The notes beneath the pieces are model-generated. The model had not been told where the DNA came from. It worked only from the letters and a program-made list of their open reading frames with translations, and did no database searches. Made by a program: the position numbers and the translations under genes. Shown here piece by piece: positions 1 to 64,000 of a stretch of DNA of 64,000 nucleotides (position 1 is its first letter; each line of letters starts with the position of its first letter). Source of the stretch: Synechococcus sp. NB0720_010 (GTDB lineage Bacteria; Cyanobacteriota; Cyanobacteriia; PCC-6307; Cyanobiaceae); contig NZ_CP090898.1 of assembly GCF_023078835.1 (NCBI RefSeq), positions 372,001 to 436,000 of the forward strand, read 5' to 3'.

Positions 1-900
1 GATCTCGCCCCAGGAGCTGAGCTTGGCAATGCCTTTGATGGCCACCTCTGGCGCTTCCCCCTGGTGGCTGACATGGGTCTGCTGTTCTGGCGCACCGACC
101 TCATGGACGCACCTCCCAGAACACCCGCCGAGCTGGAAGCCATTAGCGCCTCACTGCAACAAGAAGGTCGGGTGCGCTGGGGCTATGTCTGGCAAGGCCG
201 CCAATACGAGGGACTGAGCTGCACCTATCTGGAGGTTCTCCGTGGTTTTGGCGGGCGCTGGCTCCGTGACGGCTCACCTGCACTCGACAGCCCGGAGGCG
301 ATTGCAGCCAGCCAATGGCTCCGCAGCCTCGTCAATCGCGGGGTCACACCTCCCTCGGTGGCCAACATGGCCGAACCAGAAGCACTTCAGGCCTTTGAAA
401 GTGGCGACGCCGCCTTCATGCGCAACTGGCCCTATGCCTGGGCCGAACTGAACAAGCCGGGCTCAATGCTGGCCGGAAAGGTCGGGATCACCACCATGGT
501 GAGCCTGCCCGGTGAACCCCACGTGGCGACCCAGGGCAGCTGGGGGCTGGCCGTGCTCTCGGGTTCGAACCACAAGCAAGCGGCCGTTGAAGCCCTGCAG
601 TTTTTGACCAGCACAGCAGCCCAAAAAGAGCTCAACCTGAATTGGGGGTATACGCCGACGCGCCTGAGTGTCTTTGAAGACCCTGAGCTAATCAGCGCCA
701 ATCCAGTCCTGCCGGAGTTGCAAGCGGCCCTGGCTGCTGCGGTGCTCAGGCCGGTGACCCCGATCTACGCCCAGCTCAGTGACCTGCTCTACCGCGAGGT
801 CAACACGGTGATCGCTGGGGAGATTGCTGCCGCACCAGCCATGGAGACCCTGCAGCGCAACAGCGTTCAACTGGAGCGCTCCACGGGAGGAGTGCAGTAA
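1..900 (+). CDS. ggtB: ABC transporter extracellular solute-binding protein, C-terminal part (GgtB-like)
   Basis: The open frame runs in from the left edge, so the signal peptide and N-lobe are missing; 299 residues are visible. The motif PLVADMGLLFWRTDLM followed by an alternating alpha/beta region, and ATQGSWGLAVLSGSNHK further on, are typical of family 1 sugar-binding proteins that deliver oligosaccharides to ABC importers in the periplasm. The stop (898-900) is directly followed by the ATG of a permease, and a second permease and the ATPase follow, so this is one import operon. The nearby ggpP-type phosphatase gene makes glucosylglycerol the likely substrate (inference); sucrose and trehalose are taken by the same transporter family. 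Confident on the class, less on the substrate. Confidence 0.88.
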   Translation, partial: DLAPGAELGNAFDGHLWRFPLVADMGLLFWRTDLMDAPPRTPAELEAISASLQQEGRVRWGYVWQGRQYEGLSCTYLEVLRGFGGRWLRDGSPALDSPEAIAASQWLRSLVNRGVTPPSVANMAEPEALQAFESGDAAFMRNWPYAWAELNKPGSMLAGKVGITTMVSLPGEPHVATQGSWGLAVLSGSNHKQAAVEALQFLTSTAAQKELNLNWGYTPTRLSVFEDPELISANPVLPELQAALAAAVLRPVTPIYAQLSDLLYREVNTVIAGEIAAAPAMETLQRNSVQLERSTGGVQ

Positions 901-1791
901 ATGTTCCGCTCACGCCAACAGCTGTGGCTGATGCTTCCGGCCCTGGCCGCGCTAACGCTGATCTTCGTCCTGCCCATCGCTCACTACCTCTGGTTGAGCG
1001 TTCACACCCAGACGGTGTTGACCGAGTTGAAGCCCATCCCGGCAGGGGCTGCCCAATGGATCCGGCTCTGGAACGACAGTCGCTTTTGGCAGGACGCCTG
1101 GCAGACCCTTCGCTTTGCGGGGTTCTCCGTGACGACGGAAATGGTCCTGGGGCTCGCCATCGCCCTGCTGCTGAACCAGCCCCTACGCGGCAAGAGCAGC
1201 TTGCGGCTGATCAGCCTCCTGCCCTGGGCGCTGCCGACAACTGTTATGGCCCTGGGCTGGCGCTGGATCTTTAACGATCCCTATGGCCCGATCAACCAAG
1301 CCCTGCATTGGATCGGAGTGGCTCCCGTCGCCTTTCTGGCCAACCCCTCCATCACCTGGATGGCGACGGTCTGGGCTGACACCTGGAAGACCACTCCGTT
1401 CGTGGCGTTACTTCTATTGGCCGGTCTGCAGAACATTCCGCGTGATCTCTATGAGGCGGCGCAATTAGAGGGGGCGTCGGCCTGGCAGTCCCTCTGGCGG
1501 ATCACCATTCCGCTGTTGACCCCCTATCTACTCATCGCCCTGGTCTTCCGCTTGGCCCAGGCGCTGGGGGTCTTTGATCTGGTGCAAGTACTGACCGGTG
1601 GTGGCCCCGCAGGCAGTACGGAAAGCCTCGCCCTCTACGCCTATCTCAATGCGATGCGCTTCCTGGACTTTGGCTACAGCGCCACCGTGATGCTGGGTGC
1701 CTTTGCGGGACTGATTGTGCTCTGCTCTGGCCTGGCGGGTCTCTGGTGGTTCACAAGCAGCCGCCTATCGATCAAGGGAGGGGAGCCCTAA
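901..1791 (+). CDS. ggtC: ABC sugar transporter permease (GgtC-like)
   Basis: A 296-residue inner-membrane protein of the MalF/UgpA type, with about six hydrophobic segments. The first is near residues 8-30. The cytoplasmic EAA loop (EAAQLEGASAWQSLWRI) at about residues 183-200 is where the ATPase docks. The ATG abuts the stop of the binding-protein gene with no gap, and the stop overlaps the next permease start by one base, so translation is probably coupled. With its partners it should carry a glucoside, probably glucosylglycerol, across the cytoplasmic membrane. The family is certain; the substrate is inferred from the neighbouring ggpP. Confidence 0.9.
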   Translation: MFRSRQQLWLMLPALAALTLIFVLPIAHYLWLSVHTQTVLTELKPIPAGAAQWIRLWNDSRFWQDAWQTLRFAGFSVTTEMVLGLAIALLLNQPLRGKSSLRLISLLPWALPTTVMALGWRWIFNDPYGPINQALHWIGVAPVAFLANPSITWMATVWADTWKTTPFVALLLLAGLQNIPRDLYEAAQLEGASAWQSLWRITIPLLTPYLLIALVFRLAQALGVFDLVQVLTGGGPAGSTESLALYAYLNAMRFLDFGYSATVMLGAFAGLIVLCSGLAGLWWFTSSRLSIKGGEP

Positions 1792-2582
1792 TGGCACGCC
1801 TGGTCCTCCTGGTCTGGAGCCTCGGGCCGATGCTCTGGCAGCTCTACACCTCCTTCAGGCCAAGCGCAGCCCTAACCGGGGCTGGCGGTGGCGGCTGGAC
1901 CCTCGCGCACTACCAGCAGCTCCTCAACGGAAATCCACCGTTTCTGACCTATCTGCTCAACAGCGCGATCGTCGGCTTCAGCAGCACGTTGTTGACCCTG
2001 CTCTTGGCCATCCCCTGCGCCTACGCCCTCAGCCGGATGCAGGCCCACCGGGCTCGCCATATCAGCGTCTTGGTGGCGGCTGCCGCTGCCTTCCCCGCGG
2101 TACTGCTGTTTTTAGCCCTACTGCAGGTGGCGCGCGACTTTCATCTGGCGAACAACCTTCTGGCCCTGAGCCTTCCCTACGCCGGCCTGTGTTTGCCGCT
2201 GGCCATCCTTCTGCTGCAGGCCGCTTTCCGCGATATCCCTGTGGAGTTAGAGGAGGCGGCCCTGATGGAGGGCATGAACCTTTGGCAGCGCCTGCGCTGG
2301 GTGCTTCTGCCTCTGATGGCTCCGGCCATCTCCTCGGCAGCACTGTTGATCTTCATCTTCTGCTGGAACGAGTATCCGATCGCCCTGACCTGGTTGAGTC
2401 AGTCCGACCTGCTCACCCTCGCCCCAGCGATTGCGCGTATCGCCGGCTCCTCGATTTTCACCGTTCCCTATGGAGCCTTTGCAGCCGCCACCGTTCTAGG
2501 TAGCGCGCCATTGCTGCTGATCATGTTGCTGTTCCAACGGCAGATCATCAGTGGCCTCACCCAAGGGGCCATCAAGGGCTAG
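1791..2582 (+). CDS. ggtD: ABC sugar transporter permease (GgtD-like)
   Basis: The second permease of the importer, MalG/UgpE type, 263 residues. The EAA loop (EEAALMEGMNLWQRL) is at about residue 152. A longer frame opens at 1746, but the ATG at 1791 overlaps the stop of the preceding permease by one base and gives a normal hydrophobic start (MARLVLLVWSLG), so I chose 1791. The N-terminus is short for the family, which usually has a cytoplasmic tail before the first helix. It forms the heterodimeric pore with the upstream permease. Confidence 0.88.
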   Translation: MARLVLLVWSLGPMLWQLYTSFRPSAALTGAGGGGWTLAHYQQLLNGNPPFLTYLLNSAIVGFSSTLLTLLLAIPCAYALSRMQAHRARHISVLVAAAAAFPAVLLFLALLQVARDFHLANNLLALSLPYAGLCLPLAILLLQAAFRDIPVELEEAALMEGMNLWQRLRWVLLPLMAPAISSAALLIFIFCWNEYPIALTWLSQSDLLTLAPAIARIAGSSIFTVPYGAFAAATVLGSAPLLLIMLLFQRQIISGLTQGAIKG

Positions 2583-2613
2583 CCCTGACCAATCACGATC
2601 GCTTCACCGCTTG

Positions 2614-3657
2614 ATGACCGCCTCCAGCTCTGCTCGCACAGGTCTTGTTCTCAACCAGCTCTCTCGCAGGGTGGGACAGCAGACCCTGCTGCAGAACCTC
2701 AACCTGGAGGTGGCTCCCGGGGAAATTCTGGCTCTGCTGGGGCCCAGTGGTTGCGGGAAAAGCACCACCCTGCGTTGTATCGCAGGCCTCGATCAGGTCA
2801 GCAGCGGCAGGATTGAACTGGCTGGAGAGACCATCACAGCCCTTCCACCGGCTCAGCGGAACGTGGCGATGGTGTTCCAGAGCTACGCCCTCTATCCCCA
2901 CCTCAGCGTGGCTAAAAACCTCAGCCTGGGACTGGAACTCAGGCGAGTTCCCCGTGCGGAGATCGACGGAGAGGTCCAGCGGGTCTTGGCCCTGCTCCAA
3001 CTCGATGGCTGCCGGGATCGAAAGCCAGCCGAACTCTCCGGAGGACAGCGCCAGCGGGTCGCCCTCGCTCGGGCGCTCCTACGCAAGCCCGCCCTGTTTC
3101 TGCTGGACGAGCCCATGAGCAACCTCGATGCCCAGCTCAGGGAAGAGCTGCGCGGCGAACTGCGCGGGATCTTGCACAGCACTGGAGCGCCGGTGGTTTA
3201 CGTCACCCATGACCAACACGAAGCGATGGGCCTGGCGGACCGCATCGCGGTTCTGAAGGCGGGGGATCTGCAGCAGGTGGGATCAGCCACAGAGCTCTAC
3301 CAAGACCCAGAGAACCAATTCGTCGCCAGTTTTCTGGGGAGCCCTTCGATCAACCTCTTGCCGCTTCACCCCGGTGAACTCGTCGGTCTGCGGCCCGAGC
3401 ATTTAGCGGTGGCTGAGGCCGGGGCCCCACAGGACGAACAGGAGGTCGCCGTGGAGGCGCAACGGCAGCATTTGGAGTGGCTTGGCGATCGCGTCATCAG
3501 CCACTGGAGAGTGCGGGACACCAGTGTGAAGGTGCTCTCCGATGCCCAAAGCGTCAGCGCGAAGCTGGCGCAAGCCAACGATCGGCCCCTTCAGCTGCGC
3601 TGGAGGCGGGAACATGAACTCCACTTCGAGCAGGCCACTGGCCGCCGAATCCGCTGA
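2614..3657 (+). CDS. ggtA: ABC sugar transporter ATP-binding protein (GgtA/MsmK-like)
   Basis: A MalK/UgpC-type ATPase of 347 residues. Walker A GPSGCGKST is near residue 43, the signature LSGGQRQR near 139, Walker B LFLLDEP near 161, and a C-terminal OB/TOBE-like domain includes GLRPEH near 255. An upstream GTG (2551) would overlap the permease end, but ATG 2614 gives a normal N-terminus just before the ATPase fold. The C-terminal region is somewhat short for MalK-type proteins. In Synechocystis the single GgtA ATPase energises glucosylglycerol, sucrose and trehalose uptake; the same role is inferred here from the operon and from ggpP. Confidence 0.9.
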   Translation: MTASSSARTGLVLNQLSRRVGQQTLLQNLNLEVAPGEILALLGPSGCGKSTTLRCIAGLDQVSSGRIELAGETITALPPAQRNVAMVFQSYALYPHLSVAKNLSLGLELRRVPRAEIDGEVQRVLALLQLDGCRDRKPAELSGGQRQRVALARALLRKPALFLLDEPMSNLDAQLREELRGELRGILHSTGAPVVYVTHDQHEAMGLADRIAVLKAGDLQQVGSATELYQDPENQFVASFLGSPSINLLPLHPGELVGLRPEHLAVAEAGAPQDEQEVAVEAQRQHLEWLGDRVISHWRVRDTSVKVLSDAQSVSAKLAQANDRPLQLRWRREHELHFEQATGRRIR

Positions 3658-3663
3658 TCGGAA

Positions 3664-5208
3664 CTAGTCCTCCCAGACCGTTTCGATCACATTCATGGCC
3701 TGCAGATAAGCAGGGATGTCATCAGCGCTGGCGGACTCATCGTCCACAAAGCTGTCGCCACCGCCCGAACGGCGAGCCAAGTCCGCGACAACTGCACTTA
3801 CCACGACATCCATTGCCGCTGAGTTGTCGAGATTTTGAAGCGCCTCCGCATAGCGCCTGCTGTGGGTGGGACGCACAGACTCTTGGCAGTAGTTGCTGAG
3901 TTCACGGCTCTCGGTCATCACCGAGAAGGCCGATTGTTTGGAGTTTTGCCGGCCAAAGATGGCCATGTAGAGCAGGTTGATCAGCGAGGCGTCATGCAAC
4001 GGAATGCCGTACTGGCGGACGATCTGGGGCCAGTAGCGCAGGGAGCGCAGGCCCTCGAGTCCCCCTTTGGACAACCCCGCGTCTTCGCACCAGGACTCGA
4101 ATTCTTCGAGATTCGCCGGGCAGCGACCGCACTCACGCATGCGATTCGCGAGCACGGCCCCCGCCTGGAAATTGCGCGTCGGACTGCCGGCGGTGGGCAG
4201 CATCATGCTGCCGCGCACATCGGCAACCATCGCCGTCAACTGCGAGAACGTGTGATCGCGGACCTTCTCCATGTCACCATCGCGGACTAGGGCGGCCTCA
4301 ATCCTCTGGACGCCATAACCCAATTCCGTCAGGGCAATCGGCTGGCGGTGGTAGAGCCGTTGTCGGTCGGTTCGCGCCATCGAGACGGTGGCCGCTTGAT
4401 CGAGACACTGCTCCAGCAGCAGGGTCAAGAGGGTCGGAAGAACGCCTGGGTTGTCCCTGTGGAAGGTGTAACCAAAGCCCGCAAAAATCGAGGCCATGTT
4501 TTTTGCGGCCTTGATGTATTGCCCTTCGATGTTGTGCACCCCAGCAGAAACCTGAAGGTTGGGGGAAAGGCGATCCAGTAGTCGCGCCCCCAGCAGGGCC
4601 GTCAGGGCATTGGGATGGCAGAAATTTGCCGTGAAGCTATCCAGGGGATTGCGCAGGGCTCCATGGCGATGGAAGCCGGTGAAGAAGGCCAAGTTGGGTG
4701 CTTTTTGGCACAGCACATAGGCCTCATTGGAGATCGGATCGTGGGTAAACGAACCGGCCAGACAGGCCAGGACAACATGCTCCCGCCCCAACTCTTCGCG
4801 CAGCCTGAGGGCCTCCTGGAGGTCCTCCTCGATGTGGTTGCTGTTGGCGCTGAGAACGACTAATTCACAGTTCTTGAGCAAATAGCCCAGGTCGTTGGGC
4901 TTCAGCTGGCCTGCCTGCCCGTGGGTGCCCATCCGCTCCATGGTGGCGCGGTGCTCCGGGTCCATCCCTGAAAGCTCCTCGCTCTTGAAGGCTCCGAGAA
5001 TTTGACGGCCGGGACGCGCGGCCAGAAGCAACCGCGAGCCATCGGTTTGCATCGCGCAGTTGTAGGCCAGCGAAGCGGGATACAAGCCAACGCTGTAGAA
5101 GCCGACCTTTCCCTCCTCCAGCGCCAGCAGGCGGCGACGGATCCGTTCAGGGTCCAGGTTGGATTCGAAAAAACCGTTCTGCAAGATCACATCGGGGCCT
5201 TCCCCCAT
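3664..5208 (-). CDS. Conserved protein of unknown function, possibly a divergent G3P-dehydrogenase-like enzyme
   Basis: A 514-residue soluble protein that I do not recognise by name. Residues about 34-50 (KVGFYSVGLYPASLAYNCA) sit where a Rossmann dinucleotide motif would be, and ELVVLSANSNHIEEDL resembles the beta strand after it. Further on, NIEGQYIKAAKNMASIFAG resembles the conserved Lys-Asn segment of GpsA-type glycerol-3-phosphate dehydrogenases, followed by a long helical C-terminal half. This similarity is my inference from pattern only. The gene converges on ggtA (6 bp apart) and diverges from ggpP (start codons 54 bp apart). A role in G3P supply or in controlling glucosylglycerol synthesis is therefore plausible but unproven. 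Confidence 0.75.
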   Translation of the reverse strand: MGEGPDVILQNGFFESNLDPERIRRRLLALEEGKVGFYSVGLYPASLAYNCAMQTDGSRLLLAARPGRQILGAFKSEELSGMDPEHRATMERMGTHGQAGQLKPNDLGYLLKNCELVVLSANSNHIEEDLQEALRLREELGREHVVLACLAGSFTHDPISNEAYVLCQKAPNLAFFTGFHRHGALRNPLDSFTANFCHPNALTALLGARLLDRLSPNLQVSAGVHNIEGQYIKAAKNMASIFAGFGYTFHRDNPGVLPTLLTLLLEQCLDQAATVSMARTDRQRLYHRQPIALTELGYGVQRIEAALVRDGDMEKVRDHTFSQLTAMVADVRGSMMLPTAGSPTRNFQAGAVLANRMRECGRCPANLEEFESWCEDAGLSKGGLEGLRSLRYWPQIVRQYGIPLHDASLINLLYMAIFGRQNSKQSAFSVMTESRELSNYCQESVRPTHSRRYAEALQNLDNSAAMDVVVSAVVADLARRSGGGDSFVDDESASADDIPAYLQAMNVIETVWED

Positions 5209-5262
5209 CCTTACGGGCCAGAGGGACCCATGGGAGGGTGGAACCCGTTCGACGAGGAACCG

Positions 5263-6468
5263 ATGGCGCGTCTCTCCCTGATCGAACTGAAGCAGCAGAT
5301 CAGCGCCGACCCGAACGTACTGATCATTCAGGATCTCGACGGTGTCTGTATGCCGCTGGTGCGCGATCCGTTAACCCGGGTCCTACCGGTGGCGTACATC
5401 CAGGCAGTCGCCAAGCTGGGGCATCGATTTCGCGTCCTCACCAACGGCGAGCACAGCAGCACCCGCGGCGTGAATCGACTCGTTGAAAGCGCCCTAGCGC
5501 CAGGACGAGATCCGGCCGCTGAGGGTTTGTATCTTCCAGGCTTGGCGGCGGGCGGGGTGCAATCCCAAACCCGCCATGGCTTGATCAGCCATCCGGGAGT
5601 CACGCCAGCGGAACTCCAGTTTCTGAAGGCCGTCCCCACGCTGCTCAACCGAAGGGTGGGGCAGATCATTCGCCAGATCACTCCGGATGCCAAAGAGGAA
5701 GAACAGGAGCGTCTTGCCCAGGCCGCCGTGCTGGATAACGAACTCTCGCCAACACTGAACCTCAATGTTCTTTTTGCTGGCCTGTGCCCGGAAGTCGAAG
5801 AACAACGTCAGTTACAGCGGCTCAGCCTCGGATTGCTCCAGAACATCGAGAAGCAAGCGCAGGAGCAGGGGCTGGCCGATTCGTTTTTCGTGCACCTGGC
5901 ACCCAACCTGGGCCAGCACAAGGGACAAGAACAACTGAAGTGGGCCAGCCCTGAGCACCGCGGGACCAGCGACTTCCAATTCATGCTCCGCGGCGCTGTC
6001 AAGGAAGCGGGCCTCTTGGTGCTCCTCAACCAGCACATCGAACGGACCACGGGCAAAGCTCCCCTCGGCGCGGACTTCAACGTGCGCTCCGCCCCAAGAA
6101 CAGCGGAGGGGCTGCTGGCGTTGGCAGAGGACTGCATCGCCCCAGAAAGCATGCCCACGTTGATCGGCATTGCCGACACGATCACGTCTGAGTGGGTCGT
6201 GGAGGGCGACCAAGCCGGTTGGCGCCGTGGGGGCAGCGACCGTGGCTTTTTGACGTTGTTGCAGCAGATCGGACAGACCTTTGAAACCCCTAATCGAGTG
6301 GTCTTGATCGACAGCAGTGGAGGGGAACTGGATCGCCCCAGCCTCCAAGATCCAGAGCTCAAAGGTCTGAGTGATCCGGAGGATCCCTTGCGGCTGGATG
6401 TGCTTGTTCCGGGGGGGCCAGAGGCCTATGTGGAGTGGTTTGTTGATTTGGCAGACAACGTCTTTTAA
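5263..6468 (+). CDS. ggpP: Glucosylglycerol 3-phosphatase
   Basis: This protein (401 residues) matches the cyanobacterial StpA/GgpP family along its length. Seen are LIIQDLDGVCMPLV near the N-terminus (an HAD-like Asp-x-Asp motif), then LTNGEH, GLYLPGLAAGGVQ, HPGV, FFVHLAPNLG, TSDFQFMLRGAVKEAG and a late RRGGSDRGFL. GgpP removes phosphate from glucosylglycerol-phosphate made by GgpS from ADP-glucose and glycerol-3-phosphate, giving the osmolyte glucosylglycerol. The frame is open upstream. ATG 5263 has a GAGGA ribosome site six bases ahead and fits the family; ATG 5230 is the alternative. No ggpS is visible in the window; it may lie to the left of position 1. Confidence 0.93.
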   Translation: MARLSLIELKQQISADPNVLIIQDLDGVCMPLVRDPLTRVLPVAYIQAVAKLGHRFRVLTNGEHSSTRGVNRLVESALAPGRDPAAEGLYLPGLAAGGVQSQTRHGLISHPGVTPAELQFLKAVPTLLNRRVGQIIRQITPDAKEEEQERLAQAAVLDNELSPTLNLNVLFAGLCPEVEEQRQLQRLSLGLLQNIEKQAQEQGLADSFFVHLAPNLGQHKGQEQLKWASPEHRGTSDFQFMLRGAVKEAGLLVLLNQHIERTTGKAPLGADFNVRSAPRTAEGLLALAEDCIAPESMPTLIGIADTITSEWVVEGDQAGWRRGGSDRGFLTLLQQIGQTFETPNRVVLIDSSGGELDRPSLQDPELKGLSDPEDPLRLDVLVPGGPEAYVEWFVDLADNVF

Positions 6469-6530
6469 AACGTTGGGCTGACAGCGGCAGCAGAACGGCC
6501 TATCCAAGGAGGTAGTCGCCGTTTGTTCCG

Positions 6531-8279
6531 ATGCCAGAGGGGGCCAGCAGGACACAAACCTGGCCTCCAGCTCCGGGACAACATCCCTGGTGGGATGGAG
6601 CGGTGATCTACCAGCTGATCCCCCGTTGCTACAGCGATTCCGATGGGGATGGCATCGGTGATTTCGGGGGCCTAACCAAGCGTCTGGGCTATCTGCGTTG
6701 GCTCGGGGTGGATGCGATCTGGATGACCCCGATCTATCCCTCGCCGCTCAGGGACGGTGGCTACGACATCACAGACTTCACCGACATCCACCCGGAGCTC
6801 GGGGATCTCGATGCCTTTCACCGCCTGATCGAAGCGGCCCATGCCCATGGGATCCGGGTGGTGATCGACCTGGTGTTGAACCACACCAGTCAGTTGCATC
6901 CCTGGTTTCAACGGGCCCGCTTTGCGGAGCGGGGCAGTCCAGACCGTGACTTTTATGTCTGGAGGGATGACCCGGACGGCTATAGCGATGCCCCAGTCCT
7001 CTTTCGACACTTCGAGGACTCCAATTGGTCCTGGGATCCGATAGCGCAGCAGTACTACCTGCATCGCTTTCTGCATCACCAACCTGATCTCAACTACGAC
7101 AACCCAGCCGTCCAGGAGGCGGTACTCCAGGTCGTTGATTTCTGGTTGGCACGCGGCATTGATGGATTTCGCCTCGACGCCATTCCGTTTTTGTTTGAGC
7201 GCGAGGGGACCCGGTGTGAAGGACTACCGGAAACCCATGCCTTCTTGAAGACCCTGCGTCAACGCGTCGATGCCTTTTGCGAGGCCAACCCCGGTCGAGA
7301 CGTTCTGCTCCTGGCAGAAGCGATTCAGCCGGTCAAAGAAGCCATGCCCTACCTGGAGGATGGAGAGCTGCACGCGGCCTTCAACTTTGCCTTGACGGCC
7401 CATCTCTTCGCCTCGGTCGCCCATGGGGAGACCAAGGCCCTGAATCGCTTCCTTCAGGAGATCAGCAGCCTGGACTGCGGCCGCAGTTGGGCTCTACCGC
7501 TGCGAAATCACGATGAGCTCTGGCTGGGCGATGGCCACCTGGTGCCTGACGAGGTCATTCACTGGGTGCGTCATGGTCTGCCTGCTGCCCATGGCCATTG
7601 GCTGAACTGGGGAATCAATCGACGACTGGCACCGCTCTTAAACGGAGATCCCAGACCCAACATGGCCCTTCATGCCCTGCTTTACAGCTTGCCGGGCATG
7701 CCCTGCGTCTATTACGGCGATGAACTCGGGATGGGGGATTGGCCGGGACTGAGGGACCGTGACCCCAACCGAACGCCCATGGCCTGGAGCCCGGATCGCA
7801 ATGGCGGTTTTTCCAGTGCTCCAGATCCCCTGCTGGTGCTGCCGCCCATCACCGCACCTGGATACGACTACCGCGTGATCAATGTTGAAGTTCAAAAGTC
7901 TCTAAAGGGGTCGCTTTTGAACTGGCATCGGCATATGCTGGTCAGCCGAAAACTGCTGCCTGCTCTGAAGCACGGCGACTTTGAACCCCTGCCGAGCCAT
8001 CACCCGAGCGTCGTCAGCTTCATTCGCCGCTGCGAAGCCATGACCGTGCTCGTTGCGGTCAATCTCAGTGGTACGGGCGCATCCACCGAAATCGATCTGA
8101 GCCGATGGGAAGGAGAGCGGATTCGGGAGCTGCTCTGGGGCTGTGAATTCCCAGAGGCCAGCTCCGAATGGTTTGTCTACCTCCAGGCCTATGGCTTTGG
8201 CTGGTGGCTGATCGGCGACATGGAACTGGCGAGCAACAGCGACTCGGCCGCTGGAGTCAGTCGCTCCGCTTCCGCCTGA
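6531..8279 (+). CDS. GH13 alpha-amylase-family enzyme, trehalose-synthase (TreS)-like
   Basis: A GH13 enzyme of 582 residues. The N-terminus WWDGAVIYQLIPRCYSDSDG leads into the (beta/alpha)8 barrel. The catalytic set is GIDGFRLDA (nucleophile Asp, about residue 213), LLLAEA (acid/base Glu, about 261) and RNHDE (about 325). The late block RRLAPLL, YYGDELGMGD, RDPNRTPMAWSPDRNGGF and VINVEVQ is the arrangement of trehalose synthases/maltose alpha-glucosyltransferases. A short beta-sandwich follows. Sitting 62 bp after ggpP, it may interconvert or degrade osmolyte sugars; the exact substrate cannot be read from sequence. Its last 91 bp overlap the convergent glpD gene. Confidence 0.85.
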   Translation: MPEGASRTQTWPPAPGQHPWWDGAVIYQLIPRCYSDSDGDGIGDFGGLTKRLGYLRWLGVDAIWMTPIYPSPLRDGGYDITDFTDIHPELGDLDAFHRLIEAAHAHGIRVVIDLVLNHTSQLHPWFQRARFAERGSPDRDFYVWRDDPDGYSDAPVLFRHFEDSNWSWDPIAQQYYLHRFLHHQPDLNYDNPAVQEAVLQVVDFWLARGIDGFRLDAIPFLFEREGTRCEGLPETHAFLKTLRQRVDAFCEANPGRDVLLLAEAIQPVKEAMPYLEDGELHAAFNFALTAHLFASVAHGETKALNRFLQEISSLDCGRSWALPLRNHDELWLGDGHLVPDEVIHWVRHGLPAAHGHWLNWGINRRLAPLLNGDPRPNMALHALLYSLPGMPCVYYGDELGMGDWPGLRDRDPNRTPMAWSPDRNGGFSSAPDPLLVLPPITAPGYDYRVINVEVQKSLKGSLLNWHRHMLVSRKLLPALKHGDFEPLPSHHPSVVSFIRRCEAMTVLVAVNLSGTGASTEIDLSRWEGERIRELLWGCEFPEASSEWFVYLQAYGFGWWLIGDMELASNSDSAAGVSRSASA

Positions 8280-9751
8280 TCCAAAAAGCCAATGCGACTG
8301 CGCCGCTGCAGCAGATCATCTGCCGAGCGGGCCCACTCCAAGCGGATGTTGTAGCGCCACTCCGCCAGGCAAACGGGAACCACGCTGCTGAGCGGTTTCC
8401 GCTCAGACAGCTCCATGGCCTCGTTCAGGACCGCCTCTGCTCGAAGGCCATAACTGGAGATGAGGTGGTCAATTTGCCGGGCCTGGAGTTCGCCGTCCGG
8501 CAGTAGACCCTTTAAGTGCTGAGCGAGCTGGGCGAGCTCAGCGTCGGTTTGCTCGGGGGACTGAGCGGCTCCAAGCAGGGGCAGGGGCTCAGGGGCCGGG
8601 AGGGTTCGATTCAACTGTTGGGCGATGGCCTGGAGGGCATCGACCGCCAACACCCGGCAGGTGGTCCACTTGCCCCCAAGCAAGCTGATCAGCCCACAAT
8701 CGAGCTGTTCGACTTCGTGCTCGCGAACCACCTTGCTGCTGCCGCGCTCAGAGTCCGGCTGAATCAGAGGGCGACCGCCGGCCCAGCGGCTGGACACCGA
8801 GAAGCTGGGTTGCCCTGGGAACCACTGGCGTAGGTGATCCAACAAGAACGCCACCTCCGCATCGGAGACGGAGGTGGCTTCATCGACTGGACAAGGTGAA
8901 TCGGTGGTCCCAACCAGTGTTCTGCCTTGGAAGGGGAGCACGAACATCACGCGGCCATCGCTGGTTTTAGGGATCAGCAGGCCGACGCCCTCTGGACACA
9001 ACGGCTCGCTGAGCACAAGGTGCACCCCCCGGCTGACCAGAAGGCGTGGACTGCACTGCGGGTCGGCCAGAAGCCTCAAACTGTCGGCCTGGATGCCTGT
9101 GGCATTGACCACACAGCGGGCTGACCAGTGCTTCAGCGCACCATCGGCCTGACGCGCTGTGACACCTGTGAGCTGGCCCTGCTCCTGCTCGAAACCAACG
9201 ACCGTGCAGTCCCGCTGAACCACGGCTCCGGCCGCCTCAGCCGTGAGCAAGAGCAACAGATTCAGGCGCGCATCATCAAATTGACCATCGCTATAGAGAA
9301 CGGCCCCATGGCGCTCGGGGGCCAGGCCCGGCAGGGAGCATTGCAGTTGCTGGCGGTTGATGCCACGACTGGGCTCGAGGCCGGCCGCTCCCGCGAGGAG
9401 GTCATACATCCCCAGCCCCATCCGGTAATAAGCCTGCTCAATGGGCCCCTGGGTCGGTAGGGCAATGCGCAGGGGTTGGGCCAAAAAAGGAGCCTGATCA
9501 ATCCAGTACTGGCGCTCCGCCAGGGCCTCCCGCACCAATTTCAGTTGGGCGGCATCCAGCTGCTTGAAGGCCAGCTCCAGGTAGCGAACGCCGCCATGGA
9601 GCAACTTCGTGCTCCGGGAACTGGTGCCCTGGCCTGGATCACCCGCCTCCAGTAACGCCACCCGCAATCCGCGGCGAACGGCCTCGTAGGCCAGGGAGGC
9701 TCCACTGCTCCCCCCACCAATGATCAACAGATCAAACGGTTGCATCGCCAT
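8189..9751 (-). CDS. glpD: FAD-dependent glycerol-3-phosphate dehydrogenase
   Basis: This enzyme (520 residues) oxidises glycerol-3-phosphate to dihydroxyacetone phosphate and passes electrons to the quinone pool at the membrane. The N-terminus has the FAD motif (LLIIGGGSSGASLA), then TSSRSTKLLHGGVRYLE, which is diagnostic of GlpD, and LVGTTDSP near the middle. ATG 9751 starts inside the glpK coding region (20-bp overlap), so the two genes form a glpK-glpD operon. A TTG at 9772 is possible but less likely. Next to the glucosylglycerol genes the enzyme could recycle or drain the G3P precursor. Its C-terminus overlaps the convergent GH13 gene by 91 bp. Confidence 0.93.
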   Translation of the reverse strand: MAMQPFDLLIIGGGSSGASLAYEAVRRGLRVALLEAGDPGQGTSSRSTKLLHGGVRYLELAFKQLDAAQLKLVREALAERQYWIDQAPFLAQPLRIALPTQGPIEQAYYRMGLGMYDLLAGAAGLEPSRGINRQQLQCSLPGLAPERHGAVLYSDGQFDDARLNLLLLLTAEAAGAVVQRDCTVVGFEQEQGQLTGVTARQADGALKHWSARCVVNATGIQADSLRLLADPQCSPRLLVSRGVHLVLSEPLCPEGVGLLIPKTSDGRVMFVLPFQGRTLVGTTDSPCPVDEATSVSDAEVAFLLDHLRQWFPGQPSFSVSSRWAGGRPLIQPDSERGSSKVVREHEVEQLDCGLISLLGGKWTTCRVLAVDALQAIAQQLNRTLPAPEPLPLLGAAQSPEQTDAELAQLAQHLKGLLPDGELQARQIDHLISSYGLRAEAVLNEAMELSERKPLSSVVPVCLAEWRYNIRLEWARSADDLLQRRSRIGFLDQAEAERLTPAAESLLLASSMSPISHQPKP

Positions 9752-11246
9752 GCCACTCCAAACAACGTTCAACCGCCTGGTCCCAGCGGCGTAACCAGCG
9801 CTCCCGTTGCGCCTCCGTTTGCTGAGGGCTCACCTGGGTCGAGGAAGCCCTCACCGAGCTGGCAATGGCCTCGAGATCGTCGACCACTCCAACGGCCTCA
9901 CCGGCCATCAGGGCCACCCCCAAGGCGGTGGACTCCAAATTGGCCGGACGCACCACCTCAACGCCGGCGCTGTCGGCCTGGGCCTGAAGCAGGACAGCGG
10001 AGGCCGCCGCCCCGCCATCAACGGCGATGGTGCGCAGGGGAGCGCCAAGGGCCTCGGCCGCACCGCGCAGCAGTCCGGTGACGGCTAAGGCAATCCCCTC
10101 GAGGGCAGCCCGGGCGATCTGCGGTGCTCCGGTGTCACGGGTCATGCCGATCAACAACCCTCTGGCATTGGGGTCCCAATGGGGAGAGCCCCAGCCGGTG
10201 AAGGCCGGCACGAGCATCAGCTCGCCCGCACTGGCCACCTTGGAGGCCAACCCGTCGACCTCGGCGGACTCACGAATGATCCCGAGGCCATCGCGCAGCC
10301 ACTGGATGACCGTTCCTGCATTGAACAAGCTGCCTTCAATGCAGTAGGTCGTGCTGCCGTCGGCGTTGCTCCAACCCACGGTGCTCAGCAGGCCACCAGC
10401 GGCGCGCTGAGGTTGCTGCCCGCAATTCACGACCAGAAAGGCACCGGTTCCGTAGGTGCACTTGGCCTGGCCGGGTTGCCTGCAGAACTGGCCATAGCTG
10501 GCGGCCTGTTGATCACCGAGCATCGCCGTGATCGGCACACCGGCAAAGGGAAGGCCCTCAGCGATCACCCCAAACGAGCTGCGGGTGGGTCGTAAGTCGG
10601 GCAACGCCTTCAGGCTCAGACCAACGCGTTCAACCGCCTCCGGCAGCCAACAGAGCTGCTCCAGGTCCAGCAGCAGCGTGCGACTGGCATTGCTGATGTC
10701 TGTGGCGTGCTGCGCTCCGCGGGTCAGCTGCCAGAGCAACCAGCTATCGACAGTGCCAAAACAGAGGTCATCGCCAGCCAGGGCCTGCCGGGCCTCGGGA
10801 TAGGCCTGCAGCATCCAAGCGATCTTGCTGGCGCTGAAATAAGGATCCAGAACCAGTCCCGTCTGGCGCTGCCACTGATCCGCCGCCGCCTGGCGCTTCC
10901 AATCCCCGCAGATCGATGCGGTCCGACGGTCCTGCCAGACCAGCGACGGGCCGAAGGGTTGGCCGGTGCTGCGTCGCCAGAGGGTGGTGGTTTCGCGCTG
11001 ATTGGTGATGCCGCAGGCCCTGACTGCTGCTCGTTGCCCTGGACTGAGGCGCTGCTCCAGTAGGGCCATCGCCTCCAGCTGGCTCTGCCAGATCGCGGAT
11101 GCGTCCTGCTCGACCCAACCATCATCTGGGTAGTGGATGGCAAGCGGCACCTGGGCCGAGGCCACCGACTCGCCGTTGGAGGACACCAGAACGGCGCGAG
11201 AACTGCTGGTGCCCTGGTCGAGAGCTAACAGATAGGACTCAGACAC
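9732..11246 (-). CDS. glpK: Glycerol kinase
   Basis: An FGGY-family kinase of about 504 residues that phosphorylates glycerol to glycerol-3-phosphate with ATP. Seen are the ATP-binding N-terminus (LLALDQGTSSSRAVLV), TNQRETTTLW, the substrate region SLVWQDRRTA, MLGDQQAASYGQFC and a C-terminal AVDGGAA. A GTG at 11246 is taken as the start; a TTG two codons upstream is the alternative, and neither has a strong ribosome site. It leads a two-gene operon with glpD. The pair lets the cell use or recycle glycerol, for example glycerol released from glucosylglycerol. Confidence 0.93.
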   Translation of the reverse strand: MSESYLLALDQGTSSSRAVLVSSNGESVASAQVPLAIHYPDDGWVEQDASAIWQSQLEAMALLEQRLSPGQRAAVRACGITNQRETTTLWRRSTGQPFGPSLVWQDRRTASICGDWKRQAAADQWQRQTGLVLDPYFSASKIAWMLQAYPEARQALAGDDLCFGTVDSWLLWQLTRGAQHATDISNASRTLLLDLEQLCWLPEAVERVGLSLKALPDLRPTRSSFGVIAEGLPFAGVPITAMLGDQQAASYGQFCRQPGQAKCTYGTGAFLVVNCGQQPQRAAGGLLSTVGWSNADGSTTYCIEGSLFNAGTVIQWLRDGLGIIRESAEVDGLASKVASAGELMLVPAFTGWGSPHWDPNARGLLIGMTRDTGAPQIARAALEGIALAVTGLLRGAAEALGAPLRTIAVDGGAAASAVLLQAQADSAGVEVVRPANLESTALGVALMAGEAVGVVDDLEAIASSVRASSTQVSPQQTEAQRERWLRRWDQAVERCLEWHGDATV

Positions 11247-11346
11247 AGGCAAAAGGGTTTCCCCACTCTTACGGGCTTCAAGCGGATCTGTCAGGGGCTT
11301 GACGCAGCACGAGACAGTGGAACCAGCTCAAACGTCGCGTCTGCCG

Positions 11347-12387
11347 ATGACCTCGCTCTGGAGTACTGCGCCGGCACTGGCGGCCCTACTCGGCGGTGGG
11401 TTGCTGTCCCTTCTGGCAGCAAGGATCTTTGGGATCTTCTTCGGTCGTCTGACACGGCGAACGCGAAGCGAAACCGATGACTTCATCGTTCAAGTCATCA
11501 CGGACACGATCCCAATCCTTGGCTGGGTCATCAGCGCCAGTTGGGCTTGGTGGCTGCTGCCGACCTCTCCCGAGGCGGATCGGGTGGTCTTCACCATCTC
11601 GAAACTCATCCTGGTGGTGTTCCTGGTGCGGCTGGTCAACCGCATCAGCCTGCGGTTGCTGCAACGCTCCGCGGCCCACAGCGGAGATCCAGCGGTCGGC
11701 AACATGCTCCGCGCCCTCGCGCCGATGTTGCGGGCGTTGGTCTGGTGCGTCGGCGCTGTCCTCTATCTGCAGAACATCGGTGTCCAGATGGCTGCGATCT
11801 GGGCTCTGCTGAGCGCCGGTGGCATCGGGGCAGGCTTGGCCTTAAAGCAGCCGGTCTCTGAATTCTTCGAATACATCACAATCCTTCTCGACAAGCCCTT
11901 CCAACCCGGTCAATTCATCCAAGTCGGAGAGGTCTGGGGAACGGTGGAGCGGGTGGGGGTGCGTTCGACCCGTCTGCGCAGCATCAACGGCGAAGCGATC
12001 GTCATGAGCAACAGCGCCCTGACCAGCTCAGTGGTGGCGAACTATGGGGAGATGCAAGAGCGGCGGCTGATCTATCGGCTGGGGGTGACCTACGACACCA
12101 GCCACGCCGTACTGGAACGGATCCCTGGCCTGTTGAAAGCCATTGTTGAGCAGGGGGGCGATGCCCGCTTTGACCGGGCCCATTTCGTGGCCTTCAACAG
12201 CAGCAGCCTTGATTTTGAGTTGGTCTATTTCGTTCCTTCGAACGACTACGTCCAGGCGATGGAAGCCCAGCAACGGATCAACCTGGCGATCGTCCAACGC
12301 TTCGCCCAGGAGGGCATTGAGTTCGCCTTCCCGACGCAAACCTTGCACCTGCACAACTGCACTGAGGCCTTGGGTTCTGGGGTGTGA
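11347..12387 (+). CDS. Small-conductance mechanosensitive channel (MscS family)
   Basis: An inner-membrane channel that releases solutes on hypo-osmotic shock. About 346 residues from ATG 11347, with several N-terminal hydrophobic helices. The pore-lining segment (IWALLSAGGIGAGLALKQPV) is followed by the MscS beta domain (LLDKPFQPGQFIQVGEVWG, GTVERVGVRSTRLR) and the cytoplasmic cage. TTG 11299 and GTG 11317 are in frame upstream, and no clear ribosome site decides between them. It is divergent from glpK and lies close to the compatible-solute genes, in keeping with osmotic adaptation. Confidence 0.88.
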   Translation: MTSLWSTAPALAALLGGGLLSLLAARIFGIFFGRLTRRTRSETDDFIVQVITDTIPILGWVISASWAWWLLPTSPEADRVVFTISKLILVVFLVRLVNRISLRLLQRSAAHSGDPAVGNMLRALAPMLRALVWCVGAVLYLQNIGVQMAAIWALLSAGGIGAGLALKQPVSEFFEYITILLDKPFQPGQFIQVGEVWGTVERVGVRSTRLRSINGEAIVMSNSALTSSVVANYGEMQERRLIYRLGVTYDTSHAVLERIPGLLKAIVEQGGDARFDRAHFVAFNSSSLDFELVYFVPSNDYVQAMEAQQRINLAIVQRFAQEGIEFAFPTQTLHLHNCTEALGSGV

Positions 12388-12411
12388 CCCGACTTGCTAT
12401 GGTGGGTGCTT

Positions 12412-12424
12412 GGGCAATTTGCCC
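12412..12424. promoter_or_regulatory. Perfect inverted repeat upstream of rpmB
   Basis: GGGCAA-T-TTGCCC, a 6+1+6 perfect inverted repeat, 27 bp before the rpmB start codon and 25 bp after the mscS-like stop. It could be a protein-binding site or part of the leader structure. The role is not known. Confidence 0.35.
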
Positions 12425-12450
12425 GAAGTTGTGTTTTTAGAAGATCGGTC

Positions 12451-12687
12451 ATGTCCCGGGTCTGCCAACTCACCGGCAAGCGCGCCAACAACGGCATGGC
12501 CGTCTCCCACTCGCACATCCGCACGAAGAAGCTCCAGCAGGTGAACCTGCAAGAGCGCCGTCTGTGGTGGGCTGAAGGCAACCGTTACGTGAAACTGCGG
12601 GTCTCCACCCGTGCCCTGAAGACCATTCAAAAGAAGGGCCTGGGCGCCTACGCCAAGCAGCTGGGCATCAACCTGGCCAAGATCTGA
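12451..12687 (+). CDS. rpmB: 50S ribosomal protein L28
   Basis: A 78-residue basic protein of the large ribosomal subunit. The N-terminus [15 protein letters not shown] and the central SHSHIRTKK and [10 protein letters not shown] blocks are the L28 family pattern, and the length is normal. The frame is open further upstream, but ATG 12451 gives the exact family start. It is flanked by an inverted repeat upstream and a strong hairpin downstream, so it is probably transcribed on its own. Confidence 0.97.
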
Positions 12688-12693
12688 GCTTCA

Positions 12694-12715
12694 ATCCTGG
12701 GAGTTCTCCCAGGAT
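12694..12715 (+). terminator. Hairpin after rpmB
   Basis: A 9-bp perfect stem (ATCCTGGGA / TCCCAGGAT) with loop GTTC, 7 bp after the rpmB stop. There is no T-run after it, so it may stabilise the 3' end or act as a weak terminator. The downstream gene's TTG start begins 5 bp later. Confidence 0.5.
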
Positions 12716-12719
12716 CAAG

Positions 12720-13274
12720 TTGAACCGCCGCAACCTGCTTGTTTCGTTTGGTGCTGCGGCCTTAGGCCTGCTGGGACTCCCCCGGCAGGCCTTTTCGATG
12801 GGAGGGACCCTGCCCGATCTCGATCAACCGGCCCCTGGCTTTGGGCTCTCCGGCGTGGTTCCAGGCGAGGGGGGGGCCGTCGAAGCCGTACGCAGCCTGA
12901 GCGATTTCAAAGGGAGCTGGGTGGTGCTCTACTTCTATCCCCGAGATTTCACGGAGGGGTGCACCTTGGAAGCCAAGGGCTTTCAACGGGATCTGCAGCT
13001 GTTCCATGCCCGCAATGCCGAAGTGGTCGGAATCAGTGCAGACGACACGGACTCCCACAAAGAGTTCTGCGGAAGCGAGGCGTTGACCTACCCGCTACTC
13101 TCTGATCCCGGAGGAGAAACCAGCAAGCGCTACGGCAGCTGGATCCCGCCCTTCTCCCAACGTCACACCTTTTTGATTGACCCAGAAGGGGTTCTTAAAG
13201 AGCGCTGGTTAGGGGTACGGCCCCTAGGCCACAGCCAGGAGATCCTGAAGCGGCTGGATGAGCTACAGGCCTAA
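12720..13274 (+). CDS. Exported peroxiredoxin, BCP/PrxQ-like
   Basis: A thiol peroxidase-like protein of 184 residues. The N-terminus (MNRRNLLVSFGAAALGLLGL...AFS) is a signal peptide of the twin-Arg-like or Sec type. The AhpC/TSA fold follows, with LYFYPRDFTEGC; the peroxidatic Cys is about residue 81. The second Cys that PrxQ enzymes carry five residues later is a Lys here (CTLEAK). A Cys near 118 (KEFCGSE) could be the resolving residue. The start is TTG 12720, chosen because it gives the complete signal peptide. It probably removes peroxides in the periplasm or thylakoid lumen. Confidence 0.85.
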   Translation: MNRRNLLVSFGAAALGLLGLPRQAFSMGGTLPDLDQPAPGFGLSGVVPGEGGAVEAVRSLSDFKGSWVVLYFYPRDFTEGCTLEAKGFQRDLQLFHARNAEVVGISADDTDSHKEFCGSEALTYPLLSDPGGETSKRYGSWIPPFSQRHTFLIDPEGVLKERWLGVRPLGHSQEILKRLDELQA

Positions 13275-13439
13275 GGCTGCGCGCTGCTCCAGCAGCCTCA
13301 GGTGGGCTTGACCTGCAGGGAGGCTGTCGCAGAACAGGCAGTTGTCCTCAAATCGCACTTGATAAAGCTCGCCTTCGCTGGAGCGCAGCTGATAGATCAC
13401 TCCCCCTTGGGGATCGACCAGCACAGGGACCTGGGCCAT
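13263..13439 (-). CDS. Small conserved-looking protein with a CxxC motif
   Basis: A 58-residue reading frame from ATG 13439, ending 12 bp inside the 3' end of the convergent peroxiredoxin gene. The sequence begins MAQVPVLVDPQGG, has codon use like its neighbours, and contains NCLFCDSLP, a CxxC pair that could bind metal or form a disulfide. A Leu-rich C-terminal helix follows. It fills what would otherwise be an empty gap. Function unknown. Confidence 0.6.
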   Translation of the reverse strand: MAQVPVLVDPQGGVIYQLRSSEGELYQVRFEDNCLFCDSLPAGQAHLRLLEQRAALGL

Positions 13440-13627
13440 GGGTCTTCAGGAGCAACGAGCAGAGGCTGGCTCGGCGATTGAACCCTTGCCATAGGTGCAT
13501 CAACTCATCATCCGTAGCGACCACTACAGGTGATGCGGGTGGCCACGAACCGGGGTGGACTTTGGTAGCGAAAGAAACCTGAAGGGGTCTGACTGCTCTG
13601 CATGCTTGCCCCAATTCCACTCGAGCA

Positions 13628-15067
13628 ATGTTTACCGAGTACAGGCCAAAGAAGGGATATGACGAATACTTCAGTGCCGCCGAAGGCCCTCGCTCCGGCC
13701 TCAAGCCCCTGGTGAACTCCCTGGGTGCACTCGGGATCGAGAAACTCAACCGCAATCACGCCGCCGCTGGAGTCCTACTGAAGCGACTCGGGGCCACCTT
13801 CAGGCTGAATGATTCGGGCGGACGCGTGGGGGAACGGATCCTTCCATTCGACCCGCTGCCACGCTTGATTCGCTCGAAGGAGTGGGAGCGTCTAGAGCGA
13901 GGACTGTCCCAGCGCCTAGAGGCGATTGATCAATTTCTGGGTGACATCTACGGCGAGCAACGCATCATCCGAGATGGGGTTATTCCGCGGGAGCACGTGG
14001 AAAGTTCCCTGGGGTGGAGGCGCGAGCTTCAAGGGTTCAAGCCCCCCTTGGGCAAATGGTGTCAAATCTCCGGGCTTGATCTGATCCGTGATGGAGAAGG
14101 AACCTGGCGCGTCCTGGAGGACAACCTGAGATGTCCTTCTGGTGTCGCCTATTTCCTGGAGAACAGGAGGGTGATGAAACGGATGTTCCCGAGCCTGTTT
14201 AGTGGCCGGATCGTCCAGCCGATTGATCGCTACCCCTCCCAGCTGCTGCAGACCCTGAGGGAGCTGGCGCCCTGGACCGACTCCCCCCGGGTCGTCCTCC
14301 TGACCCCCGGGGTGTTCAACAGCGCCTATTTCGAACACAGCTATCTGGCTCAACAGATGGGCATTCCCCTCGTCGAGGGCCGGGACTTGGCCTGTGAAGA
14401 CGGACGGGTTTGGATGCGCACGACCCGTGGATTGGAGACCGTCGATGTGATCTACCGGCGCATTGATGATGACTTCCTCGATCCCGCCGTCTTCCGCAGC
14501 GATTCAATGCTGGGGGTCCGCGGACTGATGGAGGTCTATGCCCAGGGACGGGTGGCGATTGCCAACGCTCCTGGAACTGGAATTGCCGACGACAAGCTGA
14601 TCTACGCCTATGTGCCGGAGATGGTGCGCTACTACCTCGGGGAGGAAGCCATCATCCAAAACGTCCCCACCTACCTCTGCTCTAAAGCTGAAGATCGGTC
14701 CTATGTACTAAGCCATCTACGGGAGCTGGTGGTGAAAGCCGTCTCGGAAGCTGGAGGCTATGGGATGTTGATCGGACCCCATGCCAGTGACGAGGAGATC
14801 CAAGACTTCGCCACGAAGATCGAGGCCAATCCGCGCAACTTCATTGCCCAACCCACCCTGGAGCTCTCCACCGTCCCCTCCCTTAGTGACGGCGAGCTCT
14901 ACCCCTGCCATGTGGATCTGCGGCCCTACATCCTGCGGGGCAAAACCACCTGGGTCACACCAGGCGGGTTAACCCGCGTGGCCCTCAAGCGGGGATCACT
15001 GGTGGTGAATTCCTCCCAGGGCGGCGGCTGCAAGGACACCTGGATCGTGGAGGACGCCCCATGCTGA
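13628..15067 (+). CDS. Circularly permuted ATP-grasp protein
   Basis: A 479-residue member of the circularly permuted ATP-grasp type 2 family (formerly DUF404/407). Characteristic stretches are YDEYFSAAEGPRSG near the N-terminus, PFDPLPRLI, WRVLEDNLRCPSGVAYFLEN, GVFNSAYFEHSYLAQQMG and, late, EAGGYGMLIGPHAS. ATP-grasp enzymes join a carboxylate to an amine. Its stop overlaps the next start by 7 bp in a three-gene operon with an alpha-E protein and a transglutaminase-like protein, a conserved trio proposed to make and process a peptide tag or polymer. The substrate is unknown. Confidence 0.88.
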   Translation: MFTEYRPKKGYDEYFSAAEGPRSGLKPLVNSLGALGIEKLNRNHAAAGVLLKRLGATFRLNDSGGRVGERILPFDPLPRLIRSKEWERLERGLSQRLEAIDQFLGDIYGEQRIIRDGVIPREHVESSLGWRRELQGFKPPLGKWCQISGLDLIRDGEGTWRVLEDNLRCPSGVAYFLENRRVMKRMFPSLFSGRIVQPIDRYPSQLLQTLRELAPWTDSPRVVLLTPGVFNSAYFEHSYLAQQMGIPLVEGRDLACEDGRVWMRTTRGLETVDVIYRRIDDDFLDPAVFRSDSMLGVRGLMEVYAQGRVAIANAPGTGIADDKLIYAYVPEMVRYYLGEEAIIQNVPTYLCSKAEDRSYVLSHLRELVVKAVSEAGGYGMLIGPHASDEEIQDFATKIEANPRNFIAQPTLELSTVPSLSDGELYPCHVDLRPYILRGKTTWVTPGGLTRVALKRGSLVVNSSQGGGCKDTWIVEDAPC

Positions 15068-16098
15068 GCCGCGTCGCGGATTCCCTCTATTGGATCAACC
15101 GCTATGTGGAGCGGGCCGAGAACATCTCGCGCTTTGTCGAGGTCAGTGCTGCCATGGCGCTGGACTGCCCCCCTGGTAGCGCAGAGCCCTGGCAACCACT
15201 GATCGATGCCAGTGGTCATCGCTCTCTGTTTGATGCGCTCTACCCCGGTGGAGGTGAACAGCAGGTTCTTGAATTTCTCATCCGCGCTGAGGCCAACCCC
15301 AACAGCATCGTCAACTGCATCGCGCTGGCCAGGGAAAACGCCAGGCAGATCCGGGATGTCATCACCAGTGAGATGTGGGAGCAGCTCAATGGTCTCTACT
15401 GGACCCTGGTCGAGAACGACGGGTTTTGGGAGGAGCCAACCCCAGAGCAGCTCAGGGAGATCCGGCGTGGCTGCCAATTGTTTTACGGAATTACCGATGC
15501 CACCCTCAGTCGGGATCTTTCCTGGCAGTTCAGCCGACTCGGTCGGCTGATTGAGAGGGCGGATAAGACCACTCGCATCCTTGATGTGAAGTACTTCCTT
15601 TTGCTCCCGAGCCCTGATGACGTCGGCGGGGTACTCGACGAGTTGCAGTGGATGTCTCTACTGCGCAGTGCTGGCGCTTATCAGATGTTCAGGCAATCCA
15701 ACGTTGGGGTGATTTCACCGGAAGCGGTGGCGTCCTTCCTGCTGCTCAATCCCCTCTTCCCGAGGTCGGTGCGCTACTGCCTCGAGCGGATCCATGAGAC
15801 GCTTCAGGTGATCGGGCGCGATGCCGCCGCCGGGACGCCCGACGACCTCGAGTGCATGGTGGGTCTGACGCAGGCCCGCTGGAGTTTCAGCAAAATTGAA
15901 ACGCTGATCGCCGGTGGTCTCCATGAGGCGATTGATGGCCTTCAGCAGGACCTCAACCAGCTGCACAATCTGATTCACGCTCGCTACTTCGTGCTTCCGG
16001 GCGGACTGAGCCCCGAAGACACAACAGTGATCCCCGTGAGCTCCACCTCCCTGTCCACCACCGCTTCCGGTCAAGACCTGGCATGCGCGCCCGCTTAA
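15061..16098 (+). CDS. Alpha-E domain protein
   Basis: A 345-residue, mainly helical protein of the alpha-E family (formerly DUF403), starting MLSRVADSLYWINRYVERAEN, the family's signature N-terminus. ISRFVE, ARENARQIRDVITSEMWEQLN and the middle WQFSRLGRLIERADKTTRILDVKYF are also typical. It overlaps the ATP-grasp gene by 7 bp and the transglutaminase-like gene by 16 bp, so the three proteins are probably made together and act together. The biochemical role is unknown. Confidence 0.88.
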   Translation: MLSRVADSLYWINRYVERAENISRFVEVSAAMALDCPPGSAEPWQPLIDASGHRSLFDALYPGGGEQQVLEFLIRAEANPNSIVNCIALARENARQIRDVITSEMWEQLNGLYWTLVENDGFWEEPTPEQLREIRRGCQLFYGITDATLSRDLSWQFSRLGRLIERADKTTRILDVKYFLLLPSPDDVGGVLDELQWMSLLRSAGAYQMFRQSNVGVISPEAVASFLLLNPLFPRSVRYCLERIHETLQVIGRDAAAGTPDDLECMVGLTQARWSFSKIETLIAGGLHEAIDGLQQDLNQLHNLIHARYFVLPGGLSPEDTTVIPVSSTSLSTTASGQDLACAPA

Positions 16099-16955
16099 TT
16101 CATCGCTTCGACTACCGCTACAGCCAGCCCGTGCTACTGGGACCCCATCGTTTTTGCCTGCGGCCCAGGCCCCATGGGTTTCAGCGTCTGATCGATTTCA
16201 AACTGAGCATCGAGCCTGAGCCGAGCCAGCTCTATGAGCTGATGGCAGCAGGTGGCGACACCATCACCCGGGCACGGTTTCTCCAGGAAACCGATTGTTT
16301 TCAGGTGGTGGCCACGAGCGAGGTTGAGACGTTCACACCACCCCTGATCGAAGCCTGCCTGGACGAAACGATGTTGAACCTGCCGCTCGCCATCGGCAGG
16401 CTGAATCCCGATCTCATGAGCAACCTCCAAGGCTGGTTGCCCAACGGTCAACATGATGCCGCCGCTGTCGATCTGGCCCAAGAAGCCCTCACAGGCAGTG
16501 ATGGCAGCTGCCTGAGCTTTTTGCAGCAGCTGATCGAGATCATTCAGGACCGCGTCAAATACACCGAGCGCCATCAAGGCCCCGCTTGGCCTGCGGGCCG
16601 GACACTGAAGGAGCGGATCGGCTCCTGCCGTGATCTCGCCATGCTGATGATCGAGTGCTGCCGCAGCGTTGGACTTCCAGCCCGGTTTGTCAGTGGCTAT
16701 CACCTTGTGGAGCCCAAACCTGAGCGCTACGACCTGCACGCCTGGACCGAGGTCTACCTCCAGGGAGCAGGCTGGCGAGGGTTCGATGCCAGTGGCAAGG
16801 GGGCGGTGGATGATCGCTATATCCCAGTGGTGACCTCTTCGAAATCAGATCTCACGGCGGCCGTCAGCGGCACGTTTTCAGGTCCGACGGGGGTTCAAAG
16901 CACGCTGAATTGGGAGATCCAGGCCGAAATCCTCTGCTCGGCCCAGTCCCGTTGA
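16083..16955 (+). CDS. Transglutaminase-like protease/ligase domain protein
   Basis: This protein has 290 residues. An N-terminal beta domain (RLIHRFDYRYSQPVLLGPHRF) precedes a transglutaminase-like core. The catalytic triad is visible as Cys in RIGSCRDLAMLMIECCR (about residue 181), His in DLHAWTEVYL (about 219) and Asp in GFDASGKG (about 235). It has no signal peptide. The start lies inside the alpha-E gene (16 bp), consistent with translational coupling. In this conserved operon it is expected to cleave or join a peptide made by the ATP-grasp enzyme; this is inference from family context. Confidence 0.88.
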   Translation: MRARLIHRFDYRYSQPVLLGPHRFCLRPRPHGFQRLIDFKLSIEPEPSQLYELMAAGGDTITRARFLQETDCFQVVATSEVETFTPPLIEACLDETMLNLPLAIGRLNPDLMSNLQGWLPNGQHDAAAVDLAQEALTGSDGSCLSFLQQLIEIIQDRVKYTERHQGPAWPAGRTLKERIGSCRDLAMLMIECCRSVGLPARFVSGYHLVEPKPERYDLHAWTEVYLQGAGWRGFDASGKGAVDDRYIPVVTSSKSDLTAAVSGTFSGPTGVQSTLNWEIQAEILCSAQSR

Positions 16956-16959
16956 ACGC

Positions 16960-17466
16960 CTACCAGCTGACGCCATGCAACTTGGGCAACGGCGCTGAGC
17001 GAAAGGTGGTCGCAAACAGACGAGGAATGAGTCGACTGTTGTAGACGCGAAACTCGCGGGCAACGCTGGCTCCCGGATCACGGATTGCCTGATTCAGCAC
17101 GACCGATCCCTCCTCATCCGAGATCGAACGGTGGAAGGTCCCGGGCGGAATCCGGAGAATGTCACCACCGGTTTCAAGACGAACAATGTGATACGGATAA
17201 TTCCAGCCGAAGTTCACCAAATAGAACAGGCGACCCCCGGTTAGAGCGAGCAGATTGTCCTCTTGATGGGGGTGGAGATAGAACTGCCAGGCTCCCGTAT
17301 TGGGCTCATCCGGTGGACTAACGGCCGGCCCGCTATGGATGACCAAATCCCGCGCGTTGGAGTTGTCGACGGTGATATCGAAGAAACGAACCGCAGGGGT
17401 ATCGCGGAACTTCTCGTAGGGGATCAGCTCAAACATCTGAGCTTGGGTGGCTGTTCCTGACGACAT
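16960..17466 (-). CDS. Cupin-fold protein
   Basis: A 168-residue protein with a cupin-like metal-binding core: FYLHPHQEDNLLALTGG, then a Gly-Asp-Ile turn and IPPGTFHRSISDEEGSVVLNQ. A longer frame starts at 17499, but ATG 17466 (MSSGTATQ) is preferred. It faces the transglutaminase operon, with stops only 4 bp apart. The paired His/Glu/His pattern suggests metal binding; the enzyme activity, if any, is unknown. Possible roles include sugar-nucleotide epimerase-like or regulatory functions. Confidence 0.75.
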   Translation of the reverse strand: MSSGTATQAQMFELIPYEKFRDTPAVRFFDITVDNSNARDLVIHSGPAVSPPDEPNTGAWQFYLHPHQEDNLLALTGGRLFYLVNFGWNYPYHIVRLETGGDILRIPPGTFHRSISDEEGSVVLNQAIRDPGASVAREFRVYNSRLIPRLFATTFRSAPLPKLHGVSW

Positions 17467-17555
17467 GCTGCGTCCGTGGGATAGCCCAATGAACCGCACT
17501 CCCTGGTCTCCAGGGCGTGTACAGCACTACGCAATTCAGGATTAGCGCCTATGCG

Positions 17556-18758
17556 TCAGCCCTCGAGCTGGCGCCCACGCCAGGTCCAACCACGTCCGGT
17601 GGTCGTCTTCCAAATACTGGCGGGCACGATGGCCGCAATCAGCAACGCCCCAAGCCAACTCAACCACCAGAATTTGATCGGTGTGCCAAAGCGCCAGGCA
17701 CTCCACAGACGGATCGCCAAGACCAGGGCGATGGAGCAGCCCACAGCCCAAATCGCCATTTGCTCAATCGGACCGCCAAGCCATCCCTGCAGCAACAGAG
17801 CAACGGCGCTGAACCAGGGAGCGGCAAACAGCAGCAACACCACAGCGACACTGCCAACGGCTTTGAACCAGTTGCGATCAACCCCCAGAAACCAGTTTTT
17901 GGTCCAGCCTTCCCACAGCGCTGCCAAGGAGCGATACATCTGCAGGTCGACAAGATCAACGCCAAGCAGATAGCGCAGACTAAGGCCGGCCTGCTTGACC
18001 GCTCGGGCCAGGGCCAGATCTTCGACCACCTCAGCGGCAACAGCGCGATGGCCTCCAATCGCCCGATAGCTGGAATGGCGAAAGAGCATGAAGGGACCAG
18101 CAGCAAACGCCGTTGGATCGTTGGGGTCGTTGCTGCGCCGAATCGGAAAACCCAAGCCCAACAGGGTGGCCACAATCGGCTGCACCAACCATTCCGCAAG
18201 ACAACTGCACTGCAGCCGGGGAGCCAGGGTCAACAGATCGCTGCTTTGACTGCAGGCCTCTTGAAGGGCAGCCTCAATCACCCCGGGCTGCAGGCGCACA
18301 TCGGCATCGAGAAACAGCAACCATTGCCGCGATGCCGTTCCATCGGGCCAGGGCAGCTCCGAACCGATGGTTGCTGGCCAATTCTTGCCGGACCAGCGCT
18401 CACCACTGGGGCGCGCTCCGGCCTGCACAATCCGCCAGTGGAGATCAGAACGGCTGCAGCTCGTGCGGCACAGCTCAGCTAAGGCCTGGGTGTCATCGCT
18501 TGAGGCGTCATCAATCACGACGAGTTCGATCGGCCAGTCAGGCGGGCAGGCCGCAACGATCGCCCCAAGGCATCCCTCGATGTTGTCGTGCTCGTTGTAC
18601 GCGGGCACGAGAATCCGCAGCCACCCGCAGTCTTCGGGGCACTGCTGCGAATCCGTCTTGGTCAGCCTTGGGGCACGGCCCAGTTGCAGCTCCAAAGCCA
18701 GCAGGAGTACAAACAAGCAGAGACAGCTCGCAGCCGCCAGATCCAGAATCAGCGACAT
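17556..18758 (-). CDS. Membrane glycosyltransferase, family 2
   Basis: A GT2 enzyme of 400 residues. An N-terminal membrane helix precedes the GT-A domain: ILVPAYNEHDNI, LVVIDDASSDDT, WLLFLDADVRL (DxD metal site) and a later EDLALARAVKQAG. Two to three hydrophobic segments end the protein. The frame opens at 18866, but ATG 18758 gives the proper start and overlaps the end of the upstream pyruvyl-transferase gene by 10 bp. The pair probably builds a cell-envelope glycan. The sugar donor cannot be told. Confidence 0.87.
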   Translation of the reverse strand: MSLILDLAAASCLCLFVLLLALELQLGRAPRLTKTDSQQCPEDCGWLRILVPAYNEHDNIEGCLGAIVAACPPDWPIELVVIDDASSDDTQALAELCRTSCSRSDLHWRIVQAGARPSGERWSGKNWPATIGSELPWPDGTASRQWLLFLDADVRLQPGVIEAALQEACSQSSDLLTLAPRLQCSCLAEWLVQPIVATLLGLGFPIRRSNDPNDPTAFAAGPFMLFRHSSYRAIGGHRAVAAEVVEDLALARAVKQAGLSLRYLLGVDLVDLQMYRSLAALWEGWTKNWFLGVDRNWFKAVGSVAVVLLLFAAPWFSAVALLLQGWLGGPIEQMAIWAVGCSIALVLAIRLWSAWRFGTPIKFWWLSWLGALLIAAIVPASIWKTTTGRGWTWRGRQLEG

Positions 18759-19816
18759 AGGGCGGCACGCAGGATGCGTCGATGCAGCTCCACCGTCGAG
18801 CGGATCGAGGCGATCACCCTGCTCGCCGGAGGACCATCCAAGCTGCTGCGCCAAAGCGTCAAGCACTCCTCAGCAGTCCGGCCGCGCTGGCGCAAGTCCA
18901 AAGCCTCAGACTGGAGTTGATCAGCGCAGGCCTGGACCTTGGGGTCGTAGCTCAGGGCGCTGACCGGAGCACCGGAGAGGGCCGCCAGAATCAAGGCATG
19001 CAGGCGCATCGCCAGAACCAGACCAGAGGAGCGAAACACGGCCATCGCCTCCCTGGGATGGCTCGCGCTGAGTTGGCGACTGCGCCTCGATAAGCTCTCG
19101 GGCATCAACCCCTCCCGGCGGAATTGCTCCAACAGATCAGCGTCCTGGTTGCGATGGAAAGGAAGCCACAGCACCTCGCGGTCTGCCTCTGTGGATAACT
19201 GGTCCAGAGCCTGGAGATAAGGACTCCAATCACTGCCCTGGAGCAAGGGCGTTGGCCGCCAGCAGACCACGATTGGTCCACCACGGCCGAGCCACTGCTG
19301 CTGCGGCAACATCCAAACCGCATCCGCAGCGTGCTCGCCGTCGCACCCCAGACGGCGAGCCAAGGTCGCCGATTCAGGATCACGCCAACTCACGGCAGTC
19401 GTCATCTGGAGCAGCAGACGCACCAGGGCCCGCGTTCGCTTGCGTTGAAGTGGACCGAGTCCCTGGGCCCAGAGCACCACCGCCTTGCCCTGGAATCGGG
19501 CGGCGGTAATCAAGCTGGCGTAGTAGATCAGGCTTTTAAAACTGGTGCTGTCCTGCAGCAGGCTTCCGCCGCCCAAGACCAGGGCATCGCAGGCTCTCAA
19601 ACAGGAAAGAACGGCCTTGAGGTCACGGCGCTGCACCGTCTCAACGCCGTGCAACTGCCGCACCTGGTCCTGGTCAAACGCCGTGACGACAGGCGTCCAA
19701 GCTTCAGGCAGCTCCCCAAGGACAGCCTGCAACAGGGCGTCATCGCCAAGGTTGTGTTCGCCGTAGTAGCCGCAGAGCAGAACGGACTGAGGCACACCAC
19801 TGCATAGCGCGATCAC
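18749..19816 (-). CDS. csaB: Polysaccharide pyruvyl transferase, CsaB-like
   Basis: The protein (355 residues) begins after a short lead with VLLCGYYGEHNLGDDALLQA, the hallmark of CsaB-type pyruvyl transferases, followed by VLGGGSLLQD, VLWAQGLGPL and a C-terminal MRLHALILAALSGAPV. CsaB adds ketal-pyruvate to cell-wall polysaccharide, which anchors S-layer-like surface proteins in several bacteria and is conserved in cyanobacteria. The likely start is GTG 19816; an in-frame GTG seven codons later is possible. It overlaps the downstream GT2 gene, pointing to a joint role in envelope glycan modification. Confidence 0.9.
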   Translation of the reverse strand: MIALCSGVPQSVLLCGYYGEHNLGDDALLQAVLGELPEAWTPVVTAFDQDQVRQLHGVETVQRRDLKAVLSCLRACDALVLGGGSLLQDSTSFKSLIYYASLITAARFQGKAVVLWAQGLGPLQRKRTRALVRLLLQMTTAVSWRDPESATLARRLGCDGEHAADAVWMLPQQQWLGRGGPIVVCWRPTPLLQGSDWSPYLQALDQLSTEADREVLWLPFHRNQDADLLEQFRREGLMPESLSRRSRQLSASHPREAMAVFRSSGLVLAMRLHALILAALSGAPVSALSYDPKVQACADQLQSEALDLRQRGRTAEECLTLWRSSLDGPPASRVIASIRSTVELHRRILRAALCR

Positions 19817-19838
19817 CAGCTTCGCATCGCCTGAAGGA

Positions 19839-20039
19839 CTAGGCGGCTGCGATCAGGCGCTGCCTCAGCAGCGGTAATTCTTGGTCAATCCGTTCACGGG
19901 CGTGATCCAGGGAGGTGCAGGTCCCGAGGGACAGACCGCTTCGGTGCTGAATCGCGTAGCAACGGGTGTGATCGGCTTGATCCATCAGAGCAATCCGGCA
20001 GCCCCGATGGATCCAGGCTGGTGACGGCTGCGACTCCAC
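19839..20039 (-). CDS. Small hypothetical protein
   Basis: A 66-residue frame from GTG 20039. It reads as a coherent small protein: AWIHRGCRIALMDQ, CYAIQHRSGLSLGTCTSLDHARERIDQ and a Leu/Arg-rich end. This pattern of two short strands followed by a helix is common in small cyanobacterial proteins of unknown role. A longer frame extends to 20183 but loses that character upstream. It lies 22 bp from the csaB start. No function assigned. Confidence 0.5.
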   Translation of the reverse strand: MESQPSPAWIHRGCRIALMDQADHTRCYAIQHRSGLSLGTCTSLDHARERIDQELPLLRQRLIAAA

Positions 20040-20112
20040 CTTCAAGCACCGCTTGTCTAAGCCAATAGAACGTTTCCGCGGGTAGGGATCAAGCGATCCC
20101 CTTGAAGAAAGT

Positions 20113-20424
20113 TCAAAGATTGGGCAGGAGTGCCGCGAGTTTGGTGCGGAAGTCACCCTTGGGCATCCCGCCTTTGAGTTCACCGTGGATCATGAACTCA
20201 CCGTCGGGGTCTTCCACCACGAGGTAGGTCGGCCAGCCCATTCCTTCCTTGTTGGGATACTGCGCAAGCAGGACCTTTCTGTATCTGCGATAGGTCTCGG
20301 TGTCCTGCAACATCACGCTGACAAAGCTGCACCCCAGTTCTTCAGCAACCTTGCCGTCGTAGTGGCTCATCCGATGGCAGGTGCCGCAATCCTCGGAACT
20401 GAACTTGAGGACTGTGGGTGCCAT
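20113..20424 (-). CDS. Thioredoxin-like protein
   Basis: A 103-residue thioredoxin-fold protein. The active-site motif CGTC is at residues 13-16 (FSSEDCGTCHRM), and a cis-Pro-like GWPTYLVVED follows near residue 63. CGTC differs from the usual CGPC, so the redox potential may differ. It has no signal peptide and is therefore cytosolic. It probably acts as a thiol reductant or redox sensor. A ribbon-helix-helix-like small protein gene lies 24 bp upstream on the same strand. Confidence 0.82.
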   Translation of the reverse strand: MAPTVLKFSSEDCGTCHRMSHYDGKVAEELGCSFVSVMLQDTETYRRYRKVLLAQYPNKEGMGWPTYLVVEDPDGEFMIHGELKGGMPKGDFRTKLAALLPNL

Positions 20425-20448
20425 GGCGAGGACTGCAGTGCCGGCAAC

Positions 20449-20631
20449 TTAATGGCACTGATCGAGGCTGATGTCGCCGAGGAAACAAAGATCGAGAAGA
20501 CGTTGCAGTGCAGCCGCCCGCGACGGAAGACCCCACTGTTCCTTCAGGGCATCCAAGCGAGCCAGATGAACTCGGCGAAGATCGCAGCTGACCTTGATGC
20601 GCTCATCACCCAGAAAAGGAAGGCTTTGCAT
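20449..20631 (-). CDS. Small ribbon-helix-helix-like protein
   Basis: A 60-residue protein. The stretch IKVSCDLRRVHLARLDALKEQWG, then SRAAALQRLLDLCF, has the strand-helix-helix spacing of CopG/Arc-type DNA-binding domains. It lies just upstream of the thioredoxin-like gene on the same strand (24 bp gap) and could form an operon with it. The fold is inferred from pattern only; the DNA target is unknown. Confidence 0.6.
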   Translation of the reverse strand: MQSLPFLGDERIKVSCDLRRVHLARLDALKEQWGLPSRAAALQRLLDLCFLGDISLDQCH

Positions 20632-20883
20632 CTCCCAGGCCTATCGCTGTCGCAACGATGCCCGCGATCAAGGCGATGTCAACGAACGGCGGGGATGGTC
20701 AGGTAGGCCGGAGCAAAGCTGCAGGCCAAGGCGAGTTGCCGCAGCGGTAGGCCAAAGACCGTGCTGACGAAATCGATGGCAACGCGCGAGAGCAACGGAA
20801 CACCGCTTGTGTCGCAATTGTAAAGAGACGTGAAGCAGCTCTCAGCTTGCAGGGTGTCAGGTCAGCAATCGGCCGAAGCCCCT

Positions 20884-21669
20884 TCAGCGATCGAGCTTGT
20901 CAGCCAGCGCCCTGGCCTCTTGGGCAAGTTGACGCTTCAGCAGCACGCGATCAGTCACGTCCCGCTGGACCGAGACCCAGTGGGTATACCAGCCCGAGGA
21001 ATCGGCCAGGGGCGCCACCTTGAGCTCAATCCAACAGGTGGATTGATCGCGGCGGTAGTTGATGACCTCCATGGACGCTGGCTTCCACTGATCCATCGCC
21101 GAGCGCAGTGCAGAGGTGCTCTCCTTCGATGTCTCTGGACCCTGAAAGAGCCTCGGACTCCTGCCGAGCACCTCGTGAAGCGCGTACCCGGTCTGATCCA
21201 GTAGTGACTGGTTGGCGTAAACGATGACAGGACCCGGGGCATCCAAGGGTTCAGCCAAGGTCACCAAGACGGCATCTTGCGCCGTGTCCAGGACCCCCTC
21301 GAGCAAACGGCGGTAGGCGTCTTCGTTGGTTTCCTCGGGGGCCGCATCGAGGCGTTGCGCCCGGCGCCGGAGGATGCCAACGCCAAAGCCAGAGTCACAG
21401 GCAAACAGACGGAGGCGGGTGGCCAGCTCAACCCCCGTTGGATGGGGGAGAGGCAGCACATGGTCCCGCGGCCCCTCAGCTAAACGCCGGTGTTCCTGGA
21501 CGATGAGATCAGACAACTGCGGCCAGCACTCGCCCATTGCGCGGCCGCACCACTCCTGGGAGTGGTGACCCAAGCGCTGTTGAGCCGTGCGGTCGACGTG
21601 GGAAACCAGGCCATTGGCCCCGCAGAGCACCAAGCCATCTCCGGGCTCCAGCAGGAAAAAAGGCTGCAT
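20884..21669 (-). CDS. PAS-domain sensory protein without output domain
   Basis: A protein of 261 residues. A weak N-terminal PAS-like region (residues 1-100) is followed by a clear PAS domain at about 120-245 (LLEGVLDTAQDAVLVT, YANQSLLDQTGY, LGRSPRLFQGPETSKE, then WIELKVAPLAD and QRDVTDR). The position that carries the flavin-binding Cys in LOV domains (GRNCRFLQG) reads GRSPRLFQG here, so it is probably not a photoreceptor of that class. A C-terminal coiled coil ends the protein, with no kinase or GGDEF domain. It may act by dimerising with a partner. Confidence 0.8.
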   Translation of the reverse strand: MQPFFLLEPGDGLVLCGANGLVSHVDRTAQQRLGHHSQEWCGRAMGECWPQLSDLIVQEHRRLAEGPRDHVLPLPHPTGVELATRLRLFACDSGFGVGILRRRAQRLDAAPEETNEDAYRRLLEGVLDTAQDAVLVTLAEPLDAPGPVIVYANQSLLDQTGYALHEVLGRSPRLFQGPETSKESTSALRSAMDQWKPASMEVINYRRDQSTCWIELKVAPLADSSGWYTHWVSVQRDVTDRVLLKRQLAQEARALADKLDR

Positions 21670-21719
21670 GGGGCTGACCCTAAAGAGCCGGCCCGTGCCG
21701 ATGCTGGAAGCAGTGGCCG

Positions 21720-22526
21720 ATGTTCATGAGCGCGACCCCCTATTTCGAGGCCATCTCCGTTGAGGCCTGGCTTGGTGCCAGGCGAGTGTTCAACGATCTG
21801 ACCCTGAGCTTGCAAGCAGGGGAACCCACGGTGCTGCTGGGACCCAATGGTGCGGGCAAAAGCGCCTTGATCAAGTTGATCAATCGTCAGCTCTACCCCG
21901 TGGTGAAGCCGGGCTCTGAGCTGAAGCTCTTTGGCAGCAGCACCGTCAACCTCTGGGATCTGAGGCAACGCATCGGCCTGGTCTCCAGTGACCTTCAGAG
22001 CGGCTACATCCCAACGGTGCCAGCGGAAGACGTTGTTCTCTCCGGCCTCTTTGGCTCAGTCGGGCTAGGCCGTCCCCAACGCCCAACACAGCAGCAACGG
22101 GCAGAAGCACTGAACCAGCTCGAGCAGCTTGGATTGGCTGATCTCCGTGGTCAGCCCTTCGGCCATTGCTCGGATGGGCAGCGGCGGCGCTTGCTACTCG
22201 CCCGCGCATTGATTCATCAACCCGAGGTGCTGGTCCTCGATGAACCGATCAATGGCCTGGACTTCAAGGCCAAGCACCAACTCCTCAAAAGCCTGCGGCA
22301 AATCAGCAGGACAGGAACCACGTTGCTGCTGGTGACGCATCAACTGGAGGCCGTGATCCCTGAGGTCCAACGCGCTGTCCTGATCAAACGCGGGCAAATC
22401 GTGGCCGATGGGCCTGCCGATCATCTGCTGACGAGCGCAAGTCTCAGTGCGTGCTTTGAAACCCCGATCACTGTTTTGGAGGAAGGGGGCTGGCGCCAAG
22501 GTGTACCCCGAAACAGCGAGGCATAA
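21720..22526 (+). CDS. ABC transporter ATP-binding protein with atypical signature motif
   Basis: A single-domain ABC ATPase of 268 residues. Walker A GPNGAGKS is near residue 41, a Q-loop-like region follows, and Walker B VLVLDEP is near 168, followed by LLVTHQLEAVI. The signature motif reads HCSDGQRRR instead of LSGGQ, as in the ModF-like branch. No permease gene is adjacent, and the upstream PAS gene is divergent. The transported substrate, or any role outside transport, is unknown. Confidence 0.8.
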   Translation: MFMSATPYFEAISVEAWLGARRVFNDLTLSLQAGEPTVLLGPNGAGKSALIKLINRQLYPVVKPGSELKLFGSSTVNLWDLRQRIGLVSSDLQSGYIPTVPAEDVVLSGLFGSVGLGRPQRPTQQQRAEALNQLEQLGLADLRGQPFGHCSDGQRRRLLLARALIHQPEVLVLDEPINGLDFKAKHQLLKSLRQISRTGTTLLLVTHQLEAVIPEVQRAVLIKRGQIVADGPADHLLTSASLSACFETPITVLEEGGWRQGVPRNSEA

Positions 22527-22548
22527 AAAACAGCCCATGCAGGGCTGT
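22525..22548 (-). terminator. Rho-independent terminator of the alpha/beta hydrolase gene
   Basis: Read on the minus strand: stem ACAGCCC/GGGCTGT with a 5-nt loop, followed by a run of six T. It lies 62 bp downstream of the minus-strand hydrolase gene, and its T-run begins in the last bases of the convergent ABC ATPase stop codon. Confidence 0.75.
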
Positions 22549-22609
22549 GTGAGGAGGCTTCATCGCCATCGAAGCGAAGCCAGTGGCGACGGGCGATGGG
22601 TAGATCGAC

Positions 22610-24214
22610 TCAGCTGTCCGATTGGATCGCGGTCGAGACGTCCTTGAGGGGAATCAAAGGATGGCCCCAAGGGCCTGTGCCAAGCAGTGGCGGCGCGCCG
22701 GCTGACGGGGAGAGCGCGGGGCCGGCTTGATAGGCCGCCTCAACCCAGGCCAGCAGCAGCGGACCCAGCACCCCTCCATTGGCCTGCTGACCGGGGCGCA
22801 GATTGAAATGATCGCCCCCTTTCGCCAAAACCAATTGGTGCCCGAAGGGCACGGCCTGGCGCATCGGTGTGATTGCCTCGGGGTCAGGTGGCACAACCCA
22901 GTCATGGGTGCCACTCACGACCAGAAGACGTGCACTGGCGTTGCGCAGTTGCGGAACCGAAAACAGCAGTGACATGGGCGGCGAGACGGCCACGGCTGCA
23001 ACGACCCGCGGATCGCGAAGGGCGGCCTGATCCACGCCATCGAGCCAGCTGCACTGCAGGGTCCAGCTCAGATTGCGCTGTGGATCACTGGTTTGCGGGC
23101 ATCGCTTCTTGAGCGTTGTCGCCTGGGGCACCAGACCCGCCTGCTGCAACGCCGTCGTCGCCCCCCAGGAGTGACCAATGACAACCACAGCGTTGGCGTT
23201 GACCCCAGTCACGCCGCTGAGTTGGTCAGCAGCCACCGCATCTGTGACCGCGCTGAGATCGCGAAAGCGCAGGGCCAGCTCAATGGGCTTCGGGGGAGGA
23301 ACCGCTCCCTTCAGCATCAGGGCCTGCTCCTTGTTATCACTGCCGGGGTGGCGGGGCAGGGCCACGGTGTAGCCCCTGGAGGCCAGCAAAGCGCCCCAGG
23401 ACGCGAAGTTCTTGGGACTATCCCAGAGGCCATGGGAGATCAACACCAATCGCCCATTGCCCCCTTGCGAGGGTTCAACGAGCACCACCTCCAAGGGCCG
23501 TGTGCGATGGGGCACCGCAAGACGCACCTGCCGTTGTCGTACCGCTGGAGATGACGACGGTGCAGGAGCCGTTGGCAGCAGATCAGGTGGGGTCTGGGCG
23601 AAGAAGCTGTTGGCCTGGGTGCGCTGGGCCAACATGCGGCCGAGGATCGTTTTGACCTGACCGAGGTTGAAGCGCACCCGCTGGCCAGGAAGGGCCTCGA
23701 TTAGTTCGACCAGGGTGGGCTCACCACCAGTGGCGTTCACCCTCGCCCGATCCAACGCCTGACGAAAGGTTTGCCCCGTCAGATCGGGATCTCGCCCCTC
23801 GATCGTGCCGAGGGATGAGACCACCAAAAATGCTTGCTCGAGCAGAGGTGAGCCAACGGATCCATCTGCTAAACGAATCATCGAGATCGGAATCGGTCGC
23901 TGGAGCACCTGCATCAGCAGCTGACTCACCGCTCCGTCCGAGGCCCGATCCAATTCCGCCAGGTCGCTCCGGCCCGCCATGAGGGCACTGGGACTTTTCA
24001 GTTCGCTGACCTTGACGCTGAAGCTGGAGCGCAACAGGGGAAGCTCAATCAGAACCTCCTCAATGGCGCGGGCCGGCGCTGTCCAGAGGGGGACTGCGGC
24101 GGCCGCAAGAAGCGCAAGGCTGAGCCGCTGCAACCAGTGGAAACTCGACACATGTCTAGTACTACTGCTTCGAGCATCGGCGTAATCGACTGGTGCTACT
24201 GGCTTCTGGCTCAT
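22610..24214 (-). CDS. Secreted alpha/beta hydrolase with N-terminal DUF1400-like region
   Basis: This protein (about 534 residues) has a signal peptide (LQRLSLALLAAAAVPLWTAPARA), then a DUF1400-like segment (IEEVLIELPLLRSSFSVKVSEL) typical of cyanobacterial secreted hydrolases, then an alpha/beta hydrolase domain. Seen are LVLISHGLWDSPKNF, the nucleophile elbow VVVIGHSWGATTA (Ser near residue 346) and a late GGDHFNLRP with the catalytic His. ATG 24214 is chosen; GTG 24148 would leave just the signal peptide and is also plausible. The substrate is unknown (esters or lipids likely). The mobile island begins about 25 bp upstream of this start. Confidence 0.82.
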   Translation of the reverse strand: MSQKPVAPVDYADARSSSTRHVSSFHWLQRLSLALLAAAAVPLWTAPARAIEEVLIELPLLRSSFSVKVSELKSPSALMAGRSDLAELDRASDGAVSQLLMQVLQRPIPISMIRLADGSVGSPLLEQAFLVVSSLGTIEGRDPDLTGQTFRQALDRARVNATGGEPTLVELIEALPGQRVRFNLGQVKTILGRMLAQRTQANSFFAQTPPDLLPTAPAPSSSPAVRQRQVRLAVPHRTRPLEVVLVEPSQGGNGRLVLISHGLWDSPKNFASWGALLASRGYTVALPRHPGSDNKEQALMLKGAVPPPKPIELALRFRDLSAVTDAVAADQLSGVTGVNANAVVVIGHSWGATTALQQAGLVPQATTLKKRCPQTSDPQRNLSWTLQCSWLDGVDQAALRDPRVVAAVAVSPPMSLLFSVPQLRNASARLLVVSGTHDWVVPPDPEAITPMRQAVPFGHQLVLAKGGDHFNLRPGQQANGGVLGPLLLAWVEAAYQAGPALSPSAGAPPLLGTGPWGHPLIPLKDVSTAIQSDS

Positions 24215-24239
24215 TCGCTTATGGGTGGTGCTAGGACTA

Positions 24240-24259
24240 GTCAAGCAGTGGTTCAAGCA
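24240..24259. repeat. Left copy (L) of a 20-bp bipartite repeat, candidate attL
   Basis: GTCAAGCAGTGGTTCAAGCA: two TCAAGCA heptamers 12 bp apart. It matches the repeats at 30007 (18/20) and 30190 (17/20) at the other end of the AT-rich island. It is 30 bp from the recombinase start codon. CAGTG/CACTG around it could also form a small hairpin. Confidence 0.6.
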
Positions 24260-24288
24260 CTGACGGGTTGTTCACTCGCAACCACACC

Positions 24289-25611
24289 ATGCCAGCAATC
24301 AGGAAATCGCTGACTGTCGACAAGGGAATCAGCGTGTTCTGCTACGAGCACACCAAGGACGGTTGGTATGTCCGTCAATGGAACAAAGCAGAGCGTCGGT
24401 ATCGCACTAAGCGCATTGAAGGCGCTTCTACCGAAACTGAGGCACTAGCAAACTTCTACAAAGCACTAGCGACTTTCTCAGATACGCCACAACGAGTAAT
24501 CAAGAGAGTTTCGGAAGCATCAACAATCACCGAACTCGTTAATGAGTTCAACAAGTTAGAGGTTCAGCGTGTGGATGCTGGATTAAAGGATGAGAAAGCA
24601 CGACTTCGCCGAATCACATCCTTAAGGCGAATGATTGAATACCTTAACGCCAAAGAGATTCAGTTTCCAAATCAGATAGATGTAACTACTTGGGAGGATT
24701 ACCCAATCTTCCGCAAGTCAGTAATGAAGAACACACGCAAGACAGAACTTCGTGATATTGCCGTCTTTTGCCGCTCCTACCTAGTGCCACGTGGATACTT
24801 AGCAAACGAGATTGCAATGTCTCGTGGATTCTTCCCGCGCATTTCCATCGGAGACGACGAGTTAGATGCCAATCCTGCTATCACAGCAGACGATTACAAG
24901 ATAATCAACAACTACCTTCGCCACCAATACTGCGGAAATGCTCGCACCTATGTTGGAGAGTACTCACGTCGGATGTTCGCCACATTCGTACATCTTCTGA
25001 AAAACAGCGGATGTCGTCCATCGGAATTGTTAGCAGTAAGGCGCAAGGACATTGAAATTACAAATCCCAAGCGATGGTCTGAATCCAAGCAAAAGTGGGA
25101 AGATGACTACAAACTAAAGATTCACGTTCGTGTGTCCAAAACTGGTAAGCGTCGTGATGTTCTTTGCCGAAGCAATGCTGCTTCAAACCTGCTTGATTTC
25201 TTGAAGTTTCAGCGTGGATGGCTCGATAGAAACCATTTCACATTCACCATTAAAGAAGATTCACTCATCTTCGGAAATCCCAAAGAGCACTTTGATAAAA
25301 CATTTGTCTATAAGCGTTTTGATGTGATGTGGGAAGAAGTCCGAAGCGCAGTTGCAAACGAAATCGCAGGCAACAGATTCAGCGAGCGTCAATATACCCT
25401 GTATTCGTTACGCTCAACCTTCATCGAAGATTGCATCACAGCGGGGTTAGATGTGTATCTCGTCGCTCGCTTGTGCGGCAATAGCGTCGAAGTGATTCAA
25501 AAGCACTACGATAGACACGACGTTCTCAAACGCGCTGAAGAGGTTCAGTCGTTACCAATTGGTAGGCAGAAACCGCCGGAAGTCGAAACGATAAATGTCC
25601 TTGATATTTAA
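24289..25611 (+). CDS. Tyrosine recombinase / phage-type integrase
   Basis: A 440-residue protein. The N-terminal arm (AIRKSLTVDKGISVFCYEHTKDGWYVRQWN) resembles an arm-site or AP2-like domain. A SAM-like helical core domain at about 85-170 precedes the catalytic domain. Catalytic residues seen are Arg in NSGCRPSELLAVRR (about residue 246), Arg in YSLRSTFIED (about 380) and a late H-Y-D-R-H cluster that should carry the nucleophile Tyr. ATG 24289 is preferred over TTG 24268. It should integrate and excise the island. Codon use is unlike the flanking genes, which suggests horizontal acquisition. Confidence 0.88.
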   Translation: MPAIRKSLTVDKGISVFCYEHTKDGWYVRQWNKAERRYRTKRIEGASTETEALANFYKALATFSDTPQRVIKRVSEASTITELVNEFNKLEVQRVDAGLKDEKARLRRITSLRRMIEYLNAKEIQFPNQIDVTTWEDYPIFRKSVMKNTRKTELRDIAVFCRSYLVPRGYLANEIAMSRGFFPRISIGDDELDANPAITADDYKIINNYLRHQYCGNARTYVGEYSRRMFATFVHLLKNSGCRPSELLAVRRKDIEITNPKRWSESKQKWEDDYKLKIHVRVSKTGKRRDVLCRSNAASNLLDFLKFQRGWLDRNHFTFTIKEDSLIFGNPKEHFDKTFVYKRFDVMWEEVRSAVANEIAGNRFSERQYTLYSLRSTFIEDCITAGLDVYLVARLCGNSVEVIQKHYDRHDVLKRAEEVQSLPIGRQKPPEVETINVLDI

Positions 25612-26226
25612 CTCTTTCCAAGGACGCACCTACTAAACAATTCCATAAATATGCTGAGCGACGCCTAGAAGCGTCTGTGCGGCGTTTTAATTGCTTTTAG
25701 GTGTATTGCTTCGTATGATGCATTTTTAGGCGCCTTGTAGGCGATTCTGAGCGAAGTAAACACATCACCACTTAAACCTATGCCAGACGGACTAACTAAA
25801 GACCAACGCCACTAGCGTAATTATCAGTTCCCACATGTATACAGAGAAAAGTCTTACCCTTTGGGCGGATCTATAGAGGGAGACACTCCTCCTAACACCT
25901 TCCGTTTACAGGAAAAAGTGCTTATGGGGCAGCGATTAAGGGGGATAGCGCATCTAGAGAGGGAGGAACTCATCGTGCCTGAGTAAGACCACATGTATAG
26001 AGGGAAATCTTTCTAACGATCCCACATGTATACAGGAGTAATTCTTATGGGGGATCGATTAAGGGAGAAGTAAGACATTACTACCTCCTGGCAAATGAAG
26101 CCTTCGCCAACCCGACATGTATAGAGGAGAATACATAGGGCGTATTTGTATGAAGAGAAATAATCCTATCCCTTCGCCTCTTCCTTTAAAAGCGTTCCAC
26201 ATAGAACACAAGATTATGTACCAGTT
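25612..26226. other. Non-coding AT-rich spacer with hairpins and iteron-like repeats
   Basis: This stretch of 615 bp has no convincing gene. Just after the recombinase gene are two hairpins, GACGC-CTAGAA-GCGTC (25660-25675) and CGCC-TTGTA-GGCG (25731-25743), separated by an AT-rich stretch. From 25830 to 26130 there is an array of degenerate repeats, listed separately. A frame opening at ATG 26117 lies in a repeat copy and conflicts with the better frame at 26227, so it is not called. Confidence 0.7.
25830..26131. repeat. Iteron-like array of about seven degenerate repeats
   Basis: Core similar to GTATAGAGGGARAA. Copies begin near 25837, 25871, 25904, 25953, 25995, 26028 and 26119, with spacings of 34, 33, 49, 42, 33 and 91 bp. 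Four copies are preceded by ACAT, giving the longer box CCACATGTATASAG. Two copies (25908-25941 and 26032-26065) extend into a second shared block, CTTATGGGG then CGATTAAGGG. Helically phased direct repeats upstream of a DNA-binding-protein gene suggest replication-initiator iterons or operators. Confidence 0.6.
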
Positions 26227-26679
26227 ATGGCAGTTATTCTTAGAGACATTGCGCCTCCAATTAGAGAGGTGTCAAAGCTTGGTTATGCAGCAGTCGCTGT
26301 ATACAGTCTGTTGTTTGAATCAGCACACCGTGAGTGGGAATACTCTCACTCCTCAGAAGGATTTCCTCGCGATACCGGTGGAACAACCACTTGGTCTCAT
26401 AAAGCAATTGCTGAAACCCTAAAGATGGGTAAGGCAAAAGTTATTCAGTCAACCGATGTTTTATTGGATTCAGGCTTCTTGCAAGTCATAGGACGAGTTT
26501 CGTCTTCAAAGGGTAGTAAGCATCGAATCTATCGCGTCATTCATCCTAAAGAGATAGAGATTCAGAGGCTCATCATTTCTTATTTTGATGAGCCACCTTC
26601 TATTCGCAATAAAAAGATCGACTCCATGAAGCATTCGTCTTCTGAAGTCATCGAGAACGATTCTGAAATCTTCTACTAA
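26227..26679 (+). CDS. Winged-helix-type DNA-binding protein of the island
   Basis: This protein has 150 residues. The middle (TTTWSHKAIAETLKMGKAKVIQSTDVLLDSGFLQ) has the helix-turn-helix spacing and LLDSGF turn of winged-helix proteins, followed by a basic wing (GRVSSSKGSKHRIYRVIH). It resembles MarR/RepA-type initiator or regulator domains, but I cannot name the family. It lies directly after the iteron-like array, which makes it a candidate to bind those repeats as a replication initiator or repressor (inference). The C-terminus is acidic and Ser-rich. Codons are AT-rich like the rest of the island. Confidence 0.7.
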   Translation: MAVILRDIAPPIREVSKLGYAAVAVYSLLFESAHREWEYSHSSEGFPRDTGGTTTWSHKAIAETLKMGKAKVIQSTDVLLDSGFLQVIGRVSSSKGSKHRIYRVIHPKEIEIQRLIISYFDEPPSIRNKKIDSMKHSSSEVIENDSEIFY

Positions 26680-26714
26680 GACAACTTTAACCGACAAACA
26701 TTCTATTTCTCTTT

Positions 26715-27605
26715 ATGCCACGCAACAAGTATCAACGACGCAGAGGAATGCGTCCATCTACAACTGCTCCATCTGCCGCTCAAACTGAACTTCTCCAGCA
26801 TCCTGTTCAACTACCACATTCATCAACTTCTTCCGCTGATGTCGGAAGGGAAGCAGCACGTCAAGTTCGAGAAACCAACAATCCCAATACTCGGTTCATC
26901 GACAAACCAGATGCATCTACAAATAAGAACGTCCTTAGAGATGCCTACAACCGCCAACAAGCGGCTTCTAGGAGTGTTCAGCGTCAAGTACTAGGAGAAG
27001 CATCAACTGCCTCTCTGAAGCCATCTGGAAGGTATGTAGCGCCATCCGTTCCACCACGCTTATCTATGCAACTTGTCGCTAAAGGTGGAGCAATGCGACT
27101 GATGCCAGTTCCAGCAATTGGTGCAAACATCGCTGCTGGTGTCGCCGCATATGCAATTGAACGTGCTGCACAACCAGCACTTGAGTATCTAGGTGAAAAA
27201 CTCGCTAGAGGCTTATACAGCGGTTATGAAGCCATTTTTGGTGATACCGACGGTATGACGTTCGATGAGTTGCAAGAGCACCATCGGAAGATTGAACAAG
27301 AGTATCTAACGAGGATTCAAGGACAGACAAACGAGGGATTGAATCCTCCAGAAGCCACTCAAGCACTCAATAAACCCGTTCTTGAAGCGCCAGTAACCAC
27401 ACCAAAACCGCCAGTAAACCAACCGAAAGTGGCATTGCCAGCGGAAATGGAGAAACAGACTCAACCTCAGTTTGATGAGCGAAATCGTGAGTATCAGATT
27501 CGACGAGCGGCATTAGGTGACAATCCGACTAAAGAAGAGATGGATGCAGTTGTTGCTTACGGTTTGGAGCAGCACAGAATCAATTTCCCTCATCTCTACG
27601 ACTAA
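26715..27605 (+). CDS. Island protein of unknown function with hydrophobic centre
   Basis: A 296-residue protein that I do not recognise. The first 110 residues are Gln/Arg/Ser/Thr-rich and look disordered (PRNKYQRRRGMRPS). A central Gly/Ala stretch, PAIGANIAAGVAAYAIERAA (about 137-155), could contact a membrane or form an amphipathic helix. Next comes a likely helical part (TFDELQEHHRKIEQEYLTRI), a Pro-rich linker, and a charged C-terminus. It follows the winged-helix gene by 35 bp on the same strand, so they are probably co-transcribed. A structural, mobilisation or packaging-related role is possible but not supported by a motif. Confidence 0.7.
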   Translation: MPRNKYQRRRGMRPSTTAPSAAQTELLQHPVQLPHSSTSSADVGREAARQVRETNNPNTRFIDKPDASTNKNVLRDAYNRQQAASRSVQRQVLGEASTASLKPSGRYVAPSVPPRLSMQLVAKGGAMRLMPVPAIGANIAAGVAAYAIERAAQPALEYLGEKLARGLYSGYEAIFGDTDGMTFDELQEHHRKIEQEYLTRIQGQTNEGLNPPEATQALNKPVLEAPVTTPKPPVNQPKVALPAEMEKQTQPQFDERNREYQIRRAALGDNPTKEEMDAVVAYGLEQHRINFPHLYD

Positions 27606-27701
27606 CGCTATCCAGAGAGTCTGTCAAAGATCTAAGAGTGCGTATTAATACTCTCATCCCCACATCATTGTCCCCATAGGGGTAGTTGCTGATACACCTT
27701 T

Positions 27702-27727
27702 CACTAGTTCGTTAGAACAGTGCTTTT
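27702..27727 (+). terminator. Possible terminator in the island
   Basis: A GTTC-GTTA-GAAC hairpin with partial outer CAC/GTG pairing, then CTTTTC, about 100 bp after the 296-residue gene. A CCCC-ATA-GGGG hairpin (27672-27682) and a GTATTAATAC palindrome (about 27643-27652) lie in the same spacer. All are weak candidates. Confidence 0.3.
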
Positions 27728-27834
27728 CTAGTTGATTGCACTATTGATCTCTTTCTCGAGGTTTTCGGTAATCAACCATTAAAGCATTATAACAAGTATC
27801 GAAGTCATCCGCAACTTGGTTCTCGTTGTCCTAG

Positions 27835-29136
27835 TCACATCTTGATGTTTAGTGTCGGAAGTTCCTGGATATACTTGCTGCCTTTATCGCACGTCTTCTT
27901 GAGTAGATCAGCGAACAAGTCTGTTTCTGCTTGACCTTTTCTCCATCCTATCCAGAGCTTGCCATTCTTGTATGCAGCATTAGTATCATCTTTGCAGTCA
28001 TAAATGTCTTCGAAGTATGTGCTGCTAACTCCGCCTGGTGTCGAGCTTGTACCAGGAATATAAGTGGGCGAATTACCACTGGTTGTACAACTTATGCTCC
28101 CACCGTATCCGCTGCAGTTTGTTGATGACGTTGAGTTGCCAATAAATGTTCCGGAAGAGCCGCCCTTGGGTGACTTGTAGTACCTAGTAATCCTCTTAAA
28201 CCCAACATATCTTGTCTGTTGACCATGGTGAGGTATTCGATATGTCCTTGAGAAGTAGAACAGCCTTCCATCGTCTGCTTGGTAAGACATCCAGCCAACT
28301 GGCTTTGGTAGTCCGTAAACATCAACACCTTTAGTCTTGATGATGCAGAGTTTGCCATCGCAATCGTCACGCTCTGCCTCTACTGTCTTCATGGAGCTGT
28401 TAAACCTCATGCATCCTTCATAGTCTTTAGCTTGAAGGCATTGAGTATGAGAATCTTTCTTTGAGCTCTTTCTGACTGGTATCTTTGCCGTACTGGGTAA
28501 CACTATTCTATTTCTGTTGTGTGACAGACCCGCTAGTAATTTCATACATTTAGCCGAGCCAGCGCCCATCCTCTTTATACCGTCCGGGATATTCCATGAA
28601 AGTGGACTTCCTTTAATCCTCTGCTCCCTAAGCTGTAGATTCTTTATGTCGTGTCTATTTTCACCACTATCAGATTGCAGCCTATCTATCTTATCCTTTG
28701 TCAACATGGGATCGCTCTCTAGGCAGCTTCTAAATGCAATACTGACAAGTGCTTCTGTTTTCCATCCGTGTCTGCCACCTTTGGTGTAGTCGATACGGAA
28801 GATTCCTGGTGCGAGCCTATTAGCAGCTCTGTGGCAGATTTCTGTCATTCCTTTGATTGCATCGTTGTATTTTTCTTTCCAGCCAATTTGTCCTGATAAC
28901 TCCTCCTGCATCTCCCATGTCACCTTGCTACCAAGTGATTTCCAGTGTCTATTAGCTTCTGGTTGAGCCTCTTTCACTCCGAATCCATAATCAAACATGC
29001 AGCCATCAAAAGCCAGGACTTTCGCTGTATCTTTTTCCCAACCTAGGAAAAACTTGCTATTCCCATATGCTGGAAGCATTGGGAGTGAAGCACACATTAC
29101 TATTGCTGATGCTGCTGGGATGAATCTCATCTTCAT
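27835..29136 (-). CDS. Exported Cys-containing protein of unknown function
   Basis: A protein of 433 residues with a signal peptide (MKMRFIPAASAIVMCASLPMLPAYG). The mature part is basic with many Cys. A central CLQAKDYEGCMRF motif is of a kind that recurs in secreted cyanobacterial proteins. A Ser/Thr/Gly-rich, Cys-containing segment near 345-390 (SGTFIGNSTSSTNCSG) reads like a linker. The C-terminal domain ends with TCDKGSKYIQELPTL. The start overlaps the stop of the preceding 84-residue gene (ATGA), so three exported proteins form one operon. Function unknown. AT-rich codons match the island. Confidence 0.75.
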   Translation of the reverse strand: MKMRFIPAASAIVMCASLPMLPAYGNSKFFLGWEKDTAKVLAFDGCMFDYGFGVKEAQPEANRHWKSLGSKVTWEMQEELSGQIGWKEKYNDAIKGMTEICHRAANRLAPGIFRIDYTKGGRHGWKTEALVSIAFRSCLESDPMLTKDKIDRLQSDSGENRHDIKNLQLREQRIKGSPLSWNIPDGIKRMGAGSAKCMKLLAGLSHNRNRIVLPSTAKIPVRKSSKKDSHTQCLQAKDYEGCMRFNSSMKTVEAERDDCDGKLCIIKTKGVDVYGLPKPVGWMSYQADDGRLFYFSRTYRIPHHGQQTRYVGFKRITRYYKSPKGGSSGTFIGNSTSSTNCSGYGGSISCTTSGNSPTYIPGTSSTPGGVSSTYFEDIYDCKDDTNAAYKNGKLWIGWRKGQAETDLFADLLKKTCDKGSKYIQELPTLNIKM

Positions 29137-29387
29137 TTGCCTTCAACACAGTGATAACCACGGTCACTAGTTGCTTTAATCGTTTCTGCCTTTAGCCATT
29201 TCTCACCTTCTGCTTGGCACGTTGTGATGTCAACCATCTCAATCTTTTCAAGTGCCGCTCCGACTGAGCCATTTTGATCAAATGACTTGCCATAAAGAAT
29301 TACAAGCCATGCTGACTGAGCATTAGCAGAACCAGCAGTCATTACCAGTGCTGACATAAATAGCGCAAGCGGCAGAAACTTAGTCAT
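29133..29387 (-). CDS. Small exported protein of unknown function
   Basis: An 84-residue protein with a clear signal peptide (MTKFLPLALFMSALVMTAGSANA). The mature part of about 60 residues has two Cys (TTCQAEGEKW and YHCVEGK), which probably form a disulfide. It is the middle gene of a three-gene minus-strand operon of exported proteins, overlapping the next gene by 4 bp and lying 6 bp after the preceding stop. Function not known; a partner of the larger proteins is the simplest guess. Confidence 0.75.
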   Translation of the reverse strand: MTKFLPLALFMSALVMTAGSANAQSAWLVILYGKSFDQNGSVGAALEKIEMVDITTCQAEGEKWLKAETIKATSDRGYHCVEGK

Positions 29388-29393
29388 GACTCC

Positions 29394-29828
29394 TCAATCC
29401 TTGATATTGACTTCAACCTGAGTTGCGTCTCTGTTCTTACACTTGCGGCAAGCACGTCTTAAGTCTGTCCAAAAGCGGTTGGCTGCACCTTGATTAGCAA
29501 AGAGAAACTGTGCAAACTCGGGCTCAGTCATCCCGTCTTCAACGTATTCGACACCAAAAGTCGTAACCCATGATGTTGTCCACATATTTGTGTACTCACC
29601 ATTTTTGGTAATGTACGTAATATCCTCGAAGCGAAGAGAGTCTTTGTCGTTGACGATTATCCGCCCATCAACAAACTTGACATTGCAGTCGTTGCCTTTC
29701 TTTCCGCACCAAGCGTCGTAACCCTTTGCGTTGCTGTCAGTAGCCGCCTCACCTAGTCCTGAGTGAGCAGGTGATATTGCTCCGAAAAGAGATAGAGACG
29801 CGATAGCAAGAGTCAGAATCTTTTTCAT
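29394..29828 (-). CDS. Exported protein of unknown function, first gene of the island's secreted operon
   Basis: A 144-residue protein. ATG 29828 has a GAGG ribosome site and gives a signal peptide (MKKILTLAIASLSLFGAISPAHS). The mature part contains AWCGKKGNDCNVKF, a strand-rich middle (RIIVNDKDSLRFEDITYI) and a C-terminal RRACRKCKNRD, so four Cys in two pairs. The strand-rich middle resembles small secreted beta proteins, but no family is recognised. The operon reads away from the right edge of the island. Confidence 0.75.
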   Translation of the reverse strand: MKKILTLAIASLSLFGAISPAHSGLGEAATDSNAKGYDAWCGKKGNDCNVKFVDGRIIVNDKDSLRFEDITYITKNGEYTNMWTTSWVTTFGVEYVEDGMTEPEFAQFLFANQGAANRFWTDLRRACRKCKNRDATQVEVNIKD

Positions 29829-30006
29829 CAGTTTTTCCTCGATAAAAGTGACAAAAATCTGAGAGCTCTTATTACTATACACTACTGCATCTATTTACCC
29901 CCCATGGGAGGGTATAGATCTTTACGAACGTCTGGCTACTGTTTATTAATGGTTGGATTTAGTCAGTTTTGTGTACGTTTTTCGATGTCACTTAACCCAC
30001 ATCCAT

Positions 30007-30026
30007 GTCAAGCAGCAGTTCAAGCA
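30007..30026. repeat. Middle copy (M) of the bipartite repeat
   Basis: GTCAAGCAGCAGTTCAAGCA, 19/20 identical to the copy at 30190 and 18/20 to the left copy at 24240. The TCAAGCA heptamers are again 12 bp apart. It may be an internal recombinase site or an older attachment site. Confidence 0.55.
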
Positions 30027-30189
30027 GAAAACCCAGTCGTAGCGGCACTCTTCCAAGTTCTACTAAGACATGGAACCGTTGCGCTGTTCGGGGTTTGAGT
30101 TGTAATCAATGAGGATTCAGATCTGTATTGCGAGTCATCCTTGGTTCATAGACAAAGCGACTGAATGAACCGTCAAGCATCGGTACCGA

Positions 30190-30209
30190 GTCAAGCACCA
30201 GTTCAAGCA
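30190..30209. repeat. Right copy (R) of the bipartite repeat, candidate attR
   Basis: GTCAAGCACCAGTTCAAGCA, 17/20 identical to the left copy. A third TCAAGCA heptamer sits 18 bp upstream (30173) across a CGGTACCG palindrome. The position coincides with the change from AT-rich to GC-rich sequence, so this copy is the better candidate for the island boundary. Confidence 0.6.
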
Positions 30210-30295
30210 GGAGTGACCCATAGAACCCAGTCAGTCACTAGAATGGACAAAGCCCGACACAGGCATGGCCCCGTTGCTCTGACCATCATCCGTGC

Positions 30296-30733
30296 ATGAC
30301 CCAAGTGCAGGTAGCTCTGGCCGTTCTCGAGCACAACGGCAGCTGGTTACTGCAGCTGCGGGATGACATTGCAGGCATCGTCGCTCCCGGCTGCTGGGGT
30401 CTCTTTGGCGGGCACCTTGAGCCCGGAGAAGGCCCCGAGGAAGCGCTGCGCCGGGAACTCTGGGAGGAAATTCGACTGGAGATCGGCACGCCGGTTCTTT
30501 GGTATGTCTCAAGCCAACCGGGAAAGATCAGACATGTTTTTCGTGCCCGCCTCGAGACGCCACTCCGGGCCCTGGAGCTGATGGAGGGTCAGGATCTCGC
30601 ACTCTTCTGCCCTAACGCCTTGCTATCCGGCGGGGCCTTCAGCCCAAAACTGAAGCAAACGCGGCCCCTAGCTGAGTCGACCCGCGAAGCACTGAGCCGC
30701 TATCAAACCGAGGAGAGCTCTTCGATGCGGTAG
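30296..30733 (+). CDS. Nudix hydrolase
   Basis: A 145-residue protein with a complete Nudix box, GGHLEPGEGPEEALRREL followed by WEEIRLEIG (about residues 38-64), matching GX5EX7REUXEEXGU. Such enzymes cleave nucleoside diphosphates linked to another moiety, and the substrate cannot be told from the box. The N-terminus (VQVALAVLEHNGSWLLQLRDD) is the usual first strands of the fold. It is the first chromosomal gene right of the island. Its 3' end overlaps the convergent 30703 gene by 31 bp. Confidence 0.88.
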   Translation: MTQVQVALAVLEHNGSWLLQLRDDIAGIVAPGCWGLFGGHLEPGEGPEEALRRELWEEIRLEIGTPVLWYVSSQPGKIRHVFRARLETPLRALELMEGQDLALFCPNALLSGGAFSPKLKQTRPLAESTREALSRYQTEESSSMR

Positions 30734-31329
30734 TAGCTGCGCTCATCGGAACAACAGACATCGGCGTAGTAGCGCTCAAGGACGTCGTAGGCCGCGTCAT
30801 AGCTCTCGAATTCCTGACCAGCGAGCGGATCGCTGGTCGATGGATTGGCGGACTCCTCATCCAGGACGATGCGGAACACGGCCCGGCTCGGTTTCAGCTG
30901 CTCGAGCAATGCGCCGTAGGTCAGTCCCTCGCCAAAGGCGCGCATCAAGGGATTGAGACCCATCGTTTGGCGCTCGGGATGCAACTTGCTGACGGGCACC
31001 AACCAGAAGGACCACTCGGCCGGATCCAGCGGAGTGGTTTGCCCTGAGAACAGGGCGAAGACCAAGGTGTTCGCAGCCGTGAGGGGAATGCGGAACTGGA
31101 TGGAATTGGGCTCGTGTTGCTCGGGCGCGCTGTAAAAAGCCGCCGTGGTGATCGACAGCTGCCATTCCTCCATCGGCAGGACCAAGGATTGGAGATCGGC
31201 GCAGGGCCGTCCTGGTCCCGGGTCGAGCCCCAGCCCCTTCAGCAGCAACCAATGGCAGCCGGCCTCGCGGATCTCATCGGCCAGAAGGCTGGGTGTATTC
31301 CACTGCAAAAAGGCAGCCAGTTCAGACAT
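30703..31329 (-). CDS. Conserved hypothetical protein
   Basis: A 208-residue protein of unknown family. ATG 31329 (MSELAAFLQW) is chosen over a longer frame because it overlaps the upstream cupin gene by 8 bp, as in a coupled operon. The sequence is soluble-looking, with WLLLKGLGLDPG, FALFSGQTTPLD and an acidic, Tyr-rich C-terminus. No motif indicates activity. Its pairing with a WbuC-type cupin hints at surface-sugar metabolism, weakly. Confidence 0.65.
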   Translation of the reverse strand: MSELAAFLQWNTPSLLADEIREAGCHWLLLKGLGLDPGPGRPCADLQSLVLPMEEWQLSITTAAFYSAPEQHEPNSIQFRIPLTAANTLVFALFSGQTTPLDPAEWSFWLVPVSKLHPERQTMGLNPLMRAFGEGLTYGALLEQLKPSRAVFRIVLDEESANPSTSDPLAGQEFESYDAAYDVLERYYADVCCSDERSYYRIEELSSV

Positions 31330-31813
31330 CAAACGAACGCCTCCACTCCAGCTCCTGCTCCCTCGATTCAAGCTCGCCTTCCTGGGGAAACCCAGCCAAA
31401 AAGTCCTTGTCGGCCAGCGGTTGATAAGGACCTTGCTTCAGTTCAAAAATCACCGAATCGGGGGCGAGGGCCACGAGCGAGTGAAAGAGCCCCTCGTCGA
31501 GCTGAAGGCCTCGAACGGGACCTGCTGCATCGAGTCGCTCCTGACGCAGGCATGTTCCGTTGGCATCGAACAACAGCACCCCGATCGAGCCCTGAAGCAC
31601 CACAAAACACTCAAACCCCTCCCCCGTACCTGGGCGGCAATGGCGATGGGGCCGGATGTAGGTACCAGGCTGCATGACATTCAAGAAGCGCTGCACCAGA
31701 TCGCTTTCCTGATGCAGGTTGAAGTTCATCCGCAGGCGCTCACTGGCTCGCGCCCGTAGAGCCACCGCATCAAAAAGGTCTTGATCAATGAGCTGGAGCC
31801 CAGGGGAGGTCAT
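31322..31813 (-). CDS. WbuC-type cupin-fold protein
   Basis: A 163-residue protein of the WbuC family: RMNFNLHQESDLVQRFLNVMQPGTYIRPHRHC with the metal-binding HRH pair, then GFECFVVLQGSIGVLLFD and LDEGLFHSLVAL. WbuC-like cupins occur with O-antigen or capsule genes and are thought to act on sugars, but the reaction is not established. It starts at ATG 31813 and overlaps the downstream unknown gene by 8 bp. Confidence 0.8.
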   Translation of the reverse strand: MTSPGLQLIDQDLFDAVALRARASERLRMNFNLHQESDLVQRFLNVMQPGTYIRPHRHCRPGTGEGFECFVVLQGSIGVLLFDANGTCLRQERLDAAGPVRGLQLDEGLFHSLVALAPDSVIFELKQGPYQPLADKDFLAGFPQEGELESREQELEWRRSFDV

Positions 31814-31902
31814 CGACGAAGCAAAGCGCAGGGCAGCAGGTAGCGAGTCACACCGACAGGCCAGTGGATCTCAGCGACTGTTGTGGGAGATGAGATGCGG
31901 CC

Positions 31903-31983
31903 ATGCCCGATTGGACTCGACCACTGATCGCCGTCAGTCTGACCAGCTTCAGCGTCGGCCTGTTCACCGCCCTCGGCGGCTGA
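31903..31983 (+). CDS. Possible 26-residue single-helix membrane peptide
   Basis: A very short frame from ATG 31903 to TGA 31983 reading MPDWTRPLIAVSLTSFSVGL then FTALGG, one hydrophobic helix with a polar N-terminus. Length and shape are like the tiny subunits of photosynthetic complexes, but it matches none that I know. It fits between a cupin gene and a TauE gene. It could be chance. Confidence 0.35.
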   Translation: MPDWTRPLIAVSLTSFSVGLFTALGG

Positions 31984-31990
31984 GCTGAGT

Positions 31991-32764
31991 TCAGCTCAGC
32001 GCCTTCAGCAGCAGCGAGCACCCCATCACCAGGCAGAGCAGTTCAAAGGCACGCTTCACCAGCGCTTCCCCCTGACGAAGGGCTACGTGGGCTCCCAAAT
32101 AGCCACCAGCCAGTGAGCCGACCAGCAGCATCGGCAACCAACTCCAAGCAATCTGCCCTTGGACACCGAGGGTCAGGGCCCCCGTCCCATTCCAAAACAG
32201 GCCGACCAAGATCAGTGTATGGGCGACGGCCTTGCCGTAGTCCAGTCCGAACCAGCGCACCAGCCAGAGGGTGACGAACAGGCCCGTCCCCGAGGTCAAG
32301 GAGCCATTCAGGAAGCCAATGGCGAAGAGCACCAATGCCCCTAAGGCCAATCGCTCTGTTGTCCAGCTCTGGCCGCCAGAGGAAGCACCGAGCTGAGGGC
32401 GACAGGCTGAATACACCCCTAGGGCGATGGTCAGAAGACCCAAGAGAAGAGTGGAGAGTTGGGGCGGTAGCGCCAGAACCGTGCGGGCCCCGAGCCAGAC
32501 CCCTGGGAGTCCACTGAGCAGGATCAACGCCGAGAGCCGTGCATTCAGGCTGCTCTCTTGCGCATGGCGCAGGCTGGCGCCAACCCCCAGGGAGACGCTG
32601 GCGACCTTATGGGTCGCCAAGGCCACTGGGAAGGGAAGGCCCATCAGGATCAAGGCGGGCAGCTGAACCAGTCCAGCCCCGCCTCCAGCCAACGCCGAGA
32701 GGGCATTGGAGAGCAGGGCCACCGCCAGCAGCCCCAGTTGCATCCCAATCTCCGTGATGCTCAA
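31991..32764 (-). CDS. TauE/SafE-family sulfite or anion exporter
   Basis: An integral membrane protein of 257 residues with about eight hydrophobic helices. The repeated NALSALAGGGAGLVQLPALI near the N-terminus and LNGSLTSGTGLFVTLWLV in the second half are the family's inverted repeat. TauE/SafE proteins export or import sulfite, sulfoacetate and related anions. It overlaps the upstream SDR gene by 4 bp (ATGA), so they share a transcript. The substrate is not known. Confidence 0.87.
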   Translation of the reverse strand: MSITEIGMQLGLLAVALLSNALSALAGGGAGLVQLPALILMGLPFPVALATHKVASVSLGVGASLRHAQESSLNARLSALILLSGLPGVWLGARTVLALPPQLSTLLLGLLTIALGVYSACRPQLGASSGGQSWTTERLALGALVLFAIGFLNGSLTSGTGLFVTLWLVRWFGLDYGKAVAHTLILVGLFWNGTGALTLGVQGQIAWSWLPMLLVGSLAGGYLGAHVALRQGEALVKRAFELLCLVMGCSLLLKALS

Positions 32765-33801
32765 GGCCTGCTCCGAAATCGGCGCGAGAAGGCCGCGCTG
32801 AGGGTGTTAGCCCAGGGCAGCGGCAGGTAGTGGGCCAAGGCCGCGATCAGACGATTCAAGCGTCCGGGGACCACAACGACCTGTCGGCCCTGGAGGGCGC
32901 GCTCGGTCCAGCGCACCAGCTGATCAACGGACATCCAGAACACCCCCGGCAGACGCTGCATGCGTTGCTCGACCCCCAGGACGGCGTGGAATTCGGTGTG
33001 GACGTAGCCCGGACATAGGGCCATGACCCGAATCCCAGAGCCACTGTTCTCAGCCGCGAGGGACTGGGACAAGCGGATCAAGTAGGCCTTCACGGCGCTG
33101 TAGAGCGTGCTGCCGGGCAGTCCCGGAATCAGGCCCGCCAGAGAGGCGATGTTCAGGATCGTTCCCTGCTGACGCCGCTGCATCTCTGGCAACACCAGCC
33201 GCGTGAGCTCCGTCGGGACCTCCACCATCAACCGCAGCATCGACTCCAGCTGCATCCAAGAGGACGCCTCGAAGCTTCCCCGCAGCCCAAAGCCCGCGTT
33301 ATTGACCAGCGTCTCGACCCAGAGTCCATTCGCCGCCAGTCGCCCTAACAACTGATCGACGGCCCGCGGTTGATTGAGATCCAACGCCACCGGTACAACC
33401 CTCGCAGCGGCGGATTGCGCCAGCTCGGCAGCCAGCTCGTCCAGGCGGTCCTGGCGACGCGCCACCAGCACCAACACCTCTGAGTGCTGGGCGAAGGATC
33501 GAGCCAACGCGGCACCAATGCCACTGGAGGCGCCAGTGATCACGGTGCAGGGGCGGAACGTGAAATCAGTCAGCGGAGCGACTGCCGCCCCGGAATCAAC
33601 GGTGACGGAGAGCCGCTCAGCGAGTTGCAAGCAGGCATCCATCTCCTGCCAAAGAAGCTCGCGCCGATCGGACGAGACCGAGAACGAACGGTGATGGAGA
33701 TCCCTGCCGACGTAGCGGAGGGCATCAACCACCCTGCGGCGATCCCCTGGGCTGAGCGCATCAAGCGACCAAGACGCATCCCTCGCTGTTGTCACGCCCA
33801 T
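32761..33801 (-). CDS. Short-chain dehydrogenase/reductase with an N-terminal extension
   Basis: A 346-residue protein. The SDR Rossmann domain begins near residue 83 (TVITGASSGIGAALARSF), with NNAGFG and the YSAVK catalytic motif. The first 80 residues are a helical extension not found in classical SDRs of this size (GDRRRVVDALRYVGRDLHH). ATG 33801 is chosen; a longer frame has no sensible composition. It resembles SDRs acting on lipids or long-chain ketones (DltE-like), but the substrate is unknown. It is in an operon with the TauE gene. Confidence 0.83.
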   Translation of the reverse strand: MGVTTARDASWSLDALSPGDRRRVVDALRYVGRDLHHRSFSVSSDRRELLWQEMDACLQLAERLSVTVDSGAAVAPLTDFTFRPCTVITGASSGIGAALARSFAQHSEVLVLVARRQDRLDELAAELAQSAAARVVPVALDLNQPRAVDQLLGRLAANGLWVETLVNNAGFGLRGSFEASSWMQLESMLRLMVEVPTELTRLVLPEMQRRQQGTILNIASLAGLIPGLPGSTLYSAVKAYLIRLSQSLAAENSGSGIRVMALCPGYVHTEFHAVLGVEQRMQRLPGVFWMSVDQLVRWTERALQGRQVVVVPGRLNRLIAALAHYLPLPWANTLSAAFSRRFRSRP

Positions 33802-33814
33802 TGAGCAGGAGGAC

Positions 33815-34003
33815 CTACTCGTACATCCAATCGAAGGACTCAGGGTTCGAGGCAGACCAGGACTCCACCTGGGTGGAAGCGGGCTTGAACAGGAGGCGCA
33901 CAAGGAGGCTGAGCTCCAGCCCCAAGGCCAAGCTCAGCGCCAGAAGGCCACCGGCTGCCACGAGCGCCTGGGGGTGCGCCACCACGGAAAAGGCTTGCTC
34001 CAT
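33815..34003 (-). CDS. Small single-helix membrane protein
   Basis: A 62-residue protein from ATG 34003, with GAGG upstream. A transmembrane helix (ALVAAGGLLALSLALGLELSLLVRLLF) occupies residues about 14-40, then a Ser/Trp-rich cytoplasmic tail (VESWSASNPESFDWMYE). It lies 13 bp upstream of the SDR gene on the same strand. The pattern is common in small cyanobacterial membrane proteins, but I cannot name it. Confidence 0.65.
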   Translation of the reverse strand: MEQAFSVVAHPQALVAAGGLLALSLALGLELSLLVRLLFKPASTQVESWSASNPESFDWMYE

Positions 34004-34047
34004 TACCAATGACCTCGATCAATCTCCACTCCATCCCTAGCCACGGC

Positions 34048-34104
34048 AAAGGGGACTGATCACAGATGTCTCAAGGGGGACTAGCGCAGCGCCAAAAAGG
34101 GACT
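34048..34104. promoter_or_regulatory. Three AAGGGGACT-like motifs in an intergenic region
   Basis: Copies of A2-5G3-5ACT end at 34057, 34082 and 34104 in the 130-bp divergent spacer between the small membrane gene and the 34135 gene. The spacing of 25 and 22 bp could suit a regulator. Speculative. Confidence 0.3.
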
Positions 34105-34134
34105 TAAGGTTGGCTTTAGGTTTGAGTTCAGGGA

Positions 34135-34293
34135 GTGAACGAGAACAATCCCGTCCTGCAGTCCATGCGTCAGGAACTGCACGAGCTCAAGCTCCGTTAC
34201 GGCAACTCACCCACGGATTTCAACCGATACCAGCTGGTGCGCCACGAACAGCGCCTAGCCCAGTGGGTCCCGAATGAAAAAATCGGCGCCTGA
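34135..34293 (+). CDS. Small hypothetical protein
   Basis: A 52-residue frame from GTG 34135. It reads as a charged helical protein (MRQELHELKLRYGNSPTDFN then RYQLVRHEQRLAQWVP) with codon use like the flanking genes. An internal ATG (34165) would give 42 residues. It lies 8 bp upstream of the DUF296-glutaredoxin gene and is probably the first gene of that operon. Function unknown. Confidence 0.55.
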   Translation: MNENNPVLQSMRQELHELKLRYGNSPTDFNRYQLVRHEQRLAQWVPNEKIGA

Positions 34294-34301
34294 CGACAGG
34301 C

Positions 34302-34877
34302 ATGGAGCCTCAAGCGATTCACCTCGGCCCTGGCGCCGACCTTCGCAAAAGCCTTGAAGAGCTAGCCCAGCAGCAGCAGGCCGAAGGATTTGTACTGAGC
34401 ATTGTCGGCAACCTGAGCAGGGTCGCTTTTGCTTGCCCCGGCAGTGACCAACCCACTGTGCTGACGGGAGAACTCGAAATCATCAGCCTGCAGGGGACGA
34501 TCTCCCCTCAGGGTGTGCACCTGCACCTGAGCTTCTCCGATGGCGAGTGCCAGGTTTGGGGCGGACATCTCGAGCACGGCAGTGAAGTTCTCAAAGGTGC
34601 CGATTTATTGGTGGGTCTGCTGAAGCAATCCGCCCCCACGCGCGCTCCTTCCTCCACTGCTCAACCGCGAATCCGGCTTGCTGTTGCCGAGGGATGCCCC
34701 TGGTCGAACCGCGCGATGCGCATGCTGCGCAGCCTGGGAATTCCGTTCGAGCTGGCCCCACCGGAGGCGGGCTCACTGCCCCAGATCTGGATTGAGGGGG
34801 CGATGATCGGCGGGTACGAGGACCTGGCCGATTGGCACGGCCAAGGAAAACTTGATCGCTTCCGCACAGGCTTCTGA
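34302..34877 (+). CDS. DUF296/PPC domain fused to a glutaredoxin-like domain
   Basis: A 191-residue protein with two parts. Residues 1-115 resemble the PPC/DUF296 domain (MEPQAIHLGPGADLRKSL, GFVLSIVGNLSRVAFACPG, LTGELEIISLQGTISPQGVHLHL). Residues about 124-190 resemble glutaredoxin (LAVAEGCPWSNRAMRMLRSL, then PQIWIEGAMIGGYEDLADWH). The active site is CPWS, a monothiol form. DUF296 proteins bind DNA or small ligands in other lineages. Their fusion to a redox domain suggests a thiol-controlled sensor, which is inference. It overlaps the next gene by 26 bp. Confidence 0.8.
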   Translation: MEPQAIHLGPGADLRKSLEELAQQQQAEGFVLSIVGNLSRVAFACPGSDQPTVLTGELEIISLQGTISPQGVHLHLSFSDGECQVWGGHLEHGSEVLKGADLLVGLLKQSAPTRAPSSTAQPRIRLAVAEGCPWSNRAMRMLRSLGIPFELAPPEAGSLPQIWIEGAMIGGYEDLADWHGQGKLDRFRTGF

Positions 34878-35436
34878 GACCAATACCTGGCAGCTCCGAA
34901 CGGGGGCCCAGTGTCAATTGGTCATCGGACGCTTCCCCCCGTTTTCGTACAACGCTTCGAGTGGTGGGGGCCCCGTCCTCCAATCCCCTGCCGATCAACA
35001 GGGGCGCCTCGCACTGAAGGTGCCCATCGCAGGGCTGACCATCCCCCCTTTGGACTGCCAAACAGCCCGGCTCTTGGGCCTTCCGCTGCCCCCAGGGATC
35101 AGCGTTCAGATCCAGCCAGAACAGCTCGAGGGCGAGCTGGACCCGAGCAGCGGCGCCCTGAGCCTGCGCTTCCGATCTCGCTTTCGCTTCACCCTGGGAC
35201 CTGCCCGTCAACCCGTCTACCAAGCCTCAGATCTCGTCGTGGACACCGCACTGACCAGCGGGTCCATCGAGGGGCTGCGGCACCGCCGTCAAGGGCGACC
35301 CCTCGACCAGGACGGCAGGGGGCAACTGGTGGGGGTCGCCAGCATCGCCCCCTGCCAGGACGCATGGCTCAATGCCTTTCTTGGCCTGCCTGATGAAGCG
35401 CTGGCCGTCATGGAGATCCAGCTCCTGAGGGCATGA
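34852..35436 (+). CDS. DUF2993-like protein
   Basis: This protein (194 residues) starts at TTG 34852, which has an AAGGA ribosome site and overlaps the upstream gene by 26 bp. The repeated strand pattern, with SVQIQPEQLEGELD, LRFRSRFRFTLG and VVDTALTSGSIEGL, fits the DUF2993 family of cyanobacterial lipid-binding-like proteins. No signal peptide is seen from this start. Its end overlaps the rhomboid gene by 4 bp. Function unknown. Confidence 0.65.
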   Translation: MIASAQASETNTWQLRTGAQCQLVIGRFPPFSYNASSGGGPVLQSPADQQGRLALKVPIAGLTIPPLDCQTARLLGLPLPPGISVQIQPEQLEGELDPSSGALSLRFRSRFRFTLGPARQPVYQASDLVVDTALTSGSIEGLRHRRQGRPLDQDGRGQLVGVASIAPCQDAWLNAFLGLPDEALAVMEIQLLRA

Positions 35437-35978
35437 CGCGGGATCTCAAGGCGGCGCTGCTGATCCCGCTGGCTCTGCTGGCATTGGCTTGGCTGCAGGA
35501 GGGAATCGATCAACTGCTCTTTCGCGGGCAGTGGAACTTGCCGATGCTTCCCGGTGGTCCGGCCTTGGGGATCCTGACCGCCCCCTTCAGCCACGGCGGT
35601 TGGGGACATCTCCTCGCCAATAGCGGCTTGTTTCTTCCCCTCTCCTGGCTGGTCTGCTTCAAGAGCAAGTGGGACTATTTGGCCGTCTGGGCCGCTGTGT
35701 TGTTCACAGCCATTCCGGTCTGGCTGTGGTGGCCCAATGGCGCCCACGGCCTCTCAGGTGTGGTCTATGGATTACTGGGTTACCTGTTGTTGATTGGCTG
35801 GCTGGAGCGCAGACCATTGACCATGCTTCTGTCGCTGGCGGTCCTGCTGATCTATGGCGGAATTCTCCCCAGTCTTTTGCCGTTCTTCACCCCAGCTGGG
35901 GTGAGCTGGATCGGCCATGCCAGCGGCTTCGCAGGGGGGCTGCTCGCCGCTGCGGTGGTCTCGCGATCAAGACCATGA
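35433..35978 (+). CDS. Rhomboid-family intramembrane serine protease
   Basis: A 181-residue protein with about six transmembrane helices. It has a GLSG motif with the catalytic Ser in GAHGLSGVVYGLLGY (about residue 110) and a later HASGFAGGLLAA with the catalytic His (about 163). An early HGGWGHLLANS is also typical. The membrane serine protease should cut within the bilayer. Starts and stops overlap by 4 bp on both sides, in a chain with a DUF2993-like gene and a zinc-peptidase gene. The substrate is unknown. Confidence 0.85.
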   Translation: MTRDLKAALLIPLALLALAWLQEGIDQLLFRGQWNLPMLPGGPALGILTAPFSHGGWGHLLANSGLFLPLSWLVCFKSKWDYLAVWAAVLFTAIPVWLWWPNGAHGLSGVVYGLLGYLLLIGWLERRPLTMLLSLAVLLIYGGILPSLLPFFTPAGVSWIGHASGFAGGLLAAAVVSRSRP

Positions 35979-37069
35979 CTCATCTCATCCCTCGAGCAGG
36001 CTTTGGCAAACCGCTGGGTGCGCTCCTCATCAGCCTCGCCATGGCCCTTGGCGCTTCGGCCCAGCCCTGGGCACCCGGCATGGAACCCCCACCGGTGCTG
36101 GAAGCCGCATCCGCCAAAGATGCCCTGAAGCTCGAGGCGTCCCGGCAAGCCAGCCAACGCCAGGACTATCTCCGGGAGGCCCATGAGCTGCTCCACCGCC
36201 ATTGGGGCACCAAGGTCAAGCCACAACTGCTCTTCGCGGGCGATCGCGCCGATGGTTGCGGGGTGAAGGAGGTGCGCCATCCCATGGCCTTCTATTGCCC
36301 CCCCAGCAAACAAATCGCCATGGCCCTGGAACTGCGCAAGAGCGTCAGAGCAGCCAAGGGCCAGAGCGATGCTGCACTGCTCTTGCTGGATCTGGCCGTC
36401 TTGGCCCATGAGTGGGGCCATCACGTCAACCGAGAAAAGGGGCTCGGCCCCTTCAGTGGCGGCATGGGGCTCACCGTCAAACAGGAGGAACTCGCTGCCG
36501 ACTGGCGAACCGGAGTCTTTCTCGGCTGGCTGATGAACGTCGGCGCACTCCAGGTGGACGACTTCTCCAATACGGCGAATCTGCTCTTTGAGATGGGCGA
36601 CTACGAGCGCATCTCAAGGCAGCACCACGGCTATCCCAAGGATCGCTTTCAGGCCCTGACCCTGGGGTTGAGCAGCCAGCTCCAACCGGGGCAGTCGGTG
36701 GGGAACTGGACCGTTGACACCAACGAAACCTTCAGCCGGCCACTCCCCGGGGAGCCAGGGGATTCCCTGCTGGGGGCACGGCGCTATGAGGTGCGGCGTT
36801 TCGAAATTGAGCGGGGCCAGCAGATCGCGACGAATCTGATCGGGGGGCTTCTCGGTGCGGCCAGCTGCGTCTGGGGCAGTCAGGACCAGTGCGTTGGGAT
36901 GGCGATGCAACAGGGCAAGGGGAGAGCCCTGGGCAGCTACACCAAGCGCGAACTCACCCTCTGGTGCAACAGCGGCAGTTTTGATGTCAGTGCTGATGAC
37001 TTCGACCCCCAACCCATCGGACGGGACGGCAAGGGGCAGGCCCAGGTGCTGGCGGAGAGGGACTGCTGA
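35975..37069 (+). CDS. Secreted putative zinc metallopeptidase
   Basis: This protein has 364 residues, with a signal peptide (residues about 12-30, LGALLISLAMALGASAQ). A HEWGHHVNREKG zinc-binding motif is near residue 149 and EELAADW near 170 supplies the third ligand. This is the layout of YpfJ-type neutral zinc peptidases. The C-terminal half is unfamiliar. ATG 35975 overlaps the rhomboid stop by 4 bp (ATGA). It probably acts in the periplasm, possibly on the same proteins as the rhomboid. Confidence 0.8.
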   Translation: MTHLIPRAGFGKPLGALLISLAMALGASAQPWAPGMEPPPVLEAASAKDALKLEASRQASQRQDYLREAHELLHRHWGTKVKPQLLFAGDRADGCGVKEVRHPMAFYCPPSKQIAMALELRKSVRAAKGQSDAALLLLDLAVLAHEWGHHVNREKGLGPFSGGMGLTVKQEELAADWRTGVFLGWLMNVGALQVDDFSNTANLLFEMGDYERISRQHHGYPKDRFQALTLGLSSQLQPGQSVGNWTVDTNETFSRPLPGEPGDSLLGARRYEVRRFEIERGQQIATNLIGGLLGAASCVWGSQDQCVGMAMQQGKGRALGSYTKRELTLWCNSGSFDVSADDFDPQPIGRDGKGQAQVLAERDC

Positions 37070-37072
37070 GCG

Positions 37073-37231
37073 TCAGCTGAACTCCAAGAGCAGCTCCAGA
37101 GTCAGCTTCTCCGCCAAGGCTGAGTCGATCACGCGCAGATGACCGATGGCCGTCGGTCGGTCGGAGCTGGGCAGTGCCCTGAGGTCCGCAACCGCGAGTT
37201 CCAAACAACGTCGATCGAGCTCGAGATTCAC
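37073..37231 (-). CDS. Possible small protein
   Basis: A 52-residue frame from GTG 37231, with a stop 4 bp from the convergent peptidase stop. It reads LELAVADLRALPSSDRPT, then IGHLRVIDSALAEKL and a Leu-rich end, with codon use like the neighbours. No ribosome site is clear, so the start is uncertain. It fills the gap between two genes. Function unknown. Confidence 0.42.
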   Translation of the reverse strand: MNLELDRRCLELAVADLRALPSSDRPTAIGHLRVIDSALAEKLTLELLLEFS

Positions 37232-37311
37232 GCAGGGAATGCAGCGAACGGATCGAACCGTGGGCTCTCACTGGCATCCAGCGCTGGGGGCCAGATCCCG
37301 AGCTATCCCCC

Positions 37312-37512
37312 TCAGCCTTGCAAGGACTTGAGCTCTTCGTCCTGGCGGTGCTGCAGCCAGGCCTGCTGCAGATCGACACGGGTAATGCGATAGCCCAGGA
37401 GACGGGCCTGCAGCAAGAGACCGTTGTCATCGCGGCAGCGCCGCAACCGGTGACGCAAGTGCGGACGGGTCTCCGCATCGACGACCAAGCGCTCAAGTTC
37501 TTGCCAGCTCAT
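37312..37512 (-). CDS. Nif11-like domain protein
   Basis: A 66-residue protein (ATG 37512): MSWQELERLVVDAETRPHLR, then LLLQARLLGYRITRVDLQQAW, the two-helix pattern of the Nif11/NHLP-leader family. In picocyanobacteria this domain leads prochlorosin precursors, but here no Cys/Ser/Thr-rich core follows and no LanM gene is adjacent. A free-standing regulatory protein is therefore more likely. It is divergent from the pyrF-pyrE gene. Confidence 0.62.
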   Translation of the reverse strand: MSWQELERLVVDAETRPHLRHRLRRCRDDNGLLLQARLLGYRITRVDLQQAWLQHRQDEELKSLQG

Positions 37513-37765
37513 GAGGCTTGAGTGGGTTCCAAACCATCGCAAAGCCAAAGCCCAGAAGCCAGGCATCGGCAGCGAGTCTCGCGAGCCTCCTGAGGCTCAA
37601 CTGCAGCGGCTCTGTCGCCAGAACCCCTTTGAGGCTGCCGTGGTTCAAGCCCCAGCCCCGACCTTGATGGGCACATGAGACTGCTCCGTATTGCAACGAG
37701 CTGTGTCATGCCCTTTCCCAGGGCGCCAGGGATCCCTTAACAACGACTCAAGCCGCCAGCGGGCG

Positions 37766-39241
37766 ATGGGCTTCTTCGTTCAACTCACTGAAGCCATCGC
37801 AGAGCGTCAGTCCCTGCTGATGACGGGACTCGACCCGAACCCCGAGATGCTGCAGAGCTGGGCTCTGCGCCGGGGGATGGGCAACCGTTCCTTCCTGAGT
37901 CAGGCCAGGCACTGGATTAAGGCGGTGGTGGAGGAAACCAGTCCCCACGTCTGTGCGATCAAGGCCAGCCTCGGCTTCTACCAAGCCCTGGGCCCACTCG
38001 GACTGGAGTTGCTGCTGGAGGTGCGCGATCTGGTGCCGCGCGATCTCCCCCTGATCATCGACGCCAAACACGGCGATCTGAATTCTTCAACGGCCCTCGC
38101 CCACTACCTGTTCAAAGACCTGGGCGTCGATGCGGTCACCCTCTCTCCCCTGGCGGGTCAGGACATCGCCGCTCCGTTTTTGCTGTATCGGGACAAGGCA
38201 GTCGTCATCACCTGCCGCAGCTCCAACCCGGCTGCCAAACGAATCCAGTACCACCCCAACGACAGCGATCCCCTGTTCCTGCAGATCGTGCGGGAGAGCC
38301 AACTTTGGGGCACCCCAGACCAGGTCCTACTGGAGGTGGGAACCAGTGACCCCAAGGTCCTCTCTCGGGTCAGACAGGCCGCACCCGAGCGCGTGCTGAT
38401 GCTGCGTTCGATCTGGAGCGAAGAAGAACGGGTCGATGGACTGCTGGAGGCCGGCCTGAGCAACTCAGCGGATGGCCTACTGATTCCCATGCCCCAAAAC
38501 CTGCTGGTTGAAGACGACCTAGCGGAACAGGCCGAAGCACTCAAAGGTCGCATCAACCGCAGGCGAACCAGCTGGATGGAGCAGCACCGCTCCGAACAAG
38601 CCGAGACCTGCGAGCTCTGGCTGGCCAATCAAGCGTCCGAGCAAACCAGCTCGGATCCGATGGCGGAGCTCATCGTTGAGCTCTTTGACATCGGCTGCCT
38701 GTTGTTTGGGGAATACGTCCAGGCCTCAGGAGCCGTCTTCAACTACTACATCGACCTGCGGCAGATCATCTCCGATCCGAACCTGTTCCATCGCGTCCTC
38801 CATGGCTACGCGCAACTGATGGAGGGCCTGCAGTTCGATCGCATCGCGGGCATTCCCTATGGAGCCTTACCCACGGCAACCGGGCTGGCTTTGCAGTTGC
38901 ACAAGCCCCTGATCTACCCAAGAAAGGAAGTCAAGGCCCATGGGGCCAGGCGCCTGATCGAAGGGGATTTCCAGGAGGGAGACCGCGTGATCGTGATCGA
39001 TGACATCTTGATCAGTGGCGGCAGTGTGCTCGAGGGCATTGCCAAGCTGGAGCGCTCCGGTTTGCAGGTCAACGACGTCGTGGTCTTTATCGATCACGGC
39101 GGTCAGCGCGATCAAAGTGCCCGCGAGCGACTGAAGGCCAAGGGCTATGACTTCCATGCTGTGCTGGACATCCAGCGCATCACCAAGGCCCTGCTGGATG
39201 CTGGTCGTCTCACGGCCGAGCAAGCCAAGGTGCTGGGATAG
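37766..39241 (+). CDS. Bifunctional orotidine-5'-phosphate decarboxylase / orotate phosphoribosyltransferase (PyrF-PyrE fusion)
   Basis: A fusion of 491 residues. The first half (to about 270) is a type 2 OMP decarboxylase (LMTGLDPNPEML, LPLIIDAKHGDLNSST). The second half (about 315-490) is orotate phosphoribosyltransferase with the PRPP motif VIVIDDILISGGSVLEGI. These are the last two steps of UMP synthesis. The order is opposite to animal UMP synthase, which is OPRT then ODC. ATG 37766 gives the proper start (MGFFVQLTEAI); a longer frame is open upstream. Both halves look complete. Confidence 0.92.
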   Translation: MGFFVQLTEAIAERQSLLMTGLDPNPEMLQSWALRRGMGNRSFLSQARHWIKAVVEETSPHVCAIKASLGFYQALGPLGLELLLEVRDLVPRDLPLIIDAKHGDLNSSTALAHYLFKDLGVDAVTLSPLAGQDIAAPFLLYRDKAVVITCRSSNPAAKRIQYHPNDSDPLFLQIVRESQLWGTPDQVLLEVGTSDPKVLSRVRQAAPERVLMLRSIWSEEERVDGLLEAGLSNSADGLLIPMPQNLLVEDDLAEQAEALKGRINRRRTSWMEQHRSEQAETCELWLANQASEQTSSDPMAELIVELFDIGCLLFGEYVQASGAVFNYYIDLRQIISDPNLFHRVLHGYAQLMEGLQFDRIAGIPYGALPTATGLALQLHKPLIYPRKEVKAHGARRLIEGDFQEGDRVIVIDDILISGGSVLEGIAKLERSGLQVNDVVVFIDHGGQRDQSARERLKAKGYDFHAVLDIQRITKALLDAGRLTAEQAKVLG

Positions 39242-39252
39242 GGGGAGATGCG

Positions 39253-39576
39253 ATGAGGCGGGTGACCAGGCTCCTGAGGACAACGGCCGGTCTGATCGCC
39301 CTGGGAGCTCTGTTGGTGAGTTGTGGCCCCGCAGCCCGTCAATCGCCACCAAAGAACCAACCTCAACCAGCGGCTTCGGACGAACAGCAGCGTCAACGCC
39401 AGGAGCAAGAGCTGCAGCTGCAGACGCTCACGGATGAGGCAGAGGATCTGTTCAACCGCGGCGAAAACGATCTGGCCTGTGAACGGGTGCGCCAGGCCCA
39501 GGAACTCCAGTCGACGCTCGATGTCGAATTCATTGATCCCCTGGGAGAGCAGGCCAAGGCCTGCATCGAGCTCTGA
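39253..39576 (+). CDS. Small lipoprotein
   Basis: A 107-residue lipoprotein: a signal peptide with lipobox LVSC (Cys near residue 24), then a Gln/Pro-rich stretch and a helical part with two Cys (LACERVRQAQEL, KACIEL). ATG 39253 has GGAG upstream, 12 bp after pyrF-pyrE, and an ABC exporter operon follows at once. It is probably anchored in the outer or inner membrane. The role is unknown; an accessory to the exporter is possible. Confidence 0.75.
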   Translation: MRRVTRLLRTTAGLIALGALLVSCGPAARQSPPKNQPQPAASDEQQRQRQEQELQLQTLTDEAEDLFNRGENDLACERVRQAQELQSTLDVEFIDPLGEQAKACIEL

Positions 39577-39578
39577 CG

Positions 39579-40577
39579 TTGAGCAGCTCCACCAACGCCA
39601 TGGTCCTGGCGCGGGGCCTCAGCAAGACCTACCGGATTGCCGAGAAACAACCGGGACTGCAGGGCACCATTCGTCACCTGCTGCGACGCCGCTACCGGGA
39701 CCTTGATGCCGTTAAGGCCATCAGCTTTGGGATCCAGGAAGGAGAGATGGTGGGGTTCCTTGGTCCGAATGGGGCGGGGAAAACCACGACCTTAAAAATG
39801 CTCAGCGGGCTGATTCACCCCAGTGCTGGTGAGCTGCGGGTCGCCGGAGCCATCCCGCAACGGCGCCAGCCTGGCTTCCTGCAGGACATCACCCTGGTGA
39901 TGGGGAACAAGCAACAGCTGATCTGGGACCTGCCTCCTTGGGATTCAATCCGGGTCAATGCGGCGGTCTATGGCATCCCCGAACGGGAGATGAAGCGCCG
40001 GGTCAGTGAACTGGCGGATCTCTTGGAGTTGGGGGAGGAACTGAATCGCCCCGTGCGAAAGCTGTCGCTCGGCCAGCGCATGAAAGCCGAACTGCTGGCG
40101 TCATTGCTGCACCAGCCCCGGGTGCTGTTTTTGGATGAACCCACCTTGGGTTTGGATGTCACGGCCCAGGGGAGGGTTCGCGACTTCCTTGCCACCTACA
40201 ACCAGCGCACTGGGGCAACCATCCTGCTGACGAGCCATTACATGGGGGACATCACGGCCCTCTGCGAGCGGGTCCTGTTGATCCACGAGGGGGCGTTGTT
40301 CCATGACGGCCCCTTGGATGCCCTGACCAGCAAACTCAGCCCCCATCGCCAGGTCCGACTGGAGCTGCATCAGCCCCTGCCGCGCGAGGCCTTTGAAGCG
40401 TTCGGAACCGTCGAGTCCCATCAGGACCATCAGGTTCAACTGCTGGTGCCACGGGATCAGCTGACGGATTCGGTAGCCGCGCTTCTCAGTCGCTTTGAGG
40501 TCCTGGACCTTGAAGTGAATGATCCGCCGATCGAGGAGCTGATGCGCAGCCTCTTCCAACAGGCAGGACGGAACTAA
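39579..40577 (+). CDS. ABC-2-type transporter ATP-binding protein
   Basis: An ATPase of about 332 residues. Walker A GPNGAGKTTT is near residue 61, a Q-loop region contains VMGNKQQLIWDLPPW, the signature reads LSLGQRMKAELLASLLH, Walker B is VLFLDEPTLGLD, and LTSHYMGD is the H-loop. The LSLGQRMK signature is that of the exporter branch linked to DUF990-type permeases. The start is TTG 39579; ATG 39600 is an alternative. The next two genes are its permeases. The substrate is unknown. Confidence 0.85.
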   Translation: MSSSTNAMVLARGLSKTYRIAEKQPGLQGTIRHLLRRRYRDLDAVKAISFGIQEGEMVGFLGPNGAGKTTTLKMLSGLIHPSAGELRVAGAIPQRRQPGFLQDITLVMGNKQQLIWDLPPWDSIRVNAAVYGIPEREMKRRVSELADLLELGEELNRPVRKLSLGQRMKAELLASLLHQPRVLFLDEPTLGLDVTAQGRVRDFLATYNQRTGATILLTSHYMGDITALCERVLLIHEGALFHDGPLDALTSKLSPHRQVRLELHQPLPREAFEAFGTVESHQDHQVQLLVPRDQLTDSVAALLSRFEVLDLEVNDPPIEELMRSLFQQAGRN

Positions 40578-40579
40578 GC

Positions 40580-41377
40580 GTGCGCTCGCCCCGTGCGTCA
40601 CTACGGATCGCCCGGACGCTGCTGAGCACCCAATACGCCTACATGCTGGAGTACCGCGCCGAGATCGCTCTCTGGGCCCTCTCCGGTGTTCTGCCACTGA
40701 TCATGCTTGGGGTCTGGCAAAACAGCGGTGCGGCCAGTCAGGCGGGCTGGAGTCCCGCACAACTGCGGCATTACTTCGTGGCGGCGTTCATCGTCCGCCA
40801 GTTCAGCGTGGTCTGGCTGATCCATGTCTTTGAAGAGGACGTGGTCAGCGGCAAGTTGTCGCCATTTCTGCTGCAACCGCTCCAACCCCTGTGGCGTTAC
40901 TTCGCGGCACACCTTGCGGAACAGGCCACACGCATCCCCTTTGTGGCCCTCATGCTCCTGGCGTTGAGTGCGGTCGATCCAGGGTTGCTCTGGAGGCCGA
41001 GTCTTCAGGAACTGCTGCTTGGTCTCATCGCCCTGTGGGGTGCGTTCGTCCTGCGGTTTTTGCTGCAAACCCTCAGCAGCATGCTCTGTTTTTGGAGTGA
41101 GCGCGCTGCGGCTTTGGATCGCCTCCTGGTGATTCCCTATCTCTTCCTCTCGGGGCTGGTGGCACCACTCGACACCTTTCCGCCTGCCGTGCAGCGCTTC
41201 GCCCTCGCCACACCCTTTCCAGCGATGGTCGACTTCCCGGCACGGCTGCTTTCAGGGCTACCGGTGGACCTGGGCGGTGGGTACTTGAGCCTGCTGATCT
41301 GGTGCCTGATCCTCAGCCCCCTCTGTTACTGGGGCTGGCAGAGGGGGCTGAGGCGCTACGGAGCCATGGGCGCATGA
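40580..41377 (+). CDS. ABC-2-type exporter permease, first subunit
   Basis: An integral membrane protein of 265 residues with six hydrophobic segments, starting at GTG 40580 two bp after the ATPase stop. The core LSTQYAYMLEYRAEIALWAL, then VWQNSG and a late RLLVIPYLFLSGLVAPLD, is the ABC-2/DUF990 type of exporter permease. It overlaps the second permease by 4 bp (ATGA). The pair forms a heterodimeric pore with the ATPase; the cargo is unknown. Confidence 0.82.
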   Translation: MRSPRASLRIARTLLSTQYAYMLEYRAEIALWALSGVLPLIMLGVWQNSGAASQAGWSPAQLRHYFVAAFIVRQFSVVWLIHVFEEDVVSGKLSPFLLQPLQPLWRYFAAHLAEQATRIPFVALMLLALSAVDPGLLWRPSLQELLLGLIALWGAFVLRFLLQTLSSMLCFWSERAAALDRLLVIPYLFLSGLVAPLDTFPPAVQRFALATPFPAMVDFPARLLSGLPVDLGGGYLSLLIWCLILSPLCYWGWQRGLRRYGAMGA

Positions 41378-42156
41378 GACGCTCCAAAACCCTGGCGATG
41401 CTGCTGCAGTTCTGGCGCAGTTCATTGGAGTCCGAGAGCGAGTACCAGCTCAACCTTGTTCTGGAGTGCCTCTCTGTTTTCGGAAATCTGGCCGGAAGCC
41501 TCTTTGTGCTGTCACTGCTGTTTTCTGGGCAGTCCACCCTTGGGGGCTGGACTTGGAATGAAGCGCTCATCGTCCTCGGGCTTTACACGCTGCTCGATGG
41601 CTTCACGAGCTGCCTGCTCCAGCCGAACCTCAGCAAGATCGTGAACCACGTTCAGCAGGGCACCCTGGATTTCGTGCTGCTGAAACCGGTGGACTCGCAG
41701 CTCTGGCTGTCCCTGCGCTGCTTTTCCCCCTGGGGCGCTCCAGGTTTACTGGCTGGTTGCGTCCTGGTGGTCCTGGGCTTACCCGAAATCCGCCCTCAGT
41801 CCTTGCTCTTGGGTGGACTCTTGCTGGCCAGTGGTGCTGCGATTCTCTACAGCCTCTGGTTCTCACTCGCAGCCCTCTCGATTTGGTTCGTGAAGGTCTG
41901 GAATGCCACTGAAGTGCTCCGCTACACGCTCGTGGCGGGGCGCTACCCGGTGAGTGCCTACCCACCGGCTCTGCGGCTGGTGTTTGTGTTTGTGCTGCCG
42001 GTGGCCTTCATGACCACCGTTCCATCCCAGGCCCTTCTGGGTCAGGGGTCCTGGCACTGGGCCCTGGGATCAGTGCTGATGGCCGCGGGGAGCCTGATCG
42101 CCAGTCGCCTCTTCTGGCAATTCGCGCTGCGCCACTACACGTCAGCCAGCAGCTGA
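41374..42156 (+). CDS. ABC-2-type exporter permease, second subunit
   Basis: A membrane protein of 260 residues with about six helices, ending in HYTSASS. ATG 41374 overlaps the first permease's stop. Typical are LNLVLECLSVFGNLAGSLFV, TLLDGFTSCLLQPNLSKIVNHVQQGTLDFVLLKPVDSQ and later PVSAYPPALRLVFVFVLPVAF. Such three-gene exporters are associated in other bacteria with drug or antibiotic export, but the substrate here is not shown. Confidence 0.82.
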   Translation: MRRSKTLAMLLQFWRSSLESESEYQLNLVLECLSVFGNLAGSLFVLSLLFSGQSTLGGWTWNEALIVLGLYTLLDGFTSCLLQPNLSKIVNHVQQGTLDFVLLKPVDSQLWLSLRCFSPWGAPGLLAGCVLVVLGLPEIRPQSLLLGGLLLASGAAILYSLWFSLAALSIWFVKVWNATEVLRYTLVAGRYPVSAYPPALRLVFVFVLPVAFMTTVPSQALLGQGSWHWALGSVLMAAGSLIASRLFWQFALRHYTSASS

Positions 42157-42170
42157 GTCCAGACCCAGCC

Positions 42171-42199
42171 TTGCATTAGATACACAGTCTGTGTAGGAT
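42171..42199 (+). promoter_or_regulatory. Candidate sigma70 promoter
   Basis: TTGCAT (42171-42176), 17 bp spacer, TAGGAT (42194-42199). The palindrome TACACAGTCTGTGTA overlaps the end of the spacer and the first -10 bases. The 42201 gene would start about at transcription start, so it may be leaderless, or its TTG 42222 may be used. Confidence 0.5.
42181..42195. promoter_or_regulatory. Palindromic operator candidate
   Basis: TACACA-GTC-TGTGTA, a perfect 6+3+6 inverted repeat overlapping the promoter just upstream of a ribbon-helix-helix gene. A partial copy, TACACAGATGT, is at 42463-42473. The likely ligand is the adjacent protein or another regulator. Confidence 0.55.
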
Positions 42200-42200
42200 T

Positions 42201-42458
42201 GTGGGAGGTCCAGGTCAGAGATTGGCCAGCGAACGCCACCAAGTCATCCTGAGCGAGGCCGCGGCGCACTGGGTTCGCGACTTCTCAAAAGAGCAGCGCC
42301 ACTCGATCTCAAAAGCCATCGCCATCCTTGTGGATGAGGCGATCGAGCGTCGTGCAGGCCCCGGCCTCGATGAGACCCCAGACACGGACTTCCGCCAGTT
42401 CCTTCGCGAAAAGTTCTCGATGGACTTCGAGATTTGGTCCCATTCCAAGCGCGGGTAG
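42201..42458 (+). CDS. Ribbon-helix-helix-like regulator
   Basis: A protein of 85 residues if GTG 42201 is used, or 78 from TTG 42222. The stretch SERHQVILSEAAAHWVRDFS, then SISKAIAILVDEAIERR, has the strand-helix-helix spacing of CopG/MetJ-type proteins. The palindrome TACACAGTCTGTGTA overlaps its promoter, so autoregulation is likely (inference). A second gene follows in 11 bp. The acidic C-terminal tail (DFRQFLREKFSMDFEIW) may bind a partner. Confidence 0.7.
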   Translation: MGGPGQRLASERHQVILSEAAAHWVRDFSKEQRHSISKAIAILVDEAIERRAGPGLDETPDTDFRQFLREKFSMDFEIWSHSKRG

Positions 42459-42473
42459 GATGTACACAGATGT
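42434..42473 (+). promoter_or_regulatory. Candidate second promoter with half operator
   Basis: TTGGTC (42434-42439), 16 bp, TAGGAT (42456-42461), then TACACAGATGT (42463-42473), a half match of the upstream palindrome. It lies at the end of the ribbon-helix-helix gene and just before the next gene. Confidence 0.4.
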
Positions 42474-42895
42474 CCCCATCCATGACTCCCTTCTTCCAGT
42501 CTGGAATCAGCCTTGAAACCTCAATCCAGCTCAGCACCTGGCTGGATGCTCGCTTTGGGGCGACGACGGATGAGCAGACGGCGAGCGATCGCCTGGGACG
42601 ACAGGCCGGGTTGCTTGTCGCCCATGACCTGGTCACGGCTCAATACGCAACCAATGGGATGGCCGATGTCTTTGCGGCGATGCATAGCTGTATCGACGAC
42701 TGGCTGGAGACGTCTCCCGTACCGCCAGGGGAACGCCGGCCGATCAAGCGCCGTGCGGTTCGCGCGGGGGTGATCCAGTGCTGGACATCACTGGCCGAGA
42801 TGCGGCCGGATGAGCCCTGCTACCAGGAGCTGATGGAACAAACCTGTGCAGCGGTCATGGTGGCTGAATTGGCGGAGGATCAACCGAGCGCCTGA
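42470..42895 (+). CDS. Hypothetical protein paired with the ribbon-helix-helix regulator
   Basis: A protein of about 141 residues (137 if ATG 42482 is used) with a helical, acidic sequence: QSGISLETSIQLSTWLDARF, GLLVAHDLVTAQYATNGMA, then an Arg-rich RRPIKRRAVRAGV. No known motif is seen. Its start is next to a TACACA half-site, so it may share regulation with the upstream gene. A toxin-antitoxin pairing is possible in arrangement, but the sequence does not resemble known toxins. Confidence 0.6.
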   Translation: MSPSMTPFFQSGISLETSIQLSTWLDARFGATTDEQTASDRLGRQAGLLVAHDLVTAQYATNGMADVFAAMHSCIDDWLETSPVPPGERRPIKRRAVRAGVIQCWTSLAEMRPDEPCYQELMEQTCAAVMVAELAEDQPSA

Positions 42896-42898
42896 GAC

Positions 42899-43351
42899 TT
42901 AGTCCACGAAGCGTTTGTAGAGCCAGCGCACAAAACCACCGATCAAGGGGACAGGGGCAAACGTTGGGCCGACAAAGTCGAAATAGTCGCGGTGATCAAC
43001 GATCAGACCCTGGTCATTGAGCCGCAGTCGCGTCGCGCCCGGATACACGAACTCAATGCCCTTGATCTTCAGCCCCATCGTCCATTCGACAAAAGCGGTT
43101 TGGCCGCTCAGGGCGACGGCGTGCGGAGCCAGGTAGACATCATCGCAACGGTTCACCAGGCCATCCTGGGCATCGAGGTAGGCCTGAAGTCCATCGCGGG
43201 ACTGGGTGGGATCCTCAAAATGCACATCCGGTGCATACACCGCTTTCCATTGCCCATGGCTCGGGGCCGGTGCGCCATAGGGCTTGGTGAACAGCTGACG
43301 CAGGGACTGCTCCGTCAGTGGGAGCTGGAATCCAGAGGAAGAAGCAGTCAC
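42899..43351 (-). CDS. SnoaL/NTF2-like (DUF2358-type) protein
   Basis: A 150-residue protein starting at GTG 43351. VYAPDVHFEDPTQSRDGLQA, VEWTMGLKIKGIEFVYPGATRLRL and LIVDHRDYFDFVG are the strands and turns of the NTF2-like fold, close to cyanobacterial DUF2358-type proteins. A ligand-binding or isomerase-like role is possible. It converges on the 42470 gene (4 bp apart) and follows the lytic transglycosylase gene. Confidence 0.75.
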   Translation of the reverse strand: MTASSSGFQLPLTEQSLRQLFTKPYGAPAPSHGQWKAVYAPDVHFEDPTQSRDGLQAYLDAQDGLVNRCDDVYLAPHAVALSGQTAFVEWTMGLKIKGIEFVYPGATRLRLNDQGLIVDHRDYFDFVGPTFAPVPLIGGFVRWLYKRFVD

Positions 43352-43371
43352 AGCTCAAGGAGCGGGTGCGC

Positions 43372-44292
43372 TCATCCTGACTTCCTGGGAGGAGCGCTGC
43401 GGGGGTGCAACTGCAGGTAGCGATCGACAGGCAGGGGTTGGAGTTGTTCGTAGCCAACCGGAAGCCAAAGATCCCCCTGCTGGGCGTTGTAGTGAATCTC
43501 CCAGTGATAAAGGCCCACCAAGGCCTTGGGATCCTCCTTAATTAAGGAGGCATAGAGGAGAACAGCCTCGCCGTAGAGATCGCTGTTGTTGTAGCCCCAG
43601 AGACCACGGCGAATGTTCTTGAGACCGCCGCGGCGCACGAGATAACGGGCCGCTGCCTGAATCGCATCATGGGGATTACGGATGTCCCCTCGGCCGATGC
43701 CTGGCTCCGCCCAGGTGGTTGGCAAGAACTGCATCGGGCCCTGGGCATTGGCAATGGAGACGCCGTCAATGCGTCCCATCCCGGTCTCCACCAAGTTGAC
43801 CGCCGCGAGCACCTCCCACTCGATCCCTGTCGCGGCTTCGGCCTTGCGGTAGTGGGCGAGTAACTGGGGCAGGGGTTCGGGGGGAATAATCCGCCAGGCC
43901 GGCACCTGGGCAGGGCGGCGTTTGCTCATCGCCAGAAACGCACGTCTCGCCGCCAGGTGCCGTTCGGCCACGGAACGCCAACGGGTTGGGAGTTGATCCA
44001 GGACCGCCTGACTGCGCTGTCGATCAAGCGAGAGAACCCGATAGATCACCTGCTGTTGATGGGCCAAATCCGGGAGTTCGTCCGCTGGCGTCTGCGGATC
44101 GCGCAACTGGCTCTCAAGCGCAGCCAGTCGACGCGCGGTCTCGCTTGCAGCACGCGGAACCGTTGGGTAACTGCGGGGTTGCCGCCGCGGCGCGGCGGCG
44201 GGAGCAGCATTGCTTTGGGCCTCGTTGGGGGAGGCACAGGCCACCAGTCCTGCCAGGGCTGCAGCAAGAACCAAGCCAACGGATCGGGTCAT
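43372..44292 (-). CDS. Lytic murein transglycosylase lipoprotein
   Basis: A 306-residue protein with a lipoprotein signal (lipobox LVACAS, Cys near residue 19), a charged linker, then an SLT-type lytic transglycosylase domain: IEWEVLAAVNLVETGMGR (catalytic Glu), SIANAQGPMQFLPTTWAEPG, NPHDAIQAAARYL and WGYNNSDLYGEAVL. It cleaves peptidoglycan glycan strands in the periplasm during wall turnover or cell division. It is divergent from a methyltransferase gene. Confidence 0.88.
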   Translation of the reverse strand: MTRSVGLVLAAALAGLVACASPNEAQSNAAPAAAPRRQPRSYPTVPRAASETARRLAALESQLRDPQTPADELPDLAHQQQVIYRVLSLDRQRSQAVLDQLPTRWRSVAERHLAARRAFLAMSKRRPAQVPAWRIIPPEPLPQLLAHYRKAEAATGIEWEVLAAVNLVETGMGRIDGVSIANAQGPMQFLPTTWAEPGIGRGDIRNPHDAIQAAARYLVRRGGLKNIRRGLWGYNNSDLYGEAVLLYASLIKEDPKALVGLYHWEIHYNAQQGDLWLPVGYEQLQPLPVDRYLQLHPRSAPPRKSG

Positions 44293-44350
44293 GGATTCAG
44301 GGCCGCTGCGCCCATGCCTACAGCAGACTGCAGCGACCGATCAATCAGCC

Positions 44351-45010
44351 ATGACCGTTCTGGTGCTGGAGGAGTCCCAGAGGCGCAAGTGGGACGGATC
44401 CGATGACGTCCTGTTTTATGCCGAGCCGCGGCTGGTGCATCACCTGGACCAGGCCTTCCGCACACGGCTCACCGCGCTCTACACAGAGCGGATTCCAAAG
44501 AACGCCGTAGTGCTGGATTTGATGTCCAGCTGGGTCTCACACCTTCCAGAGGACAAGGCCCTCGAGCGGGTGATCGGGCACGGTTTAAACGAGAAAGAAC
44601 TCGCGGCCAACCCCCGCTTGGATAGCTACTGGCTGCAAAACCTCAACCAAAACCAGGAACTACCACTACCCAGCAGCAGCGTGGACGCCACCTTGATCGT
44701 CGCCGGCTGGCAGTACCTCCAATATCCCGAGGCCATCGCCAGTGAACTGCTGCGGGTGACGCGGCCTGGCGGTCAGGTGATCGTTGCCTTCTCCAACCGG
44801 ATGTTCTTCACCAAAGCACCCCTGATCTGGACCGATAGCAGCGATCAGGACCATCTCGATTACGTCGCAGGGGTCCTGGAGGCCCAAGGCTGGCAGTCAA
44901 CCGAGCGAATCGCAGAAACCACAAAGGCCGCTGGCGTGATGGGGCTGCTCGGTCAGCCGGGTGACCCGTTCTTTGCCGTGATCAGCCACAAACCAAACCA
45001 GCTGCCTTAA
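44351..45010 (+). CDS. SAM-dependent methyltransferase-like protein
   Basis: A 219-residue protein. The class I methyltransferase fold is visible as VVLDLMSSWVSHLP (motif I region), VDATLIVAGWQYLQYPEAIASELLRVTRPGGQVIVAF and a late PFFAVISHK. The glycine-rich SAM loop is unusual (LDLMSSWVS) compared with the standard GxGxG, so binding should be tested. ATG 44351 gives the proper start. It overlaps the convergent 45007 gene by 4 bp. The substrate is unknown. Confidence 0.78.
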   Translation: MTVLVLEESQRRKWDGSDDVLFYAEPRLVHHLDQAFRTRLTALYTERIPKNAVVLDLMSSWVSHLPEDKALERVIGHGLNEKELAANPRLDSYWLQNLNQNQELPLPSSSVDATLIVAGWQYLQYPEAIASELLRVTRPGGQVIVAFSNRMFFTKAPLIWTDSSDQDHLDYVAGVLEAQGWQSTERIAETTKAAGVMGLLGQPGDPFFAVISHKPNQLP

Positions 45011-45204
45011 GCGGCCCAATCGCGGTCGCGCCCCAAGGGAGCTGGAGCGTTCGTTGGTTCGTCCGCGGAGTAGGCCAACTCGAGGATCAAGCGCTTGGCC
45101 TTCTGGCGCAGACGGCGCCGATGGCTAAGAAAGGCCCGCACCAGTTGAAGACCCACCACTCCGTAGAGCAGCAAGAGCGCGGCGTTGGCAACGGCAGCAA
45201 GCAT
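45007..45204 (-). CDS. Small single-helix membrane protein
   Basis: A 65-residue protein from ATG 45204 with one helix near the N-terminus (LAAVANAALLLLYGVVGLQLV), then a basic segment (RRRLRQKAKRLILELAYS) and a polar C-terminus ending in DRDWAA. A longer frame is open upstream but lacks sense. It overlaps the methyltransferase gene by 4 bp at the ends. Function unknown. Confidence 0.6.
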   Translation of the reverse strand: MLAAVANAALLLLYGVVGLQLVRAFLSHRRRLRQKAKRLILELAYSADEPTNAPAPLGRDRDWAA

Positions 45205-45352
45205 GCGGCAGCCCCAAAGGTGGGTCCATGAGAACCGCTTCATGGAGAGCGGGCAATCAATCGAGAGAAAGTTTTTTGATTTGGCTCTGCAACGCTGTCG
45301 CCCAGGGCACCCGGTCACTCGCGTAGGTTGAAGGCTGGTACAGGGCCTTCAG

Positions 45353-45589
45353 ATGACAGCGAGTTCAGAAGGTCTAACGATTGGTGAGCTGGAGTCCAAA
45401 TACTTCCTCTACCGCAAGGCCCTGAAACAGCTGCTGCTCGAAGGACGTTCGACCGCCGGCATCGAAAAAACCCTGGTCTGGAGCAGGCTCGAGACCCTGC
45501 ACAACTGCCTTCCCCGTCAGTACAAGGCACCGGACCAGATCCGCTATCAGCTCCAGCGGGAGATTCAACGGGAGAGCACGGCCAGCTAG
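45353..45589 (+). CDS. Small conserved-looking protein
   Basis: A 78-residue soluble protein (ATG 45353), rich in helix-forming residues: IGELESKYFLYRKALKQLLL, then IEKTLVWSRLETLHNCLPRQY. The codon use and helical pattern suggest a real gene. It lies upstream of the sugar-kinase-like gene but 67 bp apart. No function recognised. Confidence 0.6.
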   Translation: MTASSEGLTIGELESKYFLYRKALKQLLLEGRSTAGIEKTLVWSRLETLHNCLPRQYKAPDQIRYQLQREIQRESTAS

Positions 45590-45656
45590 GCCGGTCCTCT
45601 CGAACAGCTGACCCCGAGTCCTCAGGACAAGGCTGTTTCCGTGACAGCGTCATTCG

Positions 45657-46763
45657 ATGGACGCCGCTCTCCTGGAGGCCGCTGAGGTCTTTCATCCCCC
45701 AGGGACCGTGTTGCAGGTCAGCCCCCTGGGCAGCGGCAATGTCAACGACACTTATCTCGTCGAGACCGCTCGCGGAGCGTATGTCTTGCAGCGGATCAAC
45801 ACCGCTGTTTTTGGCTCACCGGAGCAGGTGATGCGCAACCTGCTCACCCTGCAGGCGCATATCGCAGGGAAGGAGCAGCCACCGCAGAGCTCCCGCTGGG
45901 AGCACCCGCAGTTGCTGGCGCCAAGGGGCTCAGCCGATCCCTGGCATCGCTGCCAAGAGGGCAAGGTCTGGCGCTGCATGAGCTTCATCGGCCAGGCCCG
46001 CAGCGTTGATGCGATTGAGGATGAGCGGCAGGCCTACGAACTGGGCCGGGGGCTCGGTCGCTTTCATCAACTGATCCACGACCTCCCCACCGAGACTCTC
46101 CACGACACCCTCGAGGGGTTCCACATCACCCCTCGCTACCTCGATCAGTACCGGCAGGCGCTGGTACGCACACAAGCCGAGCCCTGCGAGGACACCGACT
46201 TCTGCATTGCCTTTATTCGCGAGCGCGAAGGCTTCTGCTCCGTCCTCGAGCAGGCCAAGGAGCGCGGCGAACTGCAGGAGCGGCCGATTCACGGTGATCC
46301 CAAGATCAACAACGTGATGCTGGACACAGAGACGGGCGAGGCCGTCGCCCTGATCGATCTCGACACGGTGAAACCAGGACTGGTGCAGTACGACATCGGA
46401 GATTGCCTGCGCTCCTGCTGCAACCGGGCTGGCGAGGAGGCCAGCAGCCCCGATCAAGTCAGTTTTGATCTGGGATTAGCCGAAGCCATCCTGCGGGGCT
46501 ACCTCGAGGCGGCCGGTTCGATGCTGACGGCATCGGATCGTCGCTTCATCCCCGAAGCCGCTCGACTGATCAGCTTCGAACTAGGTCTTCGCTTCTTCAC
46601 GGATCACCTCAATGGCGATGCCTATTTCAAGGTGAAGACGCCCGGACAAAACCTCAAACGCGCCCGCGTGCAATTTGCACTCACCCAGAGCATCGAAGAG
46701 CAGTGGGAGTTGCTGCAAACGCTGCTGGTGGGCCTGAGCAACCAGGCCCCTGCTGCCCTGTAA
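45657..46763 (+). CDS. Phosphotransferase (APH family), N-acetylhexosamine 1-kinase-like
   Basis: A 368-residue kinase of the aminoglycoside-phosphotransferase fold. An N-terminal ATP-binding lobe (GSGNVNDTYLVET) precedes the catalytic IHGDPKINNVMLD and the metal-binding IDLDTVKPGLVQYDIGDCLR. The layout is that of NahK-type sugar kinases rather than antibiotic-resistance enzymes. It probably phosphorylates a sugar at C1. The next gene is a DOMON-like protein starting 3 bp after its stop, so both are likely in one transcript. Confidence 0.82.
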   Translation: MDAALLEAAEVFHPPGTVLQVSPLGSGNVNDTYLVETARGAYVLQRINTAVFGSPEQVMRNLLTLQAHIAGKEQPPQSSRWEHPQLLAPRGSADPWHRCQEGKVWRCMSFIGQARSVDAIEDERQAYELGRGLGRFHQLIHDLPTETLHDTLEGFHITPRYLDQYRQALVRTQAEPCEDTDFCIAFIREREGFCSVLEQAKERGELQERPIHGDPKINNVMLDTETGEAVALIDLDTVKPGLVQYDIGDCLRSCCNRAGEEASSPDQVSFDLGLAEAILRGYLEAAGSMLTASDRRFIPEAARLISFELGLRFFTDHLNGDAYFKVKTPGQNLKRARVQFALTQSIEEQWELLQTLLVGLSNQAPAAL

Positions 46764-46765
46764 CC

Positions 46766-47314
46766 GTGCTTCGCCTGCAGCCCTTTCAACACGAAGCGTT
46801 CCTCCAGGACTGCAGTGTTGAAGCGAATCTCGTTCTGTGCGATTCCGAGCTGCAACTGCAGTTCAGGTTGCAGGGCCCAAGCGATCAACTGGTTTGCCCG
46901 GAAGCAACAGCCGAGCCCAAGCGTGTAGACGGTCTTTGGCAGAGCACCTGCCTCGAAGCTTTTTTTGGCGTTCCGGGCCAGCGTCCCTACTGGGAGTTCA
47001 ACCTCAGTCCCAGTGGTGATTGGAACCTCTACAGGCTGGAGGACTACAGGCAGGGGTTGGCCATCGAAACGGGGATCCAGGTCAAAGGAATCAACAGCCG
47101 CCGGCAGGAACTGGATTCGGCCTTGATCCTGGAGTCCGAGGTTTGCCTGGATCTGAAGAAAGCCTTTGAGCAACTGGAATGCTCTCTGACGGCCGTTGTC
47201 GCGTTACACCACCAGGGATGCAGCTTTTGGGCGTTGAAGCACTGCGCCAGTGAAGCCGATTTTCACCGGCGCGAAAGCTTCAGCATCACGGCAAAACAAT
47301 CCGCTCAAGACTGA
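46766..47314 (+). CDS. DOMON-like domain protein
   Basis: A 182-residue protein starting at GTG 46766, just after the kinase stop. The strand-rich sequence contains LWQSTCLEAFFGVPG, YWEFNLSPSGDWNLYRLEDYRQG and a late FWALKHCASEADFHRRESF, the pattern of cyanobacterial and proteobacterial DOMON-like proteins. The domain may bind a ligand such as a sugar. Its place next to a sugar-kinase-like gene supports carbohydrate metabolism, weakly. Confidence 0.75.
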   Translation: MLRLQPFQHEAFLQDCSVEANLVLCDSELQLQFRLQGPSDQLVCPEATAEPKRVDGLWQSTCLEAFFGVPGQRPYWEFNLSPSGDWNLYRLEDYRQGLAIETGIQVKGINSRRQELDSALILESEVCLDLKKAFEQLECSLTAVVALHHQGCSFWALKHCASEADFHRRESFSITAKQSAQD

Positions 47315-47395
47315 TTACAAAACCGAAGAAATTCACACGCTTTGAAAGCGAAACGTTCTTTTCAGTAGCGTGCGCTACATCAACGTCTGTCCGGT

Positions 47396-47581
47396 GTGAA
47401 TGTCACCCACTGCGGAGAAGAGCACCTGGTCAGCATGACCACGGCTGAAGCTTCCCAGCTGGTCGATGCCTGCGCCTTGCTTCTTCTGGCATCGAAAACG
47501 ACCCCGGATTGCCAACTCAAGCCCGAGATGGCTGCGGTGTTGCAGACCGTCTTCGAGCACCTCAGCACCCACGTCGTCTAA
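47396..47581 (+). CDS. Small hypothetical protein
   Basis: A frame of about 61 residues from GTG 47396, with a helical C-terminus (LVDACALLLLASKTTPDCQL, then KPEMAAVLQTVFEHLSTH). An internal ATG would give 48 residues. Codon use fits the region. It lies 20 bp before a DUF2499 gene. Function unknown. Confidence 0.5.
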   Translation: MNVTHCGEEHLVSMTTAEASQLVDACALLLLASKTTPDCQLKPEMAAVLQTVFEHLSTHVV

Positions 47582-47601
47582 GCGGCCGCTAGAAACGGCC
47601 C

Positions 47602-47901
47602 ATGCACGCACTTTCCCTACCCACCTGGTGGATCCATGTGGCCTCAGTGTTGGAGTGGGGACTGGCCATGCTGGCCATTCAACGGTGGGGCCAACGGCGC
47701 GGAGAGCCGGAGTGGAACTGGCTAGCGCTGGCCATGGTTCCAGCGTTGATCAGTGCCATGGCCGCCTGCACCTGGCACCTCTTCGATAACGCCCAGGAGC
47801 TCTACGGACTGGTCGTGCTGCAGGCCGGCTGCACCGTCCTTGGCAACGCTGCCATGGCTCTGGCGGCCTGGAATCTCCAGCGCAAGCGGGCAACCCTGTG
47901 A
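47602..47901 (+). CDS. DUF2499 (Ycf49-like) membrane protein
   Basis: A 99-residue protein with two or three hydrophobic helices. ALSLPTWWIHVASVLEWGLAM at the start and SAMAACTWHLFDNAQEL in the middle are the Ycf49/DUF2499 pattern found in cyanobacteria and plastids. It overlaps the next gene, a DUF3593 protein, by 4 bp or less. The pair is common in cyanobacteria; the role is unknown but membrane-located. Confidence 0.82.
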   Translation: MHALSLPTWWIHVASVLEWGLAMLAIQRWGQRRGEPEWNWLALAMVPALISAMAACTWHLFDNAQELYGLVVLQAGCTVLGNAAMALAAWNLQRKRATL

Positions 47902-48233
47902 TGAACGGGCTGATCCAAGCTCTGAGCGCTGGTCTGAGCCAACTCGGGAGTGTTGATCCCTCGCCCCTGTTCGCGGCCTCACTGTTCCCTTACCTGGCCT
48001 TTCTCTGGTGGGCCTGGAAGTCCAAACGCGTTCCACCCCTGGCCCTCTGGGGCTTTGGCTTCACCTTGATCTTTGTCTTGATCACGATTGCAGCGGCCCT
48101 GCTGGCCGAAGGGCTCTACGGCCGTCAGTTGGCCGATGTGGATCCACTGCATGGGGGCGCAGAGCTGTTCTTGACCGTCAGCAACGTGATGATCCTGCTG
48201 GGATTCATGCCCAAGGGGGTGAACAAGTCTTAA
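47898..48233 (+). CDS. DUF3593 membrane protein
   Basis: A protein of about 111 residues. After a short lead, DPSPLFAASLFPYLAFLWW, then LIFVLITIAAALLAEGLYG and LTVSNVMILLGFMPKG form three helices typical of DUF3593. GTG 47898 or ATG 47901 may start translation. It is the second gene of a pair with DUF2499 and lies about 60 bp ahead of psaK. Function unknown. Confidence 0.8.
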   Translation: MMNGLIQALSAGLSQLGSVDPSPLFAASLFPYLAFLWWAWKSKRVPPLALWGFGFTLIFVLITIAAALLAEGLYGRQLADVDPLHGGAELFLTVSNVMILLGFMPKGVNKS

Positions 48234-48291
48234 GCGAAGGGGGCCATTGGCCTGCGCCGCTCGGAAGATGAGGTGTCACCCAAAGATTTCG

Positions 48292-48549
48292 ATGCTCGCT
48301 CCTCTGCTGGCTATCGCCCCCGCCTCCGTGGCCTGGTCTCCCAAGGTGGGCCTGGTGATGATCATCGCCAACGTGATCGCCATCGGCATCGGCAAGGCCA
48401 CCATCAAGTACCCCAACGAGGGTGCACAGCTTCCCAACGCAGCCATGTTTGGCGGCATGAGCCACGCCGCTCTGCTGGCCACCACCTCCTTCGGTCACAT
48501 CCTCGGCATGGGCGCGATCCTCGGCCTGGCCGCCCGCGGCGTGGTCTGA
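48292..48549 (+). CDS. psaK: Photosystem I subunit PsaK
   Basis: An 85-residue protein with two transmembrane helices. VAWSPKVGLVMIIANVIAI and the conserved loop KYPNEGAQLPNAAMFGGMSHAALLATTSFGHILGMGAI identify PsaK, a peripheral PSI subunit of the thylakoid that binds chlorophyll and helps energy transfer to the core. ATG 48292 is chosen because the family starts shortly before the first helix. A strong terminator follows at 48576. Confidence 0.93.
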   Translation: MLAPLLAIAPASVAWSPKVGLVMIIANVIAIGIGKATIKYPNEGAQLPNAAMFGGMSHAALLATTSFGHILGMGAILGLAARGVV

Positions 48550-48564
48550 TCCACGCTCCTTCGT

Positions 48565-49818
48565 TCAGTCGTCTGAAGCCCCCCTCCTGCAGGGGGGCTT
48601 TTTTGTAGCCATGGATGCCCAGCCCAGCAGGTAGGGCAGGGCCCGCAATCCATAGCGCTCGAAGCGGTAATCAAACAACAACCGCGAGAGTGCCTCGGCA
48701 CTGGCCGTTGTCTGCAACCCCTCGAGTAGACGCTCCAAACGACGATCGGCCGGTTCACCGGAGAGGCCGAGCCAGGTGCGTTGGGCCAGACGGCCGCTCA
48801 GGGACCAGCGCCACCCCAGCTTTTGGCGCAAACGGTTGGGATAGCTCGCGAGGGGCCGGCCTCGCCCAGCCAGGGCCCCAAGCAGGAGGGGTGCAAGAAC
48901 ATCGGCACTGGTCAGGGCATGGCGAATGCCTTCGCCACCGAGCAGGTTTCCGGTGCTGACCGCGTCGCCCAATCCCACCAGAGCACCACGTTGATGCGCT
49001 TCACGGCGACGAATCGTGCTGCGGATGAGCCCCCCATGGCGATCCACCACGTTGTCGCCAGTCAGCCCCAGGCGATCGAGCAGTTGCAGCTGCAATTGGT
49101 GGAGCGGCGGTTGCGAGCGCCCGCTGTCGTGCAGGCGGCAGACGCCCACCTTTAAGCGCCCGGGCTCCATGGGAAAGACCCAGCCATAGCCCTGGGGAAC
49201 CCAACGACTGCCGAGCATGAAACTCAGGCGCCCGGCCCAGTCCTGCCAGCGCTCGACGGGAACCTGGAGCACCCACTCCACCCCTGAGCCACTGACCAGG
49301 GGGTGGTGGCGTGGTTCACCCATGAGCACACGTTTTTCTCCGGTGGCATCGACCACGAAACGGCTGGTGATCACTGCTTCACGGCCCCCCGGGCCCCGCA
49401 GCTGCGTCTGGGCGAGACCGGAGCTCAGGGTCTCGGTGGCGCAGACCCTCCAGCCGAGCTGGAGTTGCGTACCGCTGGCCAGGGCCTGATCTGCCAACCA
49501 GCGCCGCAGGGCCGCAAAGTCCAAAACAACGCCGAGTGGTGCATCGGCCGCCCAGCAACGGCGACTCTCCCCCGGCCCAAAGAGCTGCCACTGGTCCCAG
49601 CGAGAGGCGATCACCGACTCGGGCAGCTGCCAACGCTCGACGGCGCTGAGCGGCAGGGCGGCACTGCTGAAGGCGTTCTTCGAGAAGTCCTCCAGGGCCT
49701 CCACCAGCAGCACCGTGGCGCCGGCTGCACTCAACTGCTGTGCCAAGCGAGAGCCGGACGGACCGGCGCCCGCAATCAGCACATCCCAGGTTCTCTGATC
49801 GCGAGGCGTTTCAGACAC
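48565..49818 (-). CDS. Geranylgeranyl-reductase-family FAD oxidoreductase (ChlP-like)
   Basis: A 417-residue flavoprotein. An FAD motif ([19 protein letters not shown]) opens the protein, RFVVDATG is in the middle, [17 protein letters not shown] follows, and [24 protein letters not shown] binds the second part of FAD. This is the layout of geranylgeranyl reductase-like enzymes that reduce prenyl groups of chlorophyll or tocopherol precursors. Its GTG start overlaps dxs by 8 bp, linking it to isoprenoid supply. It may be a paralogue rather than the main chlP. Confidence 0.8.
48576..48604 (+). terminator. Rho-independent terminator of psaK
   Basis: Stem AAGCCCCCC/GGGGGGCTT with a 7-nt loop, followed by T residues, 26 bp after the psaK stop. 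It lies inside the last codons of the convergent minus-strand gene (48565-49818), so that gene's C-terminus is partly dictated by a terminator. Confidence 0.8.
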
Positions 49819-51718
49819 CCACAGCCTGGCGCTTCAAGGTGCCGAAGCGATCCAGGATGGACTCGGTCATCTGGACCGGGGTCAGGCCCAGGGCCTCCTT
49901 GCTTTGGGCCGGTGTGGCGTGGTCCACCAGCACATCCGGGATACCAATCCGGTGCACCGGCACCAGCACGTCCTTGTCGTTGAGGATCTCGACCACAGCG
50001 GCGCCGAAGCCACCGGCGAGGCAGCCCTCTTCCATGGTCACCACCTTGCCGATCCGGCGAGCCATCGGCAGGATCAACGCCTCATCCAGCGGGCGTAGGA
50101 AGCGGGCGTTGATCACCGCCGCGCGGACGCCCTGTTCCTGCAGCAGACCGGCTGTAGCCATGGCCGGAGCCACCATCGAGCCATAGGCCACGATCAGCAG
50201 ATCATCACCATCGGTGAGCAGTTCACCGCGTCCGATCTCCAGGGGCTCCCATCCCTCTTCCATCAAGGGGGCTCCTTCCCCTTCACCCCGCGGAATGCGG
50301 AGGGCGGTCGGACCGCTGTGGTTCAAGCAGGTCACCATCATCCGTTGCAGCTCGGCCTCGTCCTTCGGCGCCATGACCGTGAAATTCGGAACACAGCGCA
50401 GGTAGCTGATGTCGTACTGGCCTTGGTGCGTGGGGCCATCGGCACCGACGATGCCGGCGCGATCCAAAACAAAAGTGACCGGCAGGTTCTGGATGCCGAC
50501 GTCATGGATGAGTTGGTCGTAGGCGCGCTGCAGGAAGGTGCTGTAGATCGCACAAACGGGGCGCAGTCCTTCACAGGCCATGCCAGCCGCCATGGTCACG
50601 GCATGCTGCTCAGCGATGCCGACATCGAAATACTGCTGGGGGCGCGCCTTCTCAAGGAGATCCAGACCCGTGCCCGTGGCCATGGCGGCCGTGATGCCCA
50701 CCACCCTGGGATCCTGCTCACAGAGTTTGACCAGGGTCTGGCCGAAGACCTTGCTGTAGCTAGGGGGCTTGGGCTTGCTGGAGGGGTAGGCCTTGCCGGT
50801 CGCTAGATCGAATGCACTCTGGGCGTGGTAGCCGACCTGATCCGCCTCAGCGAAGGCGTAGCCCTTGCCTTTGGTGGTGGCCACATGCACCAGCACCGGA
50901 CCCTCATGGGCGTGGGCCTGCTCGAAGACGTCGATCAGACCTGCGATGTCATGGCCGTCGACCGGGCCCATATAGGTGAAACCCAGTTCCTCAAAGACCG
51001 CGCCCAGCTTGGGGACGGCGAGACGCTTCATGCTCTCTTTGAGGTTTTTGAGCTCCGGCGGCAGCTCACCGTGCATGAACGGCAAGTGCTTGATCGCCTC
51101 TTCCGCGTTGTCCTGAAGGAACTGCAGCGGACGGCTATGCCGCATCCGGTTCAGGTGGGTCGAGAGCGCCCCGACGGGGGGGCTAATCGACATGTCGTTG
51201 TCGTTGAGGACAACCAAAAGGCGGGTCTTGGGGAGGTGGCCTGCGTGGTTGATGGCCTCCAGGGCCATGCCCCCGGTTAGAGAGCCGTCACCAATGACGG
51301 CAACACTCTTGAAATCCTCACCGCGTTGATCACGGGCCAGGGCCATGCCCAGGGCGGCAGAAATCGAAGTGCTGGCGTGGCCTGCACCGAAATGGTCAAA
51401 GGAGCTTTCGCAGCGCTTGAGGTAGCCCGCAACCCCGTCTTTTTGACGCAGGGTGTGGAAATCCTTGTAGCGACCAGTGATCAGCTTGTGGGGATAGGCC
51501 TGGTGGCCCACATCCCAGACCACGCGGTCCTTGTCGAGGTCGAGGGTCTGATAGAGGGCGAGGGTCAGTTCCACAACGCCCAGGCCAGGACCGAGGTGTC
51601 CGCCGCTGGTGCTCACCACCTCCAGGTGGCGTTCTCGGATCTGACGGGCAATGCCCTCTAACTCAGTGACGCTCAGGCCATGCAGCTGATTCGGATGCGT
51701 CAGCTCGCTGAGATGCAT
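49811..51718 (-). CDS. dxs: 1-deoxy-D-xylulose-5-phosphate synthase
   Basis: This enzyme (635 residues) condenses pyruvate and glyceraldehyde-3-phosphate with thiamine diphosphate to start the MEP isoprenoid pathway. Seen are [37 protein letters not shown], the ThDP-binding [18 protein letters not shown], then [16 protein letters not shown] and [14 protein letters not shown] in the second half. ATG 51718 is used; a TTG four codons upstream is possible. It overlaps the downstream reductase gene by 8 bp. Normal length. Confidence 0.95.
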
Positions 51719-51835
51719 GCCTGCGGCCAAGATTGGGGTTCAGCCTACGCGGAGCCGGACGTCCTCTGGGGTTGATTTGGCTACCCCTAGACCGATCCCA
51801 GGAGCTTGCGAGACTGGTGTGATCGTCCAGTCGCA

Positions 51836-53428
51836 ATGACAGCCACCGGCCCCAACCAGACCTCCGGCTCCGGCATGGAGATGCTGCAACGAATCTTGCG
51901 GGCCAGGGTCTACGACGTGGCCATCGAGTCGCCCCTCGATGCAGCGCCGAACCTCTCCAGGCGGCTGAAGAACACCGTTCTGCTGAAGCGGGAAGACCTG
52001 CAGCCGGTCTTCAGTTTCAAGTTGCGCGGCGCGTACAACAAGATGGCCAGCCTCAGCCCATCGGAGCTGGAGCGGGGCGTGATCGCTGCGAGCGCCGGAA
52101 ACCATGCCCAGGGCGTGGCCCTGGGCGCCCAGCGCTTGGGCTGTCGAGCGGTGATCGTCATGCCCGTGACCACCCCAGAGATGAAGGTCAGGGCCGTAGC
52201 GGCCCGGGGAGCTGAGGTGGTGCTGGAGGGCGACACCTATGACGCCGCCTGCGCGGAGGCCTACCGACTGGCCGATGAGCGAGGGCTGACCTTTATTCAT
52301 CCCTTTGATGACCCTGAGGTGATCGCAGGCCAGGGGACCATTGGGCTGGAGATCCTCAGACAGTGCTCTGAGCCCCCCGATGCGATCTACATCGCCGTCG
52401 GCGGAGGTGGCCTGATCGCTGGCATTGGCGCCTACGTCAAAAGCCTCTGGCCCAGCGTTGAGGTCATCGGGGTGGAACCGGTTGATGCCGATGCCATGAC
52501 CCGCTCCCTGGCCCTAGGGGAGAGGGTGAAGCTCGAGCAGGTCGGACTGTTCGCCGATGGTGTCGCCGTACGAGAGGTCGGTGTTCAGACCTTCGAGCTG
52601 GCCAGAACTGTCGTCGACGCCATGGTCACCGTCGACAACGACGCCATCTGCGCCGCCATCAAGGACGTCTTTGAAGACACCCGCTCGATTCTTGAGCCGG
52701 CCGGTGCCCTTGCGGTGGCGGGAATGAAGGCTGACATCAGCCGCCGTCAGCGCGAGGGACAGACGCTGGTGGCCGTGGCCTGCGGGGCCAACATGAACTT
52801 CGATCGCCTTCGCTTTGTGGCGGAGCGCACCGAGATCACCGAAGACCGCGAAGCGATGTTGGCGGTCGAGATCCCGGAGCAGGCCGGAAGCCTGCGTCAG
52901 TTCTGCACCCTGCTGGGGCAGCGGAGCCTGACCGAATTCAGCTATCGACTGGCCGACCCCAGTCGCGCCCACATCTTTGTTGGGGTGCAAACCAGCGGCA
53001 GCTCCGATGAACAGGCCTTGATCCACAGCCTCAGGGAAGCCGGCTTCCCCTGCCTGGATCTCTCCAACGACGAGCTCTCCAAGCTCCATCTTCGCCACAT
53101 GGTTGGCGGTCGGCTACCGGCCAGCACGGGTGAGGCCGCTGGCCATGGGCGGGAACTGCTCTACCGCTTCGAATTCCCGGAGCGACCGGGCGCACTGATG
53201 CGCTTCCTGACCAGCCTGCACCCCAACTGGAACATCAGCATTTTTCACTACCGGAACCACGGGGCAGACGTCGGCCGCATCGTCGTCGGGGTCCAGGTGC
53301 CCGAGGCGGAGATGAACGAATGGCAGAGCTTCCTCGATGGACTGGGCTATCAGTACGCCGATGAGACCAGCAATCCGGCCTATCGCCTCTTCCTGGGTGA
53401 GCTGGCCGGCAGCTTGAGCGTGGGATAA
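51836..53428 (+). CDS. ilvA: Threonine ammonia-lyase, biosynthetic
   Basis: This enzyme (530 residues) has a PLP domain with FSFKLRGAYNKMASL (the lysine of the PLP site), SAGNHAQGVALGAQ, GGGGLIAGI, then two C-terminal ACT-like regulatory domains (LAVEIPEQAGSLRQFC and RFEFPERPGALMRFL). It deaminates threonine to 2-oxobutyrate, the first step to isoleucine, and is inhibited by isoleucine through the ACT domains. ATG 51836 gives the normal start. It is divergent from dxs. Confidence 0.94.
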   Translation: MTATGPNQTSGSGMEMLQRILRARVYDVAIESPLDAAPNLSRRLKNTVLLKREDLQPVFSFKLRGAYNKMASLSPSELERGVIAASAGNHAQGVALGAQRLGCRAVIVMPVTTPEMKVRAVAARGAEVVLEGDTYDAACAEAYRLADERGLTFIHPFDDPEVIAGQGTIGLEILRQCSEPPDAIYIAVGGGGLIAGIGAYVKSLWPSVEVIGVEPVDADAMTRSLALGERVKLEQVGLFADGVAVREVGVQTFELARTVVDAMVTVDNDAICAAIKDVFEDTRSILEPAGALAVAGMKADISRRQREGQTLVAVACGANMNFDRLRFVAERTEITEDREAMLAVEIPEQAGSLRQFCTLLGQRSLTEFSYRLADPSRAHIFVGVQTSGSSDEQALIHSLREAGFPCLDLSNDELSKLHLRHMVGGRLPASTGEAAGHGRELLYRFEFPERPGALMRFLTSLHPNWNISIFHYRNHGADVGRIVVGVQVPEAEMNEWQSFLDGLGYQYADETSNPAYRLFLGELAGSLSVG

Positions 53429-53460
53429 CTTTCGAGCAACGCACTGTTCAGCCGGGGGAT

Positions 53461-54078
53461 ATGGCAGGCGACACCCAAGAGCCCATCCCCGCTGAAGGCG
53501 ACACGATTGCCCTGCAACGGGCCGGCAGCAATCTCTCGCTACCCGCACGGCTAGAGGCCATCCTTTATCTCAAGGGCAGGGCTCTGACCCAGGGCGAGCT
53601 AGCCGAGATCGCAGGCGCCAGTCGTGATGAGGTCGAGATGGGCCTGATCACCCTGATGGCCGACTACGCACACAGGGACACCGCCCTCGAGATTCGCCAG
53701 GAGGGCAAGCGCTACAGCCTGCAACTGCGGGATGGCCTGGGGGATCTAGTGCAGAACCTGCTGCCGGTGGACCTCTCCACAGCGGCACTGCGCACCTTGG
53801 CGACGATTGCCATCAAAAAGCGAATCCTGCAATCCGATCTGGTGGACCTGCGGGGATCAGGGGCCTACGACCACATCAAGGAGCTGCTGGCCCAGAACTT
53901 CATCGAGCGCAAACGCCAAAGCGAGGGACGGTCCTTCTGGTTGAGCCTCAGTGAGAAGTTCCATCGAACCTTCTCGGTCAAGACCGATGAGCTGGTGGCC
54001 CAGCGCAAGGCGGTCAAGCCAGCTCCCGCCAGTCCCGCAGTCGAGGTCAGCGATGAAGAGTGGGAGCAGGCCGCCTAG
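53461..54078 (+). CDS. scpB: Segregation and condensation protein B
   Basis: A 205-residue protein with two winged-helix domains: LPARLEAILYLKGRALTQGELAEIAG at the first, and LSTAALRTLATIAIKKRILQSDLVDLRGSGAYDHIKELL at the second. ScpB works with ScpA and SMC in chromosome condensation. The N-terminus (about 25 residues) and the acidic C-terminus are variable. It follows ilvA by 32 bp on the same strand. Confidence 0.9.
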   Translation: MAGDTQEPIPAEGDTIALQRAGSNLSLPARLEAILYLKGRALTQGELAEIAGASRDEVEMGLITLMADYAHRDTALEIRQEGKRYSLQLRDGLGDLVQNLLPVDLSTAALRTLATIAIKKRILQSDLVDLRGSGAYDHIKELLAQNFIERKRQSEGRSFWLSLSEKFHRTFSVKTDELVAQRKAVKPAPASPAVEVSDEEWEQAA

Positions 54079-54133
54079 GGCAATCCCAGCCTCCACACAC
54101 ACTCAATAGAGTGACTTCAACGCAGCTGCAGCC

Positions 54134-54421
54134 ATGTCCATCCTCGGCGATCTGATCGGCGTCCTGATCCAAACGCTCTCGATCTACACGCTCGTTCTGT
54201 TTGTTCGTGTGCTGCTGAGCTGGTTCCCCAATCTCGACTGGAGCAATCCAGTGCTCTCCACCGTCAGTGCGATCACCGACCCCTACCTCGGGGTGTTTCG
54301 CGGTTTGATTCCCCCCCTGGGCGGCCTGGACCTCTCGGCAATCGTGGCCTTCCTGGCCCTGCAGTTACTCCAAAGCTTGCTGGAGCAGAGCCGGGGTTAC
54401 TTCTATCCAGCCTTCTTCTAA
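54134..54421 (+). CDS. YggT-family membrane protein
   Basis: A 95-residue protein: LIQTLSIYTLVLFVRVLLSWFPNLDWSNP, then DPYLGVFRGLIPPLGGLDLSAIVAFLALQLLQ, the two-helix repeat of YggT proteins (CCB3/YggT family in cyanobacteria and plastids). It is linked to membrane shape, cell division or cytochrome b6 assembly in relatives. Its stop overlaps the convergent exported-protein gene by 4 bp. Confidence 0.87.
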   Translation: MSILGDLIGVLIQTLSIYTLVLFVRVLLSWFPNLDWSNPVLSTVSAITDPYLGVFRGLIPPLGGLDLSAIVAFLALQLLQSLLEQSRGYFYPAFF

Positions 54422-54927
54422 GCCGGATCCACGTCGGCGACGGCCTGCTCCAACGGCAGCAGGTCATCAAACTCACCCGCGCGGGTCCGAACAGGAGCGC
54501 TGAAGCCGCGCGCTTTCACGTTGGAGAAGCTGAACGGTCCTGGGGTTCCCGCTGGGACAGCCAGACGCAGGGCAAAGCTTGAGTTGCCCTGCTCGACATC
54601 GCCAATGGAGCCGACTCGAGAACGGTTCTGAAGCACTGGTTCGCCGCTGGCGTCCAGGATTTGGGCAAAGACATCGGTGTCAAATACCGTCTTGCGACCA
54701 GGGTTATCGACACTGCCCCTTAGCACAAAACAACTGGCACCACTGGGCCGCTTGAGCTGCGGTTGAGCTCCGATATCTTCAGCAGGACAGGGGTCCAAGC
54801 TCACGTCGTGAACGCTCAGACCAGCGGCCAAGGCGCCAGGGGCGGCGCCGAAGACTGTGCAGGCCACCACGAGCACGGCGCTCAGCGCTCGAGCGAGGGC
54901 CCGTGAGAGCGATCGGTGCATCTGCAT
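54418..54927 (-). CDS. Exported protein of unknown function
   Basis: A 169-residue protein with a signal peptide (ALARALSAVLVVACTVFGAAPGALAA). The mature part is a beta-rich sequence (SCFVLRGSVDNPGRKTVFDT, SFALRLAVPAGTPGPFSF) like immunoglobulin-type FxLyD domains, with two Cys. It lacks a lipobox at the expected place (VVACTVF is too early for the signal). The role is unknown; periplasm or thylakoid lumen is likely. Confidence 0.72.
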   Translation of the reverse strand: MQMHRSLSRALARALSAVLVVACTVFGAAPGALAAGLSVHDVSLDPCPAEDIGAQPQLKRPSGASCFVLRGSVDNPGRKTVFDTDVFAQILDASGEPVLQNRSRVGSIGDVEQGNSSFALRLAVPAGTPGPFSFSNVKARGFSAPVRTRAGEFDDLLPLEQAVADVDPA

Positions 54928-54946
54928 CCAGCGTGACTCCAGCTGC

Positions 54947-55276
54947 TTAGCGGTGGTCGCCGCTTCCAGCGATCACGTTACGGGCGGCGCGACTGGCCAA
55001 TTTGTCGAGGTTGGCCTGGGCGATCTCATCGAGACTGAAGCCCAACTCACTGGCGAGCTGAGCGACGTACCAAAGGACATCACCGAGCTCGAGCTTCAAG
55101 GACTCCCGGACTTCCGCGGAAAACTCGCCACCGCTATCGCGCAGCACTTTTTTGACCTTGTCCGCGACCTCTCCGGATTCTCCGCAGAGGCCCAGGGTTG
55201 GGTAGATGGGGTTGGAGCCCACATCGGGATAGCGGGCCGTTTGCCTCGCACCCTGCTGATAAGCATTCAGATCCAT
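54947..55276 (-). CDS. MazG-like nucleotide pyrophosphohydrolase
   Basis: A protein of 109 residues from ATG 55276: TLGLCGESGEVADKVKKVLR and ESLKLELGDVLWYVAQLASELG are the two EExxD-like helices that bind Mg2+ and nucleotide in all-alpha NTP pyrophosphatases. It removes non-canonical or excess nucleoside triphosphates. The open frame continues far upstream antisense to pyk, but that part is not a gene. It is divergent from pyk. Confidence 0.85.
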   Translation of the reverse strand: MDLNAYQQGARQTARYPDVGSNPIYPTLGLCGESGEVADKVKKVLRDSGGEFSAEVRESLKLELGDVLWYVAQLASELGFSLDEIAQANLDKLASRAARNVIAGSGDHR

Positions 55277-55336
55277 TGGTACGACAGCGCTGGAGGGCCT
55301 CGATGATAGTGTCGCTTCTCCCTTTGGCGCCCCCGA

Positions 55337-56794
55337 ATGGCCCTGCCCGATCTCACGCGTCGCACCAAGATCGTGGCAACCATCGGTCCCGCCACCGAAT
55401 CGCCTGAGCAGCTCAGGCGCCTGATTGAGGCCGGTGCCTCCACCTTTCGCCTGAATTTCTCCCACGGCGACCACAGCGAGCACGCAGCGCGGATCAGCAC
55501 CATCCGCAAGGTTGCCGCGGAGATGGGGGTTCACATCGGGATCCTCCAGGACCTCCAGGGCCCCAAGATTCGCCTGGGCCGTTTCAAGGACGGTCCGATC
55601 ACCGTTGCCCAAGGCGATCCCTTCACCCTGACGTCCAGGGACGTCGAGTGCTGCCAAACCATCGCCACCGTCACCTACGACAAGTTGGCGGATGAAGTGG
55701 TCCCCGGGAGCCGCATCCTGCTGGATGACGGCCGCGTCGAGATGGTCGTGGACCAAGTGGAGCAGTCCAGCCAGACCCTCCACTGCACCGTCACGGTTGG
55801 TGGCGTCCTCTCCAACAACAAGGGCGTCAACTTCCCGGACGTGCAGCTTTCCGTCCGTGCCCTGACCGACAAGGACCGGGAAGACCTCGAATTTGGTCTG
55901 AGCCAAGGCGTCGATTGGGTGGCCCTGAGCTTCGTGCGCAATCCCTCCGACATGGAGGAGATCAAGGCCCTGATTCGTTCCCACGGCCACAACACGCCCG
56001 TGGTCGCGAAGATCGAAAAATTTGAAGCCATCGACCAGATGGATGCGCTGCTGCCGATGTGCGACGGCGTCATGGTGGCCCGCGGCGACCTCGGTGTGGA
56101 GATGCCCGCCGAGGAAGTTCCCCTGCTGCAGAAGGAACTGATCCGCAAGTGCAACACCCTGGGGATTCCGGTCATCACCGCCACCCAGATGCTCGACTCG
56201 ATGGTGAGCTGCCCCAGGCCCACCCGCGCAGAAGTCAGCGACGTCGCCAACGCCATCCTCGATGGCACCGATGCGGTGATGCTCTCCAACGAAAGCGCCG
56301 TGGGTGATTACCCCGTCGAGGCCGTGGCCACCATGAGCCAAATCGCCCGGCGCATCGAGCGGGACTACCCCAGCCGCAGCAGCGATGGGCAGCTGGCCTC
56401 AACCGTTCCGAACGCCATCTCCCACGCCGTCAGCTCGATTGCGAGCCAGCTGGAGGCTGCGGCCATCCTTCCGCTGACCAAGAGTGGATCCACGGCACGC
56501 AACGTCAGCAAATTCCGTCCGAGCACACCGATCCTGGCCATCACCAGCGACAGCAAGGTGGCCTCACAGCTCCAACTGGTCTGGGGCGTGACCCCGTTGC
56601 TGGTCTCCGACATGGACAACGCAGCGGCAACCTTTAACCGGGCCATGGAAGTGGCAGCGGAGGCAAACATGCTCAAAGAAGGGGATCTGGTCATTCAGAC
56701 CGCCGGAACCTTCGCTGATGTCAGCGGTTCGACCGACCTGGTCAAGGTCAGCGTCGTGGGCAAGGGCACCGTTCTCAACCCGAGCATCGTTTAA
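55337..56794 (+). CDS. pyk: Pyruvate kinase
   Basis: This enzyme (485 residues) transfers phosphate from PEP to ADP at the end of glycolysis. Seen are RTKIVATIGPATESPEQLR, RLNFSHGDHSEH, the active-site block MVARGDLGVEMPAEEVP and VITATQMLDSM, then a C-terminal regulatory domain. Length and order are typical of the bacterial enzyme. ATG 55337 is used. It is followed at 28 bp by an ABC permease gene. Confidence 0.95.
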   Translation: MALPDLTRRTKIVATIGPATESPEQLRRLIEAGASTFRLNFSHGDHSEHAARISTIRKVAAEMGVHIGILQDLQGPKIRLGRFKDGPITVAQGDPFTLTSRDVECCQTIATVTYDKLADEVVPGSRILLDDGRVEMVVDQVEQSSQTLHCTVTVGGVLSNNKGVNFPDVQLSVRALTDKDREDLEFGLSQGVDWVALSFVRNPSDMEEIKALIRSHGHNTPVVAKIEKFEAIDQMDALLPMCDGVMVARGDLGVEMPAEEVPLLQKELIRKCNTLGIPVITATQMLDSMVSCPRPTRAEVSDVANAILDGTDAVMLSNESAVGDYPVEAVATMSQIARRIERDYPSRSSDGQLASTVPNAISHAVSSIASQLEAAAILPLTKSGSTARNVSKFRPSTPILAITSDSKVASQLQLVWGVTPLLVSDMDNAAATFNRAMEVAAEANMLKEGDLVIQTAGTFADVSGSTDLVKVSVVGKGTVLNPSIV

Positions 56795-56821
56795 AACGGG
56801 GCTCTGCTGGCCATCCCGGCA

Positions 56822-58051
56822 ATGCCCGCCAAGCTCCCTATGCGCGAGACCGTCGGGATGGCCCTGGCCACCCTGAGGGCCAATCGTCTGCGCTCTCTGC
56901 TCACGATGCTGGGCATCGTGATTGGGAATGCCTCAGTCATCACCCTGGTCGGTGTCGGCCGTGGTGCCCAGAACCTCGCCGAGGGTCAGCTCAACACGCT
57001 GGGGGCCAACGTCCTCTTTGTCGTCCCGGGCAACAACGACAGCCGTCGCCGCGGAATTGATTTTCCCAAGACCTTGGTTTTGGAAGATGCCGAAGCCATC
57101 GCCGAGCAGGTCCCGAGTGTTCGCAGGGTGGTGCCGCAGATCACCCTCAGCGCCGTACTGCAGGCGGGTGCAAAAAGTGCCAGCGCCACCGTTTCAGGCA
57201 TCAGCCCAGAGTTTTTAACGGTGCGGCGCTTTGAAGTGGCCCGGGGCCGCTTCATCGACCAGAGGGACATGGAAGGGGCCCGCAATGTCGTGGTCATTGG
57301 ACCTGACCTCAAGCAAAAACTCTTGCCCTCTGGCTCCGCGATCGGACAGCGCGTCCGCATTCGCAATCAGGGCTTTGAAGTGATTGGGGTGATGGCGCCG
57401 AAAGGTGCTGTCTTTGGCCAAAACCAAGACGAGGCCGCCTACATCCCCCTGACGACGATGGTCAGCAAGCTCTCAGGCCGGGATCCCACCTACGGGGTGA
57501 GCCTGAACTTCATCAGCGTGGAGGCCGTGGATGAGGCCAGCACCGGTGCGGCGAAATTCCAGATCACCAATCTGCTGCGCCAGCGGCACAACATCCTGCG
57601 GGAGGACGACTTCGCTGTCCGCTCGCAAAAAGATGCCCTCTCGATTGTGGGCACCATCACCGGCGGACTCACCTTGATGCTCGCCGCCATCGGTGCGATC
57701 TCGCTGTTGGTGGGCGGCATCGGGATCATGAACATCATGTTGGTCTCGGTCAGTGAGCGGACCTCAGAAATCGGACTGCGCAAGGCCATCGGTGCTCGCA
57801 GCAGTGATGTCCTGAGTCAGTTCCTCGTTGAGGCCTTAGTGCTCTCCACCTTGGGTGGATTGATTGGAAGCAGCCTCGGCCTCTCCGCCATTGCAATCGT
57901 GGCGGCCGTCACACCCCTTCCCGCTGCCATTGGGAGCAGCAGTGTGTTGGTGACGATGGGACTCTCCGGCAGCATTGGGTTGGTCTTTGGTGTGCTGCCG
58001 GCCAGGCGTGCGGCTCGACTGGATCCAATCACCGCCCTACGCAGTCTCTAG
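56822..58051 (+). CDS. MacB/DevC-like ABC transporter permease
   Basis: A 409-residue membrane protein. One N-terminal helix (RSLLTMLGIVIGNASVITLVG) precedes a large periplasmic MacB-type domain (residues about 45-275), followed by three helices (ISLLVGGIGIMNIMLVSVSERTSEIGLRKAIGA and the end). Mechanotransmission-type exporters of this kind move peptides, lipids or lipoproteins. No ATPase gene is adjacent; the ATPase may be encoded elsewhere. Substrate unknown. Confidence 0.85.
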   Translation: MPAKLPMRETVGMALATLRANRLRSLLTMLGIVIGNASVITLVGVGRGAQNLAEGQLNTLGANVLFVVPGNNDSRRRGIDFPKTLVLEDAEAIAEQVPSVRRVVPQITLSAVLQAGAKSASATVSGISPEFLTVRRFEVARGRFIDQRDMEGARNVVVIGPDLKQKLLPSGSAIGQRVRIRNQGFEVIGVMAPKGAVFGQNQDEAAYIPLTTMVSKLSGRDPTYGVSLNFISVEAVDEASTGAAKFQITNLLRQRHNILREDDFAVRSQKDALSIVGTITGGLTLMLAAIGAISLLVGGIGIMNIMLVSVSERTSEIGLRKAIGARSSDVLSQFLVEALVLSTLGGLIGSSLGLSAIAIVAAVTPLPAAIGSSSVLVTMGLSGSIGLVFGVLPARRAARLDPITALRSL

Positions 58052-58157
58052 GGACAAACCTGAAGGAAATCGGAAGAAGCCTGCGACCTTGAGGGCCGGT
58101 CTCATCGACGACAAATCAGGCCGATGAAACAGGCGTCAATGACAGTTCTGATTCCAA

Positions 58158-58409
58158 TTGGTCTTGAACCAGCTCCAGTGTGGGTACCAAAACCGCAGCG
58201 ATCGGATGGTGATCCTGCGCTGCATTGGACCCGATCAATTCTTCCTGGAGCGGGTGGTCTTCCCCGTTGAGATCCTGGGATTTGAGGCACCACCGGCCTC
58301 TGAAGTCGAGATTTGGAGCCATTCCTTAGGGGGACCAGAACTGCTGGAACGGTTCCTGGCGGAGGAGCTCACCAGCGTGTCTGAACTCGATTGGCCGCAA
58401 TCGGCCTAA
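58158..58409 (+). CDS. DUF1830-family small protein
   Basis: A protein of about 83 residues. LQCGYQNRSDRMVILRCIGPDQFFLERVVFPVEILGFEAPP and EVEIWSHSLGGPELLE are the DUF1830 pattern, present in cyanobacteria. TTG 58158 is the likely start because it includes the conserved CGYxN region; an in-frame ATG (58206) would lose it. A stop codon lies just upstream. Function unknown. Confidence 0.78.
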   Translation: MVLNQLQCGYQNRSDRMVILRCIGPDQFFLERVVFPVEILGFEAPPASEVEIWSHSLGGPELLERFLAEELTSVSELDWPQSA

Positions 58410-58520
58410 TGATCAGCCACGAATGAGAGGGAAAAAGCGCTGCCGCGCCTGAGATCTGCCCAGAACAGGCCGCGCTCGCTTTACACTTGTTAAACATTCA
58501 GATCTGCACCTCAGGCGGCC

Positions 58521-60458
58521 ATGAATCAACGCTGGCGCACGATTGCTCTTTGGGTTCTGCCCATCAGCGTCGCTGTCCTCCTCGGCTGGCAAGTCCTGGG
58601 CGGCGGCTTCGGTGGAGTCAGCCGGTCCTCGGGAACAACCGTGGCACCGCGGAATGCCGCTGTCGCTCGGATGAGCTACGGCCGCTTCATCGATTACGTC
58701 GATGCCGGACGCGTCACCGCGGTTGACATCTTTGACGGTGGCCGCACCGCCGTTGTTGAAGCCGTTGATCCCGACCTGGACAACCGCGTGCAGCGCCTGC
58801 GCGTTGACCTCCCTGGTCTTGCCCCTGAGTTGGTCAACAACCTCAAAGAGCAGGGCATCAGCTTTGACATCCATCCCCCCCGCACCGCGCCTCCAGCGCT
58901 CGGCCTGCTGGGCAACCTGCTCTTCCCCCTGCTGCTGATCGGTGGCCTGGTGCTGCTCTCTCGCCGTGGCGGTGGCGGCATGCCCGGTGGCCCCGGTCAG
59001 GCCATGCAGTTCGGCAAGACCAAGGCCCGGTTCGCCATGGAGGCTCAAACCGGTGTGATGTTTGACGACGTCGCCGGCGTTGAAGAAGCCAAGCAGGACC
59101 TGCAGGAGGTCGTCACCTTCCTGAAGACTCCAGAGCGCTTCACCTCTGTCGGCGCAAAGATCCCCAAGGGTGTCCTCCTGGTGGGCCCTCCTGGTACGGG
59201 TAAAACTCTGCTTGCCAAGGCCATCGCTGGTGAGGCCGGCGTGCCCTTCTTCTCCCTCTCCGGCTCGGAATTTGTGGAGATGTTCGTGGGCGTTGGCGCC
59301 AGCCGCGTGCGCGACCTGTTCAAGCGGGCCAAGGAAAACAGCCCCTGTCTGATCTTCATCGACGAGATCGATGCCGTCGGCCGTCAGCGGGGCGCCGGTG
59401 TTGGCGGCGGCAATGACGAACGGGAGCAGACCCTCAACCAGCTGCTCACTGAGATGGACGGCTTCGAGGGCAATAGCGGGATCATCATCATTGCGGCCAC
59501 CAACCGCGCTGACGTTCTCGACTCCGCCCTGCTGCGTCCGGGCCGTTTCGACCGCCAGGTTCAAGTCGACGTTCCCGACATCAAGGGTCGTCTGGCGGTG
59601 CTGAACGTGCACTGCCGTGACAAGAAGCTGGCCGATGACGTCAGCCTCGAGGCCATTGCTCGCCGGACTCCCGGTTTCTCTGGCGCTGACCTCGCCAACC
59701 TCCTCAACGAGGCTGCCATCCTCACGGCCCGTCGCCGAAAGGAAGCCACTGGCCTGGCCGAGATCGATGATGCGGTGGACCGCATCATCGCCGGCATGGA
59801 GGGCAAGCCCCTCACCGATGGCCGCAGCAAGCGACTGATCGCCTACCACGAAGTGGGCCATGCCCTGGTGGGCACCCTGGTCAAGGCCCATGACCCCGTC
59901 CAGAAGGTCACCTTGATCCCCCGCGGACAGGCCCAGGGCCTGACCTGGTTCTCCCCCGATGAAGAGCAGATGCTCGTGAGCCGTGCTCAGCTTCGGGCGC
60001 GAATCATGGGTGCCCTCGGCGGCCGGGCTGCAGAGGATGTGGTCTTTGGCTATGCCGAAGTCACCACCGGTGCCGGCGGCGACATTCAGCAGGTCGCCTC
60101 CATCGCCCGCCAGATGGTGACCCGTTTCGGCATGAGTGACCTGGGTCAGTGCTCGCTCGAGGCCGGGAACCAGGAGGTTTTCCTGGGCCGCGATCTGATG
60201 ACCCGCAGCGATGGCTCCGACGCCACCGCAGCTCGCGTCGATGCATCCGTGCGCAAGATCGTTCAGAGCTGCTACGAGGAAACCGTCAAGCTCGTGTCCG
60301 AACACCGAGCCTGCATGGACCGTGTTGTAGAGCTCCTGATTGAGAAGGAGAGCCTCGATGGCGATGAGTTCCGCGCCATCGTCAGCGAATTCACCACCGT
60401 CCCCGAGAAGGAGCGCTTCTCTCCTCTGCTGAGCAGCACCGAAGCTGCCTCGGCCTGA
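58521..60458 (+). CDS. ftsH: ATP-dependent zinc metalloprotease FtsH
   Basis: A 645-residue membrane protease with two N-terminal membrane helices (about 8-25 and 130-148). The AAA domain has Walker A GPPGTGKT near 223 and [14 protein letters not shown], with the second region of homology at [11 protein letters not shown]. The protease domain carries HEVGH near 447, which binds zinc. FtsH degrades membrane and damaged photosystem proteins such as D1. Cyanobacteria have several FtsH proteins; which this one is cannot be told. A strong terminator follows. Confidence 0.95.
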
Positions 60459-60472
60459 AGCTGAAGAACAAC

Positions 60473-60500
60473 AAAGCCCGCGGTCAACCCGCGGGCTTTT
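60473..60500 (+). terminator. Rho-independent terminator of ftsH
   Basis: Stem AAAGCCCGCGG/CCGCGGGCTTT with a 5-nt loop (TCAAC) and a T-run. It starts 15 bp after the ftsH stop and overlaps the last codons of the convergent DUF2256 gene. Confidence 0.85.
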
Positions 60501-60675
60501 TGCTGTCTAGACGGCAGCGGTCGGAGCAATAAATCACCTGCTCCCAAACCGATGCCCATTTTTTGCGCCATTGGAAAGGGCGCTGGCAGACAGGGCAGAT
60601 TTTGCTGGGACGTTCACTTGGTGGGCGCCCCCGGCCGCCCACCGCTCCGCTGCGTTGACCGCGCCCGCGGGCCAT
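60484..60675 (-). CDS. DUF2256-family zinc-binding small protein
   Basis: A protein of 63 residues. A basic N-terminus ([20 protein letters not shown]) is followed by [16 protein letters not shown] and [14 protein letters not shown], where two CxxC-like pairs bind zinc. The second half is the conserved DUF2256 motif. It often sits near photolyase or other genes in bacteria; here it is next to clpP. Its C-terminal codons lie inside the ftsH terminator. Confidence 0.83.
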
Positions 60676-60690
60676 GGAGCCTTCGCTCGA

Positions 60691-61281
60691 TCAGACAGGG
60701 CGCACGGGGCGCTTGTCGATCACCTTGTCGATCAGGCCGTACTCGACTGCTTCGGCGGGAGACATGAAGAAGTCGCGATCGGTGTCGTCCTCGATGCGGT
60801 TCAGGGGCTGACCGGTGCGATCGGAGAGCTCCTGGTTGAGCTTCTTCTTGAGATACAGGATTTCGTCGGCCTGAATGCGAATGTCGCTGGCCTGGCCCTG
60901 GGCCCCGCCCAGGGGCTGGTGGATCATGATCCGCGAGTGGGTCAGGCTGCTGCGCTTGCCCTTGGCACCGGCGCAGAGCAGGAAGGCGCCCATCGAGGCA
61001 GCCAGACCAACGCAGACGGTCTGCACATCAGGCTTGATGTGCTGCATCGTGTCGAAGATGCCCAGGCCGTCGTAGACGGAGCCGCCCGGGGAATTGATGT
61101 AGAGGAAGATGTCCTTCTCGGGATCCTCGGCTTCCAAGAAGAGCAGTTGGGCAACGATCCGATTGGCGGACTCTGAGGTCACCGGTTCGCCCAGGAAGAC
61201 GATGCGCTCCCGCAAAAGGCGGGAGTAGATATCAAAAGCGCGCTCACCACGGCCCGACTCTTCGATCACGATCGGGATCAT
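60691..61281 (-). CDS. clpP: ATP-dependent Clp protease proteolytic subunit
   Basis: A 196-residue serine protease from ATG 61281. [27 protein letters not shown] (catalytic Ser) and [11 protein letters not shown] (catalytic His) identify ClpP; the Asp is in the last third. It forms the 14-mer chamber for ClpC/ClpX. A GTG two codons upstream could also be used. Several clpP paralogues exist in cyanobacteria; this one cannot be numbered. It lies 15 bp upstream of the DUF2256 gene on the same strand. Confidence 0.94.
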
Positions 61282-61377
61282 GGTCACGGGCGGCCTCTGC
61301 AGATGGGCGGATCCTACTGAGGTTCAGCCCTGTTCAGCGTTCTCAGCGAGCTAGGGTCGCCTGAACTTGATGGATGT

Positions 61378-62064
61378 TTGAGCGTGGGTGCGAGCCTGAC
61401 CGTTGCCGATAGCAAGCGGGCCTTTCACCAGGCGTTCCCCTACGTCATCGCGCCGCTCTATCGCCGCCTGGTGGACGAACTCCTGGTGGAACTGCACCTG
61501 CTGAGCCATCAGAAGGGGTTCCAAGCCGATGGCCTCTTTGCCGTTGGTCTGACCCAAGTGTTTGACAGCTTCTCCAACGGTTACAAGCCCGAGGCGCAGC
61601 GGGAGCCCCTGTTCCAGGCCCTCTGCAGCGCCAACGGCTTCGATGGGGGGGCCTTCCGTCAAATGGCATCCGACGCCGCTACCCAGGTGGGCCACCACAG
61701 CCTCGATGAGGTCAAGGGCTGGTTGAGCAACCGCGGCGAAGGCGCACCTGCGCCAATCGCCGGACTGCTGCACGGCGTGCAGCGCGAAGACTTCCACTAC
61801 TCCCGACTGGTCGCCGTCGGACTCCTGAGCCTGCTTCAACGGGCCCAGGGCGCCGAAGCGATGGATCCTCAGGCCCTACGCAGCGCTGCCCACGAGATCG
61901 GTGAGGCCATGGGCCTGATCAAAGCCCGCGTCGACAAGGACCTCAGCCTCTATGCCGGGAACATCGAGAAGATGACCCAAGCGGTGGAACTGATGGAAGA
62001 GACCCTGGCCGCCGAGCGCCGTCGCCGCGAGCGTGCCGCAGCCGAGCACGAGGCCAATCACTAA
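61378..62064 (+). CDS. thf1: Thf1/Psb29 photosystem II biogenesis protein
   Basis: A 228-residue protein. TVADSKRAFHQAFPYVIAPLYRRLVDELLVELHLL and GLFAVGLTQVFDSFSNGY are the Thf1/Psp29 signature, followed by a long C-terminal helix. In Synechocystis it is needed for PSII repair and for keeping FtsH protease complexes stable, which fits its place near ftsH and clpP. TTG 61378 is used; GTG 61384 is the alternative. Convergent with the next gene, overlapping by 4 bp. Confidence 0.88.
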   Translation: MSVGASLTVADSKRAFHQAFPYVIAPLYRRLVDELLVELHLLSHQKGFQADGLFAVGLTQVFDSFSNGYKPEAQREPLFQALCSANGFDGGAFRQMASDAATQVGHHSLDEVKGWLSNRGEGAPAPIAGLLHGVQREDFHYSRLVAVGLLSLLQRAQGAEAMDPQALRSAAHEIGEAMGLIKARVDKDLSLYAGNIEKMTQAVELMEETLAAERRRRERAAAEHEANH

Positions 62065-63299
62065 AGCTTGAGTTCGCCGCTCAGGGCCGTTTGCCCGTCA
62101 ACTCCTCTGGGGTGTTCACCCGTGATCTCCAGCTGACCGGCGCGCCGGACCACCAGAGGCAGCAGTGAGGGAAGCAGCCCCTTGGCCTGCAACTGGCTAG
62201 GCCTGAGTTGCAGGGACCAGCTTGCGGGTCGTTCAGCGACCTCAGCCGCAACGGCGGCAGGAGGTGGGCCAAGGAAAAGCAGCAGCTGCTGCTTCGAAAG
62301 CCAGCGCCAGCCGCCTTGGGCCACGCCATCGCGACTCCAGAGCCGTTGACCAGCGTCACCAGGGCTCGGAGCCAGACCTTGATCCTTCAGGGCTTGCTCC
62401 ACGGCCGCCAGCCGCGCCGTCCAGAAGGAACGACCGTCCCGCAGCCGCAGCTGCAGCTGAAGGCCCGCCAGGAACGGACCCCGTTCAACGGCCGAGAGAC
62501 GCAGAACAAAGGGGCTTTGTGACAAGCGCTTGAGGGCATCGGCCTTGAGGCCGTAGCGCTCGGCGAGCGCCTGCTTCAAGGCGCCACTACTCAACAGCCC
62601 GCGCAGCAGGAGCTCCAGCTTCGGGCCCTGCAGAGCCAGCAGCGTGGGAGGCGCCAGCGCGCGCGTCTGAGCTCTGGGAACCGGGCGGGGGCCCGCCGCC
62701 AGGCTGCCGCGGGCTGCATCGGCCTCACCGCTCCAGAGCAGCCTGTTGCCCTCACTGCTGAGGGCCAGGCAGCCCTGCTGCAGGCTGCTGGCCAGGGGTG
62801 CCAGGGGACCCAGGAGCGATGAGAGGCCAGCAGCACTCCAATAGACCGCATCACCCCGTTGCAGCTGCTGAGCGCAACGCCGCTCAAGGCCGCGCAGGGA
62901 CGGTCGATCGAGGCGCAATTGCGCCTGAAGTTCGTTGCGCACCAGGGGGTTAGGGGCCACCAGGGTCAGCTGCTCAAAGCGGAGCGCGTTCTGAGGCAGG
63001 GGTGTCTTGGAGGGGACCTCAAGCACAAGGACCGCACCGGCTGAGCTGTGGGTTCCCCAGAATTGCCACCAGAGCTGAGGTCGAGCCGACCAAAGCGGGG
63101 CCGCCTGGGGACCAAGGCGCTGGGTCCACAGGGCCGGTGGCGGGTCGGCTGGACGGGAACGGTGGGTCTGAAACAGCGAGGCCTCCAGAAGGAGCCGATC
63201 GAGACCGCGGGCTGAGCCGCGAGGAAAGAGCCATAGAGCCAGGGCTGGTAGCAGCACCAGCAAGGCCGTCACTGCCAAGCTGTTGCGCAGGCCCTTCAT
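62061..63299 (-). CDS. Conserved membrane-anchored protein of unknown function
   Basis: A protein of 412 residues. One N-terminal membrane helix (SLAVTALLVLLPALALWLF) precedes a large Leu/Ala/Gln-rich domain that is probably periplasmic or lumenal. It has a mixed alpha/beta pattern with many RLDRPSLRG-type repeats but no motif I recognise. It starts 1 bp after the cofH stop, so the two are likely co-transcribed. Function unknown. Confidence 0.65.
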   Translation of the reverse strand: MKGLRNSLAVTALLVLLPALALWLFPRGSARGLDRLLLEASLFQTHRSRPADPPPALWTQRLGPQAAPLWSARPQLWWQFWGTHSSAGAVLVLEVPSKTPLPQNALRFEQLTLVAPNPLVRNELQAQLRLDRPSLRGLERRCAQQLQRGDAVYWSAAGLSSLLGPLAPLASSLQQGCLALSSEGNRLLWSGEADAARGSLAAGPRPVPRAQTRALAPPTLLALQGPKLELLLRGLLSSGALKQALAERYGLKADALKRLSQSPFVLRLSAVERGPFLAGLQLQLRLRDGRSFWTARLAAVEQALKDQGLAPSPGDAGQRLWSRDGVAQGGWRWLSKQQLLLFLGPPPAAVAAEVAERPASWSLQLRPSQLQAKGLLPSLLPLVVRRAGQLEITGEHPRGVDGQTALSGELKL

Positions 63300-64000
63300 C
63301 AGCTGACCGCTCCATAGAGAGTCGTGCGCTCCCGCACGGGCCGGCCCAATGTCAGCGCCGACGAGCGAAGAGCCTGAACCGATTGGCAGGTGCCCCCCTG
63401 GGCGCCCGCCATGCTTGTGATGCTCTCCTCCATCAGCGTGCCACCGAGGTCATTGCAGCCCCAGCGCAGGGCCTCCGTGGCACCAGCGAGGGTGAGCTTC
63501 ACCCAGCTGGGCTGATGGTTTCGGAACCATGGCCCGAGCAGCAGGCGCGCCTTTGCGGTGAGAAGCAACATCTCCAGGCGATCGGGTTGATCTCGTCCCA
63601 CGCGATGACGCAAGGCTGCCGGAGCTTGAGCTCCAATGAACGGAAGCAGAACGAACTCAGAAAAGCCAGCCTGTCCGGCCCGAAGCGCCTCCTGCTGCAG
63701 GGCCACCAGGGTCAAGAGATGAAGGGCACGATCGCGGGCATTTTCAATGTGACCGGCCATCAGCGTGGCCGTGCTGGCGAGGCCAAGGCGATGGCACTGA
63801 AGGATCACCGCGCACCACTGCCGAGCGCTGATCTTCTCTGGACAAAGCTGGGCGCGAACCCCATCGCTCAAGACCTCAGCAGCGGTACCGGGGATCGAAG
63901 CCAGGCCGGCTGATCGCAGTTGCTCGAGCACAGCCTGCAAAGCGCTCCCGTCCTGCTCAGCAATGAACAGCAGCTCCTGTGGGGAGAAGGCATGCAGGTG
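63299..64000 (-). CDS. cofH: FO synthase subunit 2 (CofH), C-terminal part
   Basis: The frame runs off the right edge, so the radical-SAM CxxxCxxC region is missing; 233 residues are visible. HLHAFSPQEL at the edge is typical of CofH, then GLASIPGTAAEVLSDGVR, ATLMAGHIE, FVLLPFIG and TLMEESITSMAGA. CofH/CofG make FO (8-HDF), the antenna of class I and FAD photolyases in cyanobacteria. It shares its stop base with the start of the next gene. Confidence 0.93.
   Translation of the reverse strand, partial: HLHAFSPQELLFIAEQDGSALQAVLEQLRSAGLASIPGTAAEVLSDGVRAQLCPEKISARQWCAVILQCHRLGLASTATLMAGHIENARDRALHLLTLVALQQEALRAGQAGFSEFVLLPFIGAQAPAALRHRVGRDQPDRLEMLLLTAKARLLLGPWFRNHQPSWVKLTLAGATEALRWGCNDLGGTLMEESITSMAGAQGGTCQSVQALRSSALTLGRPVRERTTLYGAVS

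Follow-up and report, generated by a model that had tools for sequence, protein, structure and literature searches.

A role in gene exchange among the ocean's main photosynthetic bacteria is ascribed to small hitch-hiking elements, and some of the elements called tycheposons have been proposed to be satellites. Tycheposons (Hackl et al. 2023; summarised in PMC10872708) are a picocyanobacterial transposon family of 4-200 kb having a tyrosine recombinase and a tRNA gene at the border. Islands of Prochlorococcus and Synechococcus that carry an unusual tyrosine integrase and variable cargo are situated upstream of tRNA-Phe or tRNA-Cys, and a small serine recombinase often accompanies them (PMC10187409). 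The PICMI satellites of Vibrio carry int, alpA and prim together and are integrated next to fis (PMC10803314).

We analysed a 64-kb segment (the window, meaning the whole stretch) of a complete 2.41-Mb genome. Like the elements of PMC10187409 it holds a picocyanobacterial integrase island, but this island lacks both tRNA-Phe or tRNA-Cys and the small serine recombinase. The whole is best explained, with a probability of about 0.55, as a site-specific integrative element that is satellite-like with respect to a T7-like podovirus and belongs to an undescribed modular family.

Results

Contents of the island

The preliminary description of this DNA had reported an AT-rich island of about 6 kb, and base composition bears this out: the GC content falls from about 62% to 43-46% at 25-30 kb, compared with 58-69% elsewhere in the window. 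Besides a repeat array, the island has genes for a tyrosine recombinase, a winged-helix protein and a 296-aa protein and, on the minus strand, three that encode exported proteins. Its coding features are:

24289-25611, plus strand: tyrosine recombinase (integrase), 440 aa counted from the conserved MP start
26227-26679, plus strand: predicted winged-helix DNA-binding protein, 150 aa, with homologs upstream of the terminase large subunit (TerL) in T7-like phages
26715-27605, plus strand: 296-aa protein with a conserved basic N-terminus and a C-terminal domain of ~45 aa; recurs in related islands
27835-29136, minus strand: exported protein, 433 aa (signal peptide predicted), with the motif HxxCLQAKDYEGCM; convergent with the 296-aa gene in related islands
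29133-29387, minus strand: small exported protein, 84 aa (signal peptide by eye)
29394-29828, minus strand: exported protein, 144 aa; the island of genome G058 has homologs that are frame-broken or duplicated

An integrase, a small size and the lack of structural genes of its own are general features of phage satellites that the element shares. No TerS, primase, AlpA or capsid-remodelling gene was recognised in it, PADLOC gave no defence-system match among its proteins and the island region matched no known RNA family. As had been remarked earlier, no tRNA target is in view, the 64-kb window having no tRNA gene.

The insertion site

The hydrolase and NUDIX genes that flank the island lie 6.1 kb apart in the window, whereas in four congeners (G007, G017, G021 and G010) the two are neighbours separated by no more than a short spacer. 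The features of the site are:

22613-24151, minus strand: chromosomal alpha/beta hydrolase gene, the insertion target (Pfam Abhydrolase; frame comparison)
24146-24152, no strand assigned: left junction core CGACACA, the complement of which (TGTGTCG) includes the hydrolase GTG start; the hydrolase homology of the congeners begins exactly there
30255-30261, no strand assigned: right junction core CGACACA, where homology to the upstream region of the congeners picks up again
30296: start of the NUDIX gene

CGACACA is the sole 7-mer common to both end regions and forms a 7-bp direct repeat of the core. At the onset of hydrolase homology the window reads GTG TCG AGT TTC, G007 reads GTG CCG AGT CTC and G017 reads GTG TTG AGC TTC, and the same position aligns with the ATG of G021 and G010. 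The element sequence extends the hydrolase reading frame upstream in frame, with a new ATG at 24214. As the onset of homology coincides with CGACACA and this core recurs at the right, the element sits at the hydrolase start codon. The flanks of the congeners are diverged (their hydrolase proteins are 59-81% identical), and therefore the junction is exact only by way of the core repeat.

The empty site that the preliminary description had proposed to look for in relatives was thus found as adjacent hydrolase and NUDIX genes, but the junction lies at the CGACACA core and not at 24239/30210. The extent of 24240-30209 first given for the element is accordingly revised to about 24146 through about 30261. 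No near-identical copy of the element was found elsewhere, and hence there is no direct sign of recent movement. The congener empty sites, the duplicated 7-bp core, the arm-type repeats and a related element of the same architecture (both below) support the original proposal of an integrative element; the island is a real insertion.

Inner repeats and the integrase

The 20-bp repeat noted earlier at the island edges is real, but it has three copies rather than two and all lie inside the element, not at its ends. The sequence GTCAAGCANNNGTTCAAGCA, made up of two TCAAGCA heptamers at a 12-bp interval, occurs exactly at 24240, 30007 and 30190, where 0.11 copies are expected by chance; three copies were reached in none of 100 shuffles. 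The repeats are arranged as follows:

24240-24259, plus strand: left inner 20-bp repeat, two TCAAGCA heptamers, putative arm-type integrase sites
30007-30026, plus strand: inner 20-bp repeat of the right end, copy 1, two TCAAGCA heptamers
30173-30209, plus strand: inner right-end cluster, a single TCAAGCA at 30173 and the 20-bp repeat at 30190-30209

Seven of the 18 TCAAGCA heptamers of the window cluster inside the two element ends, in a single orientation. We rejected the 20-bp repeats as attachment sites, as congener homology resumes at the core repeats, which are 87 bp farther out on the left and 45 bp farther out on the right. Their anatomy suggests that repeats and heptamers are arm-type binding sites such as those of lambda-type integrases.

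The recombinase assignment made at first sight was confirmed by a match to a PHROG integrase family (E 2.7e-15) and by alignment, which showed the catalytic R, K, R and Y to be conserved. The HxxR motif reads YxxR, the H being replaced by Y in most of the integrase family, and the second His is N in the window protein. Relatives of the integrase were found in 73 of the 399 genomes of an order sample, mostly at ~30% identity, and searches of the phage and plasmid collections gave no match.

The closest relative of the element, in genome G073 (integrase 64% and winged helix 58% identical), carries GACAAGCA heptamers in pairs at each end, in the layout seen in the window element. For attachment sites it has the 5' end of a GST-like gene, duplicated over ~57 bp. 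Given the position of the window element at the hydrolase start, two related elements use the 5' ends of different protein genes.

The winged-helix protein and the repeat array

The AlphaFold model of the winged-helix protein (pLDDT 79) is essentially one winged-helix domain, and Foldseek matched it to winged-helix regulators and phage replication initiators, in agreement with the protein type named in the preliminary description. A phage homolog matched the N-terminal domain of O-like replication initiators with an E value of 1.2e-7; the match of the window protein was weak (E 0.013). All phage relatives found were T7-like podoviruses, most with an integrase gene nearby. Seven distinct phage contigs have the gene upstream of TerL, and one more, the eighth, stops short of that point. 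This position would fit a small terminase, but the HMMs match O-like initiators or regulators and not TerS, and the model has a single domain, so that a small terminase is no more than a possibility. The winged-helix gene adjoins a tyrosine integrase of the same family in the window, G073, G048 and G382, and a different tyrosine integrase in G058 and G115.

Two noncoding features precede the gene:

25829-26140, plus strand: direct-repeat array with the motif TGTATACAGRGA or TATAGAGGGAGA, pointing toward the winged-helix gene
26192-26212, plus strand: operator-like imperfect palindrome GCGTTCCACATAGAACACAAG, conserved across elements

The array was scored with a matrix trained on 32 sites from six other elements, the window sites being left out. 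Between 25837 and 26119 at least five sites stood out clearly, all on the plus strand, and outranked every other position in the 64-kb window (scores of 12.8-17.9, the next best position scoring 6.7). Hence five sites of the iteron-like array that had been seen by inspection were recovered by a matrix built from other genomes alone. An imperfect palindrome of different sequence also precedes the winged-helix gene in several phages. Compared with shuffles the palindrome is individually weak in most elements and stronger in some phages; the argument for it is the conservation of its position and sequence. Judged from sequence, the array may be an origin, an operator or a promoter.

If it is an origin, the locus could be a plasmid-like integrative element in which the winged helix acts as initiator on the array, with autonomous replication after excision in the absence of a phage helper and with transfer by natural transformation or vesicles. 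We consider this alternative possible, although tentative. The array adjoins an initiator-like DNA-binding gene, lies upstream of it in relatives with an iteron-like period of 26-29 bp and the same orientation toward it, and both the O-like domain match and the initiators among the Foldseek matches fit such a role. However, the winged-helix proteins have just 130-150 aa, about one domain, and appear to lack a helicase-recruiting part, and the integrase is in none of the plasmid records. Moreover, lone array-type sites precede other element genes (L065, L125 and L066), and the L064 island has kept its array with no winged-helix gene detected.

The lone sites bear also on a reading that we consider unlikely, in which the array sites are promoters served by a single-subunit RNA polymerase of phage type, such that an infecting T7-like phage would turn on the element genes and possibly RNA-primed replication. 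The start region of the T7 promoter is TATAGGGAGA, to which the array consensus (...GTATACAGGGAGAA) is similar. The sites, lone copies included, are oriented toward the next gene, and in the related islands L068, L075 and L118 a gene for a T7-like RNA polymerase adjoins that of the integrase or the winged helix. Against this, islands with their own polymerase have no clear array, tandem 26-29 bp spacing is atypical of promoters and the motif was absent from the examined phages that carry the winged-helix gene. An IMG/VR pattern scan with the array core gave only 31 scattered single matches, none accompanied by any element gene.

The 296-aa and exported proteins

The 296-aa protein, put down at first as an unknown, gave no family match, and neither it nor the 433-aa protein matched any phage record. 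A scan of genome contigs with the 296-aa alignment returned two loci only, in Synechococcus sp. AG-670-B23 and UW140. The 433-aa protein had no relative among solved structures, and the single-sequence structure prediction of the 144-aa protein (pLDDT 45) was not usable for a fold search.

By eye, all three minus-strand ORFs (433, 84 and 144 aa) begin with classical Sec signal peptides, consistent with the three-gene exported operon proposed earlier. Proteins of the 433-aa type share the motif HxxC(I/L)xAxDYxGC after the signal peptide and are divergent beyond it; as relatives occur in 70 of 200 genomes, the motif is not confined to these elements. A convergent pair of 296-aa and 433-aa genes is found in L123, L124, L125 and L128, with remnants in L126 and L129. 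These proteins had been taken for cargo acting outside the cell. The signal peptides agree with that view, but since proteins of the 433-aa type keep turning up with the element family, they may be part of the element core rather than random cargo.

A modular family

The related islands are modular. One arrangement, integrase, array and winged helix, is that of the window, G073, G048 and G382. In another (L123 and L125) the integrase is followed by three unknown genes and then by a convergent pair, the 296-aa gene and an exported gene of the 433 type. On our best reading of the sequences, the element belongs to a modular family of tyrosine-recombinase elements of roughly 5-8 kb that have a phage-related control module and are scattered over Synechococcus relatives within the same cyanobacterial family. 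This family is recognisable by its core: the integrase, the array with the winged helix, the 296-aa protein and the exported 433-type protein. The suggestion that the element was undescribed is supported as far as the compared databases and literature reach, the integrase, 296-aa and 433-aa proteins being unmatched in the phage collection and the integrase in the plasmid collection.

An island that has lost its mobility, as a decayed prophage or as inert genomic DNA, would likewise be devoid of structural genes, and broken copies do occur among the related islands (L116, with a stop, L126, L129 and L131). We regard this explanation as improbable, as the window element has an intact integrase, winged helix, left end and right end, and its compact layout is found again in related elements.

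Discussion

The preferred reading, a satellite-like site-specific integrative element, can be put as a sequence of steps. The element would comprise 6.1 kb, about 24153-30261 including one copy of the core. Judging from the junctions, the tyrosine recombinase would recombine the 7-bp core that covers the alpha/beta hydrolase start codon, and the TCAAGCA heptamers just inside the ends would guide this recombination. After excision the winged helix would act on the array and on the palindrome of its own gene, thereby controlling replication, expression or both. Spread would most likely proceed by hitch-hiking in the particles of T7-like podoviruses, and the 296-aa and exported 433-aa proteins would be recurrent parts of the family.

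That the element is a phage satellite, as the preliminary description had entertained, is only plausible. The relationship of its winged-helix gene to a terminase-adjacent phage gene is in favor, but no helper, packaging signal or occurrence in virions was found. A more specific form of the idea seems rather doubtful: that T7-like cyanopodoviruses have minimal satellites in these elements, which integrate where protein genes have their 5' ends, sense the helper through the array (as phage-polymerase promoters or as sites for the phage-related winged helix) and keep a conserved secreted protein in their core. If the link between the winged helix and the terminase locus reflects helper dependence, T7-like podoviruses would be indicated as cyanobacterial helpers, and the family supplies concrete sites and proteins for testing this.

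The elements described in these bacteria are mostly linked to tRNA genes, whereas in the new family the integration sites are 5' ends of protein genes. It is therefore very improbable that the element is a tycheposon, as had been suggested: with tycheposons, compared by description only, it shares a picocyanobacterial host, a tyrosine recombinase, a size within 4-200 kb that overlaps the small members and, for some of them, a proposed satellite nature, but it is integrated at a protein start codon and has no tRNA gene at its border, nor do most relatives have one nearby. PICMI (PMC10803314) are similar in being marine, with an integrase, few genes, a size of about 6.1 kb and no structural or capsid-remodelling genes; the present element differs in having the integrase only, with no match to AlpA or primase, and in its site, a hydrolase start codon rather than fis. 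VEIMEs are recovered from virus particles; for the present element, pattern-seeded scans of IMG/VR gave no relative of the integrase or the 296-aa protein, and a VEIME nature may still apply. Oinezvirus-type T7-like phages (AP013546) are, unlike the window element, full phages with terminase, portal, capsid and polymerase genes and without the array motif, but they have the winged-helix gene in common with it (34-39% identity) and they too carry a tyrosine integrase.

Insertion site and hotspot

Through the insertion the hydrolase gene gains a new in-frame ATG, with about 21 additional codons ahead of the signal peptide (window 24152-24214). One chromosomal neighbourhood, that of families f7, f8 and f4, recurs at loci L068, L069, L074, L075, L084 and L117 and is an insertion hotspot reused by integrases of the element's kind.

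Element genes in other loci

An integrase, a repeat array and the palindrome-like TTGTTCCATAAGAGAACAAG occur together in the L064 element (L064:10866-11210), in which the winged-helix gene was not detected. That gene is found, annotated as hypothetical, in Oinezvirus-type phages, where its product is a candidate TerS or late-gene regulator:

L115:20001-20426, winged-helix gene immediately 5' of the terminase large subunit gene

In three picocyanobacterial islands the integrase or winged-helix gene adjoins a T7-like RNA polymerase gene:

L118:10838-13489, T7-like RNA polymerase gene (Pfam RNA_pol, E 1.5e-37)
L068:7077-9506, T7-like RNA polymerase gene
L075:7058-9355, T7-like RNA polymerase gene, broken

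Exported proteins and peptides

The exported protein family is widespread (70 of 200 genomes; L190-L201 plus other genomes of the order), its members sharing a KIHKLCIEAKDYxGCV segment followed by domains that differ. The G073 element, the nearest relative, carries two copies of a peptide gene:

L063:4914-5189, peptide gene
L063:5997-6266, peptide gene

Their leaders, which look Nif11-type (MSEEQLKAFIAKV...) and end in GVAGGG, belong to a pair of candidate prochlorosin-like precursors.
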